DNA from: Microbispora sp. ZYX-F-249
GTDB taxonomy: Bacteria; Actinomycetota; Actinomycetes; Streptosporangiales; Streptosporangiaceae
Length of the DNA: 64,000 bases
Assembly: GCF_039649665.1 (NCBI RefSeq)
Contig: NZ_JBDJAW010000013.1
Location: forward strand, 1 to 64,000
Direction: 5' to 3'
Shown here: piece after piece, positions 1 through 64,000 of the stretch
Numbering within the stretch: the stretch's first letter is position 1
How the letters are laid out: every line of letters starts with the position of its first letter
Notes under the pieces: generated by a model
The model's database searches: none
Told to the model about the DNA's origin: nothing
The model's input: only the letters and a program-made list of their open reading frames with translations
Program-made: the position numbers and the translations under genes

Positions 1-1100
1 GCACCCAGGGTGCCGACGTCCTTCAGCGCGATGTCGACGAGGTGACCACGGAGCCTGTAGTCGACGTCGAAGTTGCCCCAGTAGGTCGCCTTGTACCAGC
101 CGTTGTCCTTGGCGAAGTAGAAGGCCTTGCCGTCGGCCGACCAGCCGCCGTTGCCGAACTCCTCCTTGGAGACCCGGGTGACCTCGGTGCCCCACGTCCT
201 GTCCTGGTAGGTGGACGTGCCGTGCTCCTTGGCCTGGTTCTCCAGGGTGGCCTGGTTCGCCGGGACGTTGCCGCCGAGCTGAGCCTTGGTGGCGGGGGCC
301 TTCTGCGAGTCCGGCGTGTGGAGGCGGACGCGCTTGGTGTAGTCCACCACGGGCACGATCTTGCCCGCGAAGCCGGTGCTCTTGAGCTCCAGCTCCTTCT
401 GGGCCTTCTCGGCCTCGGCCTTGGTCTCGAACGTGCGGTTGTCCACCCAGTTCTTGACCTTGTCCACCGACGCGCCGGTGACCTGGACGCCGTTGTAGAC
501 CGTCACGAACGCGTAGTCGCGGTCGCCGTCCTCGTACACGTCGAAGTCGTAGTGGGTGTACGCGGTCTTACCGACGTAGATGCCCCACGGGGTCTTGCCC
601 TGGTAGTAACCCGGGATGAACACCCACTTGTCGAGGGTGTTCTTGTTGCTCACCGTGTCGTAGACGCAGTGACCCGCGGTGGCGACCAGGTTCTTCCACT
701 GGCTCTGGACAGCGGTCGCGGAGCACCAGTGCGGCTTGCCGTCGCCACCGATGAAGAACACCTTGCCGGTGGTCTTCGGCAGGTTGACGTTCTTCAGGTT
801 GCTCGTGGTGGCCTTCTGGTCACCGCTCGAGCCCACCACGCCGGCCTTGCTGTCGGCCGAGGCGCCACCGGTCGACACGTGCTTGGACGGCACGGTCGTC
901 TCGACGTTGTACGGCGTGGCGTTGATCAGGTTGGCCTTGGCCTGGCCGTACCAGAACGCGGCGACCTGCTTGGCGGCGAAGTTCGTGTTGGCCAGGTTAA
1001 CGGGCGGGGCGACGTCGGTGTCGGCCTGAGCCGGCGCGGCGACGGCGGCAGCGGCCAGCAGGCCCGCCGCGATCCCGCCCAGAGCGAGGGTGCGCTTCAT
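1..1100 (-). CDS. Secreted trypsin-like serine peptidase paralogue A (3' end beyond window)
   Basis: The 366 visible residues run off the left edge, so the C-terminus and the expected catalytic-serine region are not seen. An N-terminal signal peptide (Lys-Arg, hydrophobic Ala/Leu core, AQA near residue 26) marks it as secreted. The chymotrypsin-fold signature CSATAV...LVATAGHC places the catalytic His at about residue 144, and DRDYAFV gives a candidate Asp at about 195. The ATG at 1100 follows a GGGAGA ribosome site. It is a close paralogue of the next gene (2036-3850): the first 205 residues are largely the same, and similarity returns near the edge (KDVGTLG). Its middle region has an ordinary charged segment where the paralogue has a His-Asp repeat. 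The fold is clear. The substrate is unknown. Confidence 0.85.
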   Translation of the reverse strand, partial: MKRTLALGGIAAGLLAAAAVAAPAQADTDVAPPVNLANTNFAAKQVAAFWYGQAKANLINATPYNVETTVPSKHVSTGGASADSKAGVVGSSGDQKATTSNLKNVNLPKTTGKVFFIGGDGKPHWCSATAVQSQWKNLVATAGHCVYDTVSNKNTLDKWVFIPGYYQGKTPWGIYVGKTAYTHYDFDVYEDGDRDYAFVTVYNGVQVTGASVDKVKNWVDNRTFETKAEAEKAQKELELKSTGFAGKIVPVVDYTKRVRLHTPDSQKAPATKAQLGGNVPANQATLENQAKEHGTSTYQDRTWGTEVTRVSKEEFGNGGWSADGKAFYFAKDNGWYKATYWGNFDVDYRLRGHLVDIALKDVGTLG

Positions 1101-1174
1101 GGATTTCTCCCAGGTCTGTCGTGGGACGCCACTTGCGCCCCATCCGTCAGTGAAGGATCGAGAAGAAAGCTATA
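1101..1174 (-). promoter_or_regulatory. Promoter and conserved 5' leader of paralogue A
   Basis: Read on the minus strand, a -10-like TATAGC lies at 1174-1169. It is followed by a leader containing CACTGACG and a small hairpin (arms at 1136-1141 and 1123-1128, with one G-U pair in RNA), then GGGAGA before the ATG. The leader of the paralogue at 2036-3850 has the same elements in the same order and almost the same spacing. That argues for retained function, or for recent duplication that included the promoter. No convincing -35 was found. Confidence 0.45.
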
Positions 1175-1968
1175 GGAGAGTTTCGTGAGGTGTAAGAGCA
1201 TTCGCGGCCTCCGCCCGGGTGCCGGCGGCACCCCCGTCACGCCGTGCGGACGCGTTTTGCCTGATCATTTACGTCGTGCATCAATCTTCCTGACGGCGCC
1301 GTTCAGCCTCGAATGTGAGCTAAATCACAGGTTTGAATGAAACCGGCAGCGCGGGGATCGCGTCCAAATCGGCCCGTCGGTGGAGGTGGGCAGCGGACGT
1401 GGGGGACGTTGCCGCGATGACGGGCTTTGGCCTGTTTCGAGGGCTTATGTCGCAGGTCAGGTGCCATTCGGCCGTGTCGCGGAGCCGGCCTCGCACGTCC
1501 GGCACGGGCCGCTCCCGCCGTCCCGACGCCTCCGCGTACGCCGCTGATCCACGGAATCTCACGGGCGGACATCTCGTCGCGCTCGCCGGTACGGAGACGT
1601 CGGCCGCGGCAGAGAATTTGGACCGGTCCGAACAAACGCCATTGGTTATTGCATCGGTCCAATCGGTATTCAGCCGCGTCCCGATTCATCGGCAGCGAAG
1701 TCCATGACCGCCTTGGTCAAGGCCGGAGGGAGAGGAAAGCGGGCCTACCGCGGCTGCGCGCGGCAATTCAGGTGGCCGGATCCGGGCGTGGCACAGCCCT
1801 CAAGGCCGGCCGTACGGCCCTCAGAGGGGGCTCTGGCGGCCGTCTTGGGCGGCCGGGGCGCACGGGGAGACACCGACGCGTGCGGTGGGACCCGGATCAC
1901 GCGGATGACAGCGGCTCGCGGCGCGCAGGAGACCGCAGAGGAGACGGCGCGTCCGGGGAGTCTCCGGA
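1175..1968. other. Intergenic stretch with no supported gene
   Basis: About 800 bp separate the promoter of paralogue A from the terminator of paralogue B. Open frames here on both strands overlap each other, have Arg/Pro/Gly-rich shadow composition, and lack a good ribosome site. The part near 1240-1335 is less GC-rich and holds the TGTGA-N6-TCACA palindrome listed separately. Nothing else is recognised. Confidence 0.6.
1314..1329. promoter_or_regulatory. CRP-type operator (TGTGA-N6-TCACA) upstream of paralogue A
   Basis: TGTGAGCTAAATCACA is a perfect match to the CRP-family consensus, with two 5-bp arms and a 6-bp spacer. It lies 214 bp upstream of the paralogue A start, about 140 bp upstream of its proposed -10. 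An equally perfect site sits upstream of paralogue B at 4097-4112. The pairing makes chance unlikely. The distance from the promoter is large for direct activation, so the mode of action is unknown. Confidence 0.55.
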
Positions 1969-1969
1969 A

Positions 1970-2007
1970 AAAACGAAAGGGCCCGGATGGACAAGCCATC
2001 CGGGCCC
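1970..2007 (-). terminator. Rho-independent terminator of paralogue B
   Basis: A perfect 12-bp stem (GGGCCCGGATGG at 1979-1990 with CCATCCGGGCCC at 1996-2007) encloses a 5-nt loop. In the minus-strand transcript it is followed by TTTCGTTTTTT. It starts about 30 nt past the stop codon of the gene at 2036-3850. Confidence 0.9.
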
Positions 2008-2035
2008 TTCCTGACGCCGTCAGGAGTCAGAACAC

Positions 2036-3850
2036 TCAGACGATGCGGCCGGAGTGGAACTTCGCGGCGTACTGGTAGACGGCCAGGGTCTCACCGTCGA
2101 AGTACGGCGAGATGCTGGTGTCGATGCGGCTGTTGCCGTCCACGTCGCCCAGGCCGATGGTCACACCGTTCAGGTAACCGAGGCGCTTGGCGCTGCTGTA
2201 GCGGAACAGCCAGGACGAGCCGATCGAGCCCTCGCCCGTGAACGAGGTCTTGACCCCGACGAGCTCCTCGCCCTTGACGGACGGGACGCTCACCTTGAAG
2301 GTCTTGCCGTACGCCCACTTGAGGGTCTGGCCGGTGAAGGCGTAGTTGCCGTCCGGGTGCGACCCGCTCGGGTAACCGAACACGAAGACGTTCGTGCCGA
2401 TCTTCTGGTTGTAGGCCAGGCCCTGACCGCCGACGTTGTCGCCGAGACGCCCCACGTCCTTCAGGGTGATCTTCAGCGTGCCGTGCGGCTTGTGGTCGTT
2501 GCGGACCGACTTCGCCCAGAACGTCCGGGCGTAGTACTTGTACTTCGGCCGGTGGTTGTTGTCGTCGCAGTGGTCCTTGCCGCCGCGCCCGCGCTCGTTG
2601 TCGCCCCCGAAGTTGCTGCGGGGACCACGGTCGTCGTCGCACCAGTCCGGCTTGCCGGTCGGCTTGCCGGTCGGGGTGGCACTCGGCGACGGGGACGGGG
2701 AGGCCGAGGCCGACGGCGAGGGGCTCGGCGAAGGCGTGGCGGACGGCGAGGGGGAGGGGGTGTGCCCGGGGCGGCCCCTGTCCCCGTCGTTGCCGCCGAC
2801 CTTCAGGAGGGTGACGTCGTCCGCGGCAGCCCTGGGGCCGTGACCCGGTCCGCCGTGGCCGTGGTCGTCGCGGTCCCAGACCTTCTTGCGGAAGTACAGC
2901 GTCTTGCCGTCGCCGCTCTCGTAGGAGTCGAAACGGCTGTTGTACTGGCGCTCGCTGATCTCGCGGGTCTCGACGCCCGTGCCCTTGGCCCAGGGGCCGT
3001 TGCCGGTGAGGTCCCTGCCCCTGTTCAGGGCCTTGAACTCGTCCACGGACAGACGCTTGACGTACGAGCGGTCGTCGTGACCGCGTCCACGGTGGTCGTC
3101 GCGCCCGTGGTGGTCGTCGCGGCCGTGGTGGTCGTCGCGGCCGTGGTGGTCGTCGCGGCCGTGGTGGTCGTCGCGCCCGTGGTTGTGTCCGCGGTGGTCG
3201 TCGCGGCCGTACCGGTCGTAGCTGACGTCGGTGACCTGGACGCCGTTGTAGACCGTCACGAACGCGTAGTCGCGGTCGCCGTCCTCGTAGACGTCGTAGT
3301 CGTAGTGGGTGTAGGCGGTCTTGCCGACGTAGATGCCCCACGGGGTCTTGCCCTGGTAGTAACCCGGGATGAAGACCCACTTGTCGAGCGTGGCCTTGTT
3401 GCTCGCCGTGTCGTAGACACAGTGACCGGCGGTCGCCACCAGGTTCTTGTACCCGCTCTGCACCGAGGTGGCCGAGCACCAGTGCGGCCTGTGGTCGGCG
3501 CCGATGAAGAACACCTTGCCCACGGTGCGGGGGAGGTTGACGTTCTTCAGGTTGCCGGTGGAGGCCTTCTGGTCGCCGCTGGAGCCGACGACGCCCGCCT
3601 TGCTGCTGGCGGAGGTCCCGCCGGTCGAGACGTGCTTGGTCGGGAGCTTGGTCTCGACGTTGTACGGCGTCGCGTTGATCAGGTTGGCCCGGGCCTCGCC
3701 GAACCAGAACGCGGCCACCTGCTGCGCGGCGAAGTTGGTCTTCGCGAGGTTGATGGCCGGGATCTTGTCGTCGGCTTGGGCCGGAGAGGCGACGATTGCG
3801 GAGGCCAGGAGGCCGGCCGCGACGCCGCCGAGAGCGAGAGTGCGCTTCAA
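2036..3850 (-). CDS. Secreted trypsin-like protein, paralogue B, with His-Asp repeat and Pro-Ser linker
   Basis: This is a 604-residue exported protein starting at TTG 3850. The TTG aligns exactly with the ATG of paralogue A and follows AGGGAGA at correct spacing, so the longer frame to 3883 is not preferred. In order: signal peptide (1-26), trypsin-like core with TAGHC (His 143) and DRDYAF (Asp 194), a repeat region at 216-260 built from RDDHHG units, a Pro/Ser linker at about 364-392, then a C-terminal half. Where family members carry G-x-S-G-G-P, this protein reads GSIGSSW (541-547). The usual nucleophile position is therefore Ile, or the serine is displaced. The Asp/His-rich insert could bind metal ions. 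That is inference. It may be an active protease, an altered one, or a pseudoenzyme. Confidence 0.85.
   Translation of the reverse strand: MKRTLALGGVAAGLLASAIVASPAQADDKIPAINLAKTNFAAQQVAAFWFGEARANLINATPYNVETKLPTKHVSTGGTSASSKAGVVGSSGDQKASTGNLKNVNLPRTVGKVFFIGADHRPHWCSATSVQSGYKNLVATAGHCVYDTASNKATLDKWVFIPGYYQGKTPWGIYVGKTAYTHYDYDVYEDGDRDYAFVTVYNGVQVTDVSYDRYGRDDHRGHNHGRDDHHGRDDHHGRDDHHGRDDHHGRDDHRGRGHDDRSYVKRLSVDEFKALNRGRDLTGNGPWAKGTGVETREISERQYNSRFDSYESGDGKTLYFRKKVWDRDDHGHGGPGHGPRAAADDVTLLKVGGNDGDRGRPGHTPSPSPSATPSPSPSPSASASPSPSPSATPTGKPTGKPDWCDDDRGPRSNFGGDNERGRGGKDHCDDNNHRPKYKYYARTFWAKSVRNDHKPHGTLKITLKDVGRLGDNVGGQGLAYNQKIGTNVFVFGYPSGSHPDGNYAFTGQTLKWAYGKTFKVSVPSVKGEELVGVKTSFTGEGSIGSSWLFRYSSAKRLGYLNGVTIGLGDVDGNSRIDTSISPYFDGETLAVYQYAAKFHSGRIV
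3091..3180. repeat. Five tandem 18-bp repeats encoding RDDHHG
   Basis: Five in-frame copies of GGTGGTCGTCGCGSCCGT lie end to end, with a partial copy beyond. On the minus strand they encode Arg-Asp-Asp-His-His/Arg-Gly units of the protease-like protein. Copies differ only at one G/C position, which suggests recent expansion by slippage. The paralogue at 1-1100 has no such repeat at this position. Confidence 0.85.
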
Positions 3851-3924
3851 GGTGAATCTCCCTGGTCTGTCGTGGGGCGTCACTTGCGCCCCATGCGTCA
3901 GTGAAGGAACTGATGGAAGTTATA
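3851..3924 (-). promoter_or_regulatory. Promoter and conserved 5' leader of paralogue B
   Basis: On the minus strand, TATAAC (3924-3919) is a good -10. The leader then carries CACTGACG, a 7-bp hairpin (TGGGGCG/CGCCCCA, 3873-3893, 7-nt loop) and AGGGAGA before the TTG start. The same order occurs before paralogue A. AT-rich DNA just upstream (3927-3970) contains the inverted repeat CTGAAA-N7-TTTCAG at 3938-3956. Confidence 0.5.
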
Positions 3925-4276
3925 ACGAAGAAAGCCTCTGAAAACAGAAATTTCAGAATTTGCTATCAGCGCCCACAGGGTCTCCACGCGCCGTCCCGGC
4001 GGCTCCGCCGTACGTCTACGGGCATCGTCTCCGCTGATCACGTAGCCATCGAGAGTCCCTCATTCGGTGGCCGTGCTGGACCGGTCCAGGGATAAATGTG
4101 AGGAAAATCACATCGAGGGGGAGTTGTGTCACTGCGGAGAGTGAAGCCAGCAAGCTGGTGACGAATAGCCGCTTACGCCGTCGAAAGCGTCAAAAGCGAC
4201 AAACGGCAGAGAATGGCATTTCCGGGTCGCGAGGAGGGCGTCCGCCGGCTGTCGAGCCGGCGGAGGTGGAGCCGGC
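3925..4276. other. Intergenic region of unusually low GC
   Basis: About 350 bp separate two minus-strand genes. Base composition drops clearly around 3925-3970 and 4090-4220 compared with its surroundings. It contains the CRP-type palindrome at 4097-4112 and upstream promoter DNA of paralogue B. Small open frames here lack ribosome sites and coding-like codon use. No RNA gene is recognised. Confidence 0.5.
4097..4112. promoter_or_regulatory. CRP-type operator (TGTGA-N6-TCACA) upstream of paralogue B
   Basis: TGTGAGGAAAATCACA is a second perfect CRP-family palindrome. It is placed 247 bp upstream of the paralogue B start, similar to the site before paralogue A. The arms are identical and the spacer differs, as expected for a conserved protein-binding site. 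Confidence 0.55.
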
Positions 4277-4801
4277 TCAGTGAGCTGTCCCGTTGGAGGT
4301 GTCGAAGGGGACCAGGAGCGTGCGCAGCAGCCCGGCGAGGGCCTGCTGCTCGTGCTGTTCGAGACCGGCCAGCAACTCGCGTTCCCGGCGCAGCAGGTCG
4401 GCGAAGGCGTCGTCCACGCGGTGCCTTCCGGCAGGGGTGAGCCGCACGAGCACGCCGCGACGGTCCTCGGGGTCGGGGCGCCGGGTGACCAGGCCGGCGG
4501 CGGCGAGCCTGTCGATGCGGTTCGTCATCGTGCCCGAGGTGACAAGAGTGGCGCGCAGCAGCGCCCCCGGGCTGAGCTCGTACGGCTCGCCCGCGCGACG
4601 CAGGGCCGTCAGCACGTCGAACTCCCATGACTCCATGTCGTGGGAGGCGAAGGCCGCGCGGCGCTCACGCTCAAGGTGCCGGCTCAACCGGGACACGCGG
4701 CTCAGCACTTCGAGAGGCGTCACGTCCAGGTCCGGGCGCTCCTGCTTCCAGGCCGCTACCAGCCGGTCCACCTCGTCCTCGGCGGGCCTCGAGAAGGTCA
4801 T
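4277..4801 (-). CDS. MarR-family transcriptional regulator
   Basis: This 174-residue protein has the winged-helix MarR core: SWEFDVLTALRRAG, then TSGTMTNRIDRLAAAGLV as the recognition helix region, and DPEDRRGVLVRLT as the wing. It is divergent from the Tam-like methyltransferase gene, with two 18-bp palindromes between them, so it probably represses both itself and that gene. The window holds a paralogue at 41746-42246 that shares the EWEFDVLATLRR...PYELTxGAL block. The ligand is unknown. Confidence 0.9.
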   Translation of the reverse strand: MTFSRPAEDEVDRLVAAWKQERPDLDVTPLEVLSRVSRLSRHLERERRAAFASHDMESWEFDVLTALRRAGEPYELSPGALLRATLVTSGTMTNRIDRLAAAGLVTRRPDPEDRRGVLVRLTPAGRHRVDDAFADLLRRERELLAGLEQHEQQALAGLLRTLLVPFDTSNGTAH

Positions 4802-4816
4802 GGGCCGAGTTTAGCT

Positions 4817-4869
4817 TCTCTTGACATCGAGATATCTCCCGCGATATCGAGTATCTCGACATCAAGATA
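4817..4869. promoter_or_regulatory. Twin MarR-type operators
   Basis: Two 18-bp imperfect palindromes of the form TATCTYGACATCRAGATA lie at 4817-4834 and 4852-4869, with centres 35 bp apart. They fill the gap between the divergent marR-like gene and the methyltransferase gene. Matching half-sites TATCT/AGATA are visible in both. Binding by the adjacent MarR protein is inferred from position. Confidence 0.6.
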
Positions 4870-4883
4870 ATGGAGGCGTGGAC

Positions 4884-5630
4884 ATGTGGGATCCGGAGGT
4901 CTACGGGCGCTACGCGACGGAGCGCGGCCGCCCCTTCTACGAGCTCATCGCCCGGGTGAACGCCCGATCGCCCCGGTACGTCGTCGATCTCGGCTGCGGC
5001 ACCGGAGAGCTCACGGCGACCCTGTGCGATCGCTGGCCCGGCGCCCACGTGCACGGCGTCGACTCCTCGCCGGAGATGATCGCCAAGGCGCCGCCCGGGC
5101 CGACGTTCGAGACGGCCGACGTCCGCGACTGGCGCCCGCCGCGGCCGGTCGACGTGATCGTCTCGAACGCGCTCCTGCAGTGGATCCCGGAGCACCCCGA
5201 CCTGCTGCGCCGGTGGAGGGGCCACCTGACCGAGGGCGGCTGGCTCGCCTTCCAGATCCCCGGCAACTTCCACGCGCCGAGCCACGCCGTCGTCCGCGAG
5301 CTGTGCCGTACGACCTGGCGGGAGGAGCTGGGCGACGTGTGGCGGGGGACGCCGGTCGGGGACCCGGCCGACTACGTGGACCTGCTCGCGGGGCTCGGCT
5401 TCGTCGTGGACGCGTGGGAGACCACGTACACCCACATCCTGCCGGGGGAGGACCCGGTGCTCGGCTGGATCAAGGGCACGGCACTGCGGCCCATGCTCGA
5501 CCGGCTGCCGGCCGGGCGGCAGGCCGCCTTCCTCGCCGACTGCGCGCGTGCTCTGCGCGAGGCCTACCCGCCCAGGCCGTACGGCACGCCGTTTCCATTC
5601 CGGCGGATCTTCGTGGCCGCGCATCTTTGA
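4884..5630 (+). CDS. tam: Trans-aconitate 2-methyltransferase-like SAM methyltransferase
   Basis: The 248-residue protein has the class I SAM-binding motif VDLGCGTGELT near residues 34-44 and an acidic GVDSSPEMI strand end. Length and sequence fit Tam (N-terminal MWDPEVYGRYATERGRPF, LQWIPEHPDLL, FQIPGNF). Tam methylates trans-aconitate, a spontaneous by-product that inhibits aconitase. ATG 4884 is chosen because GGAGG lies 7 nt upstream. A longer frame starting within the operator region is unlikely. It is divergent from, and probably controlled by, the MarR gene. Confidence 0.8.
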   Translation: MWDPEVYGRYATERGRPFYELIARVNARSPRYVVDLGCGTGELTATLCDRWPGAHVHGVDSSPEMIAKAPPGPTFETADVRDWRPPRPVDVIVSNALLQWIPEHPDLLRRWRGHLTEGGWLAFQIPGNFHAPSHAVVRELCRTTWREELGDVWRGTPVGDPADYVDLLAGLGFVVDAWETTYTHILPGEDPVLGWIKGTALRPMLDRLPAGRQAAFLADCARALREAYPPRPYGTPFPFRRIFVAAHL

Positions 5631-5689
5631 AATCTGTTCACTTTCGCGTGGCAGTATGACCGCCGACCGGGACACCACAAGGGGGAACG

Positions 5690-7156
5690 GTGGCGCTGGA
5701 AATAGAGGACAAGTTCGACGTTCCGGAGGGTTTCGTCCTTCCCGGCCTCGGTGGCCTGCCGGGGTGCGAAGGGGTGGCCGAGCCGCTTTCCCACCGGTTG
5801 ACCGCCGTCTACTTCGACACCCCCGACCTGCGGCTGGCGGCCCGGGGCGTCACCCTGCGCCGGCGGCGCGGCGGGGACGACGAGGGCTGGCATCTCAAGC
5901 TGCCCAGAACCAAGGGCGCGCGCCGGGAGATCACCCGGCCGCTCACCCGCAGCGCCAAGGTGGTGCCCGCCGAGCTGGCCGGCCTCGTGCTTGCGTACAC
6001 GCGGGGCGCCCCGCTCGCGCCGGTGGCCCAGCTGGAGACCCGTCGCGGGATCACCCGGCTGCTCGGGCCGGGCGACACGGTGCTCGTGGAGATCGCCGAC
6101 GATCGGGTCAAGGGCACGGTGCTCGGCGACGAGCCGGTGGTGCGGCGCTGGCGCGAGGTCGAGGCCGAGCTCAAGGAGGGCGATCGCGACCTCCTGAAGA
6201 AGGTGGCCAAGCGCCTGCGCAAGGCGGGCGCCACTCCTGCCGTCAGCGCGAGCAAGCTCGCCCGCGTCCTGGGTGACCGCATACCCGCGCCGCGGCCGGT
6301 GACCCGGCCCGAGCCCGGTTCCGCCGGGGAGGTCGTCGCCGCCTATCTCCGCGCCCACGTCGCCGCGCTGCTCGCGCGGGACCCGTACGTGCGGCTGGCC
6401 GAGGAGGACGCCGTCCACAAGGCCAGGGTCTCCTGCCGCCGTCTGCGCAGCGCGCTCAAGGCGTTCAGACGGATCGTCGCCGGCACCGAGGAGCTCCGGG
6501 AGGAGCTCAAGTGGCTCGGCGAGGTGCTGGGCGAGGCCCGCGACCTGGAGGTCCTCCGGGCCCGCTTCGCCGCCCGGCTCGACGACGTCGACCCCCGCTT
6601 CGTCACCGAGGACGCGCGCCGCAGGCTGGGGGACGACCTGCGGGCCAGGGAGCACGACGCGTACGAGCACATCCGGGCGGCCCTCGGCGGGGAGCGTTAC
6701 TTCGCCCTGCTCGACGCCCTCGACGCGCTGGCCGCCGACCCGCCGCTGACGGCCATGGCGGCCAAGAAGGCGGACAAGGCGCTGCCGAAGATCGTGGACA
6801 AAGCGTGGCGCCGGGTGACCGACGCCTACGACGCGGCGCGGCGCGTTGAGGAGGGCGAGGAGCGGGAGACGGCCATGCACGAGGTGCGCAAGGCCGCCAA
6901 GCGCGCCCGCTACACGGCCGAGGCCGCCGGCATGCCCGGCCGGGCCGAGCGCGCCGAGCGGGTGCAGGAGGTGCTCGGACGGCACCAGGACGGCGTCGTC
7001 GCCCAGGGCGTGCTGCTGGAGGAGGCCGAACGGGCCAGGCAGGCGGGGGAGGACACCTTCACCTACGGCATGCTCGCCGGCATCGAGAGCGCCGAGGCCG
7101 CCCGGGCCCACGAGGAGTTCCCCGCCGTCTGGTCCCACCTCCCCCACTCCGCGTGA
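5690..7156 (+). CDS. CYTH and CHAD domain protein
   Basis: The protein has 488 residues with a GTG start at 5690. Residues 1-200 are a CYTH (triphosphate tunnel) domain beginning with the ExExK signature EIEDKF and rich in paired Arg/Lys strands. Residues 215-480 are a CHAD helical domain with repeated His/Arg motifs (VHKARVSCRRLRSALKAF, MHEVRKAAKRARY). CHAD domains bind polyphosphate, and CYTH domains hydrolyse or bind triphosphates. The polyphosphate kinase gene lies 1.2 kb away on the other strand. The stop codon falls inside the first motif of the repeat element at 7153-7401. Confidence 0.92.
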   Translation: MALEIEDKFDVPEGFVLPGLGGLPGCEGVAEPLSHRLTAVYFDTPDLRLAARGVTLRRRRGGDDEGWHLKLPRTKGARREITRPLTRSAKVVPAELAGLVLAYTRGAPLAPVAQLETRRGITRLLGPGDTVLVEIADDRVKGTVLGDEPVVRRWREVEAELKEGDRDLLKKVAKRLRKAGATPAVSASKLARVLGDRIPAPRPVTRPEPGSAGEVVAAYLRAHVAALLARDPYVRLAEEDAVHKARVSCRRLRSALKAFRRIVAGTEELREELKWLGEVLGEARDLEVLRARFAARLDDVDPRFVTEDARRRLGDDLRAREHDAYEHIRAALGGERYFALLDALDALAADPPLTAMAAKKADKALPKIVDKAWRRVTDAYDAARRVEEGEERETAMHEVRKAAKRARYTAEAAGMPGRAERAERVQEVLGRHQDGVVAQGVLLEEAERARQAGEDTFTYGMLAGIESAEAARAHEEFPAVWSHLPHSA

Positions 7157-7401
7157 TCTTGTAGTTTGTCGCAAGTATGGCGGGTGAGCTGCACAGAATT
7201 CCGTTGTGATCTTGCAAGCGATCAAGCTAATACTGGCTGACCTGCCCGAACGGTCCTCGTGATCTTGCAGATGCCGGCACGGTGCAAGATCAGGGAATGC
7301 ATAGTCCCTGGTCAGCTCACGTCCGGCGTCGACGGCTGCATGATCACGAAGTGTTCTTCCCAAGGTCAGCGGCAGTCCCTGCGACAAATTACAAGATCAC
7401 G
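7153..7401. repeat. Mirror-image intergenic array A (CGTGATCTTG, 53-bp period)
   Basis: Three forward GTGATCTTG motifs start at 7153, 7206 and 7259. Three reverse motifs (CAAGATCAGG 7285, CATGATCACG 7339, CAAGATCACG 7392) follow. Spacings are 53, 53 and 54, 53 bp, symmetric about position 7277. The outermost copies extend to a 20-bp inverted repeat beginning GTGATCTTGTA and ending TTTGTCGCA. Spacers share only a weak TGACCTG-like core. The element lies between two convergent genes. A second element with the same design is at 58796-59083. It has no coding capacity and no transposase. Confidence 0.85.
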
Positions 7402-7408
7402 CGGGGGG

Positions 7409-8404
7409 TTAGGTGGTGTAGCGCTCCAGGCTCACCACGTGCTCGCCCGCGTCGACGGCACCCGCGTTGTCGACGGCACCCGCGTTGTCGACGGCACCCG
7501 CGTTGTCGGCGGCCTCCGCTTCGTCGATGGCACCCCCGTTGCCGGCGGCACCCGCGCGGTCCACCGCCCGGTGGAGTACGGCGAAGCCGCCCTTGGCGAG
7601 GTTGCGGTCGCCCGTGCCGTACGGCGCCCGGCGGGCCATGTCCAGCAGGTCCGGCAGGACCTTGCCGTGGCTGCAGAGCACCGCGGGCTCGGGCTCGGCC
7701 AGCAGGTCGCGGACGATGCGCTCCGCCGCGCGCGGGTCGTAGCCGCTCTCCGACAGCGCCTCCTCCGTGCGCACCTCCAGCCCGTGCCGCTCGGCGTACG
7801 GCCGCAGCGTCTGGGTGCAGCGCCTGCTGTGCGAGCTGACCAGCGTGATCGGGCGGTAGGCCCCCAGCACCGTGGCCAGAATCTCGGCCTGGGCGTGTCC
7901 GTGCTGGTCCAGCGGGCGCAGGTCGTCGTCGCCCTGCCACTCCTGCCGGGAGCCCGCCAGCGCGTGCCGCAGCAGGATCAGCGGCATGGTGACGAGGGGA
8001 GCGGCGCCGACCGCACGCAGCAGGCTGCGGTCCCAGGGGTAGGTGAGGCGCCGCCTCGCCTCCTCGATCGGCAGCCAGGCGACCTCGTCGACCTCGTGCC
8101 CGTCGCCGCCGATCGCATGCTGGTACCCCGGAGCGTGGGCGAGCCAGTAGTCCACCCGCTTGAGCCGGCCGCCGCGCATGTAGTGCACGGGCGGGAGCGC
8201 GCGGCCGAGCACCACCCGCAGGCCGGTCTCCTCCCACACCTCGCGCAGGGCCGCCGCGATCACGTGCTCGCCGTGCTTGAGCTTCCCCTTGGGCAGGCTC
8301 CAGTCGCGGTACGCCGGCCGGTGGACCACGGCGACCTCCGGGTCGTCGGCGTTCCCCCGCCAGACGACCGCGCCGGCCGCCCTGATCATGCCGCCGCCCA
8401 TCAT
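7409..8404 (-). CDS. Nudix hydrolase fused to histidine phosphatase (MutT1-like)
   Basis: The 331-residue protein has an N-terminal Nudix domain with a complete box (GX5EX7REVWEETGL, about residues 42-64) and a C-terminal histidine-phosphatase domain with the LLRHALAG signature. This architecture is that of mycobacterial MutT1, which sanitises oxidised nucleotides and acts on dinucleoside polyphosphates. The start ATG 8404 overlaps the ppk stop as ATGA, so the two are co-translated. The C-terminal end contains an in-frame repeat (NAGAVD units) encoded by 18-bp tandem repeats at 7450-7518, which looks like a slippage expansion. Confidence 0.88.
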
Positions 8405-10497
8405 TCGGCCCCGTCGTCCACGGCCCGCCAGCGGCGGCTCGCGATCAGGTGGTGCTGGAGATCCACCTCGCCCCGGTGGCGCAGCCACTTGCCGTCCGAG
8501 TGCAGCGTCCAGGCCGTGGTGGTGTCCTCGAACGCCATGTCGAGCAGGTGGGACAGATACCTGCGATGCTCCGGGCTGGCGACCTTCACCAGCGCCTCGA
8601 CGCGGCGGTCGAGGTTGCGGCGCATCAGGTCGGCGCTGCCGATCCACAGCTCGGTCCGCCGGCCGCCGCCGAACTCGTAGATCCGGGAGTGTTCCAGGAA
8701 CCGCCCGAGAACGCTGCGTACGCGGATCGTCTCGGACAGGCCGGGCACACCAGGACGGAGCGTGCAGATGCCGCGCACCCACAGATCGACCGGCACCCCG
8801 GCCTGCGAGGCCCGGTACAACGCGTCGATGACGGGCTCGTCCACCAGCGAGTTCGTCTTGATCCGGATCCGCGCCGCACGGCCCGCCCTGCGGTGGGCGA
8901 TCTCCTGCTCGATCCGGGTGAGCAGGCCCTGCCGCAGCGAGTCGGGCGCGACCAGCAGCCTGCGGTAGTCGGACTGGTGGGAGTAGCCGGTCAGGTGGAT
9001 GAACAGGTCCGTGACGTCCTCGCCCACCTGCCGGTCGGCGGTGAGCAGGCCGAAGTCCTCGTACTGCCGGGCCGTCTTGGGGTTGTAGTTGCCGGTGCCG
9101 ATGTGGCAGTAGCGCCGCAGCTCGCCGCCCGCCTCCTGACGGACCACCATCGACAGCTTGCAGTGCGTCTTGAGACCGAGCACGCCGTACACGACGTGGC
9201 ACCCGGCCGTCTCCAGCTTGCGCGCCCAGGAGATGTTCGCGTGCTCGTCGAACCTCGCCTTGATCTCCACCACGACCACGACCTGCTTGCCCGCCTCGGC
9301 CGCGTCGATCAGCGCGTCCACGATCGGCGAGTCGCCGCTGGTCCGGTAGAGGGTCTGCTTGATCGCCAGCACGTCCGGATCGGCCGCCGCCTCCTCCACG
9401 AACCGCTGCACGCTCGTCGCGAACGAGTCGTACGGGTGGTGGATGAGAATGTCGCGCTCGCGCAGGATGGTGAACAGGTCGTCCTCGGCGCTGATCGCCT
9501 CCGCGGGGACGAACGGCCGGTAGTGGAGCTCGGGACGGTCGAGGTCGGCGATGGCGTGCAGCCCGGTTAAGTCGAGCGGCCCGGGCAGACGGTAGATCTC
9601 GTTGCCGGCCACGCCCAGCTCGTCGACGAGCAGTTCCAGCACCTCGGGGGTGATGGTGTCCTCGACCTCCAGTCGGACCGGCGGCCCGAACCGGCGGCGC
9701 AGCAGCTCCCGCTCCAGCGCCTTCATCAGGTTCTCCGTGACGTCCTCGTCGATCTCCAGGTCCTCGTTCCTGGTCACCCGGAAGACGTGGTGCTGCACGA
9801 TCTGCATGCCCTTGAACAGCTCGCCGAGGTGCGCCGCGATCACGTCCTCCAGCGGGACGAACCTGCTCGGCGAGGCGGTCACGAACCGGGGGAGCTGCGA
9901 GGGGACCTTCACCCGAGCGAACACCGTGTGGCCGTTCGCCGGGTTCCGCACCATCACGGCGAGGTTCAGGGAAAGCCCCGAGATGTACGGAAACGGGTGA
10001 GCGGGATCGACGGCCAGCGGCGTCAGCACCGGCCGGATCCGCTCACGGAAGAGCTTGCGCAGCGCCGTCCGCTCGTCCCTGGCGAGGTCGTCCCACCGGA
10101 CGATCGCGATGCCCTCCTCGGCGAGCTCGGGGCAGATGCGGTCGTGGAAGACCGCCGCGTGCCTGCGCGCCAGGTCGTCGGCGACCGTCGCGATCCGCGT
10201 CAGCGCCTCGCTCGGCTTCAGCCCGCCCGGCGTCCGCAGCAGCAGGCCGGTCGCCATCCGCCGTCTGAGCCCGGCCACCCGTACGCGGAAGAACTCGTCC
10301 AGGTTGCTCGCGAAGATGGCGAGGAACCGCACACGTTCGAGCAGCGGCAGCGAGGAGTCCTCCGCCAACTCCAGGACACGCTCGTTGAACTGGAGCCAGC
10401 TCTCCTCGCGGTTGAGGAACCGATCGTTGGGCAGCGGCGCGTGCGCGGGGAGGTCGGCCTCCTCCGGCTCAGAGGCAGGGGAGCTTTGGGCGGACAT
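8401..10497 (-). CDS. ppk1: Polyphosphate kinase 1
   Basis: The 698-residue length is normal for Ppk1, which makes polyphosphate from ATP by way of a phosphohistidine. The N-terminal domain begins [19 protein letters not shown] and contains [16 protein letters not shown]. The two C-terminal catalytic domains include [11 protein letters not shown] and [13 protein letters not shown], which carry the conserved histidines. ATG 10497 has no clear ribosome site, and a CATATT -10 lies only a few bases upstream, so the mRNA may be leaderless. It forms an operon with the Nudix/phosphatase gene. Confidence 0.95.
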
Positions 10498-10515
10498 ATA
10501 ACGAAATATGCCCTA

Positions 10516-10537
10516 ACTCGTTGAACGGAACGTTAAC
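10516..10537 (-). promoter_or_regulatory. Possible PhoP direct repeats upstream of ppk1
   Basis: On the minus strand two 11-nt units, GTTAACGTTCC and GTTCAACGAGT, run head to tail about 20-40 nt before the ppk1 start. Actinobacterial PHO boxes are 11-nt direct repeats with a GTTCACC core, and ppk is a known PhoP target in streptomycetes. The match to the core is only partial. Confidence 0.35.
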
Positions 10538-10683
10538 TTCGTCGCAACGAAAGCGTCAGGCTATGGCGCTCGGCCGCCGTTTTCCCTGCTTGCGGCGCCC
10601 GCCGCCGGGTCTTCGTGAGCCGGCATGCCCTCGGTGGATCCGCGGGCGCCCGCCGTACGGGGGTCGTCCCGCGCGGCGGGCGG

Positions 10684-11703
10684 TCAGACCTCTCCCTGCT
10701 GCTGCCGTTCGAGTCCCTTGGCCCGCTCGCGCTGCAGGCGTTCCAGTTCCCTGGCCCGCTCGCGCTGGCGGCGTTCGAGCTCCTTCGCGCGCTCCCGCTG
10801 CTCGCGCTCCTGCGCCTTCTCCTGCTCGCGGCGGAGCTTGTCCTGCTCCTTCAGCTGCCGTTCGAGCTCCTTGGCGCGTTCGCGCTGCTCGCGCTCGCGT
10901 GCCTTCTCCTGCTCGCGCTGCTGGCGTTCGAGCTGCTTGGCGCGTTCGCGCTGCTCGCGCTCGCGTGCCTTCTCCTGCTCGCGGCGGAGCTTGTCCTGCT
11001 CCTTCGAGTCGCGCTCGGCGGGTCTCGCCGTACGGGTGTCCACGCTGGGGGACAGGACCAGGCCACGCGTCGCGCCGGTGAGCACCGGATTGGCGTCCAG
11101 GCCCGTCAGGCCGTTCCACGACAGGTTCACCAGATGGGCGGCGACCTCCTCGCGGCGCGGTTTGCGCACGTCGAGCCACCACTGGCCGGTGAGAGCGGTC
11201 ATCCCCACGAGCATCTGGGCGTACATCGGCGCGAGCTTGGGGTCGTAGCCCCGCTCCTTGAACTCGTCCGCCAGCACGTCCTCCACCTGACTGGCGATGT
11301 CGCTGATCAGGCTGGCGAAGGTGCCCGTCCCGGACGCGGCGTGGGAGTCGCGGACCAGGATGCGGAAGCCCTCGCTGCTCTCCTCGATGTACTGGAGAAG
11401 AGCGAGCGCGGCCCGCTCCAGCTTGACGCGGGCGTGCGAGGCCGACAGGGCCTGGGTGACCAGGCTGAGCAGGCGCTGCATCTCCCGGTCGATGACGACG
11501 GCGTAGATGCCCTCCTTGCCGCCGAAGTGCTCGTACACCACGGGCTTGGACACCTTGGCGCTGGCCGCGATCTCCTCGACCGAGGTGCCGTCGAAGCCCT
11601 TGTCCGCGAACAGGGCACGGCCGACCTGGATCAGCTGCTCGCGCCGTTCCGCGCCGGTCATGCGTCTGCGGGATCGAGAGGACTCGCTCACGGGTTCCAT
11701 CAT
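10684..11703 (-). CDS. TetR-family regulator with long charged C-terminal helix
   Basis: The N-terminal DNA-binding domain is clear (RRREQLIQVGRALFADKGFDGTSVEEIA, then KVSKPVVYEHFGGKEGIYA), followed by a TetR ligand-binding domain. The last 110 or so residues are a repetitive Arg/Glu/Gln/Lys sequence (units such as REQRERAKELERQ), predicted here by eye to form a single alpha-helix or coiled coil. This is unusual for TetR proteins of about 200 residues. The start is uncertain: ATG 11703 is used, GTG 11691 is possible, and TTG 12000 would add a Pro/Ala-rich tail overlapping the desaturase stop. Position suggests control of the adjacent desaturase. Confidence 0.85.
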   Translation of the reverse strand: MMEPVSESSRSRRRMTGAERREQLIQVGRALFADKGFDGTSVEEIAASAKVSKPVVYEHFGGKEGIYAVVIDREMQRLLSLVTQALSASHARVKLERAALALLQYIEESSEGFRILVRDSHAASGTGTFASLISDIASQVEDVLADEFKERGYDPKLAPMYAQMLVGMTALTGQWWLDVRKPRREEVAAHLVNLSWNGLTGLDANPVLTGATRGLVLSPSVDTRTARPAERDSKEQDKLRREQEKAREREQRERAKQLERQQREQEKAREREQRERAKELERQLKEQDKLRREQEKAQEREQRERAKELERRQRERARELERLQRERAKGLERQQQGEV

Positions 11704-11992
11704 GGCGGGTCGGGCGGCCCGGACCCGGCTCGGGACGGTCCCGGTTGCTGCCGGTTCGGCGGGAGTCGTCCCCGCAGGAGTCTGCCCGGCGGGAATGGCC
11801 GGAAGCGCGGGTACGGCCACCGCGGAGACGGAGGCCGTACGGATGCCGGAGCCGGCCGGCGCCGTGGGTGCGGAGGACGCCGCGGGTAAAGGAGGCACCG
11901 ATGTGGGGGAAGCCGGTGAGGGGGACGTCGGTGCGAGGGTCAGGGCCGCCGTGTTCCGGAGAGCGGCCCTGCCGTCAGCGCTGACGGAGTCG

Positions 11993-12931
11993 TCAGGCAA
12001 TGCGCTTCGCCGCCAGCCGCTCGGGAGTCGGCCAGCGCACGTCGTGAGCCCATCCGGCCTTCTCGAACCAGCGGATGAGACCCGCGCTGAGGTCGATCTG
12101 GCCCTTGAGTGCGCCGTGCCGGGCGCAGGTGGGGTCGGAGTGGTGCAGGTTGTGCCACGACTCGCCGAACGAGGGGATGGCCAGCCACCAGACGTTGCGG
12201 GACTTGTCGCGCGACTCGAACACCTCCTCGCCGAAGACGTGGCAGATGGAGTTGATCGACCAGGTGACGTGGTGCAGCAGCCCGATCCGGATCAGCGTGC
12301 CCCAGAAGAACGCGGTCAGCGCGCCCTGCCAGGACCAGGTGATCAGACCGCCGAGGGCCGGCGGGAGCAGCAGGGAGGTGATCGCCAGCGTGGGGAACCA
12401 CCGGTGCAGCTTCATGATGTCCGGGTCCTTGAGCAGGTCCGGGGCGTACTTGGCGCGGTTGACGCGCTCGACCTCGAAGAGCCAGCCCACGTGGGCGTAG
12501 AGCAGGCCCTTGCACATCGACTTGAAGCCGGGCCCGAACCGCCACGGCGAGTGCGGGTCGCCCTCCTTGTCGGAGAACTTGTGGTGCTTGCGGTGGGCGG
12601 CGACCCAGTCCAGCACCGACATCTCCAGCGAGAGGCTGCCGGCGATCCCGAGCGCGATCTTCAGGGGCCGGTTGGCCTTGAACGAGCCGTGCGTGAAGTA
12701 GCGGTGGAACCCGACCGTGACCCCCAGGCCGGACACGACGTAGAAGACGCCGGCGATCGCGACGTCCGTCCAGCCGAGGCCCCATCCCCAGGCGAACGGC
12801 ACCGCGACGATGACCGCGAGGATCGGAAGGCCGACGACGAGTGCGAAGACGACCAGATCGGCTTTGCTCTTGCCTTCGGGTTCGAAGTCGGGCTTCGGCT
12901 GTGGGGAGGGGCGGTCGGTTAGGACGGTCAT
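11993..12931 (-). CDS. Membrane fatty-acid (acyl-CoA) delta-9 type desaturase
   Basis: This 312-residue integral membrane di-iron enzyme has all three histidine boxes: HRYFTH, HRKHH and HNLHH. Hydrophobic segments lie at about residues 27-48, 53-75 and 165-205. It introduces double bonds into acyl chains to adjust membrane fluidity. Two tandem TACG-N4-CGTA operators lie 35-61 bp upstream, and a TetR gene follows directly downstream on the same strand, which suggests autoregulated control of unsaturated lipid synthesis. Confidence 0.92.
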   Translation of the reverse strand: MTVLTDRPSPQPKPDFEPEGKSKADLVVFALVVGLPILAVIVAVPFAWGWGLGWTDVAIAGVFYVVSGLGVTVGFHRYFTHGSFKANRPLKIALGIAGSLSLEMSVLDWVAAHRKHHKFSDKEGDPHSPWRFGPGFKSMCKGLLYAHVGWLFEVERVNRAKYAPDLLKDPDIMKLHRWFPTLAITSLLLPPALGGLITWSWQGALTAFFWGTLIRIGLLHHVTWSINSICHVFGEEVFESRDKSRNVWWLAIPSFGESWHNLHHSDPTCARHGALKGQIDLSAGLIRWFEKAGWAHDVRWPTPERLAAKRIA

Positions 12932-12965
12932 GGGCTACCTCACGAAATGGGAAAGATTGTCTGGC

Positions 12966-12992
12966 TACGCAACCGTAACCTACGCCATCGTA
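12966..12992. promoter_or_regulatory. Tandem TetR-type operators upstream of the desaturase
   Basis: Two palindromes, TACGCAACCGTA (12966-12977) and TACGCCATCGTA (12981-12992), share TACG/CGTA arms and lie 15 bp apart, centre to centre. They sit just upstream of the desaturase start. The neighbouring TetR protein is the obvious candidate to bind them. Confidence 0.55.
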
Positions 12993-13211
12993 AGTTAGGA
13001 ATCCCTAAGAGCGAATGTGTGGAAGGTGACGCTCCGGGCCACATCTGGTGGCGAATCCACGCCTTGCACCAACGGTCGGCCATCTGGTAATGCCTCGTAC
13101 TCGCTTCCGGCCGCGCCGTGATGCCGCGGCGTCCACCGCGACCTGCCCGCAATGCCGTCTCGATAACATCCGCAATCGCCGTATCTCGAGAGACATGCCA
13201 GGCGGCGGAGG

Positions 13212-13504
13212 TCATCCCGTTTCCGTGGTCCGAGGCCGGGCCGCGGCGACGAGGCGGGCGCCGAGCGCGCGGATGTGCTCGACGAGTTCGGGTGGCTCGT
13301 GCACCTCGAACGGGACGCCGAGCCGCGCGACCCGCGCGGCCAGCTCGTCGAGGGCGTTGGATCTTGGCGAGGGCGCGGAGCGAGGTCTCCTGGATGCCCG
13401 CCACGCCGGAGACGGCGGCGGTGCCCAGCCCGATGGCGACGGCGACCGCCTCGTCGTCGTCGAGCAGCAGCGGTGGGAGCCCGGCGCCGGCGCCGAGCCG
13501 GTAA
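13212..13504 (-). pseudogene. Remnant of a WYL-domain (YafY-type) transcriptional regulator
   Basis: Reading leftwards from 13504 gives YRLGAGAGLPPLLLDDDEAV and a following segment ending TSLRALAKIQ. This is the part of YafY-type regulators just after the helix-turn-helix. The frame then shifts and joins directly to LGVPFEVHEPPELVEHIRAL, the C-terminal end of the same family. The N-terminal DNA-binding domain and most of the WYL domain are missing. It is a deleted, frameshifted relic. Confidence 0.65.
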
Positions 13505-13516
13505 CCGGGGGTTCCC

Positions 13517-14012
13517 GCGCGTGGCTCACCCCCGCGGAGCTCGCCCGCCTCGGCCAGTACCGGGACCAGGACGGAGCGGGCTACATGATCCCCAGGCGAC
13601 CCGGCCGCAGACCCTCGCGTTCGGGCTGCACGACTCGCCGGCGGCGCAACTGGCGTGGATCGCGGAGAAGTTCAAGGAGTGGACCGACCCGGCCCATGAT
13701 CTGCCCGAGGACGCGGTGGACCTCGACCAGATGCTCACCGACGTGAGCATCCACTGGTTCACCCGCACCGCCGCCTCGGCCGCGCGTCTCTACAAGGAGG
13801 AACAGAAGACCTGGGGAGCTGCGGCCGAGTATTCCGCGCTGCCGCACGGTGTCGCCGTCCTCCCCGGCGATGCCGGGGTCCGGCGGATCGCCGGGCGCGA
13901 ACACGACGTCGTGCACTGGTCCGAGTTCGACCGCGGCGGCCGCTTCGCCGCGATGGAGGCGCCCGACCTGCTCGTCGAGGACGTCAGGGCCTTCTTCCGC
14001 CCCCTCCGGTGA
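13517..14012 (+). pseudogene. Remnant of an epoxide hydrolase-family alpha/beta hydrolase
   Basis: The first frame gives AWLTPAELARLGQYRDQDGA. After a shift near 13590 a second frame reads QATRPQTLAFGLHDSPAAQ, then EKFKEWTDPAHDLPEDAVD, and ends in HDVVHWSEFDRGGRFAAMEA with the catalytic-His region near the stop. These are C-terminal blocks of the EHN epoxide hydrolase family. About the first half, including the nucleophile, is missing. Its 5' end abuts the 5' end of the broken WYL regulator, so one deletion probably removed both. Confidence 0.65.
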
Positions 14013-14191
14013 GCTTGCGCCCCCGGCCCGGCTCGCGGGGCCGGGCGGGGCGGCCGTGCGGAAGGACTGGGCGTGCCCGGGCCAGGGGGGAATCACTGGG
14101 AAAGACTGATGCTCAGTGAACGGTCGGCTCTGTATCCTGAGTGCGGATTCGGGCGGTCGCCGGAATCCGGCAAAGCGGGACGTTGTGCCCT

Positions 14192-14262
14192 TCCCGGGTC
14201 GTCTAGGGGCAAGACTACAGATTTTGGTTCTGTCAACGGAGGTTCGAATCCTCCCCCGGGAG
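14192..14262 (+). tRNA. tRNA-Gln (anticodon TTG)
   Basis: A complete cloverleaf can be drawn: acceptor TCCCGGG/CCCGGGA, D stem GTCT/AGAC, anticodon stem ACAGA/TCTGT with loop TTTTGGT (anticodon TTG at 14224-14226), and T stem GGAGG/CCTCC with loop TTCGAAT. The discriminator base is G, and the 3' CCA is not fully encoded. Confidence 0.95.
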
Positions 14263-14426
14263 CCTGTTCATCCGTCCGTCCGCGCCCCAGGGGGGCTGGT
14301 TCCCTCTTGGGGGACGGCAGGTAAGCTCACCTTGTCGAGCGGGTGACCGTGCGGTTCCTGGGTAGTGGACGCGTGGAAGCCGCAGCCGATCCCGTGTAAG
14401 CCGCGACGCCGAGGGAGCCTCAGTCC

Positions 14427-15896
14427 GTGAGTGTGCCGCGCCCGGCAGCCGTGATCGTCCTCGCCGCCGGCGAGGGCACCAGGATGAAATCGAAAACCCC
14501 CAAGGTCCTCCACGAGGTCTGTGGCCGTTCACTCGTGGACCACATGCTCGCCGCCGCGCGCGGCCTCGCCCCGGAGCGGCTGATCGTGGTCATCGGGCAC
14601 GCGCGCGAGCAGGTCGGCGCCCATCTGGCGGCGACCGCGCCGGACGCCCGTACGGTCGTCCAGGACAAGCAGAACGGCACGGGCCACGCCGTTCGCACCG
14701 CCCTCGAAGCCGAGGGCCCGATCGACGGCACCGTCCTGGTGACGTACGGCGACACCCCGCTGCTGCGCACCGAGACCCTGGCGGCCCTGCTCGAACGGCA
14801 CGCCGCCGACGGCAACGCCGTCACGGTGCTGACCGCCGTCGTCCCCGACCCGACCGGTTACGGCCGGATCGTGCGCGACGAGGACGGTGCGGTGCTGGAG
14901 ATCGTCGAGGAGAAGGACGCCACACCCGGGCAGCGGGCGATCGCCGAGATGAACTCGGGCGTGTACGCCTTCGACGGCGCGCTGCTGGCCGACGGCCTGA
15001 AGCGGATCGGCGCCGCCAACGCCCAGGGCGAGGAGTACCTGACCGACGTGCTGGCCATCCTCCGCGAGGACGGCCACCGGGTGGGCGCGCACGTGGCCGC
15101 CGACCACGCCGAGGTCGAGGGCGTCAACGACCGCGTCCAGCTCGCCTTCGTCCGGCGCGTGCTCAACGACCGCATCCTGGAGGCGCACATGCGCGCCGGG
15201 GTGACCGTCGTCGACCCGGCCGGCACGTGGGTCGACGCCGGGGTCACGATCGAGCCCGACGCCGTGATCCATCCCGGCACCCAGCTGAAGGGCGCCACCC
15301 GGATCGGCGCGGGAGCGCAGGTCGGGCCGGGCACCACGCTCACCGACACGGTCGTCGGCGAGGACGCCGTCGTGCGCAACACCGTCTCCGACGGCGCCGA
15401 GATCGGCCCCGGCGCCGCCGTGGGTCCCTTCGCCTACCTGCGCCCCGGCACCGTGCTGGGCTCCACCGGCAAGATCGGCGCGTTCGTCGAGACCAAGAAC
15501 GCGCGGATCGGCGAGGGCTCCAAGGTCCCCCATCTGACGTACGTCGGCGACGCGACGATCGGGGTCGGCTCCAACATCGGCGCCGCCTGTGTCTTCGTCA
15601 ACTACGACGGCGTCGCCAAGCACCACACGGTCGTGGGCGACCACGTGCGTGTGGGCAGCGACAACATGCTCGTCGCCCCGGTCACGATCGGGGACGGCGC
15701 CTACACGGCCGCCGGATCGGTGATCACGTCGGACGTGCCGCCCGGGGCGATGGCGGTCGCCCGCGGCAAACAGCGCAACATCGAGGGCTGGGTGGTGCGC
15801 CGCCGCGCCGGCACCCGGTCCGCGGAGGCGGCCCTGCGGGCGACCGAAGCCCGCGACGCGGCCGCGGCGAACGGCGGAGACCCCGCCGATGACTAG
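14427..15896 (+). CDS. glmU: Bifunctional UDP-GlcNAc pyrophosphorylase / glucosamine-1-phosphate acetyltransferase
   Basis: The 489-residue protein has an N-terminal nucleotidyltransferase domain ([19 protein letters not shown]) and a C-terminal left-handed beta-helix of hexapeptide repeats from about residue 255. The acetyltransferase signature [13 protein letters not shown] and a conserved NYDG are present. It makes UDP-GlcNAc for peptidoglycan and surface glycans. It starts at GTG 14427, and the length is typical for actinobacteria. prs follows, as is usual in the phylum. Confidence 0.96.
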
Positions 15897-16027
15897 TGCC
15901 GGTGATCAGTGCCGGCGATGAGGACCACCTGCGGCCCGCTTCCCCGCGGGCCGTACGGGGACAGGAAACACACGTACGAGGCGCGGTCCGACCGCGTAGC
16001 GCCGAAGGGCCAGGCCAGGAGGACACC

Positions 16028-16159
16028 GTGACCGACCACATCGACCGGGCGAAGGGGTTCGCGAGCCCCGGGCGAAGCGAGGGAACGGCGCCATGGCCGG
16101 CTCGGCCTCACCACGCCCGGTACGGCGAACAGGCTCGACACGCGAGGAGCGCGGCATGA
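16028..16159 (+). CDS. Small 43-residue ORF translationally coupled to prs
   Basis: GTG 16028 follows a perfect AGGAGG (16017-16022) at 5-nt spacing, the strongest ribosome site in the neighbourhood. The frame ends in TGA overlapping the prs ATG as ATGA, an arrangement typical of translational coupling. The product begins VTDHIDRAKGFASPG and is basic, with no membrane segment or known motif. It may be a leader peptide that feeds ribosomes to prs, or a real small protein. No function is recognised. Confidence 0.5.
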   Translation: MTDHIDRAKGFASPGRSEGTAPWPARPHHARYGEQARHARSAA

Positions 16160-17133
16160 GCGGCAAGAAGACGACCGGCGAGCGGAACCTGATGTTCTTC
16201 TCCGGCAGGTCCCACCCCGAGCTGGCCGAGGAGGTGGCGAACGCCCTCGGCGTCGAGATCACGCCGACCGCGCTGCGTGACTTCGCCAACGGCGAGATCT
16301 ACGTGCGCTACCTGGAGTCCGTGCGCGGCTGCGACGCCTTCGTCATGCAGAGCCACACCGCGCCGATCAACCAGTGGATCATGGAACAGCTGATCATGGT
16401 GGACGCCCTCAAGCGGGCCTCCGCCAAGCGGGTCACCGTGATCATGCCGTTCTACGGCTACAGCCGCCAGGACAAGAAGGGCCGCGGCCGCGAGCCGATC
16501 ACCGCCAGGCTGATGGCCGACCTGTTCAAGCAGGCGGGCGCCGACCGGATGATGTCCATCGACCTGCACACCTCGCAGATCCAGGGCTTCTTCGACGGCC
16601 CGGTGGACCACCTGTTCGCCCTGCCGGTCCTGATCAACTATCTGCGCGGCAAGCTCGACCCGGCGACCACCACGATCGTCTCTCCCGACACCGGCCGCGT
16701 ACGGCTGGCCGAGCGCTGGTCCGACAGCCTGGGCACGCCGGTGGCGTTCATCCACAAGCGGCGTGACCTCGACGTGGCCAACCAGGTGAAGGTGCACGAG
16801 GTGGTCGGCAAGGTGCGCGGCAGGACCTGTGTGCTGATCGACGACATGATCGACACGGGCGGCTCGATCTGCAAGGCGGCCGACGCGCTGTACGAGCACG
16901 GCGCGACCGACGTCATCGTCGCCGCCACGCACGCCATCTTCTCCGACCCGGCCGTGGACCGGCTGAAGAACTCCCGCATCTCCGAGGTGGTCGTGACCAA
17001 CACGCTGCCCATCCCGGAGGAGAAGAGGTTCGACAGCCTCACGGTCCTGTCGATCGCCCCGCTGATCGCCAGGGCCATCACCGAGGTCTTCACCGACGGC
17101 TCCGTCACCAGCCTCTTCGAAGGCGACAGCTGA
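16156..17133 (+). CDS. prs: Ribose-phosphate pyrophosphokinase
   Basis: The 325-residue enzyme makes PRPP from ribose-5-phosphate and ATP for nucleotide, His and Trp synthesis. Visible signatures are LMFFSGRSHPELAEEVA at the start, YGYSRQDKKGRGREPI, DLHTSQIQGFF, and the PRPP-binding VLIDDMIDTGGSI. ATG 16156 matches the usual family start and follows GAGGAG. It follows glmU and overlaps the small upstream ORF by ATGA. Confidence 0.96.
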   Translation: MSGKKTTGERNLMFFSGRSHPELAEEVANALGVEITPTALRDFANGEIYVRYLESVRGCDAFVMQSHTAPINQWIMEQLIMVDALKRASAKRVTVIMPFYGYSRQDKKGRGREPITARLMADLFKQAGADRMMSIDLHTSQIQGFFDGPVDHLFALPVLINYLRGKLDPATTTIVSPDTGRVRLAERWSDSLGTPVAFIHKRRDLDVANQVKVHEVVGKVRGRTCVLIDDMIDTGGSICKAADALYEHGATDVIVAATHAIFSDPAVDRLKNSRISEVVVTNTLPIPEEKRFDSLTVLSIAPLIARAITEVFTDGSVTSLFEGDS

Positions 17134-17140
17134 ACCGCGC

Positions 17141-17175
17141 CCCGGGCCCCCGGCAATGCCGGCCGGGGGCCCGGG
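17141..17175. terminator. Bidirectional hairpin between convergent prs and trpS
   Basis: A 14-bp perfect GC stem (CCCGGGCCCCCGGC at 17141-17154 with its complement at 17162-17175) has a 7-nt loop. It lies just after prs and just after the trpS stop. There is no U-tract, as is common for actinobacterial terminators. Confidence 0.7.
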
Positions 17176-17186
17176 GGCGCCGGTAG

Positions 17187-18278
17187 TCAGTAGTAGAGGG
17201 CTTTCATCGCCGCACGCACTTCCACGAGGGTGGCCTCGGCGATGGCGGCGGCGCGTTCGTTGCCGTCGCGTAGCACGCCGCGGATGTGGGCGCGGTCCCG
17301 CGCCAGCTCGGCGCGCCGCGCCCGGATGGGCGCGAAGTAGTCGTTGACCGCGTCGGTGACGACGGCCTTCAACGCGGCGGCTCCCCTGCCCCCGATCTCG
17401 CCGGCCACCTCGTGCGGGTCCCGGCCGAGGCACAGCGCGGCCAGCAGGACCAGGCTGGATACCTCGGGCCGGGCGACGGGGTCGTACGCGATGTGGCGGT
17501 CCCCGTCGGTCTTCGCGCCGCGGATCAGCCTGGCGGTCTCGTCGGCGCCGGCGGCCAGGGCGATGGCGTTGCCCCGGCTCTTGCTCATCTTGCCTCCGTC
17601 GGTGCCGAGCAGCAGCGGGGCGTCGGACAGCAGCGCCTCCGGCTCGGGGAACACCGGCCCGTCCGGGGTGCCGTAGCGGTTGTTGAAGCGGCGCGCGACG
17701 GTGCGGGCCACCTCCAGGTGGGGCAGCTGGTCCTGCCCGACCGGGACGAGCCCGGCCTTGCAGAACAGGATGTCGGCCGCCTGGTGAACCGGATAGGTGA
17801 ACATCAGCCCGCTGACCGCCGACTGGCGCGAGTGCGCGATCTCGTCCTTGACCGTGGGGTTGCGGCCCAGCTCCGCGACCGAGACCAGGCTGAGGAACGG
17901 CAGGAGCAACTGGTTGAGCGCGGGTATCGCGCTGTGCGTGAAGATCGTGGCCCGGGCCGGGTCGATGCCCACGGCCAGATAGTCGAGCACCAGGTCCTCC
18001 ACGTGCTCGGCGAGCCGGTCGGCGACGTCGCGATCGGTCAGGACCTGGTAGTCCGCGACGAGCACCATCACGTCCACCCCGAGGTTCTGCAGGCGGACGC
18101 GGTTGTGCAGACTGCCGAAGTAGTGCCCCAGGTGCAGCCGCCCGGTCGGGCGGTCGCCGGTCAGCGCGCGGAACCGGCCGGGCCGCTCCCGGACCGATCT
18201 CTCCAGTTCGGCGCTGCGCCGTCGCGCGGCCGGGACGCCGAGGTCGTCGGACGCGGTGATGTCGAGGGTCGTGCTCAT
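17187..18278 (-). CDS. trpS: Auxiliary-type tryptophanyl-tRNA synthetase (TrpRS II-like)
   Basis: This 363-residue class I synthetase has the HIGH motif as HLGH (in TGDRPTGRLHLGHYFGSL) and KMSKS (GGKMSKSRGN). The blocks TGDRPTG, NRVRLQ and NPTVKDEIAHS match Deinococcus TrpRS II-type enzymes rather than the canonical Bacillus-type sequence. Such auxiliary enzymes give resistance to TrpRS inhibitors such as indolmycin in streptomycetes. ATG 18278 follows GGGAGAG. Its mRNA leader encodes a Trp-Trp peptide and an attenuator, so expression should rise when charged tRNA-Trp is scarce. Confidence 0.9.
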   Translation of the reverse strand: MSTTLDITASDDLGVPAARRRSAELERSVRERPGRFRALTGDRPTGRLHLGHYFGSLHNRVRLQNLGVDVMVLVADYQVLTDRDVADRLAEHVEDLVLDYLAVGIDPARATIFTHSAIPALNQLLLPFLSLVSVAELGRNPTVKDEIAHSRQSAVSGLMFTYPVHQAADILFCKAGLVPVGQDQLPHLEVARTVARRFNNRYGTPDGPVFPEPEALLSDAPLLLGTDGGKMSKSRGNAIALAAGADETARLIRGAKTDGDRHIAYDPVARPEVSSLVLLAALCLGRDPHEVAGEIGGRGAAALKAVVTDAVNDYFAPIRARRAELARDRAHIRGVLRDGNERAAAIAEATLVEVRAAMKALYY

Positions 18279-18340
18279 GTGGTCTCTCCCTTGGCGGCTG
18301 GTCCGCCGTCCCGACGGCGACCCCTCGTCCAGGGAGCACG

Positions 18341-18409
18341 AAAAAGGGCCGTCCATCCGAACGGCCCGGTCGTACGCGTGTGAGATGGCCGCTCCTACGA
18401 GGAGCGCCA
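18341..18409 (-). promoter_or_regulatory. Transcription attenuator in the trpS leader
   Basis: On the minus-strand RNA, hairpin 1:2 (stem GCTCCT/AGGAGC extended by flanking pairs, 18409-18386) overlaps the second Trp codon of the leader peptide. Region 2 GAGCGGCC (18394-18387) can instead pair with region 3 GGCCGTTC (18366-18359). Region 3 also forms the terminator stem GGGCCGT/ACGGCCC (18367-18346), which is followed by five Us (18345-18341). These mutually exclusive 1:2, 2:3 and 3:4 structures are a classical ribosome-mediated attenuator. Confidence 0.85.
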
Positions 18410-18436
18410 CCAGCCCAGACACGACGTACGAATCAC
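18395..18436 (-). CDS. trpS leader peptide MIRTSCLGWWRSS
   Basis: A GTG-started 13-codon frame encodes two adjacent Trp residues (TGG TGG at 18412-18407) and stops at TAG just before the attenuator structures. A TACACT -10 ends 6 nt before the GTG, which suggests that transcription starts at or next to the start codon, giving a leaderless mRNA. Ribosome stalling at the Trp codons would block hairpin 1:2 and favour the antiterminator. A Trp-rich stretch in another frame further upstream has no stop before trpS and is not the leader. Confidence 0.8.
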   Translation of the reverse strand: MIRTSCLGWWRSS

Positions 18437-18850
18437 GCGGCCAGTGTAACGGCCACCAGAACACCGCGGGAGATCCGAGCGACGCGGGAACACCAAGCGA
18501 CGCGGGAACACCGAGCGCGCCCAGTCGGCGCGCTGTCGAACGCGAGCTGCGCGACTCCGCCTGACCAACGGCGTCTCCGTCCAGGCGCGATCCCGGCGGA
18601 TGCGAGCGCCCAGCCGAGCGACGCGGGAGACACGAGCGAGCCGGGGGGCGCGCCGGTGTCTGGACTGAGGAGCGCGCGGAGTGAGGAACGAGCGAGCACG
18701 CACCGAGGGAAGACATCGGGTAAGAGCGCCCAGCCGAGCGACGCGGGAGACACGGTAGGCTGTGAGGGTTGCGCTCGTAACGCCTTCCGCTAGGGCGGGT
18801 GAGGGGGAGCGCGCCAATCCGTCACTCGAGTCATCCCTAGGAGATGTGCC
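18437..18850. repeat. Intergenic region with direct repeats between trpS and rplY
   Basis: A 27-bp block beginning GAGCGCCCAGCCGAGCGACG occurs at about 18604 and again exactly 120 bp later. Shorter relatives (AGCGACGCGGGAACACC) occur at 18478 and 18495. No credible gene is present. The last copy runs into GGTAGGCTGTG, whose TAGGCT could be the rplY -10. The repeats may be duplicated promoter or regulator DNA. Confidence 0.55.
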
Positions 18851-19447
18851 GTGTCCGAAGTACTCATCGCCGCCGAGCTTCGCAACGAGTTCGGCAAGGG
18901 CGCCGCCCGCAAGATCCGCCGGGCGAACAAGGTCCCCGCTGTCCTGTACGGCCACGGCACCGAGCCCAAGCACCTGACCCTCCCCGGCCATGACCTGCTG
19001 CTCGCGCTGCGCACGCCGAACGTGCTCATCCGCCTGCGGGGCGAGGGCGTGGACGAGATCGCGCTGCCCAAGGGCGTCCAGCGCGACCCGATCAAGGGTT
19101 TCCTCGAGCACGTCGACCTGCTGCTGGTCAAGCGCGGCGAGACGGTCACCGTCGAGATCCCGGTCACCGTCACCGGTGACCCGATCGGCAGCGCCATCGT
19201 CGAGCAGCAGCTCGTCACGATCTCGGTCGAGACCGAGGCGACCCACATCCCGACCGGTGTCGAGGTCGACGTGGACGGCAAGGACGCCGGCTTCGCGGTG
19301 CACGCGAGCGACCTGAAGCTGCCGGAGGGCACCACGCTGGCCGGCGACCCCGAGGCCCTGGTGCTGCAGGTGATCGGCGCCCCGGTCGCCGAGCTGCCCG
19401 AGGAGGGCGAGGCCGCCGAGGGCGAGAGCGCCGAGGCCGCCGAGTAG
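18851..19447 (+). CDS. rplY: Ribosomal protein bL25 (CTC form)
   Basis: The 198-residue protein has an N-terminal 5S rRNA-binding L25 domain (RNEFGKGAARKIRRANKVPAV, LYGHGTEPKHL) and a C-terminal CTC/TL5 domain with an acidic Glu/Ala tail. It starts at GTG 18851 after a GGAG site. pth follows downstream, the usual actinobacterial order. A hairpin terminator separates the two. Confidence 0.95.
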   Translation: MSEVLIAAELRNEFGKGAARKIRRANKVPAVLYGHGTEPKHLTLPGHDLLLALRTPNVLIRLRGEGVDEIALPKGVQRDPIKGFLEHVDLLLVKRGETVTVEIPVTVTGDPIGSAIVEQQLVTISVETEATHIPTGVEVDVDGKDAGFAVHASDLKLPEGTTLAGDPEALVLQVIGAPVAELPEEGEAAEGESAEAAE

Positions 19448-19463
19448 GACCCGTTCGTGAGAG

Positions 19464-19493
19464 AGTCCTCCACAGGGTGTCCTGTGGAGGGCT
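19464..19493 (+). terminator. Hairpin after rplY
   Basis: The stem CCTCCACAGG/CCTGTGGAGG (19467-19490), extended by AGT/GCT pairs, has a GTGT loop and is followed by CTTCC. It lies 16 nt past the rplY stop and 34 nt before pth, so it may terminate or attenuate read-through. Confidence 0.7.
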
Positions 19494-19526
19494 CTTCCAT
19501 GTGAGGAGACAGCGGAGGAGACAGCG

Positions 19527-20138
19527 ATGTCCGACGCGTCCGCGCAGCGGTGGCTGGTGGCGGGCCTGGGCAACCCCGGGCCGGAGTACGCCGGAAACCG
19601 GCACAACGCGGGCTTCATGGTGCTCGACGAGCTGGCGGCCCGGGTGGGCGGGCGGTTCAAGGCACACAGGTCGCGGGCCGAGGTGGTCGAGGGCCGCCTG
19701 GCCGCGCTCCCGGTCGTGCTGGCCAAGCCGCTGTCGTTCATGAACCTGTCCGGCGGCCCGGTGAAGGCGCTGGCCGACTTCTACAAGGTCACCCCCGACC
19801 GGGTGATCGTGGTCCACGACGAGCTGGACATCCCGTACGGCGCGCTGCGCGCGAAGATCGGCGGCGGCGACAACGGCCACAACGGCCTGAAGTCGATCAC
19901 GAAGTCGCTCGGGACGCGCGACTACCCGCGGATCAGGTTCGGCATCGGCCGCCCGCCGGGGCGCATGGACCCGGCGACCTTCGTGCTGCGCGACTTCGCC
20001 ACGGCCGAGCGCAAGGACCTGCCGTTCCTCGTCGACCGGGCGGCCGACATGGTGGAGTCGCTGATGACCGCCGGTCTGGAGACCACGCAGAACCGCTTCC
20101 ACGCCGCCGACCTCAATCCGGCGAAGCCTCCCCGCTGA
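19527..20138 (+). CDS. pth: Peptidyl-tRNA hydrolase
   Basis: The 203-residue enzyme recycles peptidyl-tRNA. [20 protein letters not shown] contains the catalytic His and Asn residues, [11 protein letters not shown] the FMN-SG motif, and HDELDIPYG the catalytic Asp. A second GGxNGHNGL block matches the family. It ends inside the convergent exonuclease gene, overlapping it by 26 bp. Confidence 0.96.
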
Positions 20139-20736
20139 CGTCGCTCGCGTCGCGCTCGCGGGTGGCGCCCGGCCACTCCATGAGGTTCTGCAGCAGTTCC
20201 GCCTGCTCGATGGCGTCGTCGAGCGCGTTGTGGGTGTGCGGGCGCTTCGCGCGCACCTCGCGCGGCATCTGGCGCTTGGTCGCCCAGGCCACCGGCACCA
20301 CGGCCTTGGCGGCGTACAACGTCTTGATGTCGATGCACCGGGAGTGGCCGAAGGGCGACTCCCCGGTGAACCGGAGGAAGTACCAGTACATCCACATCCA
20401 GTCGTACGACAGCGGGAATGCCGCGAGCACCGGCAGGTCGCCGTCGCACACCTCGCGCACCCAGGCCGACGCCGCCGTCATCGCCTCGGCCGGGTCGCGT
20501 CCCTCGCGCAGCAGCACCGTCCGGTCGAGGCCGCTCACCGCCAGCGCCTCCGCCACGTAGTCGTCGCTGATCGGCCGTAACTCCGCGTAGAACGTCAGGG
20601 CCTCCGGGTCGGTCCGCTCGAACCGCCGCCCGGTCATCCGGCCGGCCACGGTCATGCCGAAGCTGACCATCGAGTACGGCCCCGGAATCGGGCCGTCCGC
20701 CTCGACATCAACCGATATGTACGTTTCGGCTTTCAC
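20113..20736 (-). CDS. DEDDh-type 3'-5' exonuclease
   Basis: The 207-residue protein has the exonuclease triad: DVEADG near residues 9-14 (DxE), an Asp in the central [11 protein letters not shown] region, and HNALDDA near residue 165 (Hx4D). The full length is a bare exonuclease domain, like RNase T or oligoribonuclease relatives. The true nucleic-acid substrate is not evident. It is convergent with and overlaps pth, and divergent from the sugar-transferase gene. Confidence 0.82.
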
Positions 20737-20811
20737 TGAAATCTCCCTGAGACTCCGGGGCGGGCGGCTAGCATTCCATCACGATCGGTAGCCGAATCAT
20801 CACGGGGGGCG

Positions 20812-22275
20812 ATGGTGCTGGACGGTGACACGTCCTCGCTCGCCGTCGGCACGTCGCGCGACTCGCCCGCCCATCCGATGCCCCGGCCGCCCGCGTGGGC
20901 CGTCCGATATCGGCTCACCGCAGCCGTCTGCGACATCCTGGGGGCCTTTCTGGCGGGGGTCACCGCGGTGGTGATCCGGTTCGGCGAGGTTACTCCGTAC
21001 GTGACGCCGTATGTCATGGCGAGCGCCGCGCTGCCCGCCGTCTGGGCGGTGATCCTGGTCCTCAACCGGGCGTACGAGCCGCGCCTGATCGGCGTGGGGG
21101 CGGAGGAGTTCCGCCGGGTCGCGCGGGCGGGTTTCACGCTGGTCGCGGGCGTCGCGATCATCGCGTACGCGTCGAAGACCGACATCGCCCGCGGCTACGT
21201 GCTGATCGCGCTGCCGCTCGCCACCGCGCTCACGCTCGGCGCCCGGTACGGCCTGCGGCGGCGGCTGCACCGCAGACGGGCGAGGGGCCAGGGCGGCATG
21301 CGCAGGGTGGTGGCCGTGGGCCACCGGACGGCGATCGCCGAACTGGTCGGCACCTTCCGCAGGGAGCGCTACCACGGCATGGAGGTGGTGGCCGCCTGCG
21401 TGCCCGCCCACGCCACCGGCGGGGTCGGCGACGTGCCGGTGCTGGGCGACTTCACCGACGTGCCGCTGGTGGTGGAGCAGGTCCGGGCGGACACGGTCGC
21501 GGTGCTCGCCTGCCCCGAGCTGGACGGCACGGCGCTGCGCAGGCTGGCGTGGCGGCTGGAGCGCACGCGCACCGACCTGGTGGTGGCGCCCGCGCTGATG
21601 GAGGTCGCCGGCCCGCGGACCGCGATCCGGCCCGTCGCCGGGCTCCCGCTGCTGCACGTGGAGCATCCCGAGCTGGCGGGCGGACGCCGGCTGGTCAAGG
21701 ACGTGTTCGACCGGCTGGTCGCCGCCGCGGCGCTGGTCGTGCTGGCCCCGCTGCTGGCCGTCGTCGCGGTGGCCGTGCGGGCGACCAGCCCGGGCCCCGC
21801 CCTGTTCCGCCAGCGGCGGGTCGGCAGGGACGGCGCCGAGTTCACGATCCTGAAGTTCCGCACCATGCGGCGGGACGCGGAGGCCCGCAAGGTCGAGCTG
21901 GTCAGCGACGCCGAGGGCGTGCTGTTCAAGGTGCGCAGGGATCCGCGGGTCACCCCGCTCGGCGCCGCGCTGCGGCGTTACTCGATGGACGAGCTGCCGC
22001 AGCTCATCAACGTGCTGCGGGGCGACATGTCGCTCGTCGGGCCGCGTCCGCCGCTGCCCGAGGAGGTCGCGCGGTACGGCGACGACGTACGCAGGAGGCT
22101 GGTGGTGCGGCCGGGGATGACCGGCCTCTGGCAGGTCAACGGCCGGTCTGACCTCTCGTGGGAGGAATCGGTACGGTTGGACCTACGTTATGTCGAGAAC
22201 TGGTCTCTCATGCTGGATCTGCAGATCTTATGGAAGACGTGGTCTGCGGTGGCGCGCGGAGCGGGAGCGTACTGA
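20812..22275 (+). CDS. Polyprenyl-phosphate sugar-1-phosphate transferase (exopolysaccharide initiation)
   Basis: The 487-residue membrane enzyme has several N-terminal helices (residues about 35-145), a CoA-binding-like middle domain, and a C-terminal bacterial sugar transferase domain. That domain shows VFDRLVAAAALVVLAPLLAV, the FRQRRVGRDGAEFTILKFRT block, SLVGPRPPLPEEV, and GMTGLWQVNGRS. It transfers a sugar phosphate to undecaprenyl phosphate, the first step of an exported glycan. ATG 20812 follows GGGGGG. The cysQ, cysD and cysN genes follow within a few bases and look like one operon. Confidence 0.9.
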   Translation: MVLDGDTSSLAVGTSRDSPAHPMPRPPAWAVRYRLTAAVCDILGAFLAGVTAVVIRFGEVTPYVTPYVMASAALPAVWAVILVLNRAYEPRLIGVGAEEFRRVARAGFTLVAGVAIIAYASKTDIARGYVLIALPLATALTLGARYGLRRRLHRRRARGQGGMRRVVAVGHRTAIAELVGTFRRERYHGMEVVAACVPAHATGGVGDVPVLGDFTDVPLVVEQVRADTVAVLACPELDGTALRRLAWRLERTRTDLVVAPALMEVAGPRTAIRPVAGLPLLHVEHPELAGGRRLVKDVFDRLVAAAALVVLAPLLAVVAVAVRATSPGPALFRQRRVGRDGAEFTILKFRTMRRDAEARKVELVSDAEGVLFKVRRDPRVTPLGAALRRYSMDELPQLINVLRGDMSLVGPRPPLPEEVARYGDDVRRRLVVRPGMTGLWQVNGRSDLSWEESVRLDLRYVENWSLMLDLQILWKTWSAVARGAGAY

Positions 22276-22278
22276 GGA

Positions 22279-23052
22279 ATGACGATACGGGACGACCATT
22301 CCCTTGCCGGACAGCTGGCGACGGAGGCGGGGGAGCGGCTTGTGGAGCTGCGCGCCCGTCTCGGGTTCGCGGACGCCCGGGCGTTGAAGGACGCGGGTGA
22401 CCAGGCCTCGCACCGATTCCTCATGGACGCGCTGGCACGGCTGCGGCCGGACGACGCCGTGTTGTCGGAGGAGGCGACCCGCGAGGAGCGGATGGACCCC
22501 CGGCGGCTGTCGGCCGAGCGGGTGTGGATCGTCGACCCCCTCGACGGCACCCGCGAGTTCTCCGAGCAGGGCCGCACCGACTGGGCCGTCCACGTGGCGC
22601 TGTGGGAACGCGGATCTCTCACGGCCGGTGCGGTCGCGCTGCCCGCGCAGGTTCGTACGCTCACGACGGCGGCGCCGCCCGAGCTGCCGGAGAAGGTGCG
22701 CGAGCCGTTCCGCATCGCGGTCAGCCGCACCCGGCCGCCCGAGTTCGTCCGTGAGCTGGCCGCCCGCCTCGGCGGGGAGCTCGTCCCCATCGGCTCGGCC
22801 GGTGCCAAGATCGCCGCGGTCCTCACCGGAGAGGTCGAGGCGTACGTGCACGCCGGGGGGCAGTACGAGTGGGACTCGGCCGCGCCGGTCGCTGTGGCGG
22901 TCGCGGCGGGGGCCCACGCGAGCAGGATCGACGGCTCACCCCTGACCTACAACCAGGGGGACCCCTCACTGCCGGATATCCTGGTCTCCCTACCGGATCT
23001 GGCGCCAACGTTGCTCGCCGGAATCCGTGACCTGCATCGCCAGACTCCGTGA
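22279..23052 (+). CDS. cysQ: 3'(2'),5'-bisphosphate nucleotidase
   Basis: The 257-residue enzyme of the inositol-monophosphatase superfamily has metal-binding residues in LSEEA, WIVDPLDGTREF and YEWDSAAP. CysQ removes PAP, the by-product of sulfotransferases, or recycles PAPS. It begins 3 nt after the sugar transferase stop and its own stop overlaps a GTG ahead of cysD, so it is in the operon. An inositol or fructose phosphatase role is less likely given its neighbours. Confidence 0.88.
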   Translation: MTIRDDHSLAGQLATEAGERLVELRARLGFADARALKDAGDQASHRFLMDALARLRPDDAVLSEEATREERMDPRRLSAERVWIVDPLDGTREFSEQGRTDWAVHVALWERGSLTAGAVALPAQVRTLTTAAPPELPEKVREPFRIAVSRTRPPEFVRELAARLGGELVPIGSAGAKIAAVLTGEVEAYVHAGGQYEWDSAAPVAVAVAAGAHASRIDGSPLTYNQGDPSLPDILVSLPDLAPTLLAGIRDLHRQTP

Positions 23053-23063
23053 AGGAAGTCCCC

Positions 23064-23978
23064 ATGCTTCAGCGTGACTACACCACGTCGCAGCTCGACG
23101 TGCTCGAGGCCGAGGCGATCCACATCATGCGCGAGGTCGCGGCCGAGTTCGAGCGCCCGTGTCTGCTCTTCTCCGGCGGCAAGGACTCGATCGTCATGCT
23201 GCGGGTCGCCGAGAAGGCATTCTGGCCGGCGCCGATCCCCTTCCCCCTGATGCACGTGGACACCGGCCACAACTTCCCCGAGGTGATCGAGTTCCGCGAC
23301 CGGCGGGTCGCCGAGCTCGGCGCTCGGCTGGTGGTCGCCTCGGTCCAGGCGTCGATCGACGCCGGTCGCGTGACCGAGCAGACCGGGCGGCGGGCTTCCC
23401 GCAACCGGCTGCAGACCACGACGCTGCTGGACGCCATCGAGGAGCACGAGTTCGACGCGGTGTTCGGCGGAGCCCGGCGCGACGAGGAGAAGGCCCGGGC
23501 CAAGGAGCGGGTGTTCTCCTTCCGCGACGAGTTCGGCCAGTGGGACCCGAAGAACCAGCGCCCCGAGCTGTGGAACCTCTACAACACCAAGATCAGCAGG
23601 GGTGAGCACATCCGCGTGTTCCCCCTGTCGAACTGGACCGAGCTGGACGTGTGGCACTACATCCGGCGCGAGGGCATCGAGATTCCGTCCATCTACTTCG
23701 CCCACTCGCGCAGGGTCTTCGAACGCGACGGCATGCTGCTGGCCGACGCCGAGGTGGTCCAGCGGGGCGACGACGAGCCGGCGTTCGACGCGGTCGTCCG
23801 CTACCGCACCGTCGGCGACATGACCTGCACCGGGGCCGTCGCCTCCACCGCCACGACGGTGGAGCAGATCATCGACGAGATCGCCGCCACCCGGATCACC
23901 GAGCGCGGCGCCACCCGCGCCGACGACCGGGCCTCCGAGGCCGCCATGGAAGATCGCAAGAAGGAAGGCTACTTCTGA
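23064..23978 (+). CDS. cysD: Sulfate adenylyltransferase subunit 2
   Basis: The 304-residue ATP pyrophosphatase-fold subunit has the PP-loop LLFSGGKDSIVML, FPLMHVDTGHNFPE and GGARRDEEKARAKER. With CysN it forms APS from sulfate and ATP. ATG 23064 is chosen because it follows AAGGAAG and matches the family N-terminus. An upstream GTG at 23049 overlaps the cysQ stop. The stop overlaps the cysN start (TGATG). Confidence 0.96.
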   Translation: MLQRDYTTSQLDVLEAEAIHIMREVAAEFERPCLLFSGGKDSIVMLRVAEKAFWPAPIPFPLMHVDTGHNFPEVIEFRDRRVAELGARLVVASVQASIDAGRVTEQTGRRASRNRLQTTTLLDAIEEHEFDAVFGGARRDEEKARAKERVFSFRDEFGQWDPKNQRPELWNLYNTKISRGEHIRVFPLSNWTELDVWHYIRREGIEIPSIYFAHSRRVFERDGMLLADAEVVQRGDDEPAFDAVVRYRTVGDMTCTGAVASTATTVEQIIDEIAATRITERGATRADDRASEAAMEDRKKEGYF

Positions 23979-25240
23979 TGGACATCCTTCGTTTCGCGAC
24001 GGCGGGCAGCGTCGACGACGGCAAGTCGACGCTGATCGGGCGGCTGCTGTTCGACTCCAAGGCGATCTTCGAGGACCAGCTCGAGGCGGTGGAGCGCACC
24101 TCCCGCGACCGGGGCACGGAATACACCGACCTGTCGCTGCTGACCGACGGCCTGCGGGCCGAGCGCGAGCAGGGCATCACGATCGACGTGGCGTACCGCT
24201 ACTTCGCCACGCCCAAGCGGAAGTTCATCATCGCCGACACCCCGGGGCACATCCAGTACACCCGGAACATGGTCACCGGCGCCTCCACCGCCGACCTGGC
24301 GATCATCCTGATCGACGCGCGCAAGGGCGTGCTGGAGCAGTCGCGGCGGCACGCCTTCCTGACCACGCTGCTGCGGGTGCCGCACCTCGTGCTCGCGGTC
24401 AACAAGATGGACCTCGTCGACTACTCCGAGGCCCGGTTCGAGGAGATCCGCGAGGAGTTCACCTCGTTCGCGAGCAAGCTCAACGCCTCGGACCTGACGT
24501 TCATCCCGATCTCGGCCCTGCACGGCGACAACGTCGTGTCCCGGTCGGAGAACATGCCGTGGTACGAGGGCTCGTCGCTGCTGCACCACCTGGAGAACGT
24601 GCACATCGCCTCCGACCGCAACCTGGTCGACGTGCGCTTCCCGGTGCAGTACGTCATCCGCCCGCACAACGCGACCGACCAGGAGCTGCACGACTACCGG
24701 GGCTACGCCGGGCAGGTCGCGGGCGGCGTGCTCAAGCCCGGCGACGAGGTGCTGCACCTGCCCTCCGGCCTGACCACGACGATCACCGCGATCGACACGT
24801 TCGACGGGCCGGTGGAGGAGGCGTTCGCGCCGATGTCGGTCACGCTGCGCCTGGGCGACGACATCGACATCTCCCGGGGCGACATGATCTGCCGGCCGAA
24901 CAACCAGCCGCAGGCCGCTCAGGAGATCGACGCCATGGTCTGCTGGATGGCCGACGGCCTGAAGCTCCAGCCCCGCTCCAAGCTGATCATCAAGCACACC
25001 ACCCGTACGGCCCGGGCCCTCGTGCGCGACCTGCACTACCGGCTCGACGTCAACACCCTGCACCGCGACGAGTCGGCCAGCTCACTCGGCCTGAACGAGA
25101 TCGGCCGGGTGTCGCTGCGGACGACCCAGCCGCTGTTCGTGGACGACTACGCCCGCAACCGCCTGACCGGCGGCTTCATCCTGATCGACGAGGCCACCAA
25201 CGGCACCGTCGGCGCCGGGATGATCGTCGACGCGCGCTGA
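23978..25240 (+). CDS. cysN: Sulfate adenylyltransferase subunit 1 (GTPase)
   Basis: The 420-residue translation-factor-like GTPase has G1 GSVDDGKST, G3 DTPGH and G4 NKMD, followed by EF-Tu-like beta-barrel domains. GTP hydrolysis drives APS synthesis with CysD. It lacks a C-terminal APS-kinase fusion. A separate APS-kinase gene occurs at 50495-51712. The start overlaps cysD, which indicates translational coupling. Confidence 0.96.
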   Translation: MDILRFATAGSVDDGKSTLIGRLLFDSKAIFEDQLEAVERTSRDRGTEYTDLSLLTDGLRAEREQGITIDVAYRYFATPKRKFIIADTPGHIQYTRNMVTGASTADLAIILIDARKGVLEQSRRHAFLTTLLRVPHLVLAVNKMDLVDYSEARFEEIREEFTSFASKLNASDLTFIPISALHGDNVVSRSENMPWYEGSSLLHHLENVHIASDRNLVDVRFPVQYVIRPHNATDQELHDYRGYAGQVAGGVLKPGDEVLHLPSGLTTTITAIDTFDGPVEEAFAPMSVTLRLGDDIDISRGDMICRPNNQPQAAQEIDAMVCWMADGLKLQPRSKLIIKHTTRTARALVRDLHYRLDVNTLHRDESASSLGLNEIGRVSLRTTQPLFVDDYARNRLTGGFILIDEATNGTVGAGMIVDAR

Positions 25241-25337
25241 CCGGCGCTTGCCGGGAGTCCGGGAGGACCCGCGGGGGCGAGGCACGGGACGGTGATCCGG
25301 TGCTCGCCTCTCGGGACCTCCCGCAGGTCAGGCCGCG

Positions 25338-26555
25338 CTACGAAGCGGCGAGGATCTCCAGCGGCCGGTCGGGGTCGGCCAGCGCGTGGGACGTGACGGG
25401 CGTCCCTGCGCGTATCAGCCTCTTGATCGGCTCGACGACGTCCCAGACGTTGACGTTCATGCCGGCCAGGACGCGATCGCCCTTGAGCCAGAACGCGATG
25501 AACTTCCGGGCGGCGACGTCGCCCCGGAAGACCACCTGGTCGTAGCCGCCCGGCTCGACGTGGCCGACGTACTCCATGCCGAGGTCGTACTGGTCGGTGT
25601 AGAAGTAGGGCAGCTCCTCGTAGACCGCGTCCCGGCCCAGCATGGCGGCGGCGGCGACGGCGGGCTGTTTGAGCGCGTTGGCCCAGTGTTCGACCCGTAC
25701 GTGCCTGCCCAGCAGAGGATGGTAGGCATTGGCGACGTCCCCGGCGGCGACGATGTCCGGGTCACCGGTCCGCAGGGTCGCGTCCACCACGACGCCGTTG
25801 TCCACGTGCAGCCCGGCGCGCAGGGCGAGCTCCACCTCGGGTTCGGCGCCGACGCCGACGAGGACGGCGTCGGCGGCGATCTCGCCGCCATCCCCCAGAC
25901 GTACGCCCGAGGGCGTGATCTCGCTGACGGTGACCCCCAGCCGGAGGTCGACGCCGTGGTCACGGTGCAGGCCGGCGAAGACCTGGGCGGCCTCGGGCCC
26001 GAGCACGCGCAGCAACGGCAGCCGCGCCGCCTCCAGCACCGTGACCGCGACGCCGGCCCGCCGGGCGGCCGCGGTGACCTCCAGCCCGATCCAGCCGGCC
26101 CCGATCACCGCCATCCGGGACACGCTCCCGAGGACGTCCCTGAGCGACTCGCAGTCCTCGATCCGGCGCAGGTAGCGCACGTGCGGCGCCCGCGCGCCGG
26201 GGATCGGCGGCCTTCGCGGGCGGGCCCCGGTGGCCAGCAGCAGCTTGTCGTACTCGATCGCGCCGCCGTCGGCCAGTTCGACGCGGTGGGCGCCGCGGTC
26301 GAGGCCGGTCGCGGCCACGCCGAGCAGCACCTCGACGTCGTGCTCGGCGTACCAGCCGTCCTGATGGACGAAGACGCCGGCACGGTCGGTCGAGCCCGTC
26401 AGGCAGCCCTTGGACAGCGGGGGCCGTTCATAGGGCCGGTGCGGCTCGGCGCCGATCAGCGTGATGCGCCCGTCGAATCCCTGCTCGCGCAGGGCCTCGG
26501 CGGCCTTGGCTCCGGCCAGGCCGGCTCCGACGATCACGAACCTCTGCTGTGTCAC
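25338..26555 (-). CDS. FAD-dependent NAD(P)H:ferredoxin/rubredoxin-type reductase
   Basis: The 405-residue two-dinucleotide-binding flavoprotein has FVIVGAGLAGAKAAEAL for FAD near the N-terminus, MAVIGAGWIGLEVTAAA for NAD(P)H near residue 150, and VAAGDVANAYHPLLG for FAD. The C-terminal domain resembles reductases of oxygenase systems. GTG 26555 follows AAGGAG. A further upstream GTG (26579) would overlap folE. It is the last gene of a four-gene operon with folE and two membrane proteins. Its electron acceptor is not identified here. Confidence 0.88.
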   Translation of the reverse strand: MTQQRFVIVGAGLAGAKAAEALREQGFDGRITLIGAEPHRPYERPPLSKGCLTGSTDRAGVFVHQDGWYAEHDVEVLLGVAATGLDRGAHRVELADGGAIEYDKLLLATGARPRRPPIPGARAPHVRYLRRIEDCESLRDVLGSVSRMAVIGAGWIGLEVTAAARRAGVAVTVLEAARLPLLRVLGPEAAQVFAGLHRDHGVDLRLGVTVSEITPSGVRLGDGGEIAADAVLVGVGAEPEVELALRAGLHVDNGVVVDATLRTGDPDIVAAGDVANAYHPLLGRHVRVEHWANALKQPAVAAAAMLGRDAVYEELPYFYTDQYDLGMEYVGHVEPGGYDQVVFRGDVAARKFIAFWLKGDRVLAGMNVNVWDVVEPIKRLIRAGTPVTSHALADPDRPLEILAAS

Positions 26556-26571
26556 GGCGATGGTCTCCTTT

Positions 26572-27171
26572 TCAGGCACGGGTGCCGGTGAGGGCGAAGA
26601 ACTCCTGACGGGATCGGGCGTCCTCCCGCAGGATGCCCAGCAGGGTCGAGGTGACGGTGGTCGAGCCGACGGCCCGTACCCCTCGCAGGGTCATGCAGGT
26701 GTGCTCGGCCTCGATCACGACGCCGACCCCCGCGGGTCGCAACCGGTCGGCGAGCCAGTCGGCCACCTGTTTCGTGAGCCGTTCCTGCACCTGCGGCCGG
26801 CGGGCGAAGTGCTCGACGACGCGGGCCAGCTTGGACAGCCCGAGGATGCGGTCGCCGGGGAGATAGCCGACATGGGCGACTCCGGCGAAGGGCAGCAGGT
26901 GATGTTCGCAGACCGAGCGGACCGGGATCGCCCGGGCCAGCACGAGTTCGTCGTAGCACTCCTCGTTGGGGAAGGTGGTGAGGTCGAACGGGCGTGGCGT
27001 GAACAGCTCGGCATACGCCTTCACCATCCGCGCCGGAGTCTCCCGCAGGCTCTCGGAGTCCGTCGAGATGCCCAGCGCCTCAAGGAACTGGCCGGCCGCG
27101 CGCTCGGCGGCGGCCAGGTCCACACCGTCGCGCGGCTCGGCGATCACCCTCAGGGCACTACCGGTACGCAT
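26572..27171 (-). CDS. folE: GTP cyclohydrolase I
   Basis: The 199-residue enzyme converts GTP to dihydroneopterin triphosphate. Zinc and catalytic residues are visible in SVCEHHLLPFAGVAHVGY and EAEHTCMTLRGV, and QERLTKQVADWL is present. It sits in a redox-looking operon rather than with folate genes, so it may be a second, stress- or cofactor-dedicated copy. Its ATG lies 1 nt after the upstream membrane-protein stop. Confidence 0.93.
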   Translation of the reverse strand: MRTGSALRVIAEPRDGVDLAAAERAAGQFLEALGISTDSESLRETPARMVKAYAELFTPRPFDLTTFPNEECYDELVLARAIPVRSVCEHHLLPFAGVAHVGYLPGDRILGLSKLARVVEHFARRPQVQERLTKQVADWLADRLRPAGVGVVIEAEHTCMTLRGVRAVGSTTVTSTLLGILREDARSRQEFFALTGTRA

Positions 27172-27172
27172 C

Positions 27173-27601
27173 TCAGCCGCCGCTCACGCCGAGCGCGGTC
27201 AGCAGCACCAGCACGACGGTGGCCACCGCCAGCAGCCCGTGGCCGGCCACGATCACGACCGGGAAGTGCCGCTCGGGCGGTCCCGCCGTGCCGGTGGCGC
27301 CGGGCCCGCCGGCCACCGCCGTACGGGCGCGGTAGGCGGGGATCCACCGGGCGAACATCGCGAAGCCCAGCAGCGCGACCGGAACCAGCAGGACCAGCGC
27401 GACCCACGCCAGGGCGGCGAGGCCGGCGAACAGGTAGACGATCCACACCACCAGCCCGGCGGCGGCCAGCGCGAAGTGGCCGAAGATCAGCCCCGGTGAG
27501 AAGCGGCTGGTGCGCCGGCCGCCTCTGGCGATCCAGGTGCCCAGCATCACGAAGCCGCCCACCGCGGTGAGCAGCCACGTGACCAGTGCCGCGATACCCA
27601 T
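27173..27601 (-). CDS. Four-helix membrane protein of unknown function
   Basis: The 142-residue protein has about four hydrophobic segments (roughly 4-24, 38-60, 64-84 and 112-136) and a short basic loop. No known motif is recognised. ATG 27601 follows AGGAGG at good spacing. It lies between a DUF2231 membrane protein gene (33 nt upstream) and folE (1 nt downstream) in the same operon. This suggests a membrane redox or quinone-linked role, by context only. Confidence 0.8.
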   Translation of the reverse strand: MGIAALVTWLLTAVGGFVMLGTWIARGGRRTSRFSPGLIFGHFALAAAGLVVWIVYLFAGLAALAWVALVLLVPVALLGFAMFARWIPAYRARTAVAGGPGATGTAGPPERHFPVVIVAGHGLLAVATVVLVLLTALGVSGG

Positions 27602-27633
27602 GACGAGTTCTCCTCCTGTAGGTGGAATGAAGG

Positions 27634-28179
27634 TCAGCGCCGGAAACCGTCGGCCTGGGTGACCTCGTCGGCCACCCGTACGCCGTAGCGATAGGCGAGC
27701 TTGCCGCCCAGATAGCCGGAGACCACGAGCAGCGCCAGGCTGCCCGCCGAGAGCAGCAGCGGGCCGAGCGCGACCGGGCCGCCGGTCGCTGTGCCGGTCC
27801 CTGTGCCGGCCGTGCCGACCGATGTGCCCGCCTGACGCCACAGGAAGCCGGCGGCGTACGCGGCGGTGATCACGAGGTTCAGCCCCATGTGGAGCAGACC
27901 CGTGCGGAACGCCGGGGTGCCCGCCGGGATGGCGAACAGGTCGAGGAACCCGGCCATCGCCGCGGCCAGCGCGCCGAGCACGCCGATGGCGATCAGCCAT
28001 TTCGAGCCCTCGGCCAGGAACCCCGGATCGGCAGCGAACCGGGACACCAGGTCGAAGACCATGCTCGCCACCCATGCCCCGATGGGCAGGGCGACCAGCA
28101 TCGGGTGGAACGGATGGCCGTACGGCCCGGCCAGCATCGCGCTCACCGGTTGTTTCGCCTCGTGCAGCCCACCGGTCAT
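27634..28179 (-). CDS. DUF2231-type membrane protein
   Basis: The 181-residue protein has four hydrophobic segments and the family hallmark near the start, GPYGHPFHPMLVALPIGAW, followed by FLDLFAIPAGTPA. The His residues in the first helix and the later GLLHMGLN resemble haem-ligand arrangements in DUF2231 proteins. Function is not established. ATG 28179 follows GGAGG. It is the first gene of the operon and is divergent from a cysteine-rich regulator. Confidence 0.82.
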   Translation of the reverse strand: MTGGLHEAKQPVSAMLAGPYGHPFHPMLVALPIGAWVASMVFDLVSRFAADPGFLAEGSKWLIAIGVLGALAAAMAGFLDLFAIPAGTPAFRTGLLHMGLNLVITAAYAAGFLWRQAGTSVGTAGTGTGTATGGPVALGPLLLSAGSLALLVVSGYLGGKLAYRYGVRVADEVTQADGFRR

Positions 28180-28206
28180 CGGGACCTCCGCGTGTGACGT
28201 ATTACG

Positions 28207-28220
28207 CCAATGAATGTTGG
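28207..28220. promoter_or_regulatory. Candidate operator CCAA-N6-TTGG between divergent genes
   Basis: CCAATGAATGTTGG is an inverted repeat in the 126-bp gap between the DUF2231-folE operon and the cysteine-rich regulator. It lies close to a TAATAC -10-like sequence for the operon. Binding by the adjacent regulator is an inference from position. Confidence 0.35.
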
Positions 28221-28305
28221 TCTTATTCGAGCGGGCGGTCAAGATGTTCGCGTACATCGGGGGGTTATGGTTTTCGACCGTGGCGGCAGGCGTTATCGTG
28301 GCGGG

Positions 28306-28995
28306 GTGACGACGGATCCCGCGATCAGTGCGGTGGCCGCGCTGGACGACGCGCTGCGGCAGGGCATGTACGCCTACATCCGCAGGATGCGCCGCCCGGT
28401 GACCCGGGACGAGGCCGCCGCCTCGGTCGGGATCTCCCGCAAGCTGGCCGCCTTCCATCTGGACAAACTGGTCGACGCCGGCCTGCTGCGCGCCCGCTAC
28501 GAGGCCGTCGGCGGCATCCGCAAGGTCGGCCGCACCCCGAAGGTCTACGAACCCACCGAGACCGACATCCGCGTCACCATCCCCGAGCGCCGCCACGAGG
28601 TGCTGGCCGACATCCTCATGGACGCCGTTCTCGCGGAGGGCGAAGGGGAGAGCGCCCGCCAGGCGGCGGTCCGGGTCGCGGGCCGGCGCGGCGCGGAGAT
28701 CGGCGCTGCGGAACGCGCCCGGGCCAAGCCCGGCCGCCTCGGCGCGGAACGCGCCCTCACCCTGCTCGAAGGCCTGCTCGCGCGGCACGGCTTCGAGCCC
28801 GGCCGTGAGTCCCCCACCTGCGTACGGCTGCGCAACTGCCCGTTCCATCCGCTGGCGGCGCGCGCCCCCGACCTGGTCTGCGGGGTCAACCACGCCTTCC
28901 TCGACGGCATGCTCACCGGACTGGAGGCCTCCAGGGTGCGGGCCGTCCTGGTGCCGCGGCCGGGGGAGTGCTGCGTCGAACTGCGCTCCTCCTGA
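28306..28995 (+). CDS. Helix-turn-helix regulator with C-terminal cysteine cluster (SufR-like)
   Basis: The 229-residue protein has an N-terminal winged helix (DEAAASVGISRKLAAFHLDK, followed by LVDAGLL) and a C-terminal domain with Cys 172, 178, 192, 222 and 223 in the pattern NCPFH...LVCGVN...GECC. This resembles SufR-type regulators, which hold an Fe-S cluster, so redox or Fe-S sensing is likely but not proven. GTG 28306 is taken as the start because the product then matches the family length. It is divergent from the DUF2231-folE-reductase operon, the likely target. Confidence 0.82.
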   Translation: MTTDPAISAVAALDDALRQGMYAYIRRMRRPVTRDEAAASVGISRKLAAFHLDKLVDAGLLRARYEAVGGIRKVGRTPKVYEPTETDIRVTIPERRHEVLADILMDAVLAEGEGESARQAAVRVAGRRGAEIGAAERARAKPGRLGAERALTLLEGLLARHGFEPGRESPTCVRLRNCPFHPLAARAPDLVCGVNHAFLDGMLTGLEASRVRAVLVPRPGECCVELRSS

Positions 28996-29173
28996 GGCGG
29001 TCTTCCCGCTGGGAGTGCGGACGGCTCACGTGGCGGCGTCGCCGGCTTCACCCGCCCCCGCCGTCCGCGTTCCGCTGCCGACGGGGGCTCGTAGATCCTT
29101 TGCCTGATCGGCAGTCGTCCGATCACCCTCCGCGCTAGGGTCGTCACGTTTCGCATCCATCCATGGAGGACAC

Positions 29174-30097
29174 GTGGCCGACACACAGCCAGTGATCTTC
29201 GTGGGCGGCCTGGGACGCAGCGGCAGCACCCTGCTCGAACGTCTCCTCGGCGAGGTGCCCGGCGTGGCGCCGCTCGGCGAGGTCGTCCACCTGTGGGACC
29301 GCGGCGTACGCGCCGACGAGCCCTGCGGCTGCGGGCAGCGGTTCTCCCAGTGCCCGTTCTGGACGAAGGTGGGCACCCGCGCGTTCGGGCAGTGGCGGCA
29401 GAGCCAGGCGGGCTGGCTGCCCGGCCTGCGCGCCCGCGTCGACCGGACCCGCCGCCTGCCCGTCCTCGCCATCGGGCTCGCGAGCCGCGAGGCCGAGCTG
29501 GCTGAGTACGTCCGGTCGTACTCCCGCATCTACACGGCGGCGGCCGAGATCGCCGACGCCCGGGTCGTCGTCGACTCCAGCAAGCACGCCTCCCTGGCGT
29601 ACTGCCTGGCCGCGATCATGGAGCTGCGGGTCGTGCAGGTGGTGCGCGACCCCCGCGCGGTGGCCGCGTCGTGGCGGCGCAGGGTGCGCAGGCCCGAGGA
29701 CGGGCGGCCGATGACCCGCTGGACGCCCGCGCGCACCGCCGTCCACTGGCTGGCCCAGAACCTCGCCTTCGAGGTGCTGCGCCGCAAGGGCGTGCAGGTC
29801 GTCCGGGTGCGTCACGAGGACCTGGCGCGCGACCCCCGCGCGACCCTGGCACGCCTGGCCGCGCGGCTCGGCCTCCCGGACGACGGCCTCGCCTTCCTGG
29901 ACGACCGCGAGGCGCTGCTCGGCGTCGCGCACACCGTCTCCGGCAACCCGATGCGCTTCTCCGTGGGCCCGGTCGAGATACGGAACCGTCCGGCGCCCCT
30001 GCCGCGCCCCCAGCGGTGGCTCGTCACCGCGCTCACCCTTCCACTTCTCCTCTTCTACGGTTACGGTCTCGCCTACCGACGGGGAGCCGGACGTTGA
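29174..30097 (+). CDS. Sulfotransferase family protein
   Basis: The 307-residue PAPS-dependent sulfotransferase-fold protein has the 5'-phosphosulfate loop VGGLGRSGSTLLERLL near the N-terminus and the 3'-phosphate site VVDSSKHAS...VVRDPRAVAASW. A CGCGQRFSQCPFW cysteine patch occurs near residue 50. GTG 29174 follows GGAGGA. The GT2 and WecG/TagA genes overlap downstream in one operon, which suggests sulfation of a glycan. The acceptor is unknown. Confidence 0.88.
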   Translation: MADTQPVIFVGGLGRSGSTLLERLLGEVPGVAPLGEVVHLWDRGVRADEPCGCGQRFSQCPFWTKVGTRAFGQWRQSQAGWLPGLRARVDRTRRLPVLAIGLASREAELAEYVRSYSRIYTAAAEIADARVVVDSSKHASLAYCLAAIMELRVVQVVRDPRAVAASWRRRVRRPEDGRPMTRWTPARTAVHWLAQNLAFEVLRRKGVQVVRVRHEDLARDPRATLARLAARLGLPDDGLAFLDDREALLGVAHTVSGNPMRFSVGPVEIRNRPAPLPRPQRWLVTALTLPLLLFYGYGLAYRRGAGR

Positions 30098-31062
30098 GGC
30101 CGTCCGTCGGCGTCGTCATCCCCACCCGCGGCGACCGGCCCGGCCCGCTCCTGGCCGCGCTGACCGGGGTGCTCGCCCAGGACTACGCCGGCCGGGTCGA
30201 GGTGGTGGTCGTGGCCGACGGCGTCCCCGCCTTCCTCGTCGCCCGGCAGGTGTCGGCGGCCGACGCCGGGGCTCATTCGGGGGCTCATTCGGGGGCTCAT
30301 TCGGGGGCCGGCCCGGATGACGCCGGAGCGGCCCGGAGCGTCCGCGTGCTGGGCAACCGGAGCGCTCGCGGCCTGCCGGGCGCGCGCAACACGGGGATCT
30401 CCGCACTCGGCACGGAGCTGGTCGCCTTCTGCGACGACGACGACCTCTGGCTGCCCGGCAAGCTGGCCGCCCAGGTCGCCGCGCTGGCGGAGGAGCCCGC
30501 CGCGGGTTTCGCGAGCTGCGCCGTCGAGGTCGAGTACGGCGACCGCCGGGTGCCGCGGCTGGCCGGCACGGGCAGGGTCACCCACCGGCACCTCACCCGT
30601 TCGCGCATGATGATGGTGCACTCCTCGACGTTCCTGTTCCGCCGGGGCTGGACCTGGGTGGACGAGAGCGCCCCGGGCGGTCAGAACGAGGACTGGGATC
30701 TCGCGCTGCGGGCCGCCTGGCGGCATCCGATCGTCCACGTCGACCGGCCGCTCGTGCGGGTGCGCTGGGGCTCCTCGCACTACGCGGGGCGGTGGGCCGA
30801 CCGGATCGCGGGCCTGGAGTGGATGCTCGCGCGGCATCCCGGGCTGGCCGCCGAGCCACGAGGCGCGGCGCGCGTCTACGGGCAGCTCGCCTTCTGCCAC
30901 GCCGCCCTCGGCCGGCGTCGCGAGGCCGCCCGCTGGTCGCTGCGCGCCTTCTCCGCGCGGCCGGGCGAGCCGCGCGCGGCGATGGCGCTGGCGGTCGCCG
31001 GAGGGCTGGTCAGCCCGCGTGCCGTGCTGCACGCCCTCCACCGCCGCGGCCACGGCATCTGA
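30094..31062 (+). CDS. Family 2 glycosyltransferase
   Basis: The 322-residue GT-A fold enzyme has SVGVVIPTRGDRPGPLLAAL at the N-terminus, a GLPGARNTGI block, the metal-binding FCDDDDLW, and the catalytic-base region QNEDWDLALR. The TTG start at 30094 overlaps the sulfotransferase stop (TTGA) and follows GGGGAG. It carries an in-frame GAHS repeat near residue 60, encoded by three 12-bp copies at 30268-30303, probably a flexible-loop expansion. Donor and acceptor are unknown. Confidence 0.87.
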   Translation: MRPSVGVVIPTRGDRPGPLLAALTGVLAQDYAGRVEVVVVADGVPAFLVARQVSAADAGAHSGAHSGAHSGAGPDDAGAARSVRVLGNRSARGLPGARNTGISALGTELVAFCDDDDLWLPGKLAAQVAALAEEPAAGFASCAVEVEYGDRRVPRLAGTGRVTHRHLTRSRMMMVHSSTFLFRRGWTWVDESAPGGQNEDWDLALRAAWRHPIVHVDRPLVRVRWGSSHYAGRWADRIAGLEWMLARHPGLAAEPRGAARVYGQLAFCHAALGRRREAARWSLRAFSARPGEPRAAMALAVAGGLVSPRAVLHALHRRGHGI

Positions 31063-31985
31063 TGACAGAGCCCGTGCTGGCCCGTCCGCCGTTCCCGTCG
31101 AGGACACCCCCCTTCCGTTCCGGAAACGCCTCCGGGGGCTCCGACCGCTCCCGGGACCTCCCGGGCGGGAGGCGAGCGGAGGAGGGCGCACGGGCGCGGG
31201 CCGAGATGCCTCGGGCCGGCCGGGTCGAAGTGGCGGGAGTGCGGCTCGACCCGCTCCCCGAGGCGCAGGTGGTGGCGCATGTCATGGACGCGCTGGAGCG
31301 CGGCGCGGGCGGTCACGTCGTCACGCCCAACGTGGACATCTGCCGCGCCGCCACCCGCGACCCCTCGCTGCGCGCGCTGATCGATGCGGCCGACCTCGCC
31401 GTGGCCGACGGCATGCCGCTGGTCTGGGCGTCGCGGTTGCTCGGCCGCCCGCTGCCGGAACGCGTCACCGGAGCCGATCTGATCTGGTCGCTGACCGCGG
31501 CGGCAGCGGATCGCGGTCTGCCCGTCTATCTCATCGGAGGGCCGCCGGGAGTCGCCGAGGCGGCGCGTGACGCGCTATGTGGGCGGTATCCGGGCCTGGT
31601 CGTGGCGGGCGTCCACGCCCCGCCGTACGGGTTCGAGACCAGCGCGGCGGCGATGGCGGAGGTGCGGGCGCGGCTCGTCGCCGCGCGGCCCTCCCTGGTC
31701 TTCGCCGGGCTCGGGTTCCCCCGGCAGGACCGGCTCATCGCGGCGCTCCGGAGCGAGTTGCCGGGCGCCTGGTTCGTGGGGTGCGGCGCGGCCATCGCGT
31801 TCGCCGCCGGATCGGTGCGCCGCGCGCCCGCGTGGATGGGCAACCACGGGCTGGAATGGCTTTACCGCCTGCTCGGCGAACCCCAGCGGCTCGCCCGCCG
31901 CTACCTCGTCGACGACCTGCCCTTCGCCCTCCGCCTCCTGACCGGCGCCCTGCTGCGCCGAGCCCTCCAGCCGCGAGAAGAGTGA
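31062..31985 (+). CDS. WecG/TagA/CpsF-type glycosyltransferase
   Basis: The 307-residue GT26 enzyme has VVTPNVDICRAA, the catalytic ADGMPLVWASRLLG block, YLIGGPPGVAE, and FAGLGFPRQD. The family adds ManNAc-type or similar sugars to polyprenyl-linked GlcNAc intermediates. It has about 60 extra, disordered-looking N-terminal residues. ATG 31062 overlaps the GT2 stop (TGATG). It completes the sulfotransferase-GT2-GT26 operon, consistent with assembly of a lipid-linked glycan. Confidence 0.9.
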   Translation: MTEPVLARPPFPSRTPPFRSGNASGGSDRSRDLPGGRRAEEGARARAEMPRAGRVEVAGVRLDPLPEAQVVAHVMDALERGAGGHVVTPNVDICRAATRDPSLRALIDAADLAVADGMPLVWASRLLGRPLPERVTGADLIWSLTAAAADRGLPVYLIGGPPGVAEAARDALCGRYPGLVVAGVHAPPYGFETSAAAMAEVRARLVAARPSLVFAGLGFPRQDRLIAALRSELPGAWFVGCGAAIAFAAGSVRRAPAWMGNHGLEWLYRLLGEPQRLARRYLVDDLPFALRLLTGALLRRALQPREE

Positions 31986-32035
31986 GCAGCTCTCCCGCGG
32001 TCGAGAGGTGGCACGGGAACCCGGAAGGGACGTAC

Positions 32036-33604
32036 TCAGGGCACACTTGCCGAACGAAAGTCGAAGATCGGCTGAGAGGGTCGGCCGATCGCGGCGAGGT
32101 AGCCCGTCACCGCCCGGACGTCGCCGGCGTCGGAGATCAGCCCGACGTGGCCGTCGGGGCGGATCAGCACCAGGGTGCGGTCGGACGCGTCGTAGGCGGC
32201 CGCGAGATGGCCTTCGGTGTCGGCGATATCGTCGGGTCCGGTCGGGTGCCCGACCACGTGGAGGGTCCTCAGGCCATGCTGAGCGACTTCGGCCGGGGTC
32301 GCGGGCCCGAAGGCCAGCAGGGTGAATCGTCCGCCGCGGGTCAGGTCGAACAGGCGGCGTTCGCCCTCGACCGTCGCCAGCTTCGTCGCGTCGGGGGCGC
32401 GGTCGCCGGCGCGGAGCGCCGCCGCGTCGTCGCGGTCGTCGCGTGCGAGGGCGGAGCCGCGGTATCCCACGTCGAGTTGGATCGTGCTCGCGTCGCGGCG
32501 GGTCGGGGCGGCCTGGATCTCGAGCGCCTGCTTGAGGCGTGCGTTCGAGAGGGCGAGCACGTGGGTTGCGACAGGCCGGCGCTCGGCTTCGTAACTGTCG
32601 AGCAGTTCGAACGCAGCGCCGTCGTTCGCGACCGCGGCGAGCTTCCAACCGAGGTTGTGCGCGTCCTGGATGCCGGTGTTCATGCCTTGTCCGCCTGCAG
32701 GCGAATGAACGTGCGCCGCGTCGCCGGCGAGGAACACGTTCCCTTCGCGATAGCGGTCGGCGAGACGGATGTTGGCGCGCCAGAGCGACGACCACTGGGG
32801 TTCGTGGAGGCGGATGTCGGTGCGACCAGTACGCCGCTCCAGGATCGCCCGCAGGTGCGCGAGGCCGAGCCCGGGATCCTGACCGGGCGCGATGCCGGCC
32901 GCATATTGGAACAGGCCGGTCGAGGGCAGCGGGCAGAGGCTGAGGAGGCCTTCCGGATGCTGCCATGCGTGCCAGGCGTCGCGATCAAGGCCGTCGACCG
33001 GGAGATCGGCGACGATCATTCGCACGTCCTCAAGCGTCTCGCCGACGAACGGGATGCCGGCCTGTTTGCGGACGACGCTGTGGCCGCCGTCGCAGCCGAC
33101 CAGCCACCGTGTCCTGACGGTCTCGGCCATGCCGCCCGCGACGACCTCCGCGGTCACGACGTCATCCGACTGGTCGAAACCGACCAGCACCGTCCCGAAC
33201 TCGACCGCGCCGCCGAGCTCCGACAGCCGCACCCGAAGCGCTTCCTCGACCCGCCATTGAGGCGTGATCAGGCTCGCCGCGTACGGGATGTCGGGACGGT
33301 TCGTCAGCGATTTCGGTACGGCGCCGCCGCGCGTCACCCGGCCGTCGGGCGCGGTCGCGTGCATGGGCATCGCCATCCACCCGTTTGCGAGCACGCGGTC
33401 GACGATCCCGAGGTCCTCGAACACCTCGAGAGAGCGCGGCTGGACGCCCTTGCCGCGCGAGCCGGGCCGCGGCCCCGGGGCGGCGTCTATGAGGCGGAAG
33501 GGGACCCCACTGCGGGCGAGCTCGCACGCCAGGGTCAGCCCCGTCGGGCCGGCCCCGACTATCAGCACCGTCGGCGTGTCCTGCACTCGCGGGTTCGTCG
33601 TCAT
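32036..33604 (-). CDS. FAD-dependent aromatic hydroxylase / monooxygenase
   Basis: The 522-residue class A flavoprotein monooxygenase has VLIVGAGPTGLTLACELARS for FAD, VGCDGGHSVVRKQ in the middle, FLAGDAAHVHSPAGGQGMN near residue 280, and a C-terminal thioredoxin-like domain as in PheA/MhpA-like enzymes. ATG 33604 matches the family start. TTG 33631 would extend into the operator. Divergent from a TetR gene with two shared operators, it probably detoxifies an aromatic or antibiotic that the TetR senses. Confidence 0.88.
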   Translation of the reverse strand: MTTNPRVQDTPTVLIVGAGPTGLTLACELARSGVPFRLIDAAPGPRPGSRGKGVQPRSLEVFEDLGIVDRVLANGWMAMPMHATAPDGRVTRGGAVPKSLTNRPDIPYAASLITPQWRVEEALRVRLSELGGAVEFGTVLVGFDQSDDVVTAEVVAGGMAETVRTRWLVGCDGGHSVVRKQAGIPFVGETLEDVRMIVADLPVDGLDRDAWHAWQHPEGLLSLCPLPSTGLFQYAAGIAPGQDPGLGLAHLRAILERRTGRTDIRLHEPQWSSLWRANIRLADRYREGNVFLAGDAAHVHSPAGGQGMNTGIQDAHNLGWKLAAVANDGAAFELLDSYEAERRPVATHVLALSNARLKQALEIQAAPTRRDASTIQLDVGYRGSALARDDRDDAAALRAGDRAPDATKLATVEGERRLFDLTRGGRFTLLAFGPATPAEVAQHGLRTLHVVGHPTGPDDIADTEGHLAAAYDASDRTLVLIRPDGHVGLISDAGDVRAVTGYLAAIGRPSQPIFDFRSASVP

Positions 33605-33630
33605 CGGCTCGGCCACCGCATCCTCACGCA

Positions 33631-33690
33631 AGAAAGGAATCTCTTTCTATCTCACGGTAGGGATGGTTGTGGAGAAAGGCAAGCCTTTCT
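33631..33690. promoter_or_regulatory. Two TetR operators between monooxygenase and TetR genes
   Basis: AGAAAGGCAAGCCTTTCT (33673-33690) is a perfect palindrome with 8-bp arms. AGAAAGGAATCTCTTTCT (33631-33648) keeps the outer AGAAAG/CTTTCT arms. The centres are 42 bp apart, about four helical turns. Each lies next to one of the two divergent starts. Confidence 0.75.
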
Positions 33691-33698
33691 ATCGTTGG

Positions 33699-34316
33699 GT
33701 GGTGGCCACTGACACGTCCGAGCCCGCCCGGCGTCGCCGGCACGGCAAGCAGCTCGAGTCCGCGATCCTCGCGGCAGGATGGGACGAGCTTGTCGAGGTC
33801 GGATACGCTCGTCTCACCATGGGGTCGGTCGCCGCTCGCGCTCACACCAGCGAGCCTGTGCTCTACCGCCGCTGGGCGAACAAAGACCAGCTCGTGCTCG
33901 CCGCGCTGGATCACTACCGGAACGCCAACCCAGTCGCCGTCCCCGACACCGGTGCACTCCGGAGCGACCTGCTCGCACAGTTGGCTGCCCTGGGCGAAGC
34001 CCTCGCAGGGTTTTTCGCCATCGCCGCGGCCGCCGCGTTCTCGGGGCTGCTCGCCGACACCGGTATGAGCCCCTCGCAGATCCGCGAGCACGTCATGGGC
34101 GATCAGTTGCTCCCGCACCGGCGGACCATTTACCAGCGCGCGCACGACCGTGGCGAGATCGATCTCGACCGGATACCCGCTGCGGTGCTCGCTCTGCCCT
34201 TCGAACTCGTGCGACACGACATGCTCATGGACCTCGGACCACCGAAGCCCCCGCGCATCCAGTCGATCGTGGACGAGCTCTTCCTGCCCCTGGTACGGGC
34301 TTATCCGGCGGGCTGA
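33699..34316 (+). CDS. TetR-family transcriptional regulator
   Basis: The 205-residue protein has an N-terminal helix-turn-helix (ESAILAAGWDELVEVGYARL, TMGSVAARAHTSEPVLYRRW) and a helical ligand domain. Tandem GTG codons at 33699 and 33702 are candidate starts. No clear ribosome site precedes them, so the mRNA may be leaderless. The perfect palindrome ends 8 nt upstream, consistent with autorepression. The divergent monooxygenase is the likely co-regulated target. Confidence 0.88.
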   Translation: MVATDTSEPARRRRHGKQLESAILAAGWDELVEVGYARLTMGSVAARAHTSEPVLYRRWANKDQLVLAALDHYRNANPVAVPDTGALRSDLLAQLAALGEALAGFFAIAAAAAFSGLLADTGMSPSQIREHVMGDQLLPHRRTIYQRAHDRGEIDLDRIPAAVLALPFELVRHDMLMDLGPPKPPRIQSIVDELFLPLVRAYPAG

Positions 34317-34338
34317 CGACCGGAGTGCCAAAGGCGGT

Positions 34339-35526
34339 TCATCGCAGGACGATCGCGGCCACCAGAGCCGTGAGAAGTACGACCGTCGATATGGCGAGAT
34401 GGTTCCGCTGCCTGCGGTAGTACCGGCCGTCCCTGACGACATGGGAGGCCGCCGCCCGCCAGATCTCGCGAATCTCCTGCCGGACCGCCGCGGCGGGAAG
34501 ACGCAGGTCGCCCCGCTGGACGAGACGGCGCAGAACCGGGGCCGCATAGGTGAGTGACGTCAGGCAGGCGTCGATCCAGGGCCAGCCCGTCGTCCAGCCG
34601 GCGAGTGCTCCAGCCCTGGATCTCGCCGTCGCCGTCATCTCCCCGAGCAGGGCCGACGTCATGGGCCGGGGCAGCTTCTCGAGTATCTCCCTGTATCTGT
34701 CCGCGAAATCGAGCGACGCCGCCTGCAGGATTCGCCGGGCGAACCTCATCCGGACGTGCCTGACGCATGCCGCGATCATGCTGGCGTCGAGCGGCATCAG
34801 AAGTTCGGTCACGCGTTCCGCGTTCAGCGCCACCAACTGCTCGAGTAACAGCGGGCCCTCCCGGGTCAAACTCGGGATGAGCCGTCTGTCTCCGTCGGCG
34901 GATGCGGGGCCGTAGCGGAACAGAAACGACTTCAGCAGGACCGTGGCACTGTCGTCCGGCAGTTCCAGGACGAATTCCGGGCCGGGAAGCAGGCTGACGG
35001 CGATGAAGGTGCGGGCTCGCTCGGGGACGTCGTGTAGTCGCGTGATGGAGTACAACAGATGGGCGGTCCGGCCACGATTCTCCGCGGCGTATTCCCTGAG
35101 GCGTGCGGGGGCCCTCTCGGGGTCCGTCGCCAGCCGGAAAGCCAGCCGTTTCAGCACCTCGGTCCGGTGCGCGCTCTCGAGTTGCCCGAGCCGCTGCATC
35201 ACGCGATCGGCCGCCATCCCGTAGAGGAGGCCCGCACATTTGTCGTGACCGTTCCGCGCGCATATGAGATTGACGAGCTCTTCCGATCTCGGGTACTCCG
35301 ACAACAGATAGACCTGTCTGTCGTGATCCCGCTTGCAGAACTCGCCGAACGCGCTCTCGATGTCGCGCACGCTCAGGTTTCGAAGATCGTCCTCCAGTGA
35401 CGGCTGCGCGAAGTTGTTGATCTGTGAGTTGCCCGTCCCGTGATTGATCTGCAGGCCGCGCGCAGCGCGGGCGTCCACGGACGGGCGTGCGGTCTCACCC
35501 GGGTTCTCCTCGTCCCGCTCACGCAT
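34339..35526 (-). CDS. Tail-anchored helical protein with N-terminal GLQIN...GNxQxNxF motif
   Basis: The 395-residue protein matches no family I can name. Residues 18-39 carry a motif, GLQINHGTGNSQINNF, that matches the C-terminus of the upstream membrane protein. The middle (45-365) is predominantly helical and charged, with no nucleotide-binding or nuclease motif visible. The last 20 or so residues are a hydrophobic segment (AISTVVLLTALVAAIVL) that would anchor it by its tail in the membrane. ATG 35526 overlaps the upstream stop (TGATG). The shared motif and coupling suggest that the two proteins interact. Confidence 0.8.
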   Translation of the reverse strand: MRERDEENPGETARPSVDARAARGLQINHGTGNSQINNFAQPSLEDDLRNLSVRDIESAFGEFCKRDHDRQVYLLSEYPRSEELVNLICARNGHDKCAGLLYGMAADRVMQRLGQLESAHRTEVLKRLAFRLATDPERAPARLREYAAENRGRTAHLLYSITRLHDVPERARTFIAVSLLPGPEFVLELPDDSATVLLKSFLFRYGPASADGDRRLIPSLTREGPLLLEQLVALNAERVTELLMPLDASMIAACVRHVRMRFARRILQAASLDFADRYREILEKLPRPMTSALLGEMTATARSRAGALAGWTTGWPWIDACLTSLTYAAPVLRRLVQRGDLRLPAAAVRQEIREIWRAAASHVVRDGRYYRRQRNHLAISTVVLLTALVAAIVLR

Positions 35527-35840
35527 CACGACAGGAAGGTGTTGTGCTGGGTGTTCCCGCCGGATTGGTTGATCTGCACCCCCTGGGCATGACGAGCGTC
35601 GATCTGACCATGGGTGGCGTTCGCCGCGGGTGACGTCGAGCCTCGTCCGTCGTCGCCGCGGGAGACGGGAAGCAGGTGCGGCACGACCAATGCGGCGAGC
35701 GCCAGAAGGGAGCCGATTACGCTGGCGAACTTGTCGGCCCTGTCGAGCCCGACCACCGAGTAATACCCCACGAGTCCGATGACGACGAGGCCGAAAATCA
35801 GCCGTCCCGCCCATATCCACGTGCGATTGCGGTGTGGCAT
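35526..35840 (-). CDS. Small two-helix membrane protein with C-terminal GVQIN...GNxQxNxF motif
   Basis: The 104-residue protein has transmembrane helices at about residues 8-30 and 38-58, a polar linker, and a C-terminal motif at 87-102, GVQINQSGGNTQHNTF. Thirteen of 23 residues match the N-terminal motif of the next gene, starting at D-A-R. The motif has RHIM/amyloid-signalling character (V-Q-I followed by Gly-Asn and spaced Gln/Asn). ATG 35840 has GGGAGG 12 nt upstream, a long spacing, so the start is tentative. Confidence 0.75.
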   Translation of the reverse strand: MPHRNRTWIWAGRLIFGLVVIGLVGYYSVVGLDRADKFASVIGSLLALAALVVPHLLPVSRGDDGRGSTSPAANATHGQIDARHAQGVQINQSGGNTQHNTFLS

Positions 35841-36027
35841 CGAATGAATCGCCCTCCCGGTGGACGGAGCGGTCAGCGTCCCCGTCTGACGGAAGCAACT
35901 CGACGAGGCCCTTTCACACTTTACGACGACGATCCTTGGCGCGTCCGCCGTGTGATCGCCGCCGGCCGATCGGCGGGCGTTCGCCAAAGATGCCCGGCCG
36001 GCAGGGCCCGCATGACCGCGCCGCCTG

Positions 36028-37284
36028 TCAGGTCCCGCCGGTCTCGGTGAGCCTGCGGGCGAGGTAGCGGCGCTCCGCGTCCGTCGGCGCGAGCGCCAGG
36101 GCCTCCCCGTAGGCCTGCGTCGCGTCCGCCGTACGGCCCAGCCGGCGCAGCAGGTCCGCACGGGTGGCGGCGAGCAGGTGGTGCCCGGCCAGTTCGCCGG
36201 CGGCCCGCAGCTCGTCGACCAGTCGCAGACCGGCGAGGGGGCCGTCGGCCATCGCCACGGCCACCGCCCGGTTCAGCTCGACAACCGGGGACGGCGCCAG
36301 CCGTGCCAACTCTCCGTACAGCCCGGCGATCTGGGGCCAGTCGGTGTCGTCCGGGTCGAGGGCGGTGGCATGACAGGCGGCGATGGCCGCCTGCACCTGG
36401 TACGGCCCGGGGCGGCGGCGCGCCAGCGCGTCGTCCAGGAGTCGCAGCCCCTCCTCGATCTCGTCGTGGTCCCATTTCGCGCGGTCCTGGAACTCCAGCG
36501 TGACGATGTCGCCCGCCTCGTCGAACCGGGCCGCGCGCCGTGAGTCCTGCAGCAGCATGAGCGCGAGCAGCCCCTGCGCCTCGGGCTCGCCCGGCATGAG
36601 CCCGGCGAGCACCCGGGCCAGCCGGATGGCCTCGACCGTGAGTTCCGGCCGGGCGGGGCTCGGCCCGCCGCTGGCCGAATAGCCCTCGGTGAACAGGACG
36701 TACAGCACGCCGAGCACACCCGCCGTCCGCTCGGCCAGCAGATGCGCGGGCGGCACCCGGTAGGGGATGCCCGCGTTGCGTATCTTGCGCTTGGCCCTGA
36801 CCAGCCGCTGCGCCATGGTGGCCTCCGGCACCATGAACGCCGCGGCGATCTCGGCCGTGGTGAGCCCCGCGAGCGTACGGAGCGTGAGGGCGACCTGCGC
36901 CTCCAGCGGCAGGGCCGGGTGACAGCAGGTGAACATCAGACGCAACCGGTCGTCGGGCACGTGATCCTCCTCCGCGGACTCCGGCCGGGGCTCCGGGCCG
37001 GGCCCGGCCGGCGCCGAGGCCAGCGCGCGCAGCCGCGCCGCCTCGGCGGTGCCGCGGCGGAACCGGTCCAGCGCCCGGTTGCGCGCCGCGGTGGTGAGCC
37101 ACGCCCCGGGACGGCGCGGCACACCGTCCCGGGGCCAGCGGGCGAGCGCCTGGGCGAAGGCGTCCTGGGCGCACTCCTCGGCCAGGTCCCAGTCGCCGGT
37201 CAGCCGGATCAGCATGGCGACGACACGGCCCCACTCCTCGCGGAACGCCTCCTCGACGACCCGGGTGACGTCGGCGCCGCTCAT
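36028..37284 (-). CDS. ECF42-type RNA polymerase sigma factor with C-terminal TPR-like extension
   Basis: The 418-residue protein has sigma region 2 (DWDLAEECAQDAFAQALARW), region 4 (LTLRTLAGLTTAEIAAAFMV, PEATMAQRLVRAKRKIR), and a long helical extension including GVLYVLFTEGYSAS and repeated helix pairs. ECF42 factors have this extension and no anti-sigma factor. They pair with a DGPF-domain protein, which is encoded directly upstream. The start overlaps that gene's stop by ATGA. Confidence 0.92.
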   Translation of the reverse strand: MSGADVTRVVEEAFREEWGRVVAMLIRLTGDWDLAEECAQDAFAQALARWPRDGVPRRPGAWLTTAARNRALDRFRRGTAEAARLRALASAPAGPGPEPRPESAEEDHVPDDRLRLMFTCCHPALPLEAQVALTLRTLAGLTTAEIAAAFMVPEATMAQRLVRAKRKIRNAGIPYRVPPAHLLAERTAGVLGVLYVLFTEGYSASGGPSPARPELTVEAIRLARVLAGLMPGEPEAQGLLALMLLQDSRRAARFDEAGDIVTLEFQDRAKWDHDEIEEGLRLLDDALARRRPGPYQVQAAIAACHATALDPDDTDWPQIAGLYGELARLAPSPVVELNRAVAVAMADGPLAGLRLVDELRAAGELAGHHLLAATRADLLRRLGRTADATQAYGEALALAPTDAERRYLARRLTETGGT

Positions 37285-37595
37285 TCCGGCCAGAACGGCC
37301 GCACCTCGATCGCGCCGAACGACGCCACCGGGTGCTTCGAGGCGATCTCGATGGCCTCGTCCAGGTCGGCGCACTCGATGATGTCGAATCCGGCGATCTG
37401 CTCCTTGGTCTCGGCGAACGGCCCCTGGGTCACCAGTCCGGCCCGCACCGTCGTGGCGTCGCCGGCGGGGCACAGGCGATGCCCGCCGAGGCGCACGCCG
37501 CGGCGCTCGGTCTCCTCGACCCACGCCTCCGGGTCGGCCTGCTCGGGGCTCACCTCGACCGACTCCTCGGCACAGATCAACAGCAGGTACTTCAT
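37281..37595 (-). CDS. YciI/DGPF-domain protein paired with the sigma factor
   Basis: The 104-residue protein has the family fold markers MKYLLLICAEE, QGPFAETKEQIAGFDIIECA, and a final IEVRPF strand. DGPF proteins are the conserved partners and targets of ECF42 sigma factors. Their biochemical role is unsettled. It is translationally coupled to the sigma gene and preceded by a sequence matching the ECF42 promoter pattern. ATG 37595 follows GGAGGAG. Confidence 0.9.
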   Translation of the reverse strand: MKYLLLICAEESVEVSPEQADPEAWVEETERRGVRLGGHRLCPAGDATTVRAGLVTQGPFAETKEQIAGFDIIECADLDEAIEIASKHPVASFGAIEVRPFWPE

Positions 37596-37648
37596 CGGTT
37601 GTCTCCTCCGGGACACGGTGGCCGCCCTGCGCGGCCGCTCTCCTCTAC

Positions 37649-37674
37649 GACGCGATGGTGTCCCGAAATCGACA
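37649..37674 (-). promoter_or_regulatory. Candidate ECF42-dependent promoter
   Basis: On the minus strand, TGTCGA (37674-37669) is followed after 16 nt by CGTC (37652-37649), about 55 nt before the DGPF gene. This matches the TGTCGA/CGWC pattern described for ECF42 in Streptomyces and implies autoregulation. Confidence 0.55.
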
Positions 37675-37767
37675 GCCGGTTCCGCCCGGATGTCGAAAAT
37701 CCGCCCCGGCGCCGTCGTGCTTGCGGGAGGCGCTCGTCGGAAGGCGCCGTACGGGAAGGCGGGACGC

Positions 37768-39054
37768 ATGTCCGAGGTGGCCCGGGGGGCAGCCGGTCGA
37801 GACGGACGGCGAGAGGGCCGGGACCGGAGAGCCGTGCCACGGGCACGAGCGGCGGTGACGGCGGTGTTCGCCGTGAACGGCGCCCTGATCGCCGCGTTCG
37901 CGGTCCGTACGCCCTCCCTCAAGATGGACCACGATCTGACGGAGGGACTGCTGGGCCTCCTGAACGCCCTGGCCGGTGTGGCGGCGCTCGCCGCGACGCG
38001 GGTCGCCGGGCGACTCGCGGCGCGGATCGGCAGCGCCTGGGTCGTGCGGATCGCCGCGGTCGCCCTTCCCCTCGCCCTGGTCGGGGTGGGCCTCGCCGGC
38101 GGGCACGTCCACCTGGCCGCGGCCATGGTCTTCGTCGGAGCCGCGAACGGGCTGCTCGACACGGGCATGAACGCGCAGGCGGTGATGGTCGAACGGGCGG
38201 CGCACCGTCCCATCATGAACGGCTGCCACGCGGCATGGAGCATCGGCTCGGTGGCCGGTTCGGTCACCGGCGGGGCCGCGGCGCAGGCGGGCATGTCCCT
38301 CACCACGCACTACCTGATCCTGGGGGCGGTCGTGACGACCGTCGCCCTGGTGACGGGCAGATGGCTGCCGGCCGAGGAACCCTCCGCGGAGCACCCGTCC
38401 GCGCGTACGGACGACGTGCCCGGACGGCGAGGACGGCGGGCGGGCTGGACGCGCCGCGTCCTGCTTCTCGGCGCGATGGGCGCGGCGGTGCTGGCCTGTG
38501 AGGAGGCCGTCATCACCTGGAGCGGGGTGCTCCTGCACGACGATCGGGGCGCTTCACTGGGCGTGGCCTCGCTGGGCCTCGTCGCCTTCACCGCCTGCCA
38601 GACGGCGGGACGGCTCGCGGGCGACCGGCTGTCCGCGCGGTACCCGGCACGCGTCCTGGTCCGGGGCGGCACCGCGCTGGCGGCCATCGGCCTGGCGGCG
38701 GTGGTCGTGGCCCCCACTCCGGTTTTCGCGGTCGCAGGATTCGCCCTCACCGGTCTCGGGCTGGCCTCACCGCTGCCGCTGATCTTCAGCGCGGCCGGGC
38801 ACGCGGGCACGGAGGAGGGCGCCACGGGGGCGACCGCCGCGGTGGCCCGGCTCACCACCATGACGTACTCGGCCATGCTGCTCGCTCCGGCGCTGGTCGG
38901 CCGGGTCGCACAGGTGCTCGGACTGACCTGGACGCTGGCACTGCTGGTGCCGCTGCTGGTGACCGCGGCCTGGAAGGCCTCGGCGGCGATGCGGATCCCG
39001 TCCCGGCCCGATGCCCCGGTCGCTCCCGTCGACGCTCCGGCCGCGTCCGGCTGA
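37768..39054 (+). CDS. MFS transporter
   Basis: The 428-residue protein has about 12 hydrophobic helices split by a charged central loop (near residues 205-225). VNGALIAAFAVRTPSLK, GLLDTGMNAQAVMVER and NGCHAAWSIGSVAGS are typical of the MFS fucose-permease/YbjJ-like group. ATG 37768 follows AAGGCGGG. The substrate is unknown. It is divergent from the ECF42 pair and convergent with folD. Confidence 0.85.
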   Translation: MSEVARGAAGRDGRREGRDRRAVPRARAAVTAVFAVNGALIAAFAVRTPSLKMDHDLTEGLLGLLNALAGVAALAATRVAGRLAARIGSAWVVRIAAVALPLALVGVGLAGGHVHLAAAMVFVGAANGLLDTGMNAQAVMVERAAHRPIMNGCHAAWSIGSVAGSVTGGAAAQAGMSLTTHYLILGAVVTTVALVTGRWLPAEEPSAEHPSARTDDVPGRRGRRAGWTRRVLLLGAMGAAVLACEEAVITWSGVLLHDDRGASLGVASLGLVAFTACQTAGRLAGDRLSARYPARVLVRGGTALAAIGLAAVVVAPTPVFAVAGFALTGLGLASPLPLIFSAAGHAGTEEGATGATAAVARLTTMTYSAMLLAPALVGRVAQVLGLTWTLALLVPLLVTAAWKASAAMRIPSRPDAPVAPVDAPAASG

Positions 39055-39092
39055 CGGGGCAACCGGCCGGTGCGGGCGGCAGGGGGACGCGG

Positions 39093-39938
39093 TCAGCCGC
39101 GCTCGGCGGCCTGGACGGTGTGGCGCAGCAGCAGGGCCGTCGTCACCGGGCCAACCCCGCCGGGCACGGGCGTGAGCGCCCCCGCCTTGTCCGCGACCGC
39201 GACGGCGTCGACGTCGCCGACCAGGCCGCCGTCCTCGGTGGGGTTGGTGCCGACGTCCACGACGACCGCCCCGGTCCGCACATGCTCGGCCGTGATCAGC
39301 CCGGCCCGGCCGGCCGCGGCCACGACCACGTCGGCGACGGCGGTGATCGCGGCCAGGTCCCGCGTGCGGGAGTGGCAGACCGTCACGGTGGCGTTCCGGT
39401 CCAGCAGGAGATGGGCGGCGGGCTTGCCGACCACCGTGGACCGGCCGACCACGGCGACGTGCAGGCCGGCCAGGTCGACGCCGTGGTGGTCGAGGATCGC
39501 CACGACCGCCTCGGCGGTCGCCGGAGCGAACGCGGGCAGGCCCGCGGCCAGGCGGCCCAGCGACAGCGGGTTGGCGCCGTCGACGTCCTTCTCGATCGCG
39601 ATCGCGCCGGCCAGGTCCTCCAGCTTCGCTCCCCGCGGCAGCGGAGTCTGGAGGATGACGCCGTGCACGGTGTCGTCGGCGCTCAGCTCCGCCAGCCGCT
39701 CGCGGATCCGGCCGGGGTCGGCCTCCGCGCCGAGGTCGACGATGTCGCAGGCGATGCCGGCCTTCTCCGCGGCACGCGCGATCGAGCGGACGTACCAGGC
39801 GCTGGACTCGTCCGCGGTCGCCACGACGACCGCGAGCTTCGGCGGCCTGCCGGCCGCGGCGAGTGCGGCGGCCCGCTCGGCGGCCTCGGTCCGGACGGCC
39901 GCGGCGAGCTCCTTGCCGGACAGCACCCGGGCGCTCAT
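39093..39938 (-). CDS. folD: Methylenetetrahydrofolate dehydrogenase / cyclohydrolase
   Basis: The 281-residue bifunctional folate enzyme interconverts methylene-, methenyl- and formyl-THF. Markers are WYVRSIARAAEKAGI (the usual active-site Lys differs or is shifted), GVILQTPLP, NPLSLGRLAAG, VVGRSTVVGKPAAHLL and VDVGTN, with PVPGGVGPVTTALLL near the end. Its ATG overlaps the stop of the cyclodeaminase gene, which does the preceding step. Confidence 0.92.
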   Translation of the reverse strand: MSARVLSGKELAAAVRTEAAERAAALAAAGRPPKLAVVVATADESSAWYVRSIARAAEKAGIACDIVDLGAEADPGRIRERLAELSADDTVHGVILQTPLPRGAKLEDLAGAIAIEKDVDGANPLSLGRLAAGLPAFAPATAEAVVAILDHHGVDLAGLHVAVVGRSTVVGKPAAHLLLDRNATVTVCHSRTRDLAAITAVADVVVAAAGRAGLITAEHVRTGAVVVDVGTNPTEDGGLVGDVDAVAVADKAGALTPVPGGVGPVTTALLLRHTVQAAERG

Positions 39939-40555
39939 CGGGCGATCTCCGCACGGACGGCGGCGGTGACGCGTTCGGCCCGCGCGGCCACGTCGTCCAC
40001 GCCTGCCGCCACGGCGGTCAGTTCGGCGCGGGCCCGCTCGTCCTTGATCCCGCCGAGGTTGATCTCGATGTTCACCCGGGCGGTGGTCGCCGCGGCCCGC
40101 GCGGCCTCGGTGGCGGCGGCGATGTCGGAGACGACGTTCCGGTTGCCGGTGGGCAGCAGTTCCTCGGCGATGCCGACGGCCCTTTCCGCGACGCCGGCGA
40201 CCTCGGCCGGGACCCTGCCCGCTCCCACCAGCGCCTCGGCGATGGCGGCCGACCGGGCGGCCTTCGCCTCGTCGGTGTCCTTGGGCAGCTTGTACGCCTC
40301 GGTGACCGCCGTGAACGCCGCCTCGTCGTCCTCGGCCAGGCGCAGAGCCCTCGACCGCAGTTCGTCGGTCTCGCCGATGATCCGTTCGACCAGGGACGCG
40401 TGCCCGGCGTACTTCTCCCCGGTGCTGTACCGCGCGACCATGCCCAGCAGCGCGGCGGCCTGGGCGGCCTGCAGGGCCGCGGCGGCGCCTCCGCCCGGGG
40501 CGGGCACCCGGTCGGCGAGCCGGGAGAGGAAGTCGCTGATCTTCTCGTCGCGCAT
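39935..40555 (-). CDS. fchA: Formiminotetrahydrofolate cyclodeaminase-like protein
   Basis: The 206-residue helical protein has the cyclodeaminase signature VPAPGGGAAAALQAAQAAAL near residue 17 and NRNVVSDIAAA near residue 138. The enzyme converts formimino-THF to methenyl-THF, the substrate of FolD, which is encoded downstream with a 4-base overlap. No separate formiminotransferase gene is in view. Confidence 0.88.
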   Translation of the reverse strand: MRDEKISDFLSRLADRVPAPGGGAAAALQAAQAAALLGMVARYSTGEKYAGHASLVERIIGETDELRSRALRLAEDDEAAFTAVTEAYKLPKDTDEAKAARSAAIAEALVGAGRVPAEVAGVAERAVGIAEELLPTGNRNVVSDIAAATEAARAAATTARVNIEINLGGIKDERARAELTAVAAGVDDVAARAERVTAAVRAEIAR

Positions 40556-40641
40556 CGCGCCCGTCCTCCGGTGGTGACAGCACGGCCGTGAAAATCCTCC
40601 CACGTCCCCTCCGTCGCGCCCGCGCCGCCTTCCCCGTGTCC

Positions 40642-40705
40642 TCGCGCGTCCTCCGTCCTGCGTGTGTCCTGTTTCGCGCGTCTTCCGTCTCGCGCGTCTT
40701 CCGTC
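40642..40705. repeat. 16-bp direct repeats TCGCGCGTCTTCCGTC
   Basis: Two perfect tandem copies (40674-40689 and 40690-40705) and one copy with a single change (40642-40657) fill the gap between the EamA transporter stop and the cyclodeaminase start. The last copy covers the EamA stop codon. Confidence 0.7.
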
Positions 40706-41648
40706 AGCGGGACGGACAGGCCGGCTCGGCCACGGGCCGTACGGGCTCGGGTGGGGCCTCGGCGCGCCGGGAGGCACCCGCGGGGGCCTGGCCGAGCAGG
40801 GTGCCGCCGAGGGCGAGGACCATGCCGAGCAGCTGAACCGGGCTGAGAGCCTGACCGAGCGCGGCCCAGCCGATGACGGCCGCGGAGACCGGACTCAGCA
40901 GCGCGAGGAAGGCGACGGAGGTCGCGGGCAGCCGGGAGATTCCGCGGAACCAGATCCAGTAGCCGAGGGCGGTGCCGACGATGCCCAGATAGGCGTAGCC
41001 GAGCAGGTTCTCGCCGCTGAGCGCGGGCGGCGCGCCCTCGACGAGCAGGGCGACCGGAACGAGCAGCAGCCCGCCGGCGCTGAGCTGCCATCCGGTGAGG
41101 GCGAGCGCGCCGACGCCCTCGGGACGGCCCCAGCGCTTGGTCAGCACGGTCCCGGCCGACATGGACGCCGCCCCCACGAGCCCGGCGAGCACGCCGACCA
41201 TGTCCAGTCGCGCCTCGGCGCGCAGGACGACCAGTCCGACCCCGAGCAGCCCGACGAGCCCGGCGAGCACCTTGCGCGCGGTCGGACGCTCGGCGAGCAG
41301 CAGGGCGGCGAAGGCGAGCGCGAACAACGGGCCGACGGCGCCCAGCACGGCCGCGACACCGCCCGGCAGCCGGTACGCCGCCAGGAACAGCAACGGGAAG
41401 AACGCCCCGATGTTCAGCGCGCCGAGCACCGCCGCCCGCCAGACCCACACTCCCCGCGGCAGCACGCGGGTGACGGCGAGCAGTGCGAGCCCGGCCGGCA
41501 ACGCTCTGGTCAGCGCGGTGAAAAGGGGACGGTCGGGCGGGAGGAACTCGGTCGTCACGGCGTAGGTCGAGCCCCAGACGAGTGGGGTGAGCGCGGTGAG
41601 GGCGAGCGTGCCCACGGCCGGCAGGGAACCATGGCTGGCGATTCTCAC
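40704..41648 (-). CDS. EamA/DMT-family transporter
   Basis: The 314-residue protein has about ten hydrophobic helices in two EamA repeats (LTPLVWGSTYAVTTEFLPPD first, GTVLTKRWGRPEGVGALALT second). It resembles RhtA/YdcZ-type metabolite exporters. GTG 41648 follows GAGGAG. Divergent from a MarR gene with a shared palindrome, so it is probably the regulated efflux gene. Confidence 0.88.
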   Translation of the reverse strand: MRIASHGSLPAVGTLALTALTPLVWGSTYAVTTEFLPPDRPLFTALTRALPAGLALLAVTRVLPRGVWVWRAAVLGALNIGAFFPLLFLAAYRLPGGVAAVLGAVGPLFALAFAALLLAERPTARKVLAGLVGLLGVGLVVLRAEARLDMVGVLAGLVGAASMSAGTVLTKRWGRPEGVGALALTGWQLSAGGLLLVPVALLVEGAPPALSGENLLGYAYLGIVGTALGYWIWFRGISRLPATSVAFLALLSPVSAAVIGWAALGQALSPVQLLGMVLALGGTLLGQAPAGASRRAEAPPEPVRPVAEPACPSR

Positions 41649-41666
41649 GGTTGCTCCTCGTTGATA

Positions 41667-41682
41667 ATCTCAGTGTTGAGAT
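41667..41682. promoter_or_regulatory. MarR-type operator
   Basis: ATCTCAGTGTTGAGAT has perfect 6-bp arms around a 4-bp centre and lies between the divergent EamA and MarR genes. The ATCT/AGAT ends resemble the operator of the other MarR gene at 4817-4869. Confidence 0.6.
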
Positions 41683-41745
41683 AACAGCACGCCGAACAGT
41701 TAAACGTCAAATAAACGAACGCTGAGAGACGTCGAGGGAGCCTGG

Positions 41746-42246
41746 ATGGGCGACGCCGTGGACATGCTGCTGAGCCAGTGGCGGCGGGAACGGCCGGACG
41801 TGGACCCCTGGCCGATGGGCGTCGTCGGGCGCGTCTCCAGGCTGGCGCGGCTGCTGGACCGGGAGCTGAAGGAGTTCTTCTCGTCGTACGGCCTGGAGAC
41901 GTGGGAGTTCGACGTGCTCGCGACGCTGCGCCGGTCGGGCCCGCCGTACGAGCTGACGGCCGGAGCCCTGAACAGGGCGGCGATGGTCACCTCCGGCGCG
42001 ATCACGAACCGCATCGACCGCATGGCCGCCAGGGGGCTGGTCGAACGGATCCCGGACTCCGGCGACCGGCGGTCCGTCCGCGTACGGCTCACCGGCAGCG
42101 GCCTCGCGCTCGTGGACGAGGTGCTGGAGCCGCACGTCGCGAACGAGGCGCGACTGCTGGCCCCGCTGGACCCGGGGGAGCGAGATCACCTGGTCGGCGC
42201 CCTGCGTACCCTCCTCGCCTCCCTCGGCGACACCACCCTCGGCTAG
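41746..42246 (+). CDS. MarR-family transcriptional regulator (paralogue)
   Basis: The 166-residue winged-helix protein has TWEFDVLATLRRSG, TSGAITNRIDRMAARGLVER and DSGDRRSVRVRLT. It is clearly related to the regulator at 4277-4801, sharing the WRRERPDVD...VGRVSRLARLLDRE N-terminus. It is divergent from the EamA transporter with a palindrome between them, the classic MarR-efflux layout. Confidence 0.9.
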   Translation: MGDAVDMLLSQWRRERPDVDPWPMGVVGRVSRLARLLDRELKEFFSSYGLETWEFDVLATLRRSGPPYELTAGALNRAAMVTSGAITNRIDRMAARGLVERIPDSGDRRSVRVRLTGSGLALVDEVLEPHVANEARLLAPLDPGERDHLVGALRTLLASLGDTTLG

Positions 42247-42273
42247 CTGCGTGTCGCCTGTGAGGCAGGCCGG

Positions 42274-43224
42274 TCAGCCGTATACCAGGGCGCGTACGCG
42301 GGCGGCGTCCTCGTGGGGGAGTGAGGCCGCGGTGAGCGCCCGGCGGGAGTCCATCGGGCGGTAGGCCGTACGGGACAGGCCCGTCCAGGTGAACGGGGAA
42401 CGGGCCGGCCTCCGGGAGGACGTGCAGGCGGCGGTGACCCGGCGGGCGGCGCGATCGGTCCAGGGCAGGCCGCACCAGTCGTAGAGGTCGCGGAAGCCGT
42501 CGAGGGGCGCGGCGCACAGGTCCTCGTAGCGCACGACCCTGATGCCGGCCGCCCGCCGGGCCATCGTGTCGGTGACCCGCCACGCGACCCGCCACAACAC
42601 GGCCGCCGAGGTGATCACATCCCGCTCGCCGGTGAAGGGCCCGAGATCGGCCACGTACGGGTGGTCACGCACCAGGAGGGGCTGGCCGAGCAGTTCGCGC
42701 ACGTCCACCCGCCAGCCGAGCCGCCGCCAGCTCCCGGCGAACGACACGGGGTCGCGGACCACGACGACCACCCGGCAGCCGAGGCGGCCGGCGAACCATT
42801 CGGCCGACAGCAGTGCGAAGGGGTCGTCCAGCAGCGCCCTCCTGGCCAGCAGGCGCCCGAGGGTGAAGGCCGTGCCGTACCTGGCCATGCGGGCCAGGTC
42901 GCCGGGGCCGTGGTTGCGGCGGATCTCCGCCGCCCAGCCGTAGCGCAGCGCGACCGTCCGGGAGAAGGCCGCCAGCCAGGGCGTCTCGTTGTCCGGGCAG
43001 ACGTACTGGAAGCGGTGCGTCACGGACGCGTCGAGCACGCCGGGGGAGCGGCCGGGCGGGCGCTGCGGGTTCAGCGGCTCGTTCACGTAGACCAGCCGCC
43101 CGCTCGCCGTGAGCATCCGGCCCACCCAGCTCGTGCCGCTGCGCGGCAGGCCCGTGACCAGCACGGGCGGCCCGGCGGCCGTCATCCGGTCCCGCTGGGG
43201 CCGGCGGCCGGGTGCGGGTGTCAC
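42274..43224 (-). CDS. Sulfotransferase family protein
   Basis: The 316-residue protein has the 5'-phosphosulfate loop TGLPRSGTSWVGRML and the 3'-phosphate motif VVVVRDPVSFAGSWRRLGW, followed by RYEDLCAAPLDGFRDL. These are hallmarks of carbohydrate-type sulfotransferases. GTG 43224 begins 10 nt after the flippase stop and follows GAGGG. ATG 43185 is an alternative. It is the last gene of a long minus-strand glycan operon. Confidence 0.88.
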   Translation of the reverse strand: MTPAPGRRPQRDRMTAAGPPVLVTGLPRSGTSWVGRMLTASGRLVYVNEPLNPQRPPGRSPGVLDASVTHRFQYVCPDNETPWLAAFSRTVALRYGWAAEIRRNHGPGDLARMARYGTAFTLGRLLARRALLDDPFALLSAEWFAGRLGCRVVVVVRDPVSFAGSWRRLGWRVDVRELLGQPLLVRDHPYVADLGPFTGERDVITSAAVLWRVAWRVTDTMARRAAGIRVVRYEDLCAAPLDGFRDLYDWCGLPWTDRAARRVTAACTSSRRPARSPFTWTGLSRTAYRPMDSRRALTAASLPHEDAARVRALVYG

Positions 43225-43234
43225 GACGCGGCCC

Positions 43235-44650
43235 TCATCCGGACGGCCGTCGCGCGGGCGGGGCGGCGCAGGCCCAGGCTGTCGCGGCGGCGGGGCGGCG
43301 CAGGCCCAAGGGGAGCAGGCCGTACCGGCGGTGGACCTGGACGGCGGGCAGCAGGTTCTTCACGAGCACGCCGCCCGACCAGCCCAGCGCCGCGCCCAGC
43401 GCGCCGTACGCGGGGACGAGCAGCACGTCGAGGGCGATCGTCACCGCGACGGCCGCGGTCACGTTGGCCAGGCTGGCGGCCGTGCGCCCGCCCGCGACGA
43501 GCACGACGTCGACCATGCCGCAGGCGGTGGCGACCATCATCGTGGCCGACAGGACGAGCGCGATCGCGCCGCCGCCGGCGTAGGCGGGCCCGAACAGCGG
43601 CAGCAGCCACGGCGCGAGCGCCGCGTATCCCAGCCAGAGCGGCCAGGTGAGCACGACCAGCCACCTGGTGGTGGTGCGATACAGCGCGCGGGCGCCGTCC
43701 AGGTCGCCCTCGGCGAGGGCCCGCACCAGCCGCGCCTGCGCGGCCTGGGCGAGCCCCTGACCGGCGAGCTGTCCGAGCACCTTGAACCGGGTCGCCGCGG
43801 TGTAGACGGCCGCGGCGGCGGGTCCTGCGAGCAGCGCGACGATCACCACGTCGAGCCGCTGGAACACCGACTGCAGGGCCGCGGCGGCCGACCGCGGCGC
43901 GGTGTGCCGCCAGAAGGCCCCGACCTCTCCCACCTCGTACGGCCCGAGCCCCCGCAGCCGTACGGCGGCCAGCACCGCGCCCGCCAGGCAGGGAACCGCC
44001 CAGGCCGCGGCCAGCACCGGCGGCGGCGCGGCGCAGAGCACGGCGGCGCTGACGAGCGCGAGCTGCCCGAGCGGCTGGACGGCCCCGGACAGCAGCAGCG
44101 TGGGCCGCATGGTGCCGAGGCCGCGGGTGGCGCAGATCAGCACGTCCGACAGTGTGACGAACGGCAGGGCGGCGGCCAGCACCACCCAGACGCCGCCGGG
44201 CACGCCGGTGAGCCCGGCGAGCGGCCCCGCAGCCACGGCGACCGCAGCCCCGGTCACGGACGCGAGCGCGGCCACCGGCGCGAGGACCCCGCGGACCAGC
44301 CGCCGGCCCCCGCCAGGGCCGCGGACGGGCCGGATGGGCCGGGTGGGCCCGGTGGGCCGGGTGCGGGCCAGGGCGTGGACCAGGCCGTTGCCGGTGTCGA
44401 GGCGCACGACGCCCGCCAGCATCAGGCACACCGATGTGGCCGTGAAGAACGCCCCGGCGGCCTGCGGGGACAGCGACCGCGTCACCACGAGCACGAGGGC
44501 GAACTGCCCGCCCGCGGCGGCGGCCGCCGAGACCAGCCCGGCGACCCCATGCCGCAGCAGGCCCCTCCGCTCACGAGGGCCACCGTGCGGACCCTCATGA
44601 CCGGGACGATTGCGCCCGGGACCCGCGGACGGTCCGGTCAGCGCCGCCAC
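43235..44650 (-). CDS. Polysaccharide flippase (Wzx/MATE-like)
   Basis: The roughly 471-residue membrane protein has about 12-14 helices and the family start region GVAGLVSAAAAAGGQFALVL, followed by VTRSLSPQAAGAFFTATSV and VFQRLDVVIVALLAGPAAAA. It would flip a lipid-linked glycan across the membrane. No ATG is near the start of similarity. GTG 44650 overlaps the upstream sulfotransferase end and is the best choice, with GTG 44671 possible. Confidence 0.85.
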   Translation of the reverse strand: MAALTGPSAGPGRNRPGHEGPHGGPRERRGLLRHGVAGLVSAAAAAGGQFALVLVVTRSLSPQAAGAFFTATSVCLMLAGVVRLDTGNGLVHALARTRPTGPTRPIRPVRGPGGGRRLVRGVLAPVAALASVTGAAVAVAAGPLAGLTGVPGGVWVVLAAALPFVTLSDVLICATRGLGTMRPTLLLSGAVQPLGQLALVSAAVLCAAPPPVLAAAWAVPCLAGAVLAAVRLRGLGPYEVGEVGAFWRHTAPRSAAAALQSVFQRLDVVIVALLAGPAAAAVYTAATRFKVLGQLAGQGLAQAAQARLVRALAEGDLDGARALYRTTTRWLVVLTWPLWLGYAALAPWLLPLFGPAYAGGGAIALVLSATMMVATACGMVDVVLVAGGRTAASLANVTAAVAVTIALDVLLVPAYGALGAALGWSGGVLVKNLLPAVQVHRRYGLLPLGLRRPAAATAWACAAPPARRPSG

Positions 44651-45501
44651 GAGGGCACCGCCCCCAGCCACGGCACGAGCAGCGCGTCCCACGGCTCGAA
44701 GTGCTCGCGGAGCCGGCGGTGGACCGACGCGGGCATGGCCTGACGCGGCCGGGCGTTGTGCCGCTCGAACTCCACGTCCACCAGCCGGGGCAGCCCCAGG
44801 AAGCCCAGCACCCGGTCGTACGCGGCGGAGGGGTCGCGGAACAGCAGCCCGCTGTCGAGCACCAGGATCCGGTCGCGCCCCACGAGCGGCTCCAGCCGGG
44901 CGAGTTGCTCGGCGTACCGTCCCCGGGCGAGGTACGCCTGATGCCGGTGCGCGTGACTGACGTAGCCGGGGACGCTCCGGAGCCGTTCTGCCTCACCGGC
45001 GAGGCGCTCCGGCTCCAGCGCGAGGGCGCGCTCGAAGCTCGGCTCGGTCTCGAACCCCCGCGCCAGCTCGTGCGCGTGCGCGGAGCAGGCCCGCTCCACC
45101 GGGTCCCGGACCAGGGCGATCAGCTTGACGCCGGGCAGGTCGGCCGCGATGCGGGCCCCCGCCAGGGGATGGAACAGGTAGTAGGGGGACGACTCGAACG
45201 CCTGGGGGGCCTGGCCGTGCCGGAACCCGAGCATCCGGGCCCCGGATGTCAGCGGAAAGTGGGCGCGGTACCACGCCAGGCCCCGCTCGTAGGCCATGTC
45301 GAAGTAGTGGACGCCCTTGCGCAGCACCGGCTTCATCACCAGCGGGTGCCGGGACAGGGCGCGGTAGAGCGAGGTCGTGCCGCACCGCTGGGCTCCGACG
45401 ATCAGGAACGACGGCAGCACCCTCCCGCCGCTGGTCAGCCTTCCTGCGGCGTACGAGACGGCGTGCGCCGAGTGCTTCAACGGCGCCTTCACAGCAGGCA
45501 C
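44638..45501 (-). CDS. Sulfotransferase family protein (heparan-sulfate type fold)
   Basis: The 287-residue protein has FLIVGAQRCGTTSLYRALSR as the PAPS 5'-loop, KGVHYFD, and LIALVRDPVERACSAHAHEL as the 3'-phosphate site. This pattern matches sulfotransferases acting on glycans. GTG 45501 lies within the end of the upstream gene. Two sulfotransferases plus APS kinase in one cluster point to a sulfated glycan product. Confidence 0.88.
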   Translation of the reverse strand: MPAVKAPLKHSAHAVSYAAGRLTSGGRVLPSFLIVGAQRCGTTSLYRALSRHPLVMKPVLRKGVHYFDMAYERGLAWYRAHFPLTSGARMLGFRHGQAPQAFESSPYYLFHPLAGARIAADLPGVKLIALVRDPVERACSAHAHELARGFETEPSFERALALEPERLAGEAERLRSVPGYVSHAHRHQAYLARGRYAEQLARLEPLVGRDRILVLDSGLLFRDPSAAYDRVLGFLGLPRLVDVEFERHNARPRQAMPASVHRRLREHFEPWDALLVPWLGAVPSWRR

Positions 45502-46427
45502 TCCTCATGGTCGACGAGAGGGTTCAGCCAGACGGCGGGCGGCCCGAGCGGCTCGTGGCCGTCGCGGTGGTGCCGCTCGGCCAGGGCGACCAGGTAGTGG
45601 ACCGCCGTACGGCGGGCCAGCGCCACCTCCACGCCGAACGGCTCCAGGACCCCGCCCGCCTGGGCGAGACACGACCGGGCGGCGACCGCGGGCGGCATCC
45701 GGCGCAGCGCCTGGTGGAAGAAGTGGTGCAGGGCGTCGAAGCCGAGCGGCACGCCGACCGCGAAGCGTTCCCAGTCCCACACGAGCAGCCGCCCGTCCGC
45801 CCCCGCCGCGAGATTCCAGGGGGTGAAGTCCCCGTGCCAGGCCGCCTCCCCGTGCCGATCCCCGGGCCTCTCCTCGTCGTACGGGCGGATGGCGGCGATC
45901 TCCTGTACGGCCGAATCGAGCAGGCGGGCGGGCACGCGGCGGGAGGTCACGGGCAGCGGGGACAGCATCAGCACCTCCAGGCCCCGCCACTCGCCGTGAT
46001 ACAGCACGTCGGGCGGCATGACGACCTTCAACGGCCGCCCGGCGAGCATGCGCAGCACCTCGCTCTCGTACCGCACCAGCCGTTTGGCCCGCGGTGAGTC
46101 GCCGATCTTCACGAACCCCGCGAGTCCCGACTCGTCGTACGCCTCCAGGATGGGTTTGCGGTTGGCGCGGCGGGCGGGCCTGACGTGGACGACCACGCGC
46201 ACACGGCGGCCGAGGACGTCGCTCAGGTGCGTCTCGATCGTGTCGGTCCCGCCGTGGACGGGCAGGCCGCGCCCCAGCGCGCCGTGCCACCACGCGCGCG
46301 GGACGACCCGCCGGGGGGCGAGGCGGTGCGGCAGCACGCTGCGGGCCCCCGGACGGGCGTCGTGTCCGGGAAACAGCAGGTTCATGACCTGGTCCAGGTA
46401 GCGGAGACGATCGGCGGCGTCCCTCAT
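45489..46427 (-). CDS. Phosphotransferase-like (APH-fold) protein in glycan cluster
   Basis: The 312-residue protein has a kinase-like fold: GLAGFVKIGDSPRAKRLVRY (a Lys strand), the catalytic loop WHGDFTPWNL with Asp and Asn, and VWDWERFA as the metal-binding loop. The N-terminal 90 residues are extra. In this context it may phosphorylate a sugar or lipid intermediate. An antibiotic phosphotransferase role is less likely. Its ATG overlaps the ligase stop (ATGA). Confidence 0.8.
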   Translation of the reverse strand: MRDAADRLRYLDQVMNLLFPGHDARPGARSVLPHRLAPRRVVPRAWWHGALGRGLPVHGGTDTIETHLSDVLGRRVRVVVHVRPARRANRKPILEAYDESGLAGFVKIGDSPRAKRLVRYESEVLRMLAGRPLKVVMPPDVLYHGEWRGLEVLMLSPLPVTSRRVPARLLDSAVQEIAAIRPYDEERPGDRHGEAAWHGDFTPWNLAAGADGRLLVWDWERFAVGVPLGFDALHHFFHQALRRMPPAVAARSCLAQAGGVLEPFGVEVALARRTAVHYLVALAERHHRDGHEPLGPPAVWLNPLVDHEECLL

Positions 46428-47866
46428 CGGGCCTCCCCGAGGTCCGTTGTCACGGCGGCGTTGCGCCAGAGCAGTGCGAAGGAGATCAGGAAGAGGGTCA
46501 GGGCGCTGATCAGCCCGTCGTAGACGACCATGTAGAGCAGCACGATGATCATCACGAGCGTCCCGGCCTTGCCGATCGGCGACCGGTCCGCCCAGTAGCG
46601 CCGCACCGCGCCGGCGAAGAAGGCGGCGTACAGCAGGGCCCCCGCGAAGCCCTGGCTGATCAGCAGCAGCCACAGTTGCCCGTCGCTGCCGAGCGGGGGA
46701 TGGCCGCACTCCACGCACCACGCGCTGCGGCCCGTCGTCACGGTCCGGTGGCTGCCGTACGCGGTGCGCGTGTTGCCGTATCCGATCACCGGGGACGAGG
46801 TCGCGACCCGGACCGTGGTCGCGACCGTGAACGCGCGGATGCCGTTGCTGTGCGGGTTGTCCAGCCGCTGGGCGACGATGCCGCTCAGCGGCGACAGCAG
46901 GAACACCGCGGCGGCGAGGGCCGCGGCCGCGGCCGCCACGAGGGGGCGTCCGCCCCGGATCACGAGGTAGGCCGCCGAGACCCCGAGCCCGATCCACAGG
47001 CCCCGGTTGAGCGAGTAGACGACCGGGACGGCGGCGACGGCGAGCACGAGCACGGCCGCCACCCGGCGGTACGGCCCGCCGTAGGCCCACCAGCCCACCA
47101 CGAACCAGATCACCAGCACCGAGACGTCGCTGCCCCAGGCGTTGGCCCACTCGAACGGCGCCTCCGGACGCGGTGCGGCGTGCCCGAGCACGTGCTGCAT
47201 CTGGGCGGCCGTCGGGTGGATGAGGTTGGCGACGAAGGGGTGGCCGCCGATCGACGGCGGCAGCACCATCTCCATGGGCGAGGTGAACGCGAAGCCGGGC
47301 GCGAGCACGCCCAGCAGCCCGCCGGCGACGGCCGTCAGGAACAGCACGCCGAGCCACCTGACGAGGGTGCGCTGCGGCAGCTCGTCATGGGTGAGATTGC
47401 CCAGGTAGAGCACCATGATCAGAAGTGAGACGTAGACGGCCAGCCGCATCAGGTAGCCGATGACCCGGCCGGCGGCGAGCTCGCCGTACGTGCCGTCCGG
47501 CGTTTCGGCGAGCGCGAGCGCGCTGACGAGGTAGCCCGTGAGCAGCAGCGCCCACAGGCCGAAGCCCTTCGGCGCGCGGATCGGCCGCCTGCGCCACAGC
47601 ACCGCCGCCATGGGCGCCGCCAGCACCACCACCGACAGCCCGCCCAGGCCGAGCGCCCACCAGACCGGGTAGCCGAGCAGGAGCGCGGCGATCGGCCAGG
47701 CCGTCCGCGCGGGACGGCGACGGCGACGGCGCCTGCGGGCCGCAAGGGGCTGGTCCCCGCCGGGCGGCCGGTCCTGCCACCCCGTCCCGTGCGCCGGGAG
47801 CTCCAACCGCGGGACGGCGACCATCGGCGCGGGACCGCTCGCGATGCGGATGCCGGGGGCTCTCAC
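46424..47866 (-). CDS. O-antigen ligase / polymerase-like membrane protein
   Basis: The 480-residue protein has about 11 hydrophobic helices, a long outer loop, and the Wzy-C-type motif VVYSLNRGLWIGLGVSAAYL. An Arg-rich stretch (RRRRRRRR) precedes the first helix. Proteins of this type polymerise or ligate glycans outside the membrane. GTG 47866 overlaps the Wzz-like stop as GTGA. Confidence 0.82.
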   Translation of the reverse strand: MRAPGIRIASGPAPMVAVPRLELPAHGTGWQDRPPGGDQPLAARRRRRRRRPARTAWPIAALLLGYPVWWALGLGGLSVVVLAAPMAAVLWRRRPIRAPKGFGLWALLLTGYLVSALALAETPDGTYGELAAGRVIGYLMRLAVYVSLLIMVLYLGNLTHDELPQRTLVRWLGVLFLTAVAGGLLGVLAPGFAFTSPMEMVLPPSIGGHPFVANLIHPTAAQMQHVLGHAAPRPEAPFEWANAWGSDVSVLVIWFVVGWWAYGGPYRRVAAVLVLAVAAVPVVYSLNRGLWIGLGVSAAYLVIRGGRPLVAAAAAALAAAVFLLSPLSGIVAQRLDNPHSNGIRAFTVATTVRVATSSPVIGYGNTRTAYGSHRTVTTGRSAWCVECGHPPLGSDGQLWLLLISQGFAGALLYAAFFAGAVRRYWADRSPIGKAGTLVMIIVLLYMVVYDGLISALTLFLISFALLWRNAAVTTDLGEAR

Positions 47867-49122
47867 GCGCCCCACTCCGCGGTCTCGGGGACGGGCGCGA
47901 CGAACCCCGGCGGTACGGCGACGGCGCCGAGCACGCGGGCGCCCTGCCGGGACAGCTGCCGCACGGCCCGGGTGACCTCGGGGGAGGTCGTCCGCCGCAG
48001 GCCGACCAGCAGCAGGGCGGCGTCGGGATGGGCCGACCGGCCGGTCACGACCGTCACCGGCACGAGATGCGCCAGCGCCGAGCCGAGGCCCTTGGCGAGC
48101 GGCCTGGCGGTGCTCGTGACCCCGACGCCTTCGAGGAGCAGCCGGTGTGGCCCGCCGCCCAGCGACGTGGCGACGGCGGCGGCCATCTCGTCGAGGATCC
48201 CGGAGTCCGGCCTGGCCGGAAGCTCGGCGAGCAGCGGCAGGCCGCACAACCTCTCGATGTCCGCACACGTGCGGACGCGGGTGTCCAGGCGGTCTCGGCC
48301 GAACGCGGCGCCCGCCCCCGCCAGGATGCCGAGGAACAGGCCGCTGCCGAGGAAGAGCGGGGGGCTGGGGTGGGCCGGTCGCGCGGGCGGCCTGGCGGGG
48401 CTGATGACCGTGCCCGGCGTCACCGCGACGGTCTTGAGCGCGTCGTAGCGCAGCGTGAGGTCCGACACCTGCCGGGCGAGCATGGCCTGCCGCCGCGTCG
48501 TCCCCAGCCCGGCCGCACCCCCTGCTGTCGTGGTCTGGGCCGGGGCCGTCTGGGCGGTCGCGGTCGCGCTCCGGGTCGCGGTGGCCTCGTCGAGATCGTC
48601 CTCGACGTCGCGCAGCCGCGCGGCGATCAGCTTGAGCTGGGCGCCGATCGCGTCCTCGGCCGCGCGGGCGCGGTTGCGCAGGTACGCCTCCGCGTACGCC
48701 TGGGCTCCCGCCGCCGCGGCTTGGGGATCGGACGCGGAAAACGAAATGGAAAGAATGGCGGAATTGGGGGGAACGTCCACGGTGACGTGCTCCCGCAATT
48801 CCTCCGGATTCGGATTTTTCAGTGCTTCGGCGGCCCGGGCCGAGACGACCGCCGACCGGGCGATCTGTGATTCGGTGTCGAGATTGAGCGTCTCCCGTTG
48901 CCGCGCGTTCGGCACGTTGAACTGTTCCTGCGCGCCGGTCGGCAGCACCTGCACCTGGGCGACCGCGGTGTAACGCTCGGGGGTCAGCGCGAGCGCCGCG
49001 CCTGCGCCGCCCACTCCCGCCAGCAGGCAGACGGCGGCGACCAGACGCCTGCGCCCGAGCACCGAACCGTACTCCGCCAGGCCGTGATCCACCCGGTGAC
49101 GGCTGTGCGGCGGCAGGCTCAT
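47863..49122 (-). CDS. Wzz-type chain-length regulator with degenerate kinase-like tail
   Basis: The 419-residue protein has an N-terminal helix (about 24-46), a periplasm-facing region with a coiled coil, and a second helix (about 250-275) after a Pro-rich motif. These are the features of polysaccharide co-polymerases. The cytoplasmic tail resembles a BY-kinase fold, but no Walker A Gly-Lys-Ser/Thr is present (GVGVTSTARPLAKGLG instead), so it is probably not an active kinase. ATG 49122 follows GGGGAG. It is the first gene of the operon. Confidence 0.82.
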   Translation of the reverse strand: MSLPPHSRHRVDHGLAEYGSVLGRRRLVAAVCLLAGVGGAGAALALTPERYTAVAQVQVLPTGAQEQFNVPNARQRETLNLDTESQIARSAVVSARAAEALKNPNPEELREHVTVDVPPNSAILSISFSASDPQAAAAGAQAYAEAYLRNRARAAEDAIGAQLKLIAARLRDVEDDLDEATATRSATATAQTAPAQTTTAGGAAGLGTTRRQAMLARQVSDLTLRYDALKTVAVTPGTVISPARPPARPAHPSPPLFLGSGLFLGILAGAGAAFGRDRLDTRVRTCADIERLCGLPLLAELPARPDSGILDEMAAAVATSLGGGPHRLLLEGVGVTSTARPLAKGLGSALAHLVPVTVVTGRSAHPDAALLLVGLRRTTSPEVTRAVRQLSRQGARVLGAVAVPPGFVAPVPETAEWGA

Positions 49123-49443
49123 CGAACTCCCCGTGCCCTCGGTCGTCACGCGGCCGCGGCCTCGGTGCGGGGAGTTGTGGCCCCGGAATGAGGGAGAAGC
49201 CGCCGGGCGCGTTCGTGGTCCCGGCGGCGGTCCGGCGGGATCCGGTCTCGAACTATAGGCCGCCGAGGAGTTTCGTCCCCGGCTATTGCCGAATTCGGGC
49301 CGGGCAATGGCCGAGCAATTAGCCGATGAAAGCGGATATTTCCGTACATCTGAGATGGGGAAACGGCTTCCGAAGCCACGGGAATTGATGGGATGGTGTT
49401 TGCCCATCCGTTCATTGCGAGGTCTGCCGAAAAAGGGGGCGCG
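49123..49443. other. Divergent promoter region of the glycan cluster
   Basis: This 321-bp gap separates the Wzz-led operon (minus) and the GH26-like lipoprotein gene (plus). It is less GC-rich between about 49250 and 49400. CTATAG at 49253-49258 could be a -10. I see no convincing operator, riboswitch or RNA gene. Confidence 0.4.
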
Positions 49444-50475
49444 ATGAGACTCATCGCCGGCGTGGCCGTACTGGCGGCGGGGGCGTGCGCGACGGGTTGC
49501 GCGGGCACCGCCACGAGCGGGCGGGTGCCGGGCGGCGGCGCCGCGACGACGCCGGTCGCCTGCGCGGTCACCGACAAGCTCATCCCGACGTGCGGGGCGT
49601 GGTGGGGGATCGCGCCCGACGTCTTCTCCGGACGCGGCCCGATCCGCGCGGTGGACATGGCCGAACGGCGCATGGGCCGCCGGGCCGACATCGTGCACGT
49701 CTACCACCGGGGCGGCGAGCTCTTCCCCACCGCCGAGGAGCGGGAGATCGCCAAGGGCCCCCGGCTGCTGCTGGTGAACTGGAAGCCGGCGCTCGACCAC
49801 ACCTGGGCCGAGGTCGCGCGCGGCGAGGTGGACGGGCGCGTCGACCGGCTCGCCGAGCACATCCGGCGCACCTTCCCCGGCCGGTTCTTCCTCACGATCC
49901 ACCACGAGCCGGAGAACGACGTACGCGAGGGCGGGGGATACACGGCCGCCGACTACGTCGCGATGTACCGGCACGTGGTGACGCGCCTGCGGCAGCGGGG
50001 CGTGCGCAACGCGGTGACCGTGATGACTTACATGGGCGCGCCCAACTGGGCGGTCAAGCCGTGGTTCGGCCGGCTCTATCCCGGCGACGACGTGGTCGAC
50101 TGGGTGGCCTTCGACCCGTACGCAGACGACCGGGTGCGCGACTTCGCCGGGCTGGTCGACAAGACCCGGCCCGACGCGCCGGGCTGGCCCGGGTTCTACC
50201 GGTGGATGCAGGCGAGGTTCCCGGCCAAGCCGATCATGGTCGCCGAGTGGGGCGCCTTCGAGCGGCGCGGAGCGCCGGGATTCAAGCGCGACTTCTTCGA
50301 GTCCGTCCAGCGCCAGATCGGGAACTACCCGCAGATCAAGGCGCTGGTCTACTTCGACTCGCCGCTGGCTCCCCGGGGTGACACCAGGTTCGACACCACG
50401 CCGGGCGCCACCCGGGCGTTCGCGCAGCTCGGACGGCTGCCCCGCTTCACGTCGACGCCGGTGCCGCCCTCCTGA
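49444..50475 (+). CDS. Lipoprotein glycoside hydrolase, GH26-like
   Basis: The 343-residue protein has a lipoprotein signal (LAAGACATGC, Cys near 19) and a TIM-barrel-like domain. HHEPEND near residue 160 fits the GH26 acid/base motif, and VAEWGAFE near 266 the nucleophile strand. The ATG follows an AAAAAGGGGG ribosome site. Divergent from the Wzz-led operon, it may trim or release the exported glycan at the cell surface. The specificity (mannan, xylan or other) cannot be told. Confidence 0.82.
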   Translation: MRLIAGVAVLAAGACATGCAGTATSGRVPGGGAATTPVACAVTDKLIPTCGAWWGIAPDVFSGRGPIRAVDMAERRMGRRADIVHVYHRGGELFPTAEEREIAKGPRLLLVNWKPALDHTWAEVARGEVDGRVDRLAEHIRRTFPGRFFLTIHHEPENDVREGGGYTAADYVAMYRHVVTRLRQRGVRNAVTVMTYMGAPNWAVKPWFGRLYPGDDVVDWVAFDPYADDRVRDFAGLVDKTRPDAPGWPGFYRWMQARFPAKPIMVAEWGAFERRGAPGFKRDFFESVQRQIGNYPQIKALVYFDSPLAPRGDTRFDTTPGATRAFAQLGRLPRFTSTPVPPS

Positions 50476-50494
50476 GCGTGCCCGGGGGGACGCC

Positions 50495-51712
50495 TCAGCG
50501 CACCCAGCCGCCCGCGGTGACGAGGTTCAGCACGGCGCCGACCGCGCGCTCGACCGTCATGTCCGTCGTGTCGAGAACGAGGTCGGCGTCCTCCGGCTCC
50601 TCGTAGGGGTCGGAGATCCCGGTGAACTCCGGGATCAGCCCGGCGCGCGCCTTGGCGTACAGGCCCTTGCGGTCGCGGCGCTCGCACTCCTCCAGCGGCG
50701 TGGCCACGTGGACGAGCAGGAAGTCGCCGCCGACCTCCTCGACCATCGCCCGCACCTCGTCCCGCGTCGCGGCGTACGGCGCGATGGGCGCGCAGACGGC
50801 GAGGCCGCCGTGGCGGGCGACCTCGGCGGCCACGAACCCGATCCTGCGGATGTTGAGGTCGCGGTCCTCCCGCGAGAACGTGAGCCCCGCCGACAGCAGC
50901 CGCCGCACGACGTCGCCGTCCAGGTAGGTGATCGTGCGGCCGCCGCGCTCCAGCAGCGCGTCGCGCAGCCCCCGGGCGATCGTCGACTTGCCCGAGCCGG
51001 ACAGCCCGGTGAAGAACACCACGAGACCCCGCTTGTGCGGCGGCCCGGGGATCGTGACCGGCGCGGGGCCGGCGAGATGCTCGGTGGCGCCGTAGTTGCG
51101 CGCCACGTGCTCGCGGAGCTCGAGGTCGATCTCGGTGTCCTCACGCGGCGCGAGCGGCACCGCGACCACCGTGGCCCCCGGGAGCTTCTCGGCCGCCTTG
51201 AGCGCGGCGCGCACCACGGCCGGGCCGCCCTCGCCGAAGACGAGGGGCATGAGGAGCACGGCCGCGTCCAGTTCCTCGGCGGTCGCCGCGACCTCGTCGA
51301 GCGCGGCGGAGTCGAGCGGCCCGCGCATCGTCACCGCGAGGACCTCGCCGTACGGCAGGTCCTTGCGCACCTCCTCCGGCGTACGGCGCAGCCGGGCGAA
51401 CGGGCCGTACGCGGGGGCGTCGAGCGCCTCGACCGGTCCCGCGGCGTGGTGGCCGTCCCGCTCCACGACGGTCAGCACCGCGACCGCCGCGCCCTCGGGG
51501 TCCTTGAGCGTCACCCGGTCGCCGGGCCCGAACTCGTCGGGAAGCGCGATGGTGACCGGGTCGGGCCAGGGCGCCCCGCCGGGCAGCCGCCCGCGGTCGA
51601 CCACGCTCTCCACCTCGGCAGAGGTGAGGAAGCCGGTCAGCGGCGCGTACGCCCCGGACAGCAGCAGTTCCAGGTCGGCCAGCTCACGTGCGTCGGGCGT
51701 CCACTCGGTCAT
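50495..51712 (-). CDS. cysC: APS kinase with ATP-sulfurylase-like N-terminal domain
   Basis: The 405-residue protein has a C-terminal APS kinase (P-loop FFTGLSGSGKST near 232-243, YLDGDVVRRLL, LNIRRIGFVAAE). The N-terminal 220 residues resemble the PUA-like and fold regions of ATP sulfurylase but lack the catalytic QxRNPxHRAHE motif. It should make PAPS from APS produced by CysDN, but not APS itself. It lies at the end of the glycan cluster next to two sulfotransferases, so it probably supplies PAPS for them. Confidence 0.88.
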   Translation of the reverse strand: MTEWTPDARELADLELLLSGAYAPLTGFLTSAEVESVVDRGRLPGGAPWPDPVTIALPDEFGPGDRVTLKDPEGAAVAVLTVVERDGHHAAGPVEALDAPAYGPFARLRRTPEEVRKDLPYGEVLAVTMRGPLDSAALDEVAATAEELDAAVLLMPLVFGEGGPAVVRAALKAAEKLPGATVVAVPLAPREDTEIDLELREHVARNYGATEHLAGPAPVTIPGPPHKRGLVVFFTGLSGSGKSTIARGLRDALLERGGRTITYLDGDVVRRLLSAGLTFSREDRDLNIRRIGFVAAEVARHGGLAVCAPIAPYAATRDEVRAMVEEVGGDFLLVHVATPLEECERRDRKGLYAKARAGLIPEFTGISDPYEEPEDADLVLDTTDMTVERAVGAVLNLVTAGGWVR

Positions 51713-51837
51713 GGCATCCGTTTCCGCTTGATCGATCGGACCTCATGGGGTCGGATACGCACCCTACTGGCACCGGCACGCATAGCGCGCCCGTGCCCGG
51801 GGCGTCTACAGGCAGACATTAATCCGAGGAGGTGCTC

Positions 51838-52353
51838 GTGGACGCCGCAGAGGAGCGACGATTCCGCGATTTCGTGTCGGCCCGCGCGCCGGCGCTCATG
51901 CGGCTGGCCTATCTGCTGACCGGAGGCGACCAGCACTCCGCCGAGGACCTGCTGCAGGCCGCCCTGGCCAAGGTCGTCACCCGATGGGGGCGGCTCGACG
52001 AGCCCGAGGCGTACGTGCGGCAGGTCATGTACCGGCAGCAGATCAGCTGGTGGCGGCTGGCGTGGCGGCAACGGGAGACCAGCGTGGCCGACGTGCCGGA
52101 GCACCCGGCCGGCCGTGGAGACGCCGACGACGCCGAGCTGCGGATGATCCTGCGCCGCGCGCTCGCCCGGCTGACGCCCCGGCAGCGCGCCGTGCTCGTG
52201 CTGCGGTATCTGGAGGACCTGCCCGAGAACGAGGTGGCCCGCATTCTCGGCTGCTCGGTCGGGACCGTGCGCAGCACCGCGCACCGGTCCCTCGCCCGGC
52301 TGCGGGCGACCGCGCCGGAACTCACTGACCTGCGCCTGAGCGAGGTGATCTGA
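51838..52353 (+). CDS. SigE-family ECF sigma factor
   Basis: The 171-residue protein has region 2 (FVSARAPALMRLAYLLTGGD, HSAEDLLQAALAKV) and region 4 (LARLTPRQRAVLVLRYLEDL, GCSVGTVRSTAHRSLARLR). This matches the actinobacterial SigE-family (ECF50-like) group. GTG 51838 is 5 nt after AGGAGG. The stop overlaps the start of a membrane-anchored partner (TGATG), which is probably its regulator. Confidence 0.92.
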   Translation: MDAAEERRFRDFVSARAPALMRLAYLLTGGDQHSAEDLLQAALAKVVTRWGRLDEPEAYVRQVMYRQQISWWRLAWRQRETSVADVPEHPAGRGDADDAELRMILRRALARLTPRQRAVLVLRYLEDLPENEVARILGCSVGTVRSTAHRSLARLRATAPELTDLRLSEVI

Positions 52354-53600
52354 TGACGCCCCGGATGCTGAAGCAGACGCTGGAGGAGTGGTCGCGGGAG
52401 GTGCACGTGCCCGCCGACCTCGCCGGCCGCGCGCTGCGCCGCCGGTCGCGGCTGCGCCTGACGAGATTCGCGGGGGCGGTCTCGTGCGCGGCGCTCGTGG
52501 CGGCCGTGGCCCTGCTGGTGCCGCTGGTCGTGATCCCCCGGTTCGCGCAGCCCGCTGACAGCGGCGGCGCACCGGTGGTGGTGCCCGTCGAGCCCTACCG
52601 GCAGACGGCCCACGCGCAGGACGTGCTCGCCGACATGGCGAGCTCGCCGCCGAAGAAGATGATCGCGGCAGGGCAGGTGGCCGTCTCCGCCTACTACACC
52701 TGGCGGTGGCGCACCGTCGACGGACGCCGGGTGATCGACCGCACGTGGTATGTGCTCGACCAGGTGACGCAGAGCTACAAGAAGACGCAATGGGGCTGGG
52801 CCGAGGTGGCGCCCGGCCTGCGCTGGGCGGCGGTCCTGGAGAAGGACCTCCCGGTGCGGAGGATCGGAATCCTCGACATGGAGACGCGCCGGGTGCGGGC
52901 GTGGGTGCCCGTGGAACATCCGGTGGGCGGCGTCTCCTGGTCGCCCGACGGCACCCGGCTCGTGGCCACCGCCTACGACAAGAGCCCAGACCTGCACCAG
53001 AGCGCGGCCGGCCGCGAAACCTGCCCGCCGCGCGCGCCGGCGAGTCCCGGGCAGCCGCACCCCGGGAGGATCTCCACGAGCCGCACCGGGTTCTACATCG
53101 TCGACGTGGCGACCGCGACGGCGGGCAGGTTCCGCGCCGTCGATCCCTGCCGCATCGGACCCGGCAACGTGCGGCGCGACTTCCGGTGGAGCGACGACGG
53201 CACGCTGGTCTGGGAGAGCAGATACCTCATGCCGCGGCCCGACGCCTTCTACGACCTGGAGGGCCGGCCGCACGAGGCGCCCGACGGCTACGTCGCGCCG
53301 GAGTCGAAGGCGGGCGTGTCGCCCAACGGCAGGCTGCTGGCCGGCCGGGACGGCATGCCGACCAAGGTCACCGAAGTTGCGACGGGCAAAGTCGTGGGCC
53401 GTCAGCAGGTGCTCCAGCTTCTCGCCTGGGCGGACAACCGCCGCCTGGTCGGACTGGGCTGCGCCGGCAGGTGCGGCAACGAGTTCACCAACGGACTGGT
53501 GCTGGTGGACGTGGACGGCGGGAACGCCGTACCGCTGACGGCGAACCGGAAGAACAGCCAGCAGCCCGGGTCGTGGGAACCGGTCCTGACCCCGCGGTAG
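52353..53600 (+). CDS. Membrane-anchored beta-propeller-like partner of the sigma factor
   Basis: The 415-residue protein has a short cytoplasmic N-terminus (about 35 residues), one transmembrane helix (about 37-62), and an extracellular region with TolB/WD-like strands such as VSWSPDGTRLVATAYD and FRWSDDGTLVWES. Genes of this form often follow SigE-family factors and are thought to act as anti-sigma or sensor proteins. No zinc anti-sigma motif is visible. It is coupled to the sigma gene. Confidence 0.82.
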   Translation: MTPRMLKQTLEEWSREVHVPADLAGRALRRRSRLRLTRFAGAVSCAALVAAVALLVPLVVIPRFAQPADSGGAPVVVPVEPYRQTAHAQDVLADMASSPPKKMIAAGQVAVSAYYTWRWRTVDGRRVIDRTWYVLDQVTQSYKKTQWGWAEVAPGLRWAAVLEKDLPVRRIGILDMETRRVRAWVPVEHPVGGVSWSPDGTRLVATAYDKSPDLHQSAAGRETCPPRAPASPGQPHPGRISTSRTGFYIVDVATATAGRFRAVDPCRIGPGNVRRDFRWSDDGTLVWESRYLMPRPDAFYDLEGRPHEAPDGYVAPESKAGVSPNGRLLAGRDGMPTKVTEVATGKVVGRQQVLQLLAWADNRRLVGLGCAGRCGNEFTNGLVLVDVDGGNAVPLTANRKNSQQPGSWEPVLTPR

Positions 53601-53603
53601 GGG

Positions 53604-54335
53604 TCAGATGAGGCGGGCGAAGTGGTTCTGCGGACGGCGGATCACCATGGTGATCTCGTCCTCGGTGCCGTTGAGCCCGCCTCGCGAGAGCGCGGCCACG
53701 GCCCGGCAGACCACCGAGACCAGACCGCTGTGCGGTCCCCGCCGGGCCGGGCCGCTCACCGCCGAGTAGTCCTCGGCGATCATGAGTCCGCGCATCAGGC
53801 AGTACGCCTGGATGCCCTCCCGGGAGGCCAGCGGCTCGTAGACCGCCGGGAGCGGCCCCACGGACCCGGCCGGGGCGAGCGTGCGCCACAGCGTCCGGCG
53901 CAGCCAGCGGGGCGTCACCCGGTCGCAGAAGCCGTACGCCGACTTCCGGTCGCGCATCTTCAGCAGCAGCAGCCCGCCGGGGCGCAGCCCCGCGACGAGC
54001 CGGTCGAGCACGAGCTCGGCGTGGTGGATGCGTTCGAGCAGGAACGACACGTAGACGACGTCGAAGGAGCGCGGCGGGATCGGCACCAGACGCAGGTCGC
54101 CCAGGTAGGACGCCTCCAGGTCGCCGCGGTTGGCGGTGTGCGCCCGCAGGGGCGGCAGATCCTCGTCCACCCCCGTCATCCTCGGCTCGTACCGCCCCAC
54201 GTCGAGGGCGCCGCCCCGGCCGCATCCGGCGATGAGGATGTCGAGCCGCCGTCCGAGCTGGTCGGTCCACTGCTCGCGAATCCGCTGGCTGAACACGTCG
54301 TCCTGGTCCGCGGACGACAACCGAACCTCTGTCAT
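53604..54335 (-). CDS. SAM-dependent methyltransferase
   Basis: The 243-residue class I methyltransferase has LDILIAGCGRGGALDVGRYE (motif I), MTGVDED, and SFDVVYVSFLLERIHHAELV (motif IV region). The C-terminal half is not recognised, and the substrate is unknown. ATG 54335 is used, and ATG 54353 would add six residues. It is convergent with the sigma partner, with a 3-nt gap, and divergent from mfd. Confidence 0.82.
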   Translation of the reverse strand: MTEVRLSSADQDDVFSQRIREQWTDQLGRRLDILIAGCGRGGALDVGRYEPRMTGVDEDLPPLRAHTANRGDLEASYLGDLRLVPIPPRSFDVVYVSFLLERIHHAELVLDRLVAGLRPGGLLLLKMRDRKSAYGFCDRVTPRWLRRTLWRTLAPAGSVGPLPAVYEPLASREGIQAYCLMRGLMIAEDYSAVSGPARRGPHSGLVSVVCRAVAALSRGGLNGTEDEITMVIRRPQNHFARLI

Positions 54336-54563
54336 ACGACTGAGAGTAATCATTTGAGGACGCTGAGTTGCGCATTTGCCGTCCCCCATCTCGTCCGGAC
54401 CGAGCGGCCGAGCGGAGCGAGGCGGGCGGACAGGGCGTAGCCTGGATAGCCGCGGCCCGGTTGGGAGCATCTCGTGGATCTTCGCTCAGGCGGGGGTCGG
54501 CCGGATGCCGGGGGCCGCGTCCGCACGCCGGCTGTCTAAGTCACGGGGCTTTTGAAGGCATCG

Positions 54564-58061
<3,498 letters not shown>

Positions 58062-58113
58062 CCCGCGAAATTGTCAACATATGCGTGGCCGGTGTCGTTC
58101 GGGAGGATCGTCC

Positions 58114-58782
58114 GTGAAGTCGTATCGAGTGCGCGTCGCCGTGGCGCTGGCGGCGGCCGGTATCGCCGTGACCGCGTGCGGTGGTCCCGTGCAGGCGGGT
58201 TCCGCGGCCATCGTGGGCAATGAGCGCATCACCTCCAGCCAGCTGAACGACGAGGTCCGCGAGCTGCGCGCCGACCTGGCCGCGAACAAGATCCCCGAAA
58301 ACCAGCTCCAGCTGTCCTTCTCGCTGCCGCAGACGGTCCTGCTCAACATGACCACGAGCAGGCAGTTCCAGGAGCTCGGCCGGCGCAAGGGCGTCACGGT
58401 CACCGACCGTGAGGTGGACGACGTCGCCGTCGCCCAGGGCGGCTGGGACCAGTTCAACAAGGTGCTGCTGGCCAACGGCATCCCGCTGGACGAGAGCCGC
58501 GACTTCATCCGCGCCGTCATCGTCCGCAACAAGCTGGCGCAGCAGTCCGGGGCGGGTCAGGACCAGGCGAGCCAGCAGGCCGCCCTCCAGAAGATCGTCG
58601 AGGAGGCCGACTCGGCCGTGCCGGTGAAGTACAGCCCGCGCTACGGCAAGTTCGACCCCCAGCAGGGCTTCGTCGCCGACGACCGCTTCGGCGCCAGCGC
58701 GGGCGCACCCGGTGCGGGCGCGGAAGGCGCGCCGGGGGCGGAAGGCGCGCCGGGCGCGGAAGGCGCCCCCCAAGCGGGCTGA
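58114..58782 (+). CDS. SurA/PpiC-type lipoprotein chaperone
   Basis: The 222-residue protein has a lipoprotein signal (GIAVTAC, Cys near 21), a SurA N-domain-like helical region (IVGNERITSSQLNDEV) and a collagen-like tail of GAEGAP repeats. No complete parvulin isomerase domain is present, so it is probably a chaperone, not a full isomerase. GTG 58114 follows GGAGG. It sits between mfd and mazG, the conserved actinobacterial position. Repeat array B starts 13 nt after its stop. Confidence 0.86.
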   Translation: MKSYRVRVAVALAAAGIAVTACGGPVQAGSAAIVGNERITSSQLNDEVRELRADLAANKIPENQLQLSFSLPQTVLLNMTTSRQFQELGRRKGVTVTDREVDDVAVAQGGWDQFNKVLLANGIPLDESRDFIRAVIVRNKLAQQSGAGQDQASQQAALQKIVEEADSAVPVKYSPRYGKFDPQQGFVADDRFGASAGAPGAGAEGAPGAEGAPGAEGAPQAG

Positions 58783-58795
58783 CCCGACGACGGCC

Positions 58796-59083
58796 GTGAT
58801 CTTGTAGTTTGTCGCAGGTGCCGTCGTGACCTGCGCTTTCGGTCTTCGTGATCATGCACTTTTCGTGCAGTGTGGTACCCGACCTGGCCAGATCTGATTC
58901 GTGATCATGCAATTGCAAGATCACGAATCGGGTTGTGGCTGGTAGTGGCGGCCGCGGCCGAGATTGTGCAAGATCACGAAATGCGCGGCGCAGGTGAGCG
59001 GCGTGGTCTGCAACCTTCTGCAAGATCACGGAGTGTGGCGGTGCAGGTGGGCGGGGTGATCTGCAACCTTTTGCAAGATCACG
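58796..59083. repeat. Mirror-image intergenic array B (CGTGATCTTG, 52-53 bp period)
   Basis: Forward motifs start at 58796 (GTGATCTTG), 58848 and 58901 (both GTGATCATG). Reverse CAAGATCACG motifs start at 58916, 58969, 59021 and 59074. Spacings are 52, 53 and 53, 52, 53 bp. The arms meet at a TGCAATTGCA palindrome (58908-58917). The first motif extends for about 20 bp identically with the left end of array A (through TTTGTCGCA). Two right-arm units share a GCAACCTT block. There is no ORF or transposase. It lies between the SurA-like gene and mazG. Confidence 0.85.
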
Positions 59084-59109
59084 CCATGAGGGGTGATTAG
59101 GGTGGGGAC

Positions 59110-60078
59110 ATGGCGTTGATCGTGGTGACCACCTCGCCCAGGGTCGCTCCGGGGCTGTTCGCCCCCGCGGCGTGGAAGGCCCTCACGGGAGGACGGGTGC
59201 TCACCGGCACCCCCGACCACCCCTGTCTGCCCTACCTCGACGAGGCCGGCGTCCGGGTCGAGGTGGTGACTCCGGACCCCGGCGCGATCGCGCGCGCGAG
59301 CCGTACGGAGACGGTGGTATGGCTGGCCGCGCAGGACGGCGACGAGGACTTCATGCGCGCGGTCGGCCACGCCGTGATCTCCCTGGACGAGCCGCCGGAG
59401 ATCGAGGTCGTCCCCGGTTCCTACGACCTGCCGGGGGCCCGGCTGCTCGATCTCGTCCAGGTGATGGACCGCCTGCGCCGCGAATGCCCGTGGGACCGCA
59501 AGCAGACCCATGAGTCGCTCGTGCCGTACCTGGTCGAAGAGGCCTACGAGGTGCTGGAGACCATCGACGAGGGCGACTACGGCGCGCCGCTGCGCGAGGA
59601 GCTCGGCGACCTGCTGCTCCAGGTGGTGTTCCACGCCCGTCTCGCTCAGGAGCGCATGGGGACGGATGGGGACGGGTTCGACATCGACGACGTCGCGGCC
59701 GGGATCGTGGAGAAGCTGGTCCGCCGTCATCCCCACGTGTTCGCGGACGTCGAGGTCTCCGGCGCCGGTGAGGTCAGCGACAACTGGGAGACGATCAAGG
59801 CGGCGGAGCGGGCCGCCAAGGGGGAGACCGGCTCGGTGCTCAGCGGTGTTCCCATGGGCCAGCCCGCGGTCTCCCTGGCCGCCCAGCTCCTGCGCCGGGC
59901 CGGCCGCGCCGGTGCGCCCGGCGTGCTCGCCGAGGACCTCGCCACGCCCGCCGGCGCCCGCCTGTTCGCGCTCGTACGGGAGATCCAGGACGCGGGGCTC
60001 GACCCCGAGGCCGAGCTGCGGGCGGCGGCCAGGGAGTACCGGCGGCGCGTGGAGGAGTGGGAGGACGACCGCCGCTGA
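59110..60078 (+). CDS. mazG: Nucleoside triphosphate pyrophosphohydrolase MazG
   Basis: The 322-residue protein has an N-terminal extension of about 110 residues typical of actinobacterial MazG, then the MazG core: CPWDRKQTHESLVPYLVEEA with the metal-binding EE, ELGDLLLQVVFHA, and RRHPHVFADV. It hydrolyses NTPs or abnormal nucleotides and limits mutagenic or (p)ppGpp-linked pools. ATG 59110 follows GGTGGGG, directly after repeat array B. Confidence 0.94.
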   Translation: MALIVVTTSPRVAPGLFAPAAWKALTGGRVLTGTPDHPCLPYLDEAGVRVEVVTPDPGAIARASRTETVVWLAAQDGDEDFMRAVGHAVISLDEPPEIEVVPGSYDLPGARLLDLVQVMDRLRRECPWDRKQTHESLVPYLVEEAYEVLETIDEGDYGAPLREELGDLLLQVVFHARLAQERMGTDGDGFDIDDVAAGIVEKLVRRHPHVFADVEVSGAGEVSDNWETIKAAERAAKGETGSVLSGVPMGQPAVSLAAQLLRRAGRAGAPGVLAEDLATPAGARLFALVREIQDAGLDPEAELRAAAREYRRRVEEWEDDRR

Positions 60079-60129
60079 CGCCGCCGGACACGCCGTGAAC
60101 GGGCGGCCCTCCGCCGTACCGAGTAGTAG

Positions 60130-61461
<1,332 letters not shown>

Positions 61462-61610
61462 CGGCGGCACACGCGGGTAGCCCGGCTGGACGCGCCCCGC
61501 ACACGCGGTGCGGCGAGCGCCTACGCGATGTGGGGCGTGGACGGCCGGGACGGGCGGTTAGGGTGGCCGTCGATCGGGCCATGCGCTGACCGGCCGGGAG
61601 GGGTGGTTTC

Positions 61611-62063
61611 GTGGCGGCGAAGCGGCCGCAGCTCACCGGGCGCGCGGCGATCCTCGCGGTCGTCGTGTGCGCCATCGCCATGAGCCTGGCCTACCCCGTG
61701 CGCGAGTACGTCGCCCAGCGCCGGCAGATCGCCCAGCTGGAGCAGCAGCAGGCGAACGCGCTGCGCAAGCTCCAGAACCTGGAGGAGCGGCGCCGGCGGC
61801 TGGAGGACCCGGAATACATCAAGCGCCTGGCCAAGGAGCGGCTGTTCTACTGCGAGCCGGGCGCGGACTGCTACCAGGTGCTCGACGAGGAGAAGGCCGG
61901 CGCCGCCGCCGCGAAGGCCGGGACGAAGCCGCCGGAGCGGCCCGCCTGGTACGTCACGCTCTGGCGGTCGTTCGAGGCGGCCGACAAGGGGCGGCCCGCC
62001 GTACCGCAGCAGGGGCAGCGGAGCCCGGCGCCGACGCCGACTGCGTCCCCGGCGTCGGGATGA
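61611..62063 (+). CDS. FtsB/DivIC-type septum formation protein
   Basis: The 150-residue protein has one N-terminal transmembrane helix (about 12-30), a coiled coil (about 36-68, AQLEQQQANALRKLQNLEER), then DPEYIKRLAKERLFY, the conserved region of the FtsB/DivIC family, and a Pro-rich tail. It would act in the divisome with FtsL and FtsQ. It starts at GTG 61611. It lies between eno and the DUF501 gene. Confidence 0.92.
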   Translation: MAAKRPQLTGRAAILAVVVCAIAMSLAYPVREYVAQRRQIAQLEQQQANALRKLQNLEERRRRLEDPEYIKRLAKERLFYCEPGADCYQVLDEEKAGAAAAKAGTKPPERPAWYVTLWRSFEAADKGRPAVPQQGQRSPAPTPTASPASG

Positions 62064-62115
62064 GGACGGCGGGATGAGGACCGCGGCGGGCATCGTGAAG
62101 GGCGAGGAGATCGAC

Positions 62116-62670
62116 GTGGCGGACGACCAGCTGGGCGCCGTGGACCAGGCGGACCTGGAGGCGGCGCGGGCGCAGCTCGGGCGGCAGCCGCGCGGGGTGC
62201 GGGCCGTCGCCCACCGGTGTCCCTGCGGGCTGCCCGACGTGCTGGAGACCGCGCCCCGGCTGCCCGACGGCGCGCCGTTCCCGACCTTGTTCTACCTGAC
62301 CTGTCCCAGGGCGGCCTCGGCGATCGGCACGCTGGAGTCGTCCGGGCTGATGCGGCGGATGCAGGCACGGCTCGCCGAGGACCCCGAGCTGGCCGAGGCG
62401 TACCGGGCGGCCCACGAGGACTACGTCGCCCGCCGCGACCGCGCGGCCGACGAGGAGGGCCTGGAGCCGCTGCCGCGCGACATGCAGAGCGCCGGCGGCA
62501 TGCCGGACCGGGTCAAGTGCCTGCACGCGCTGGTCGCCCACGAGCTGGCCGCGCCGGGGGTCAACCCGTTCGGCCGGGAGGCCCTGGACGCGCTGCCCGA
62601 CTGGTGGGCCGACGGCCCCTGCGTCGACGTGGAGAAGCCGGAAGAGGCGATCGGAGGCCGGGAGGGATGA
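62116..62670 (+). CDS. DUF501-family protein
   Basis: The 184-residue protein has the conserved DUF501 blocks QLGRQPRGVRAVAHRCPCGL, FPTLFYLTCPRA and RVKCLHALVAHELA, with several cysteines that may bind metal. Function is unknown. GTG 62116 is preferred because GAGGAG lies 6 nt upstream and the product then matches the family start. ATG 62074 is an alternative. Its stop overlaps the ppx start (ATGA). Confidence 0.9.
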   Translation: MADDQLGAVDQADLEAARAQLGRQPRGVRAVAHRCPCGLPDVLETAPRLPDGAPFPTLFYLTCPRAASAIGTLESSGLMRRMQARLAEDPELAEAYRAAHEDYVARRDRAADEEGLEPLPRDMQSAGGMPDRVKCLHALVAHELAAPGVNPFGREALDALPDWWADGPCVDVEKPEEAIGGREG

Positions 62671-63605
62671 GCGTGGGAACGAAGCGGGTCGCGGCCATCG
62701 ACTGCGGGACCAACTCGGTCCGGCTGCTCATCGCGGACATCGCGGGCGACGGCCTCACCGACGTCGAGCGGCGGATGGAGATCGTCCGGCTCGGCCAGGA
62801 CGTCGACCGTACGGGACGGCTCGCGCCGGAGGCCCTGGAGCGGACCTTCGGCGCCATGCGCGGGTACGCCAAGCTGATCAGGGAGCACTCCCCGGACGGC
62901 CCCGTGCCGGTCCGCGTGGTCGCCACGTCGGCGACGCGTGACGCCGCCAACCGGGCCGACTTCGTCTCCGGCGTACGGGACATCTTCGGCGTGGAGCCGG
63001 AGGTGGTGACCGGTGACGAGGAGGCACGGCTGTCCTTCACCGGCGCCACCCGGGGCCTCGCCGGGTCCGCCGCCGAGACGCCCTTCCTGGTGGTGGACAT
63101 CGGGGGCGGCTCCACGGAGTTCGTCGTCGGCTCCCGGTCCGTCGAGGGCGCGCTGTCGGTGGACATCGGCTGCGTACGGCTGACCGAGCGCCACCTGCGC
63201 GACGACCCGCCGGCCGCCGGGGACGTGGAGGCCGCCGTCGCCGACATCGAGGCGGCCATGGACCGGGTCGAGGAGAGCGTCCCCGTGCGCACGGCGCACA
63301 CGCTGGTCGGCCTGGCGGGCTCGGTCACCACGGTCGCCGGGATCGCGCTCGGCCTGCCCGCCTACGATCCGGCGCGCATCCACCACTCGCGCATCCCCGC
63401 CGGGCGGGTCCACGAGGTGTCCGCGCGGCTGCTGGACATGACGCACGACGAGCGGGCGGCCATCCCGGTGATGCACCCGGGCCGGGTGGACGTCATCGGC
63501 GCGGGCGCGCTCATCCTCGACCGCATCGTCCGCCGCTACGGCTTCTCCGAGGTCGTGGTGAGCGAGCACGACATCCTCGACGGCATCGCCTGGTCCCTCG
63601 CCTGA
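62667..63605 (+). CDS. ppx: Exopolyphosphatase / guanosine pentaphosphatase family protein
   Basis: The 312-residue ASKHA-fold enzyme has AAIDCGTNSVRLLIAD, VVATSATRDAANRADF, EVVTGDEEARLSF, and DIGGGSTEFVVGS. It is the short actinobacterial Ppx/GppA form without the C-terminal HD domain. It degrades polyphosphate or pppGpp, opposing the ppk1 product encoded at the other end of the window. ATG 62667 overlaps the DUF501 stop. Confidence 0.93.
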   Translation: MSVGTKRVAAIDCGTNSVRLLIADIAGDGLTDVERRMEIVRLGQDVDRTGRLAPEALERTFGAMRGYAKLIREHSPDGPVPVRVVATSATRDAANRADFVSGVRDIFGVEPEVVTGDEEARLSFTGATRGLAGSAAETPFLVVDIGGGSTEFVVGSRSVEGALSVDIGCVRLTERHLRDDPPAAGDVEAAVADIEAAMDRVEESVPVRTAHTLVGLAGSVTTVAGIALGLPAYDPARIHHSRIPAGRVHEVSARLLDMTHDERAAIPVMHPGRVDVIGAGALILDRIVRRYGFSEVVVSEHDILDGIAWSLA

Positions 63606-63709
63606 ACCTGCTCGCCCAAGTCCGGGCACAAGCGCGATTCAGGGAGCGACGGCCTCGGCGTGCGCCTCGTAGGCGTCGAGGATCGAGTCGAGCAGCCCCG
63701 CGCGGATCG

Positions 63710-63985
63710 GACCTGACCGAGATCGGGGACATTCCGGTGCCCGAGCCCGGCGAGGGGGAGGTGTCCGTCGACGTCTCCCACGCGGGTGTGAACTTCATCG
63801 ACGTGATGGCGCGCAGGGGAGACCCGGGCTACGTCACCGCGTGGCCGTTCGTGCCGGGCAAGGAGGTGGCGGGGACCGTCCGCCAGGTGGGCCCGGGGGT
63901 CTCCGGCCTGGTGCCGGGGCAGCGGGTGGCCGCGTTCACCCCGTCCGGCGGCCTGGCCGAGGTGGCCGTGGCGCCCGCCCGCTGA
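63710..63985 (+). pseudogene. Truncated NADPH:quinone oxidoreductase (N-terminal part only)
   Basis: The frame reads DLTEIGDIPVPEPGEGEVSV, VSHAGVNFIDVMARRGD, FVPGKEVAGTVRQVGPGVSG and ends AEVAVAPAR followed by a stop at 63983-63985. This is the first 85 or so residues of a family of about 320. No ATG or ribosome site fits the start of similarity. It is a remnant, unless a frameshift beyond the window restores the rest. Confidence 0.5.
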
Positions 63986-64000
63986 TGTTGACGAGCGCGC

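Follow-up and report, generated by a model that had tools for sequence, protein, structure and literature searches.

The array at positions 7152–7401 of the window, the whole analyzed stretch of 64,000 nt from Microbispora sp. ZYX-F-249 (our genome G000), probably belongs to a dispersed set of arrays that would be bound by a nuclease of the MTES_1575/DUF559 family with an AbiEi-like winged helix and a Vsr-type nuclease domain. The basis of this reading is the association of arrays with the nuclease gene, which was seen again at further loci and in further families, the fixed anatomy of the repeat units, their placement at gene ends, and the decayed arrays of a sister genome where the gene was not found.

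Two Arrays in the Window

The array consists of six 12-bp A boxes (best written as CGTGATCWTGYA), three per strand, with same-strand steps of 53–54 bp. The left arm (7152–7269, plus strand) carries boxes at 7152–7163, 7205–7216, and 7258–7269 in 53-bp steps with linker blocks between them, the right arm (7283–7401, minus strand) carries boxes at 7390–7401, 7337–7348, and 7283–7294, and a centre gap of 13 bp (7270–7282) separates the two inward-facing arms. The initial annotation had described six copies of a ten-base motif. A box is indeed present at all six places, and GTGATCTTG is perfect at 7153, 7206, and 7259 on the plus strand and at 7392 on the minus strand, but the minus-strand boxes at 7285 (CTGATCTTG) and 7339 (GTGATCATG) are each one base off. 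Its descriptions of a 53-bp period, of mirror symmetry, and of near-identical inverted outer ends hold: same-strand spacings are 53 and 53 bp (plus) and 54 and 53 bp (minus), the positions of paired boxes, from the outermost pair inwards, add up to 14553, 14553, and 14552, which makes them symmetric about 7276.5 to 1 bp, and the terminal 25 nt are inverted copies with 96% identity. In the whole window, 34 box matches with at most one mismatch were counted, whereas 100 shuffles gave 6.4 on average and never more than 12.

As initially described, the array is set between convergent genes, one at 5690–7156 (plus strand), which we take to be CHAD/CYTH-like, and one at 7409–8404 (minus strand), presumably NUDIX plus histidine-phosphatase-like. 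The TGA at 7154–7156 (plus strand) within the first A box is the stop codon of the upstream gene, and a C-rich tract at 7130–7151 (plus strand), inside the end of the same gene, precedes the left arm. The 3' end of the convergent gene contains an 18-bp tandem repeat at 7451–7522 (GTCGACGGCACCCGCGTT and variants).

A sister array, absent from the initial annotation, is located at 58795–59083 between two genes in tandem. It has 3 + 4 boxes: its left arm (58795–58911, plus strand) comprises boxes starting at 58795, 58847, and 58900, its right arm (58914–59083, minus strand) boxes starting at 59072, 59019, 58967, and 58914, and the centre gap measures 2 bp (58912–58913).

Abundance and Distribution

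A genome scan, proposed along with the initial annotation, revealed many further copies in Microbispora sp. ZYX-F-249 and related genomes. The exact motif CGTGATCTTGYA occurs 77 times (35 + 42) in the own genome, some of these matches being single boxes outside arrays, and the reversed control does not occur at all. The sampled loci of this genome contain 28 elements. From 30 sources (29 loci and the window), 45 arms were obtained, 34 in two-armed elements and 11 solo; the armless loci L035, L044, L050, and L056 were dropped. The 80 genome-contig matches listed by title, out of 104, all belong to Microbispora, and the other 24 stretches were used as well; by probes, the genomes G003, G006, and G007 were assigned to M. 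bryophytorum, M. rosea, and M. sp. H11081, respectively.

Within the Streptosporangiaceae, a strict two-box pattern is present in 16 of 341 genomes and absent from the other 325. Four Microbispora genomes contain 30–167 box pairs each, and the sister genome G004 contains two. In three other genera of the family, a genome may have as many as 718 box pairs. Genus g23 matches the strict pattern in all of its five genomes, with 117–718 pairs, G110, G236, and G237 show 450, 28, and 138 pairs, respectively, and G076, G120, and G124 show one or two matches each. A wider pattern scan matched 39 of 394 genomes, most of them with one or two matches. In G373, G432, and G491, A boxes occur in other dialects with a spacing not fixed at 53 bp, and a few clusters are found in divergent intergenes. 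Spread by phages or plasmids was considered and rejected: two pattern scans of viral sequences gave 3 and 1 matches, which by our estimate are at chance level; relatives of the queries were not found in the viral set, nor were relatives of L405 in plasmids or phages.

Two other kinds of repeats were noticed. At 82497 and 249788 of contig C5 in G124, a different repeat places CAAGATCATTTCAGGAC between two GTGATCTTG boxes, possibly as the end of an insertion element, and 17-bp tandem repeats based on GTGATCSTGC are located at G623:C714:18602 and G029:C7:2261194.

Unit Anatomy and Helical Phase

Random genome-wide spacing of the motif, named initially as an outcome that would speak against a binding platform, is excluded: spacings in 200 Microbispora arms are mostly 52–54 bp, with 53 bp observed 317 times, 54 bp 67 times, 52 bp 51 times, 51 bp three times, and 55 bp twice. 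The claim that the spacers are unconserved was not wholly right, since units share GTTTGTCGCA past the first box and TGACCTGC 12 nt ahead of the next. The sequence following a box depends on the lineage: first units of Microbispora have a GTTTGTCGCA-like sequence there, G036 a CAGGTTCGG-like one. The TGACCTGC-like block recurs across lineages; of the 270 intervals in which it could be scored, 262 have it end exactly 12 nt ahead of the following box, and the slack of 52–54 bp falls on the other side of this block. Little is kept beyond the 12 bp of the last box of an arm. In all lineages sampled, the consensus ahead of the first box is C-rich; in G036, the C content amounts to 54% before 15 arms versus 39% after 183 other stops.

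Centre gaps measure 2 bp in 44 elements and 13 bp in 18, with smaller groups mainly at 12, 19–23, and 31–36 bp; off-phase gaps of 8, 9, 29, 41, 46, and 50 bp also occur. Excluding gap 2 and gaps above 90 bp, the gaps are in phase at 10.5 bp (Rayleigh p of about 4e-5, n = 60), a statistic for which only identical sequences were removed and related elements kept; among eight periods tried, 10.75–11 bp performed slightly better than 10.5 bp.

On average, sixty single arms fold no better as RNA than their shuffles (mean z of −0.25 for sense and 0.00 for antisense), and Rfam has no match at the arrays. As for the GC hairpin that, together with a T run, would mark an intrinsic terminator in the transcript, single arms have no hairpin, and the inner boxes of two-armed elements can pair with each other. 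Taken together, the fixed second block, the gap phase of approximately 10.5 bp, and the missing single-arm fold point to action at the DNA level and favour the arrays as putative sites of a protein–DNA complex; an RNA element was ruled out by the absent fold of single arms and the absent Rfam match. Of the initial proposal of a protein-binding platform rather than a REP element, the first half fits well with an array that is helically phased and probably protein-binding. The second half finds no support, as the repeats are dispersed and extragenic and one copy flanks a gene. Nothing pointed to the control of replication or segregation that was also suggested initially.

Placement Relative to Genes

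Placement was counted with an in-house codon-usage gene caller, and individual gene ends may hence be wrong. Arms near locus ends and arms of identical sequence were left out, and orthologous arms differing in sequence were kept. The resulting 254 arms distribute to 105 in convergent, 146 in tandem, and three in divergent intergenes. Arms facing a gene end begin within −15 to +40 of the stop in 160 of 188 cases, compared to 20 of 66 arms that face a gene start, and the stop codon is located exactly inside the first box in 54 of the 188. Solo arms in tandem pairs are co-directional in 34 cases versus 13 counter-directional ones. In 400 kb of G036, none of 19 arms lies within a gene; an element is present in 7 of 55 convergent, 7 of 223 tandem, and none of 56 divergent intergenes.

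These figures could also be expected of a transcription boundary that serves the host, where a protein bound to the array stops or insulates RNA polymerase and the arms are polar to the preceding gene. The concentration of arms at stops, their scarcity in divergent intergenes, and the co-directional surplus of solo arms all suit such a boundary, as do the C-rich, G-poor tract before the first box and the gene-end positions that are in part common between genera. We nevertheless regard it as unlikely: a roadblock is expected to halt the polymerase before the stop is read, and in 54 of 188 arms the stop is inside the first box; single arms are devoid of RNA structure; the array pattern is missing in 325 of 341 family genomes; and the nuclease gene between arrays is left unexplained. 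Convergent placement and helical phase would likewise agree with a chromosome-architecture or gyrase-type site that, like BIMEs, absorbs supercoils between convergent genes. A housekeeping site of this kind is expected to be conserved, yet the post-box sequence is lineage-specific and the array pattern is absent from most relatives, which makes it a very improbable explanation.

Inward arm pairs enclose no gene in 103 cases. Besides the nuclease gene discussed below, two other single genes are enclosed by inward arms, at 9285–10091 of L261 (G110) and at 967–1722 of L148, which we assume to be FdhD-like and ABC-ATPase-like, respectively. At L074 and L109, where the arms lie far apart, the genes in between appear ordinary by eye.

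History of the Arrays

Seven loci of the own genome were compared with one to four relatives each. The element-free alleles have short intergenes, some of them also miss the C-rich tract, and inspection by eye of these seven loci revealed no target duplication. In the sister genome G004, arrays are partial, deleted, collapsed, or degenerate at three loci, that of the window among them. In G000, G007, and G036, spacers from different elements of a genome resemble each other no more than column-shuffled ones do, and within elements an excess is found in G036. Since similarity between the spacers of different arrays does not exceed chance, we see no recent copying, and a recent burst of miniature transposons (MITEs) was ruled out by this comparison.

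A decayed transposon with target duplications, considered initially as the competing view, is thus unsupported. In its more specific form, i.e., decayed MITEs of a DDE transposase, it would account for inverted arms that are extragenic and patchy in distribution, with some sites empty in close relatives. We give it hardly any credence, as target duplications are missing by eye at the seven sites, solo arms exist, inner spacing is kept while spacers differ as by chance, and where inward arms enclose one or two genes, these do not look transposase-like by eye.

Among 48 array-following genes of other genera, eight match an array-following gene of Microbispora and four match another gene of those loci, compared to 16 and 77, respectively, of 573 other genes; four of the eight are GMD/P450 genes that were fetched deliberately. 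Array positions recur between genera, with some gene-end positions in common.

A Nuclease Gene between Arrays

On contig C3 of the own genome, a gene of 323 codons (9858–10829) that matches the AbiEi and MTES_1575 models is located between two inward-facing arrays. With this gene included, the placement holds for all seven best homologues (G000, G003, G007, G036, G230, G231, and G233), and in G237 a nuclease remnant is placed between inward arms. Three other families, represented by G432, G373, and G491, each reveal one nuclease gene between inward arrays. Neighbouring genes differ at the G432 and G373 loci, and G491 shares a P450-like neighbour.

Within Microbispora, the gene is present in 3 of 15 genomes, all three of which bear arrays, and it was not found in the sister genome G004 with its decayed arrays. 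An array-flanked nuclease was not found in the array-bearing genomes G006, G110, G232, and G236. In G006, whose loci were picked for having a perfect outer motif, 62% of the boxes are perfect, close to the 65–74% seen elsewhere. Homologues of the nuclease exist in 184 of 341 family genomes, most of which lack the array pattern, whereas arrays exist in 16; family-wide presence is therefore not specific, was dropped as an argument for the partnership, and was replaced by a flanking test. Moreover, the same GMD or P450 neighbours adjoin the nuclease gene without arms within the family, so that part of its position is ancestral. The notion of a freely moving cargo at the GMD–P450 locus is weakened, since the location occurs without arms, too. 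Among the large-frame MTES_1575 matches L395–L401, no A boxes were found in L395, L396, L400, and L401.

The aligned array-flanked proteins retain acidic and histidine positions that are presumably the catalytic residues expected of a Vsr-type nuclease. PADLOC AbiEi models match L418 and L417, and Pfam sees only the nuclease part in L418, L417, and L411. A structure model of the nuclease (pLDDT 39) was too poor for use. MTES_1575 has been called a Vsr-family REase (PMC3710099).

Flanking Repeats of Other Homologues

A gene was counted as flanked if an 18-mer is common to both 300-nt flanks at a minimum of 17 of 18 positions. Six of the seven best family homologues are positive, and the seventh, G000 itself, scores 16. 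The genes tested in G432, G373, and G491 are positive in five of six cases, although they had already been seen flanked beforehand. Among the next-best Streptosporangiaceae homologues, 2 of 23 are positive and 21 are without flanking repeats. No flanking repeats were detected by this test for L412 and L444; L441 is positive with the gene boundary taken from its frame and negative with an earlier, wrong one. Control genes are positive in 4 of 418 cases, two of which are G491 nucleases, leaving 2 of 416.

An out-of-sample set was composed of six homologues from Arthrobacter, Tsukamurella, and Nonomuraea, picked from plasmid-collection records by protein similarity alone. Five of the six are flanked, each by its own different repeat. 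The plasmid-labelled records in the range NZ_LR134442–NZ_LR134468 and NZ_LT559118 contain housekeeping genes (serS, ftsH, purB) or are 11.9 Mb long, and are hence probably pieces of chromosomes. The Arthrobacter repeat TTGAGGGCCCAGATAATCCG forms tandem arrays with 31-bp spacing plus an inverted unit, has another array between convergent genes, and occurs at nine places in its record. Two Tsukamurella repeat families occur at 20 places in eight records and at 12 places in nine, all of them Tsukamurella, where a palindrome may count twice. Taking the best place of each of 15 non-parent rows, ten are convergent, five tandem, and none divergent according to the deposited annotation; all 15 are in an intergene or within 7 nt of one, and four overlap a gene by up to 7 nt.

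G491 contains two further nuclease paralogues of similar size, and the repeats on their flanks differ from one paralogue to the next. In 400 kb of this genome, the three repeat families are dispersed and count 19, 9, and 5 copies including the parents, none of the 33 within genes, and the reversed controls gave 1, 0, and 0. Near 136891–137931 of contig C4 (L417), a near-perfect palindrome with arms of approximately 20 bp is located on both sides of a nuclease paralogue; its arms seem to change together in other copies, which would mean that pairing is kept. The third family is a 33-bp inverted repeat around another nuclease paralogue at L411.

It could still be asked whether the arrays and the nuclease gene merely coincide at gene ends, with some other protein binding the arrays. 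The four array-bearing genomes in which no flanked nuclease was found would fit such a coincidence, and so would the many array-less homologues and the GMD-side location without arms. Flanking recurs, however, in other families, where the loci are different ones and each paralogue has a repeat of its own, and we consider a coincidence rather improbable.

Proposed Model

We regard the nuclease as the probable partner of the arrays. The parent copy of the system would be the nuclease gene itself, situated between two inward-facing arrays, and each nuclease would bind its own repeat. In an array, a row of protomers may occupy one face of the DNA, such that the two innermost ones meet across the helically phased gap, where their nuclease domains might come together for nicking or cutting, or else remain tethered. 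In this way, the enzyme could keep and spread its repeats in a REPIN- or homing-like manner, and copies would survive only where they are harmless, i.e., at gene 3' ends and away from promoters. The genomes G006, G110, G232, and G236 without a flanked nuclease, the intact-looking arrays of G006, the two other enclosed genes, and the off-phase gaps argue against this model, as do the many homologues that lack arrays, the partly ancestral position of the gene, and the missing signs of recent copying.

A more far-reaching view, which we offer tentatively, is that actinobacterial AbiEi-Vsr nucleases form a widespread class, each with private genome-wide repeats, and use inward arrays with a helically phased gap like TALENs for cutting or holding DNA at gene ends, either driving repeats and gene through genomes or patrolling boundaries for the host. 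If true, the model would provide a function, open to test, for the common MTES_1575/DUF559-AbiEi protein class and would explain the intergenic arrays at gene ends. The phased 53-bp arrays and the short doublets would then be ready substrates for binding and cutting assays.

Comparison with Known Systems

Several known kinds of repeats share single features with the arrays. CRISPR arrays consist of near-identical repeats of approximately 21–48 bp on the same strand, accompanied by cas genes, and were rejected, as the arms are inverted, the boxes measure 12 bp, and Rfam gave no match. The target duplications and similar copies of MITEs are not found here. Mycobacterial MIRU also form tandem units of approximately 53 bp between genes, but their copies are alike throughout, whereas here only short blocks are kept and the arms are inverted. 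In print, the letters of the A box were encountered in a predicted ArgR site of Streptomyces coelicolor (PMC5839063).

With type IV toxin–antitoxin systems of the AbiEi/AbiEii kind, the protein shares the AbiEi-type winged-helix and antitoxin domains (Pfam and PADLOC matches); in contrast, these are fused to a nuclease here, and no AbiEii partner was noticed among the neighbours read by eye. Homing endonuclease genes sit inside their own target; the inward arms surrounding the nuclease gene look like a target of this kind, and there are the 103 inward arm pairs without a gene, but the same genome retains many targets that seem intact.

The nearest known kind in organization is REP/REPIN with RAYT, given the dispersed extragenic repeats and the gene-flanking copy. 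In both, extragenic repeats are dispersed and often set in inverted pairs, the enzyme gene has its own repeats on either side, each enzyme goes with a different repeat, and abundance tends to track gene presence (PMC2817692, PMC3116915). Extragenic location applies here to all 19 arms of G036 and all 33 copies of G491 in 400 kb each, and flanking on both sides applies with the exception of 21 of 23 further Streptosporangiaceae homologues. The differences concern the hairpin and the enzyme. In place of the palindromic REP hairpin, the A-box arms are tandem arrays without hairpin whose 53-bp steps are in helical phase, although palindromes exist among the other repeat families of the class. RAYT is a Y1 HUH tyrosine transposase, the defining feature of the system, whereas the flanked gene here encodes an AbiEi-like winged-helix/Vsr-type nuclease matching AbiEi and MTES_1575, and the arrays are therefore not classed as REP/RAYT. 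To our knowledge, REP-like repeats with a dedicated enzyme are known only with HUH transposases, and we found no description of a nuclease-and-repeat partnership in the open-access literature, preprints excluded. In several actinobacterial families, a restriction-type nuclease appears to take the role of the REP enzyme, with different paralogues flanked by different repeats.
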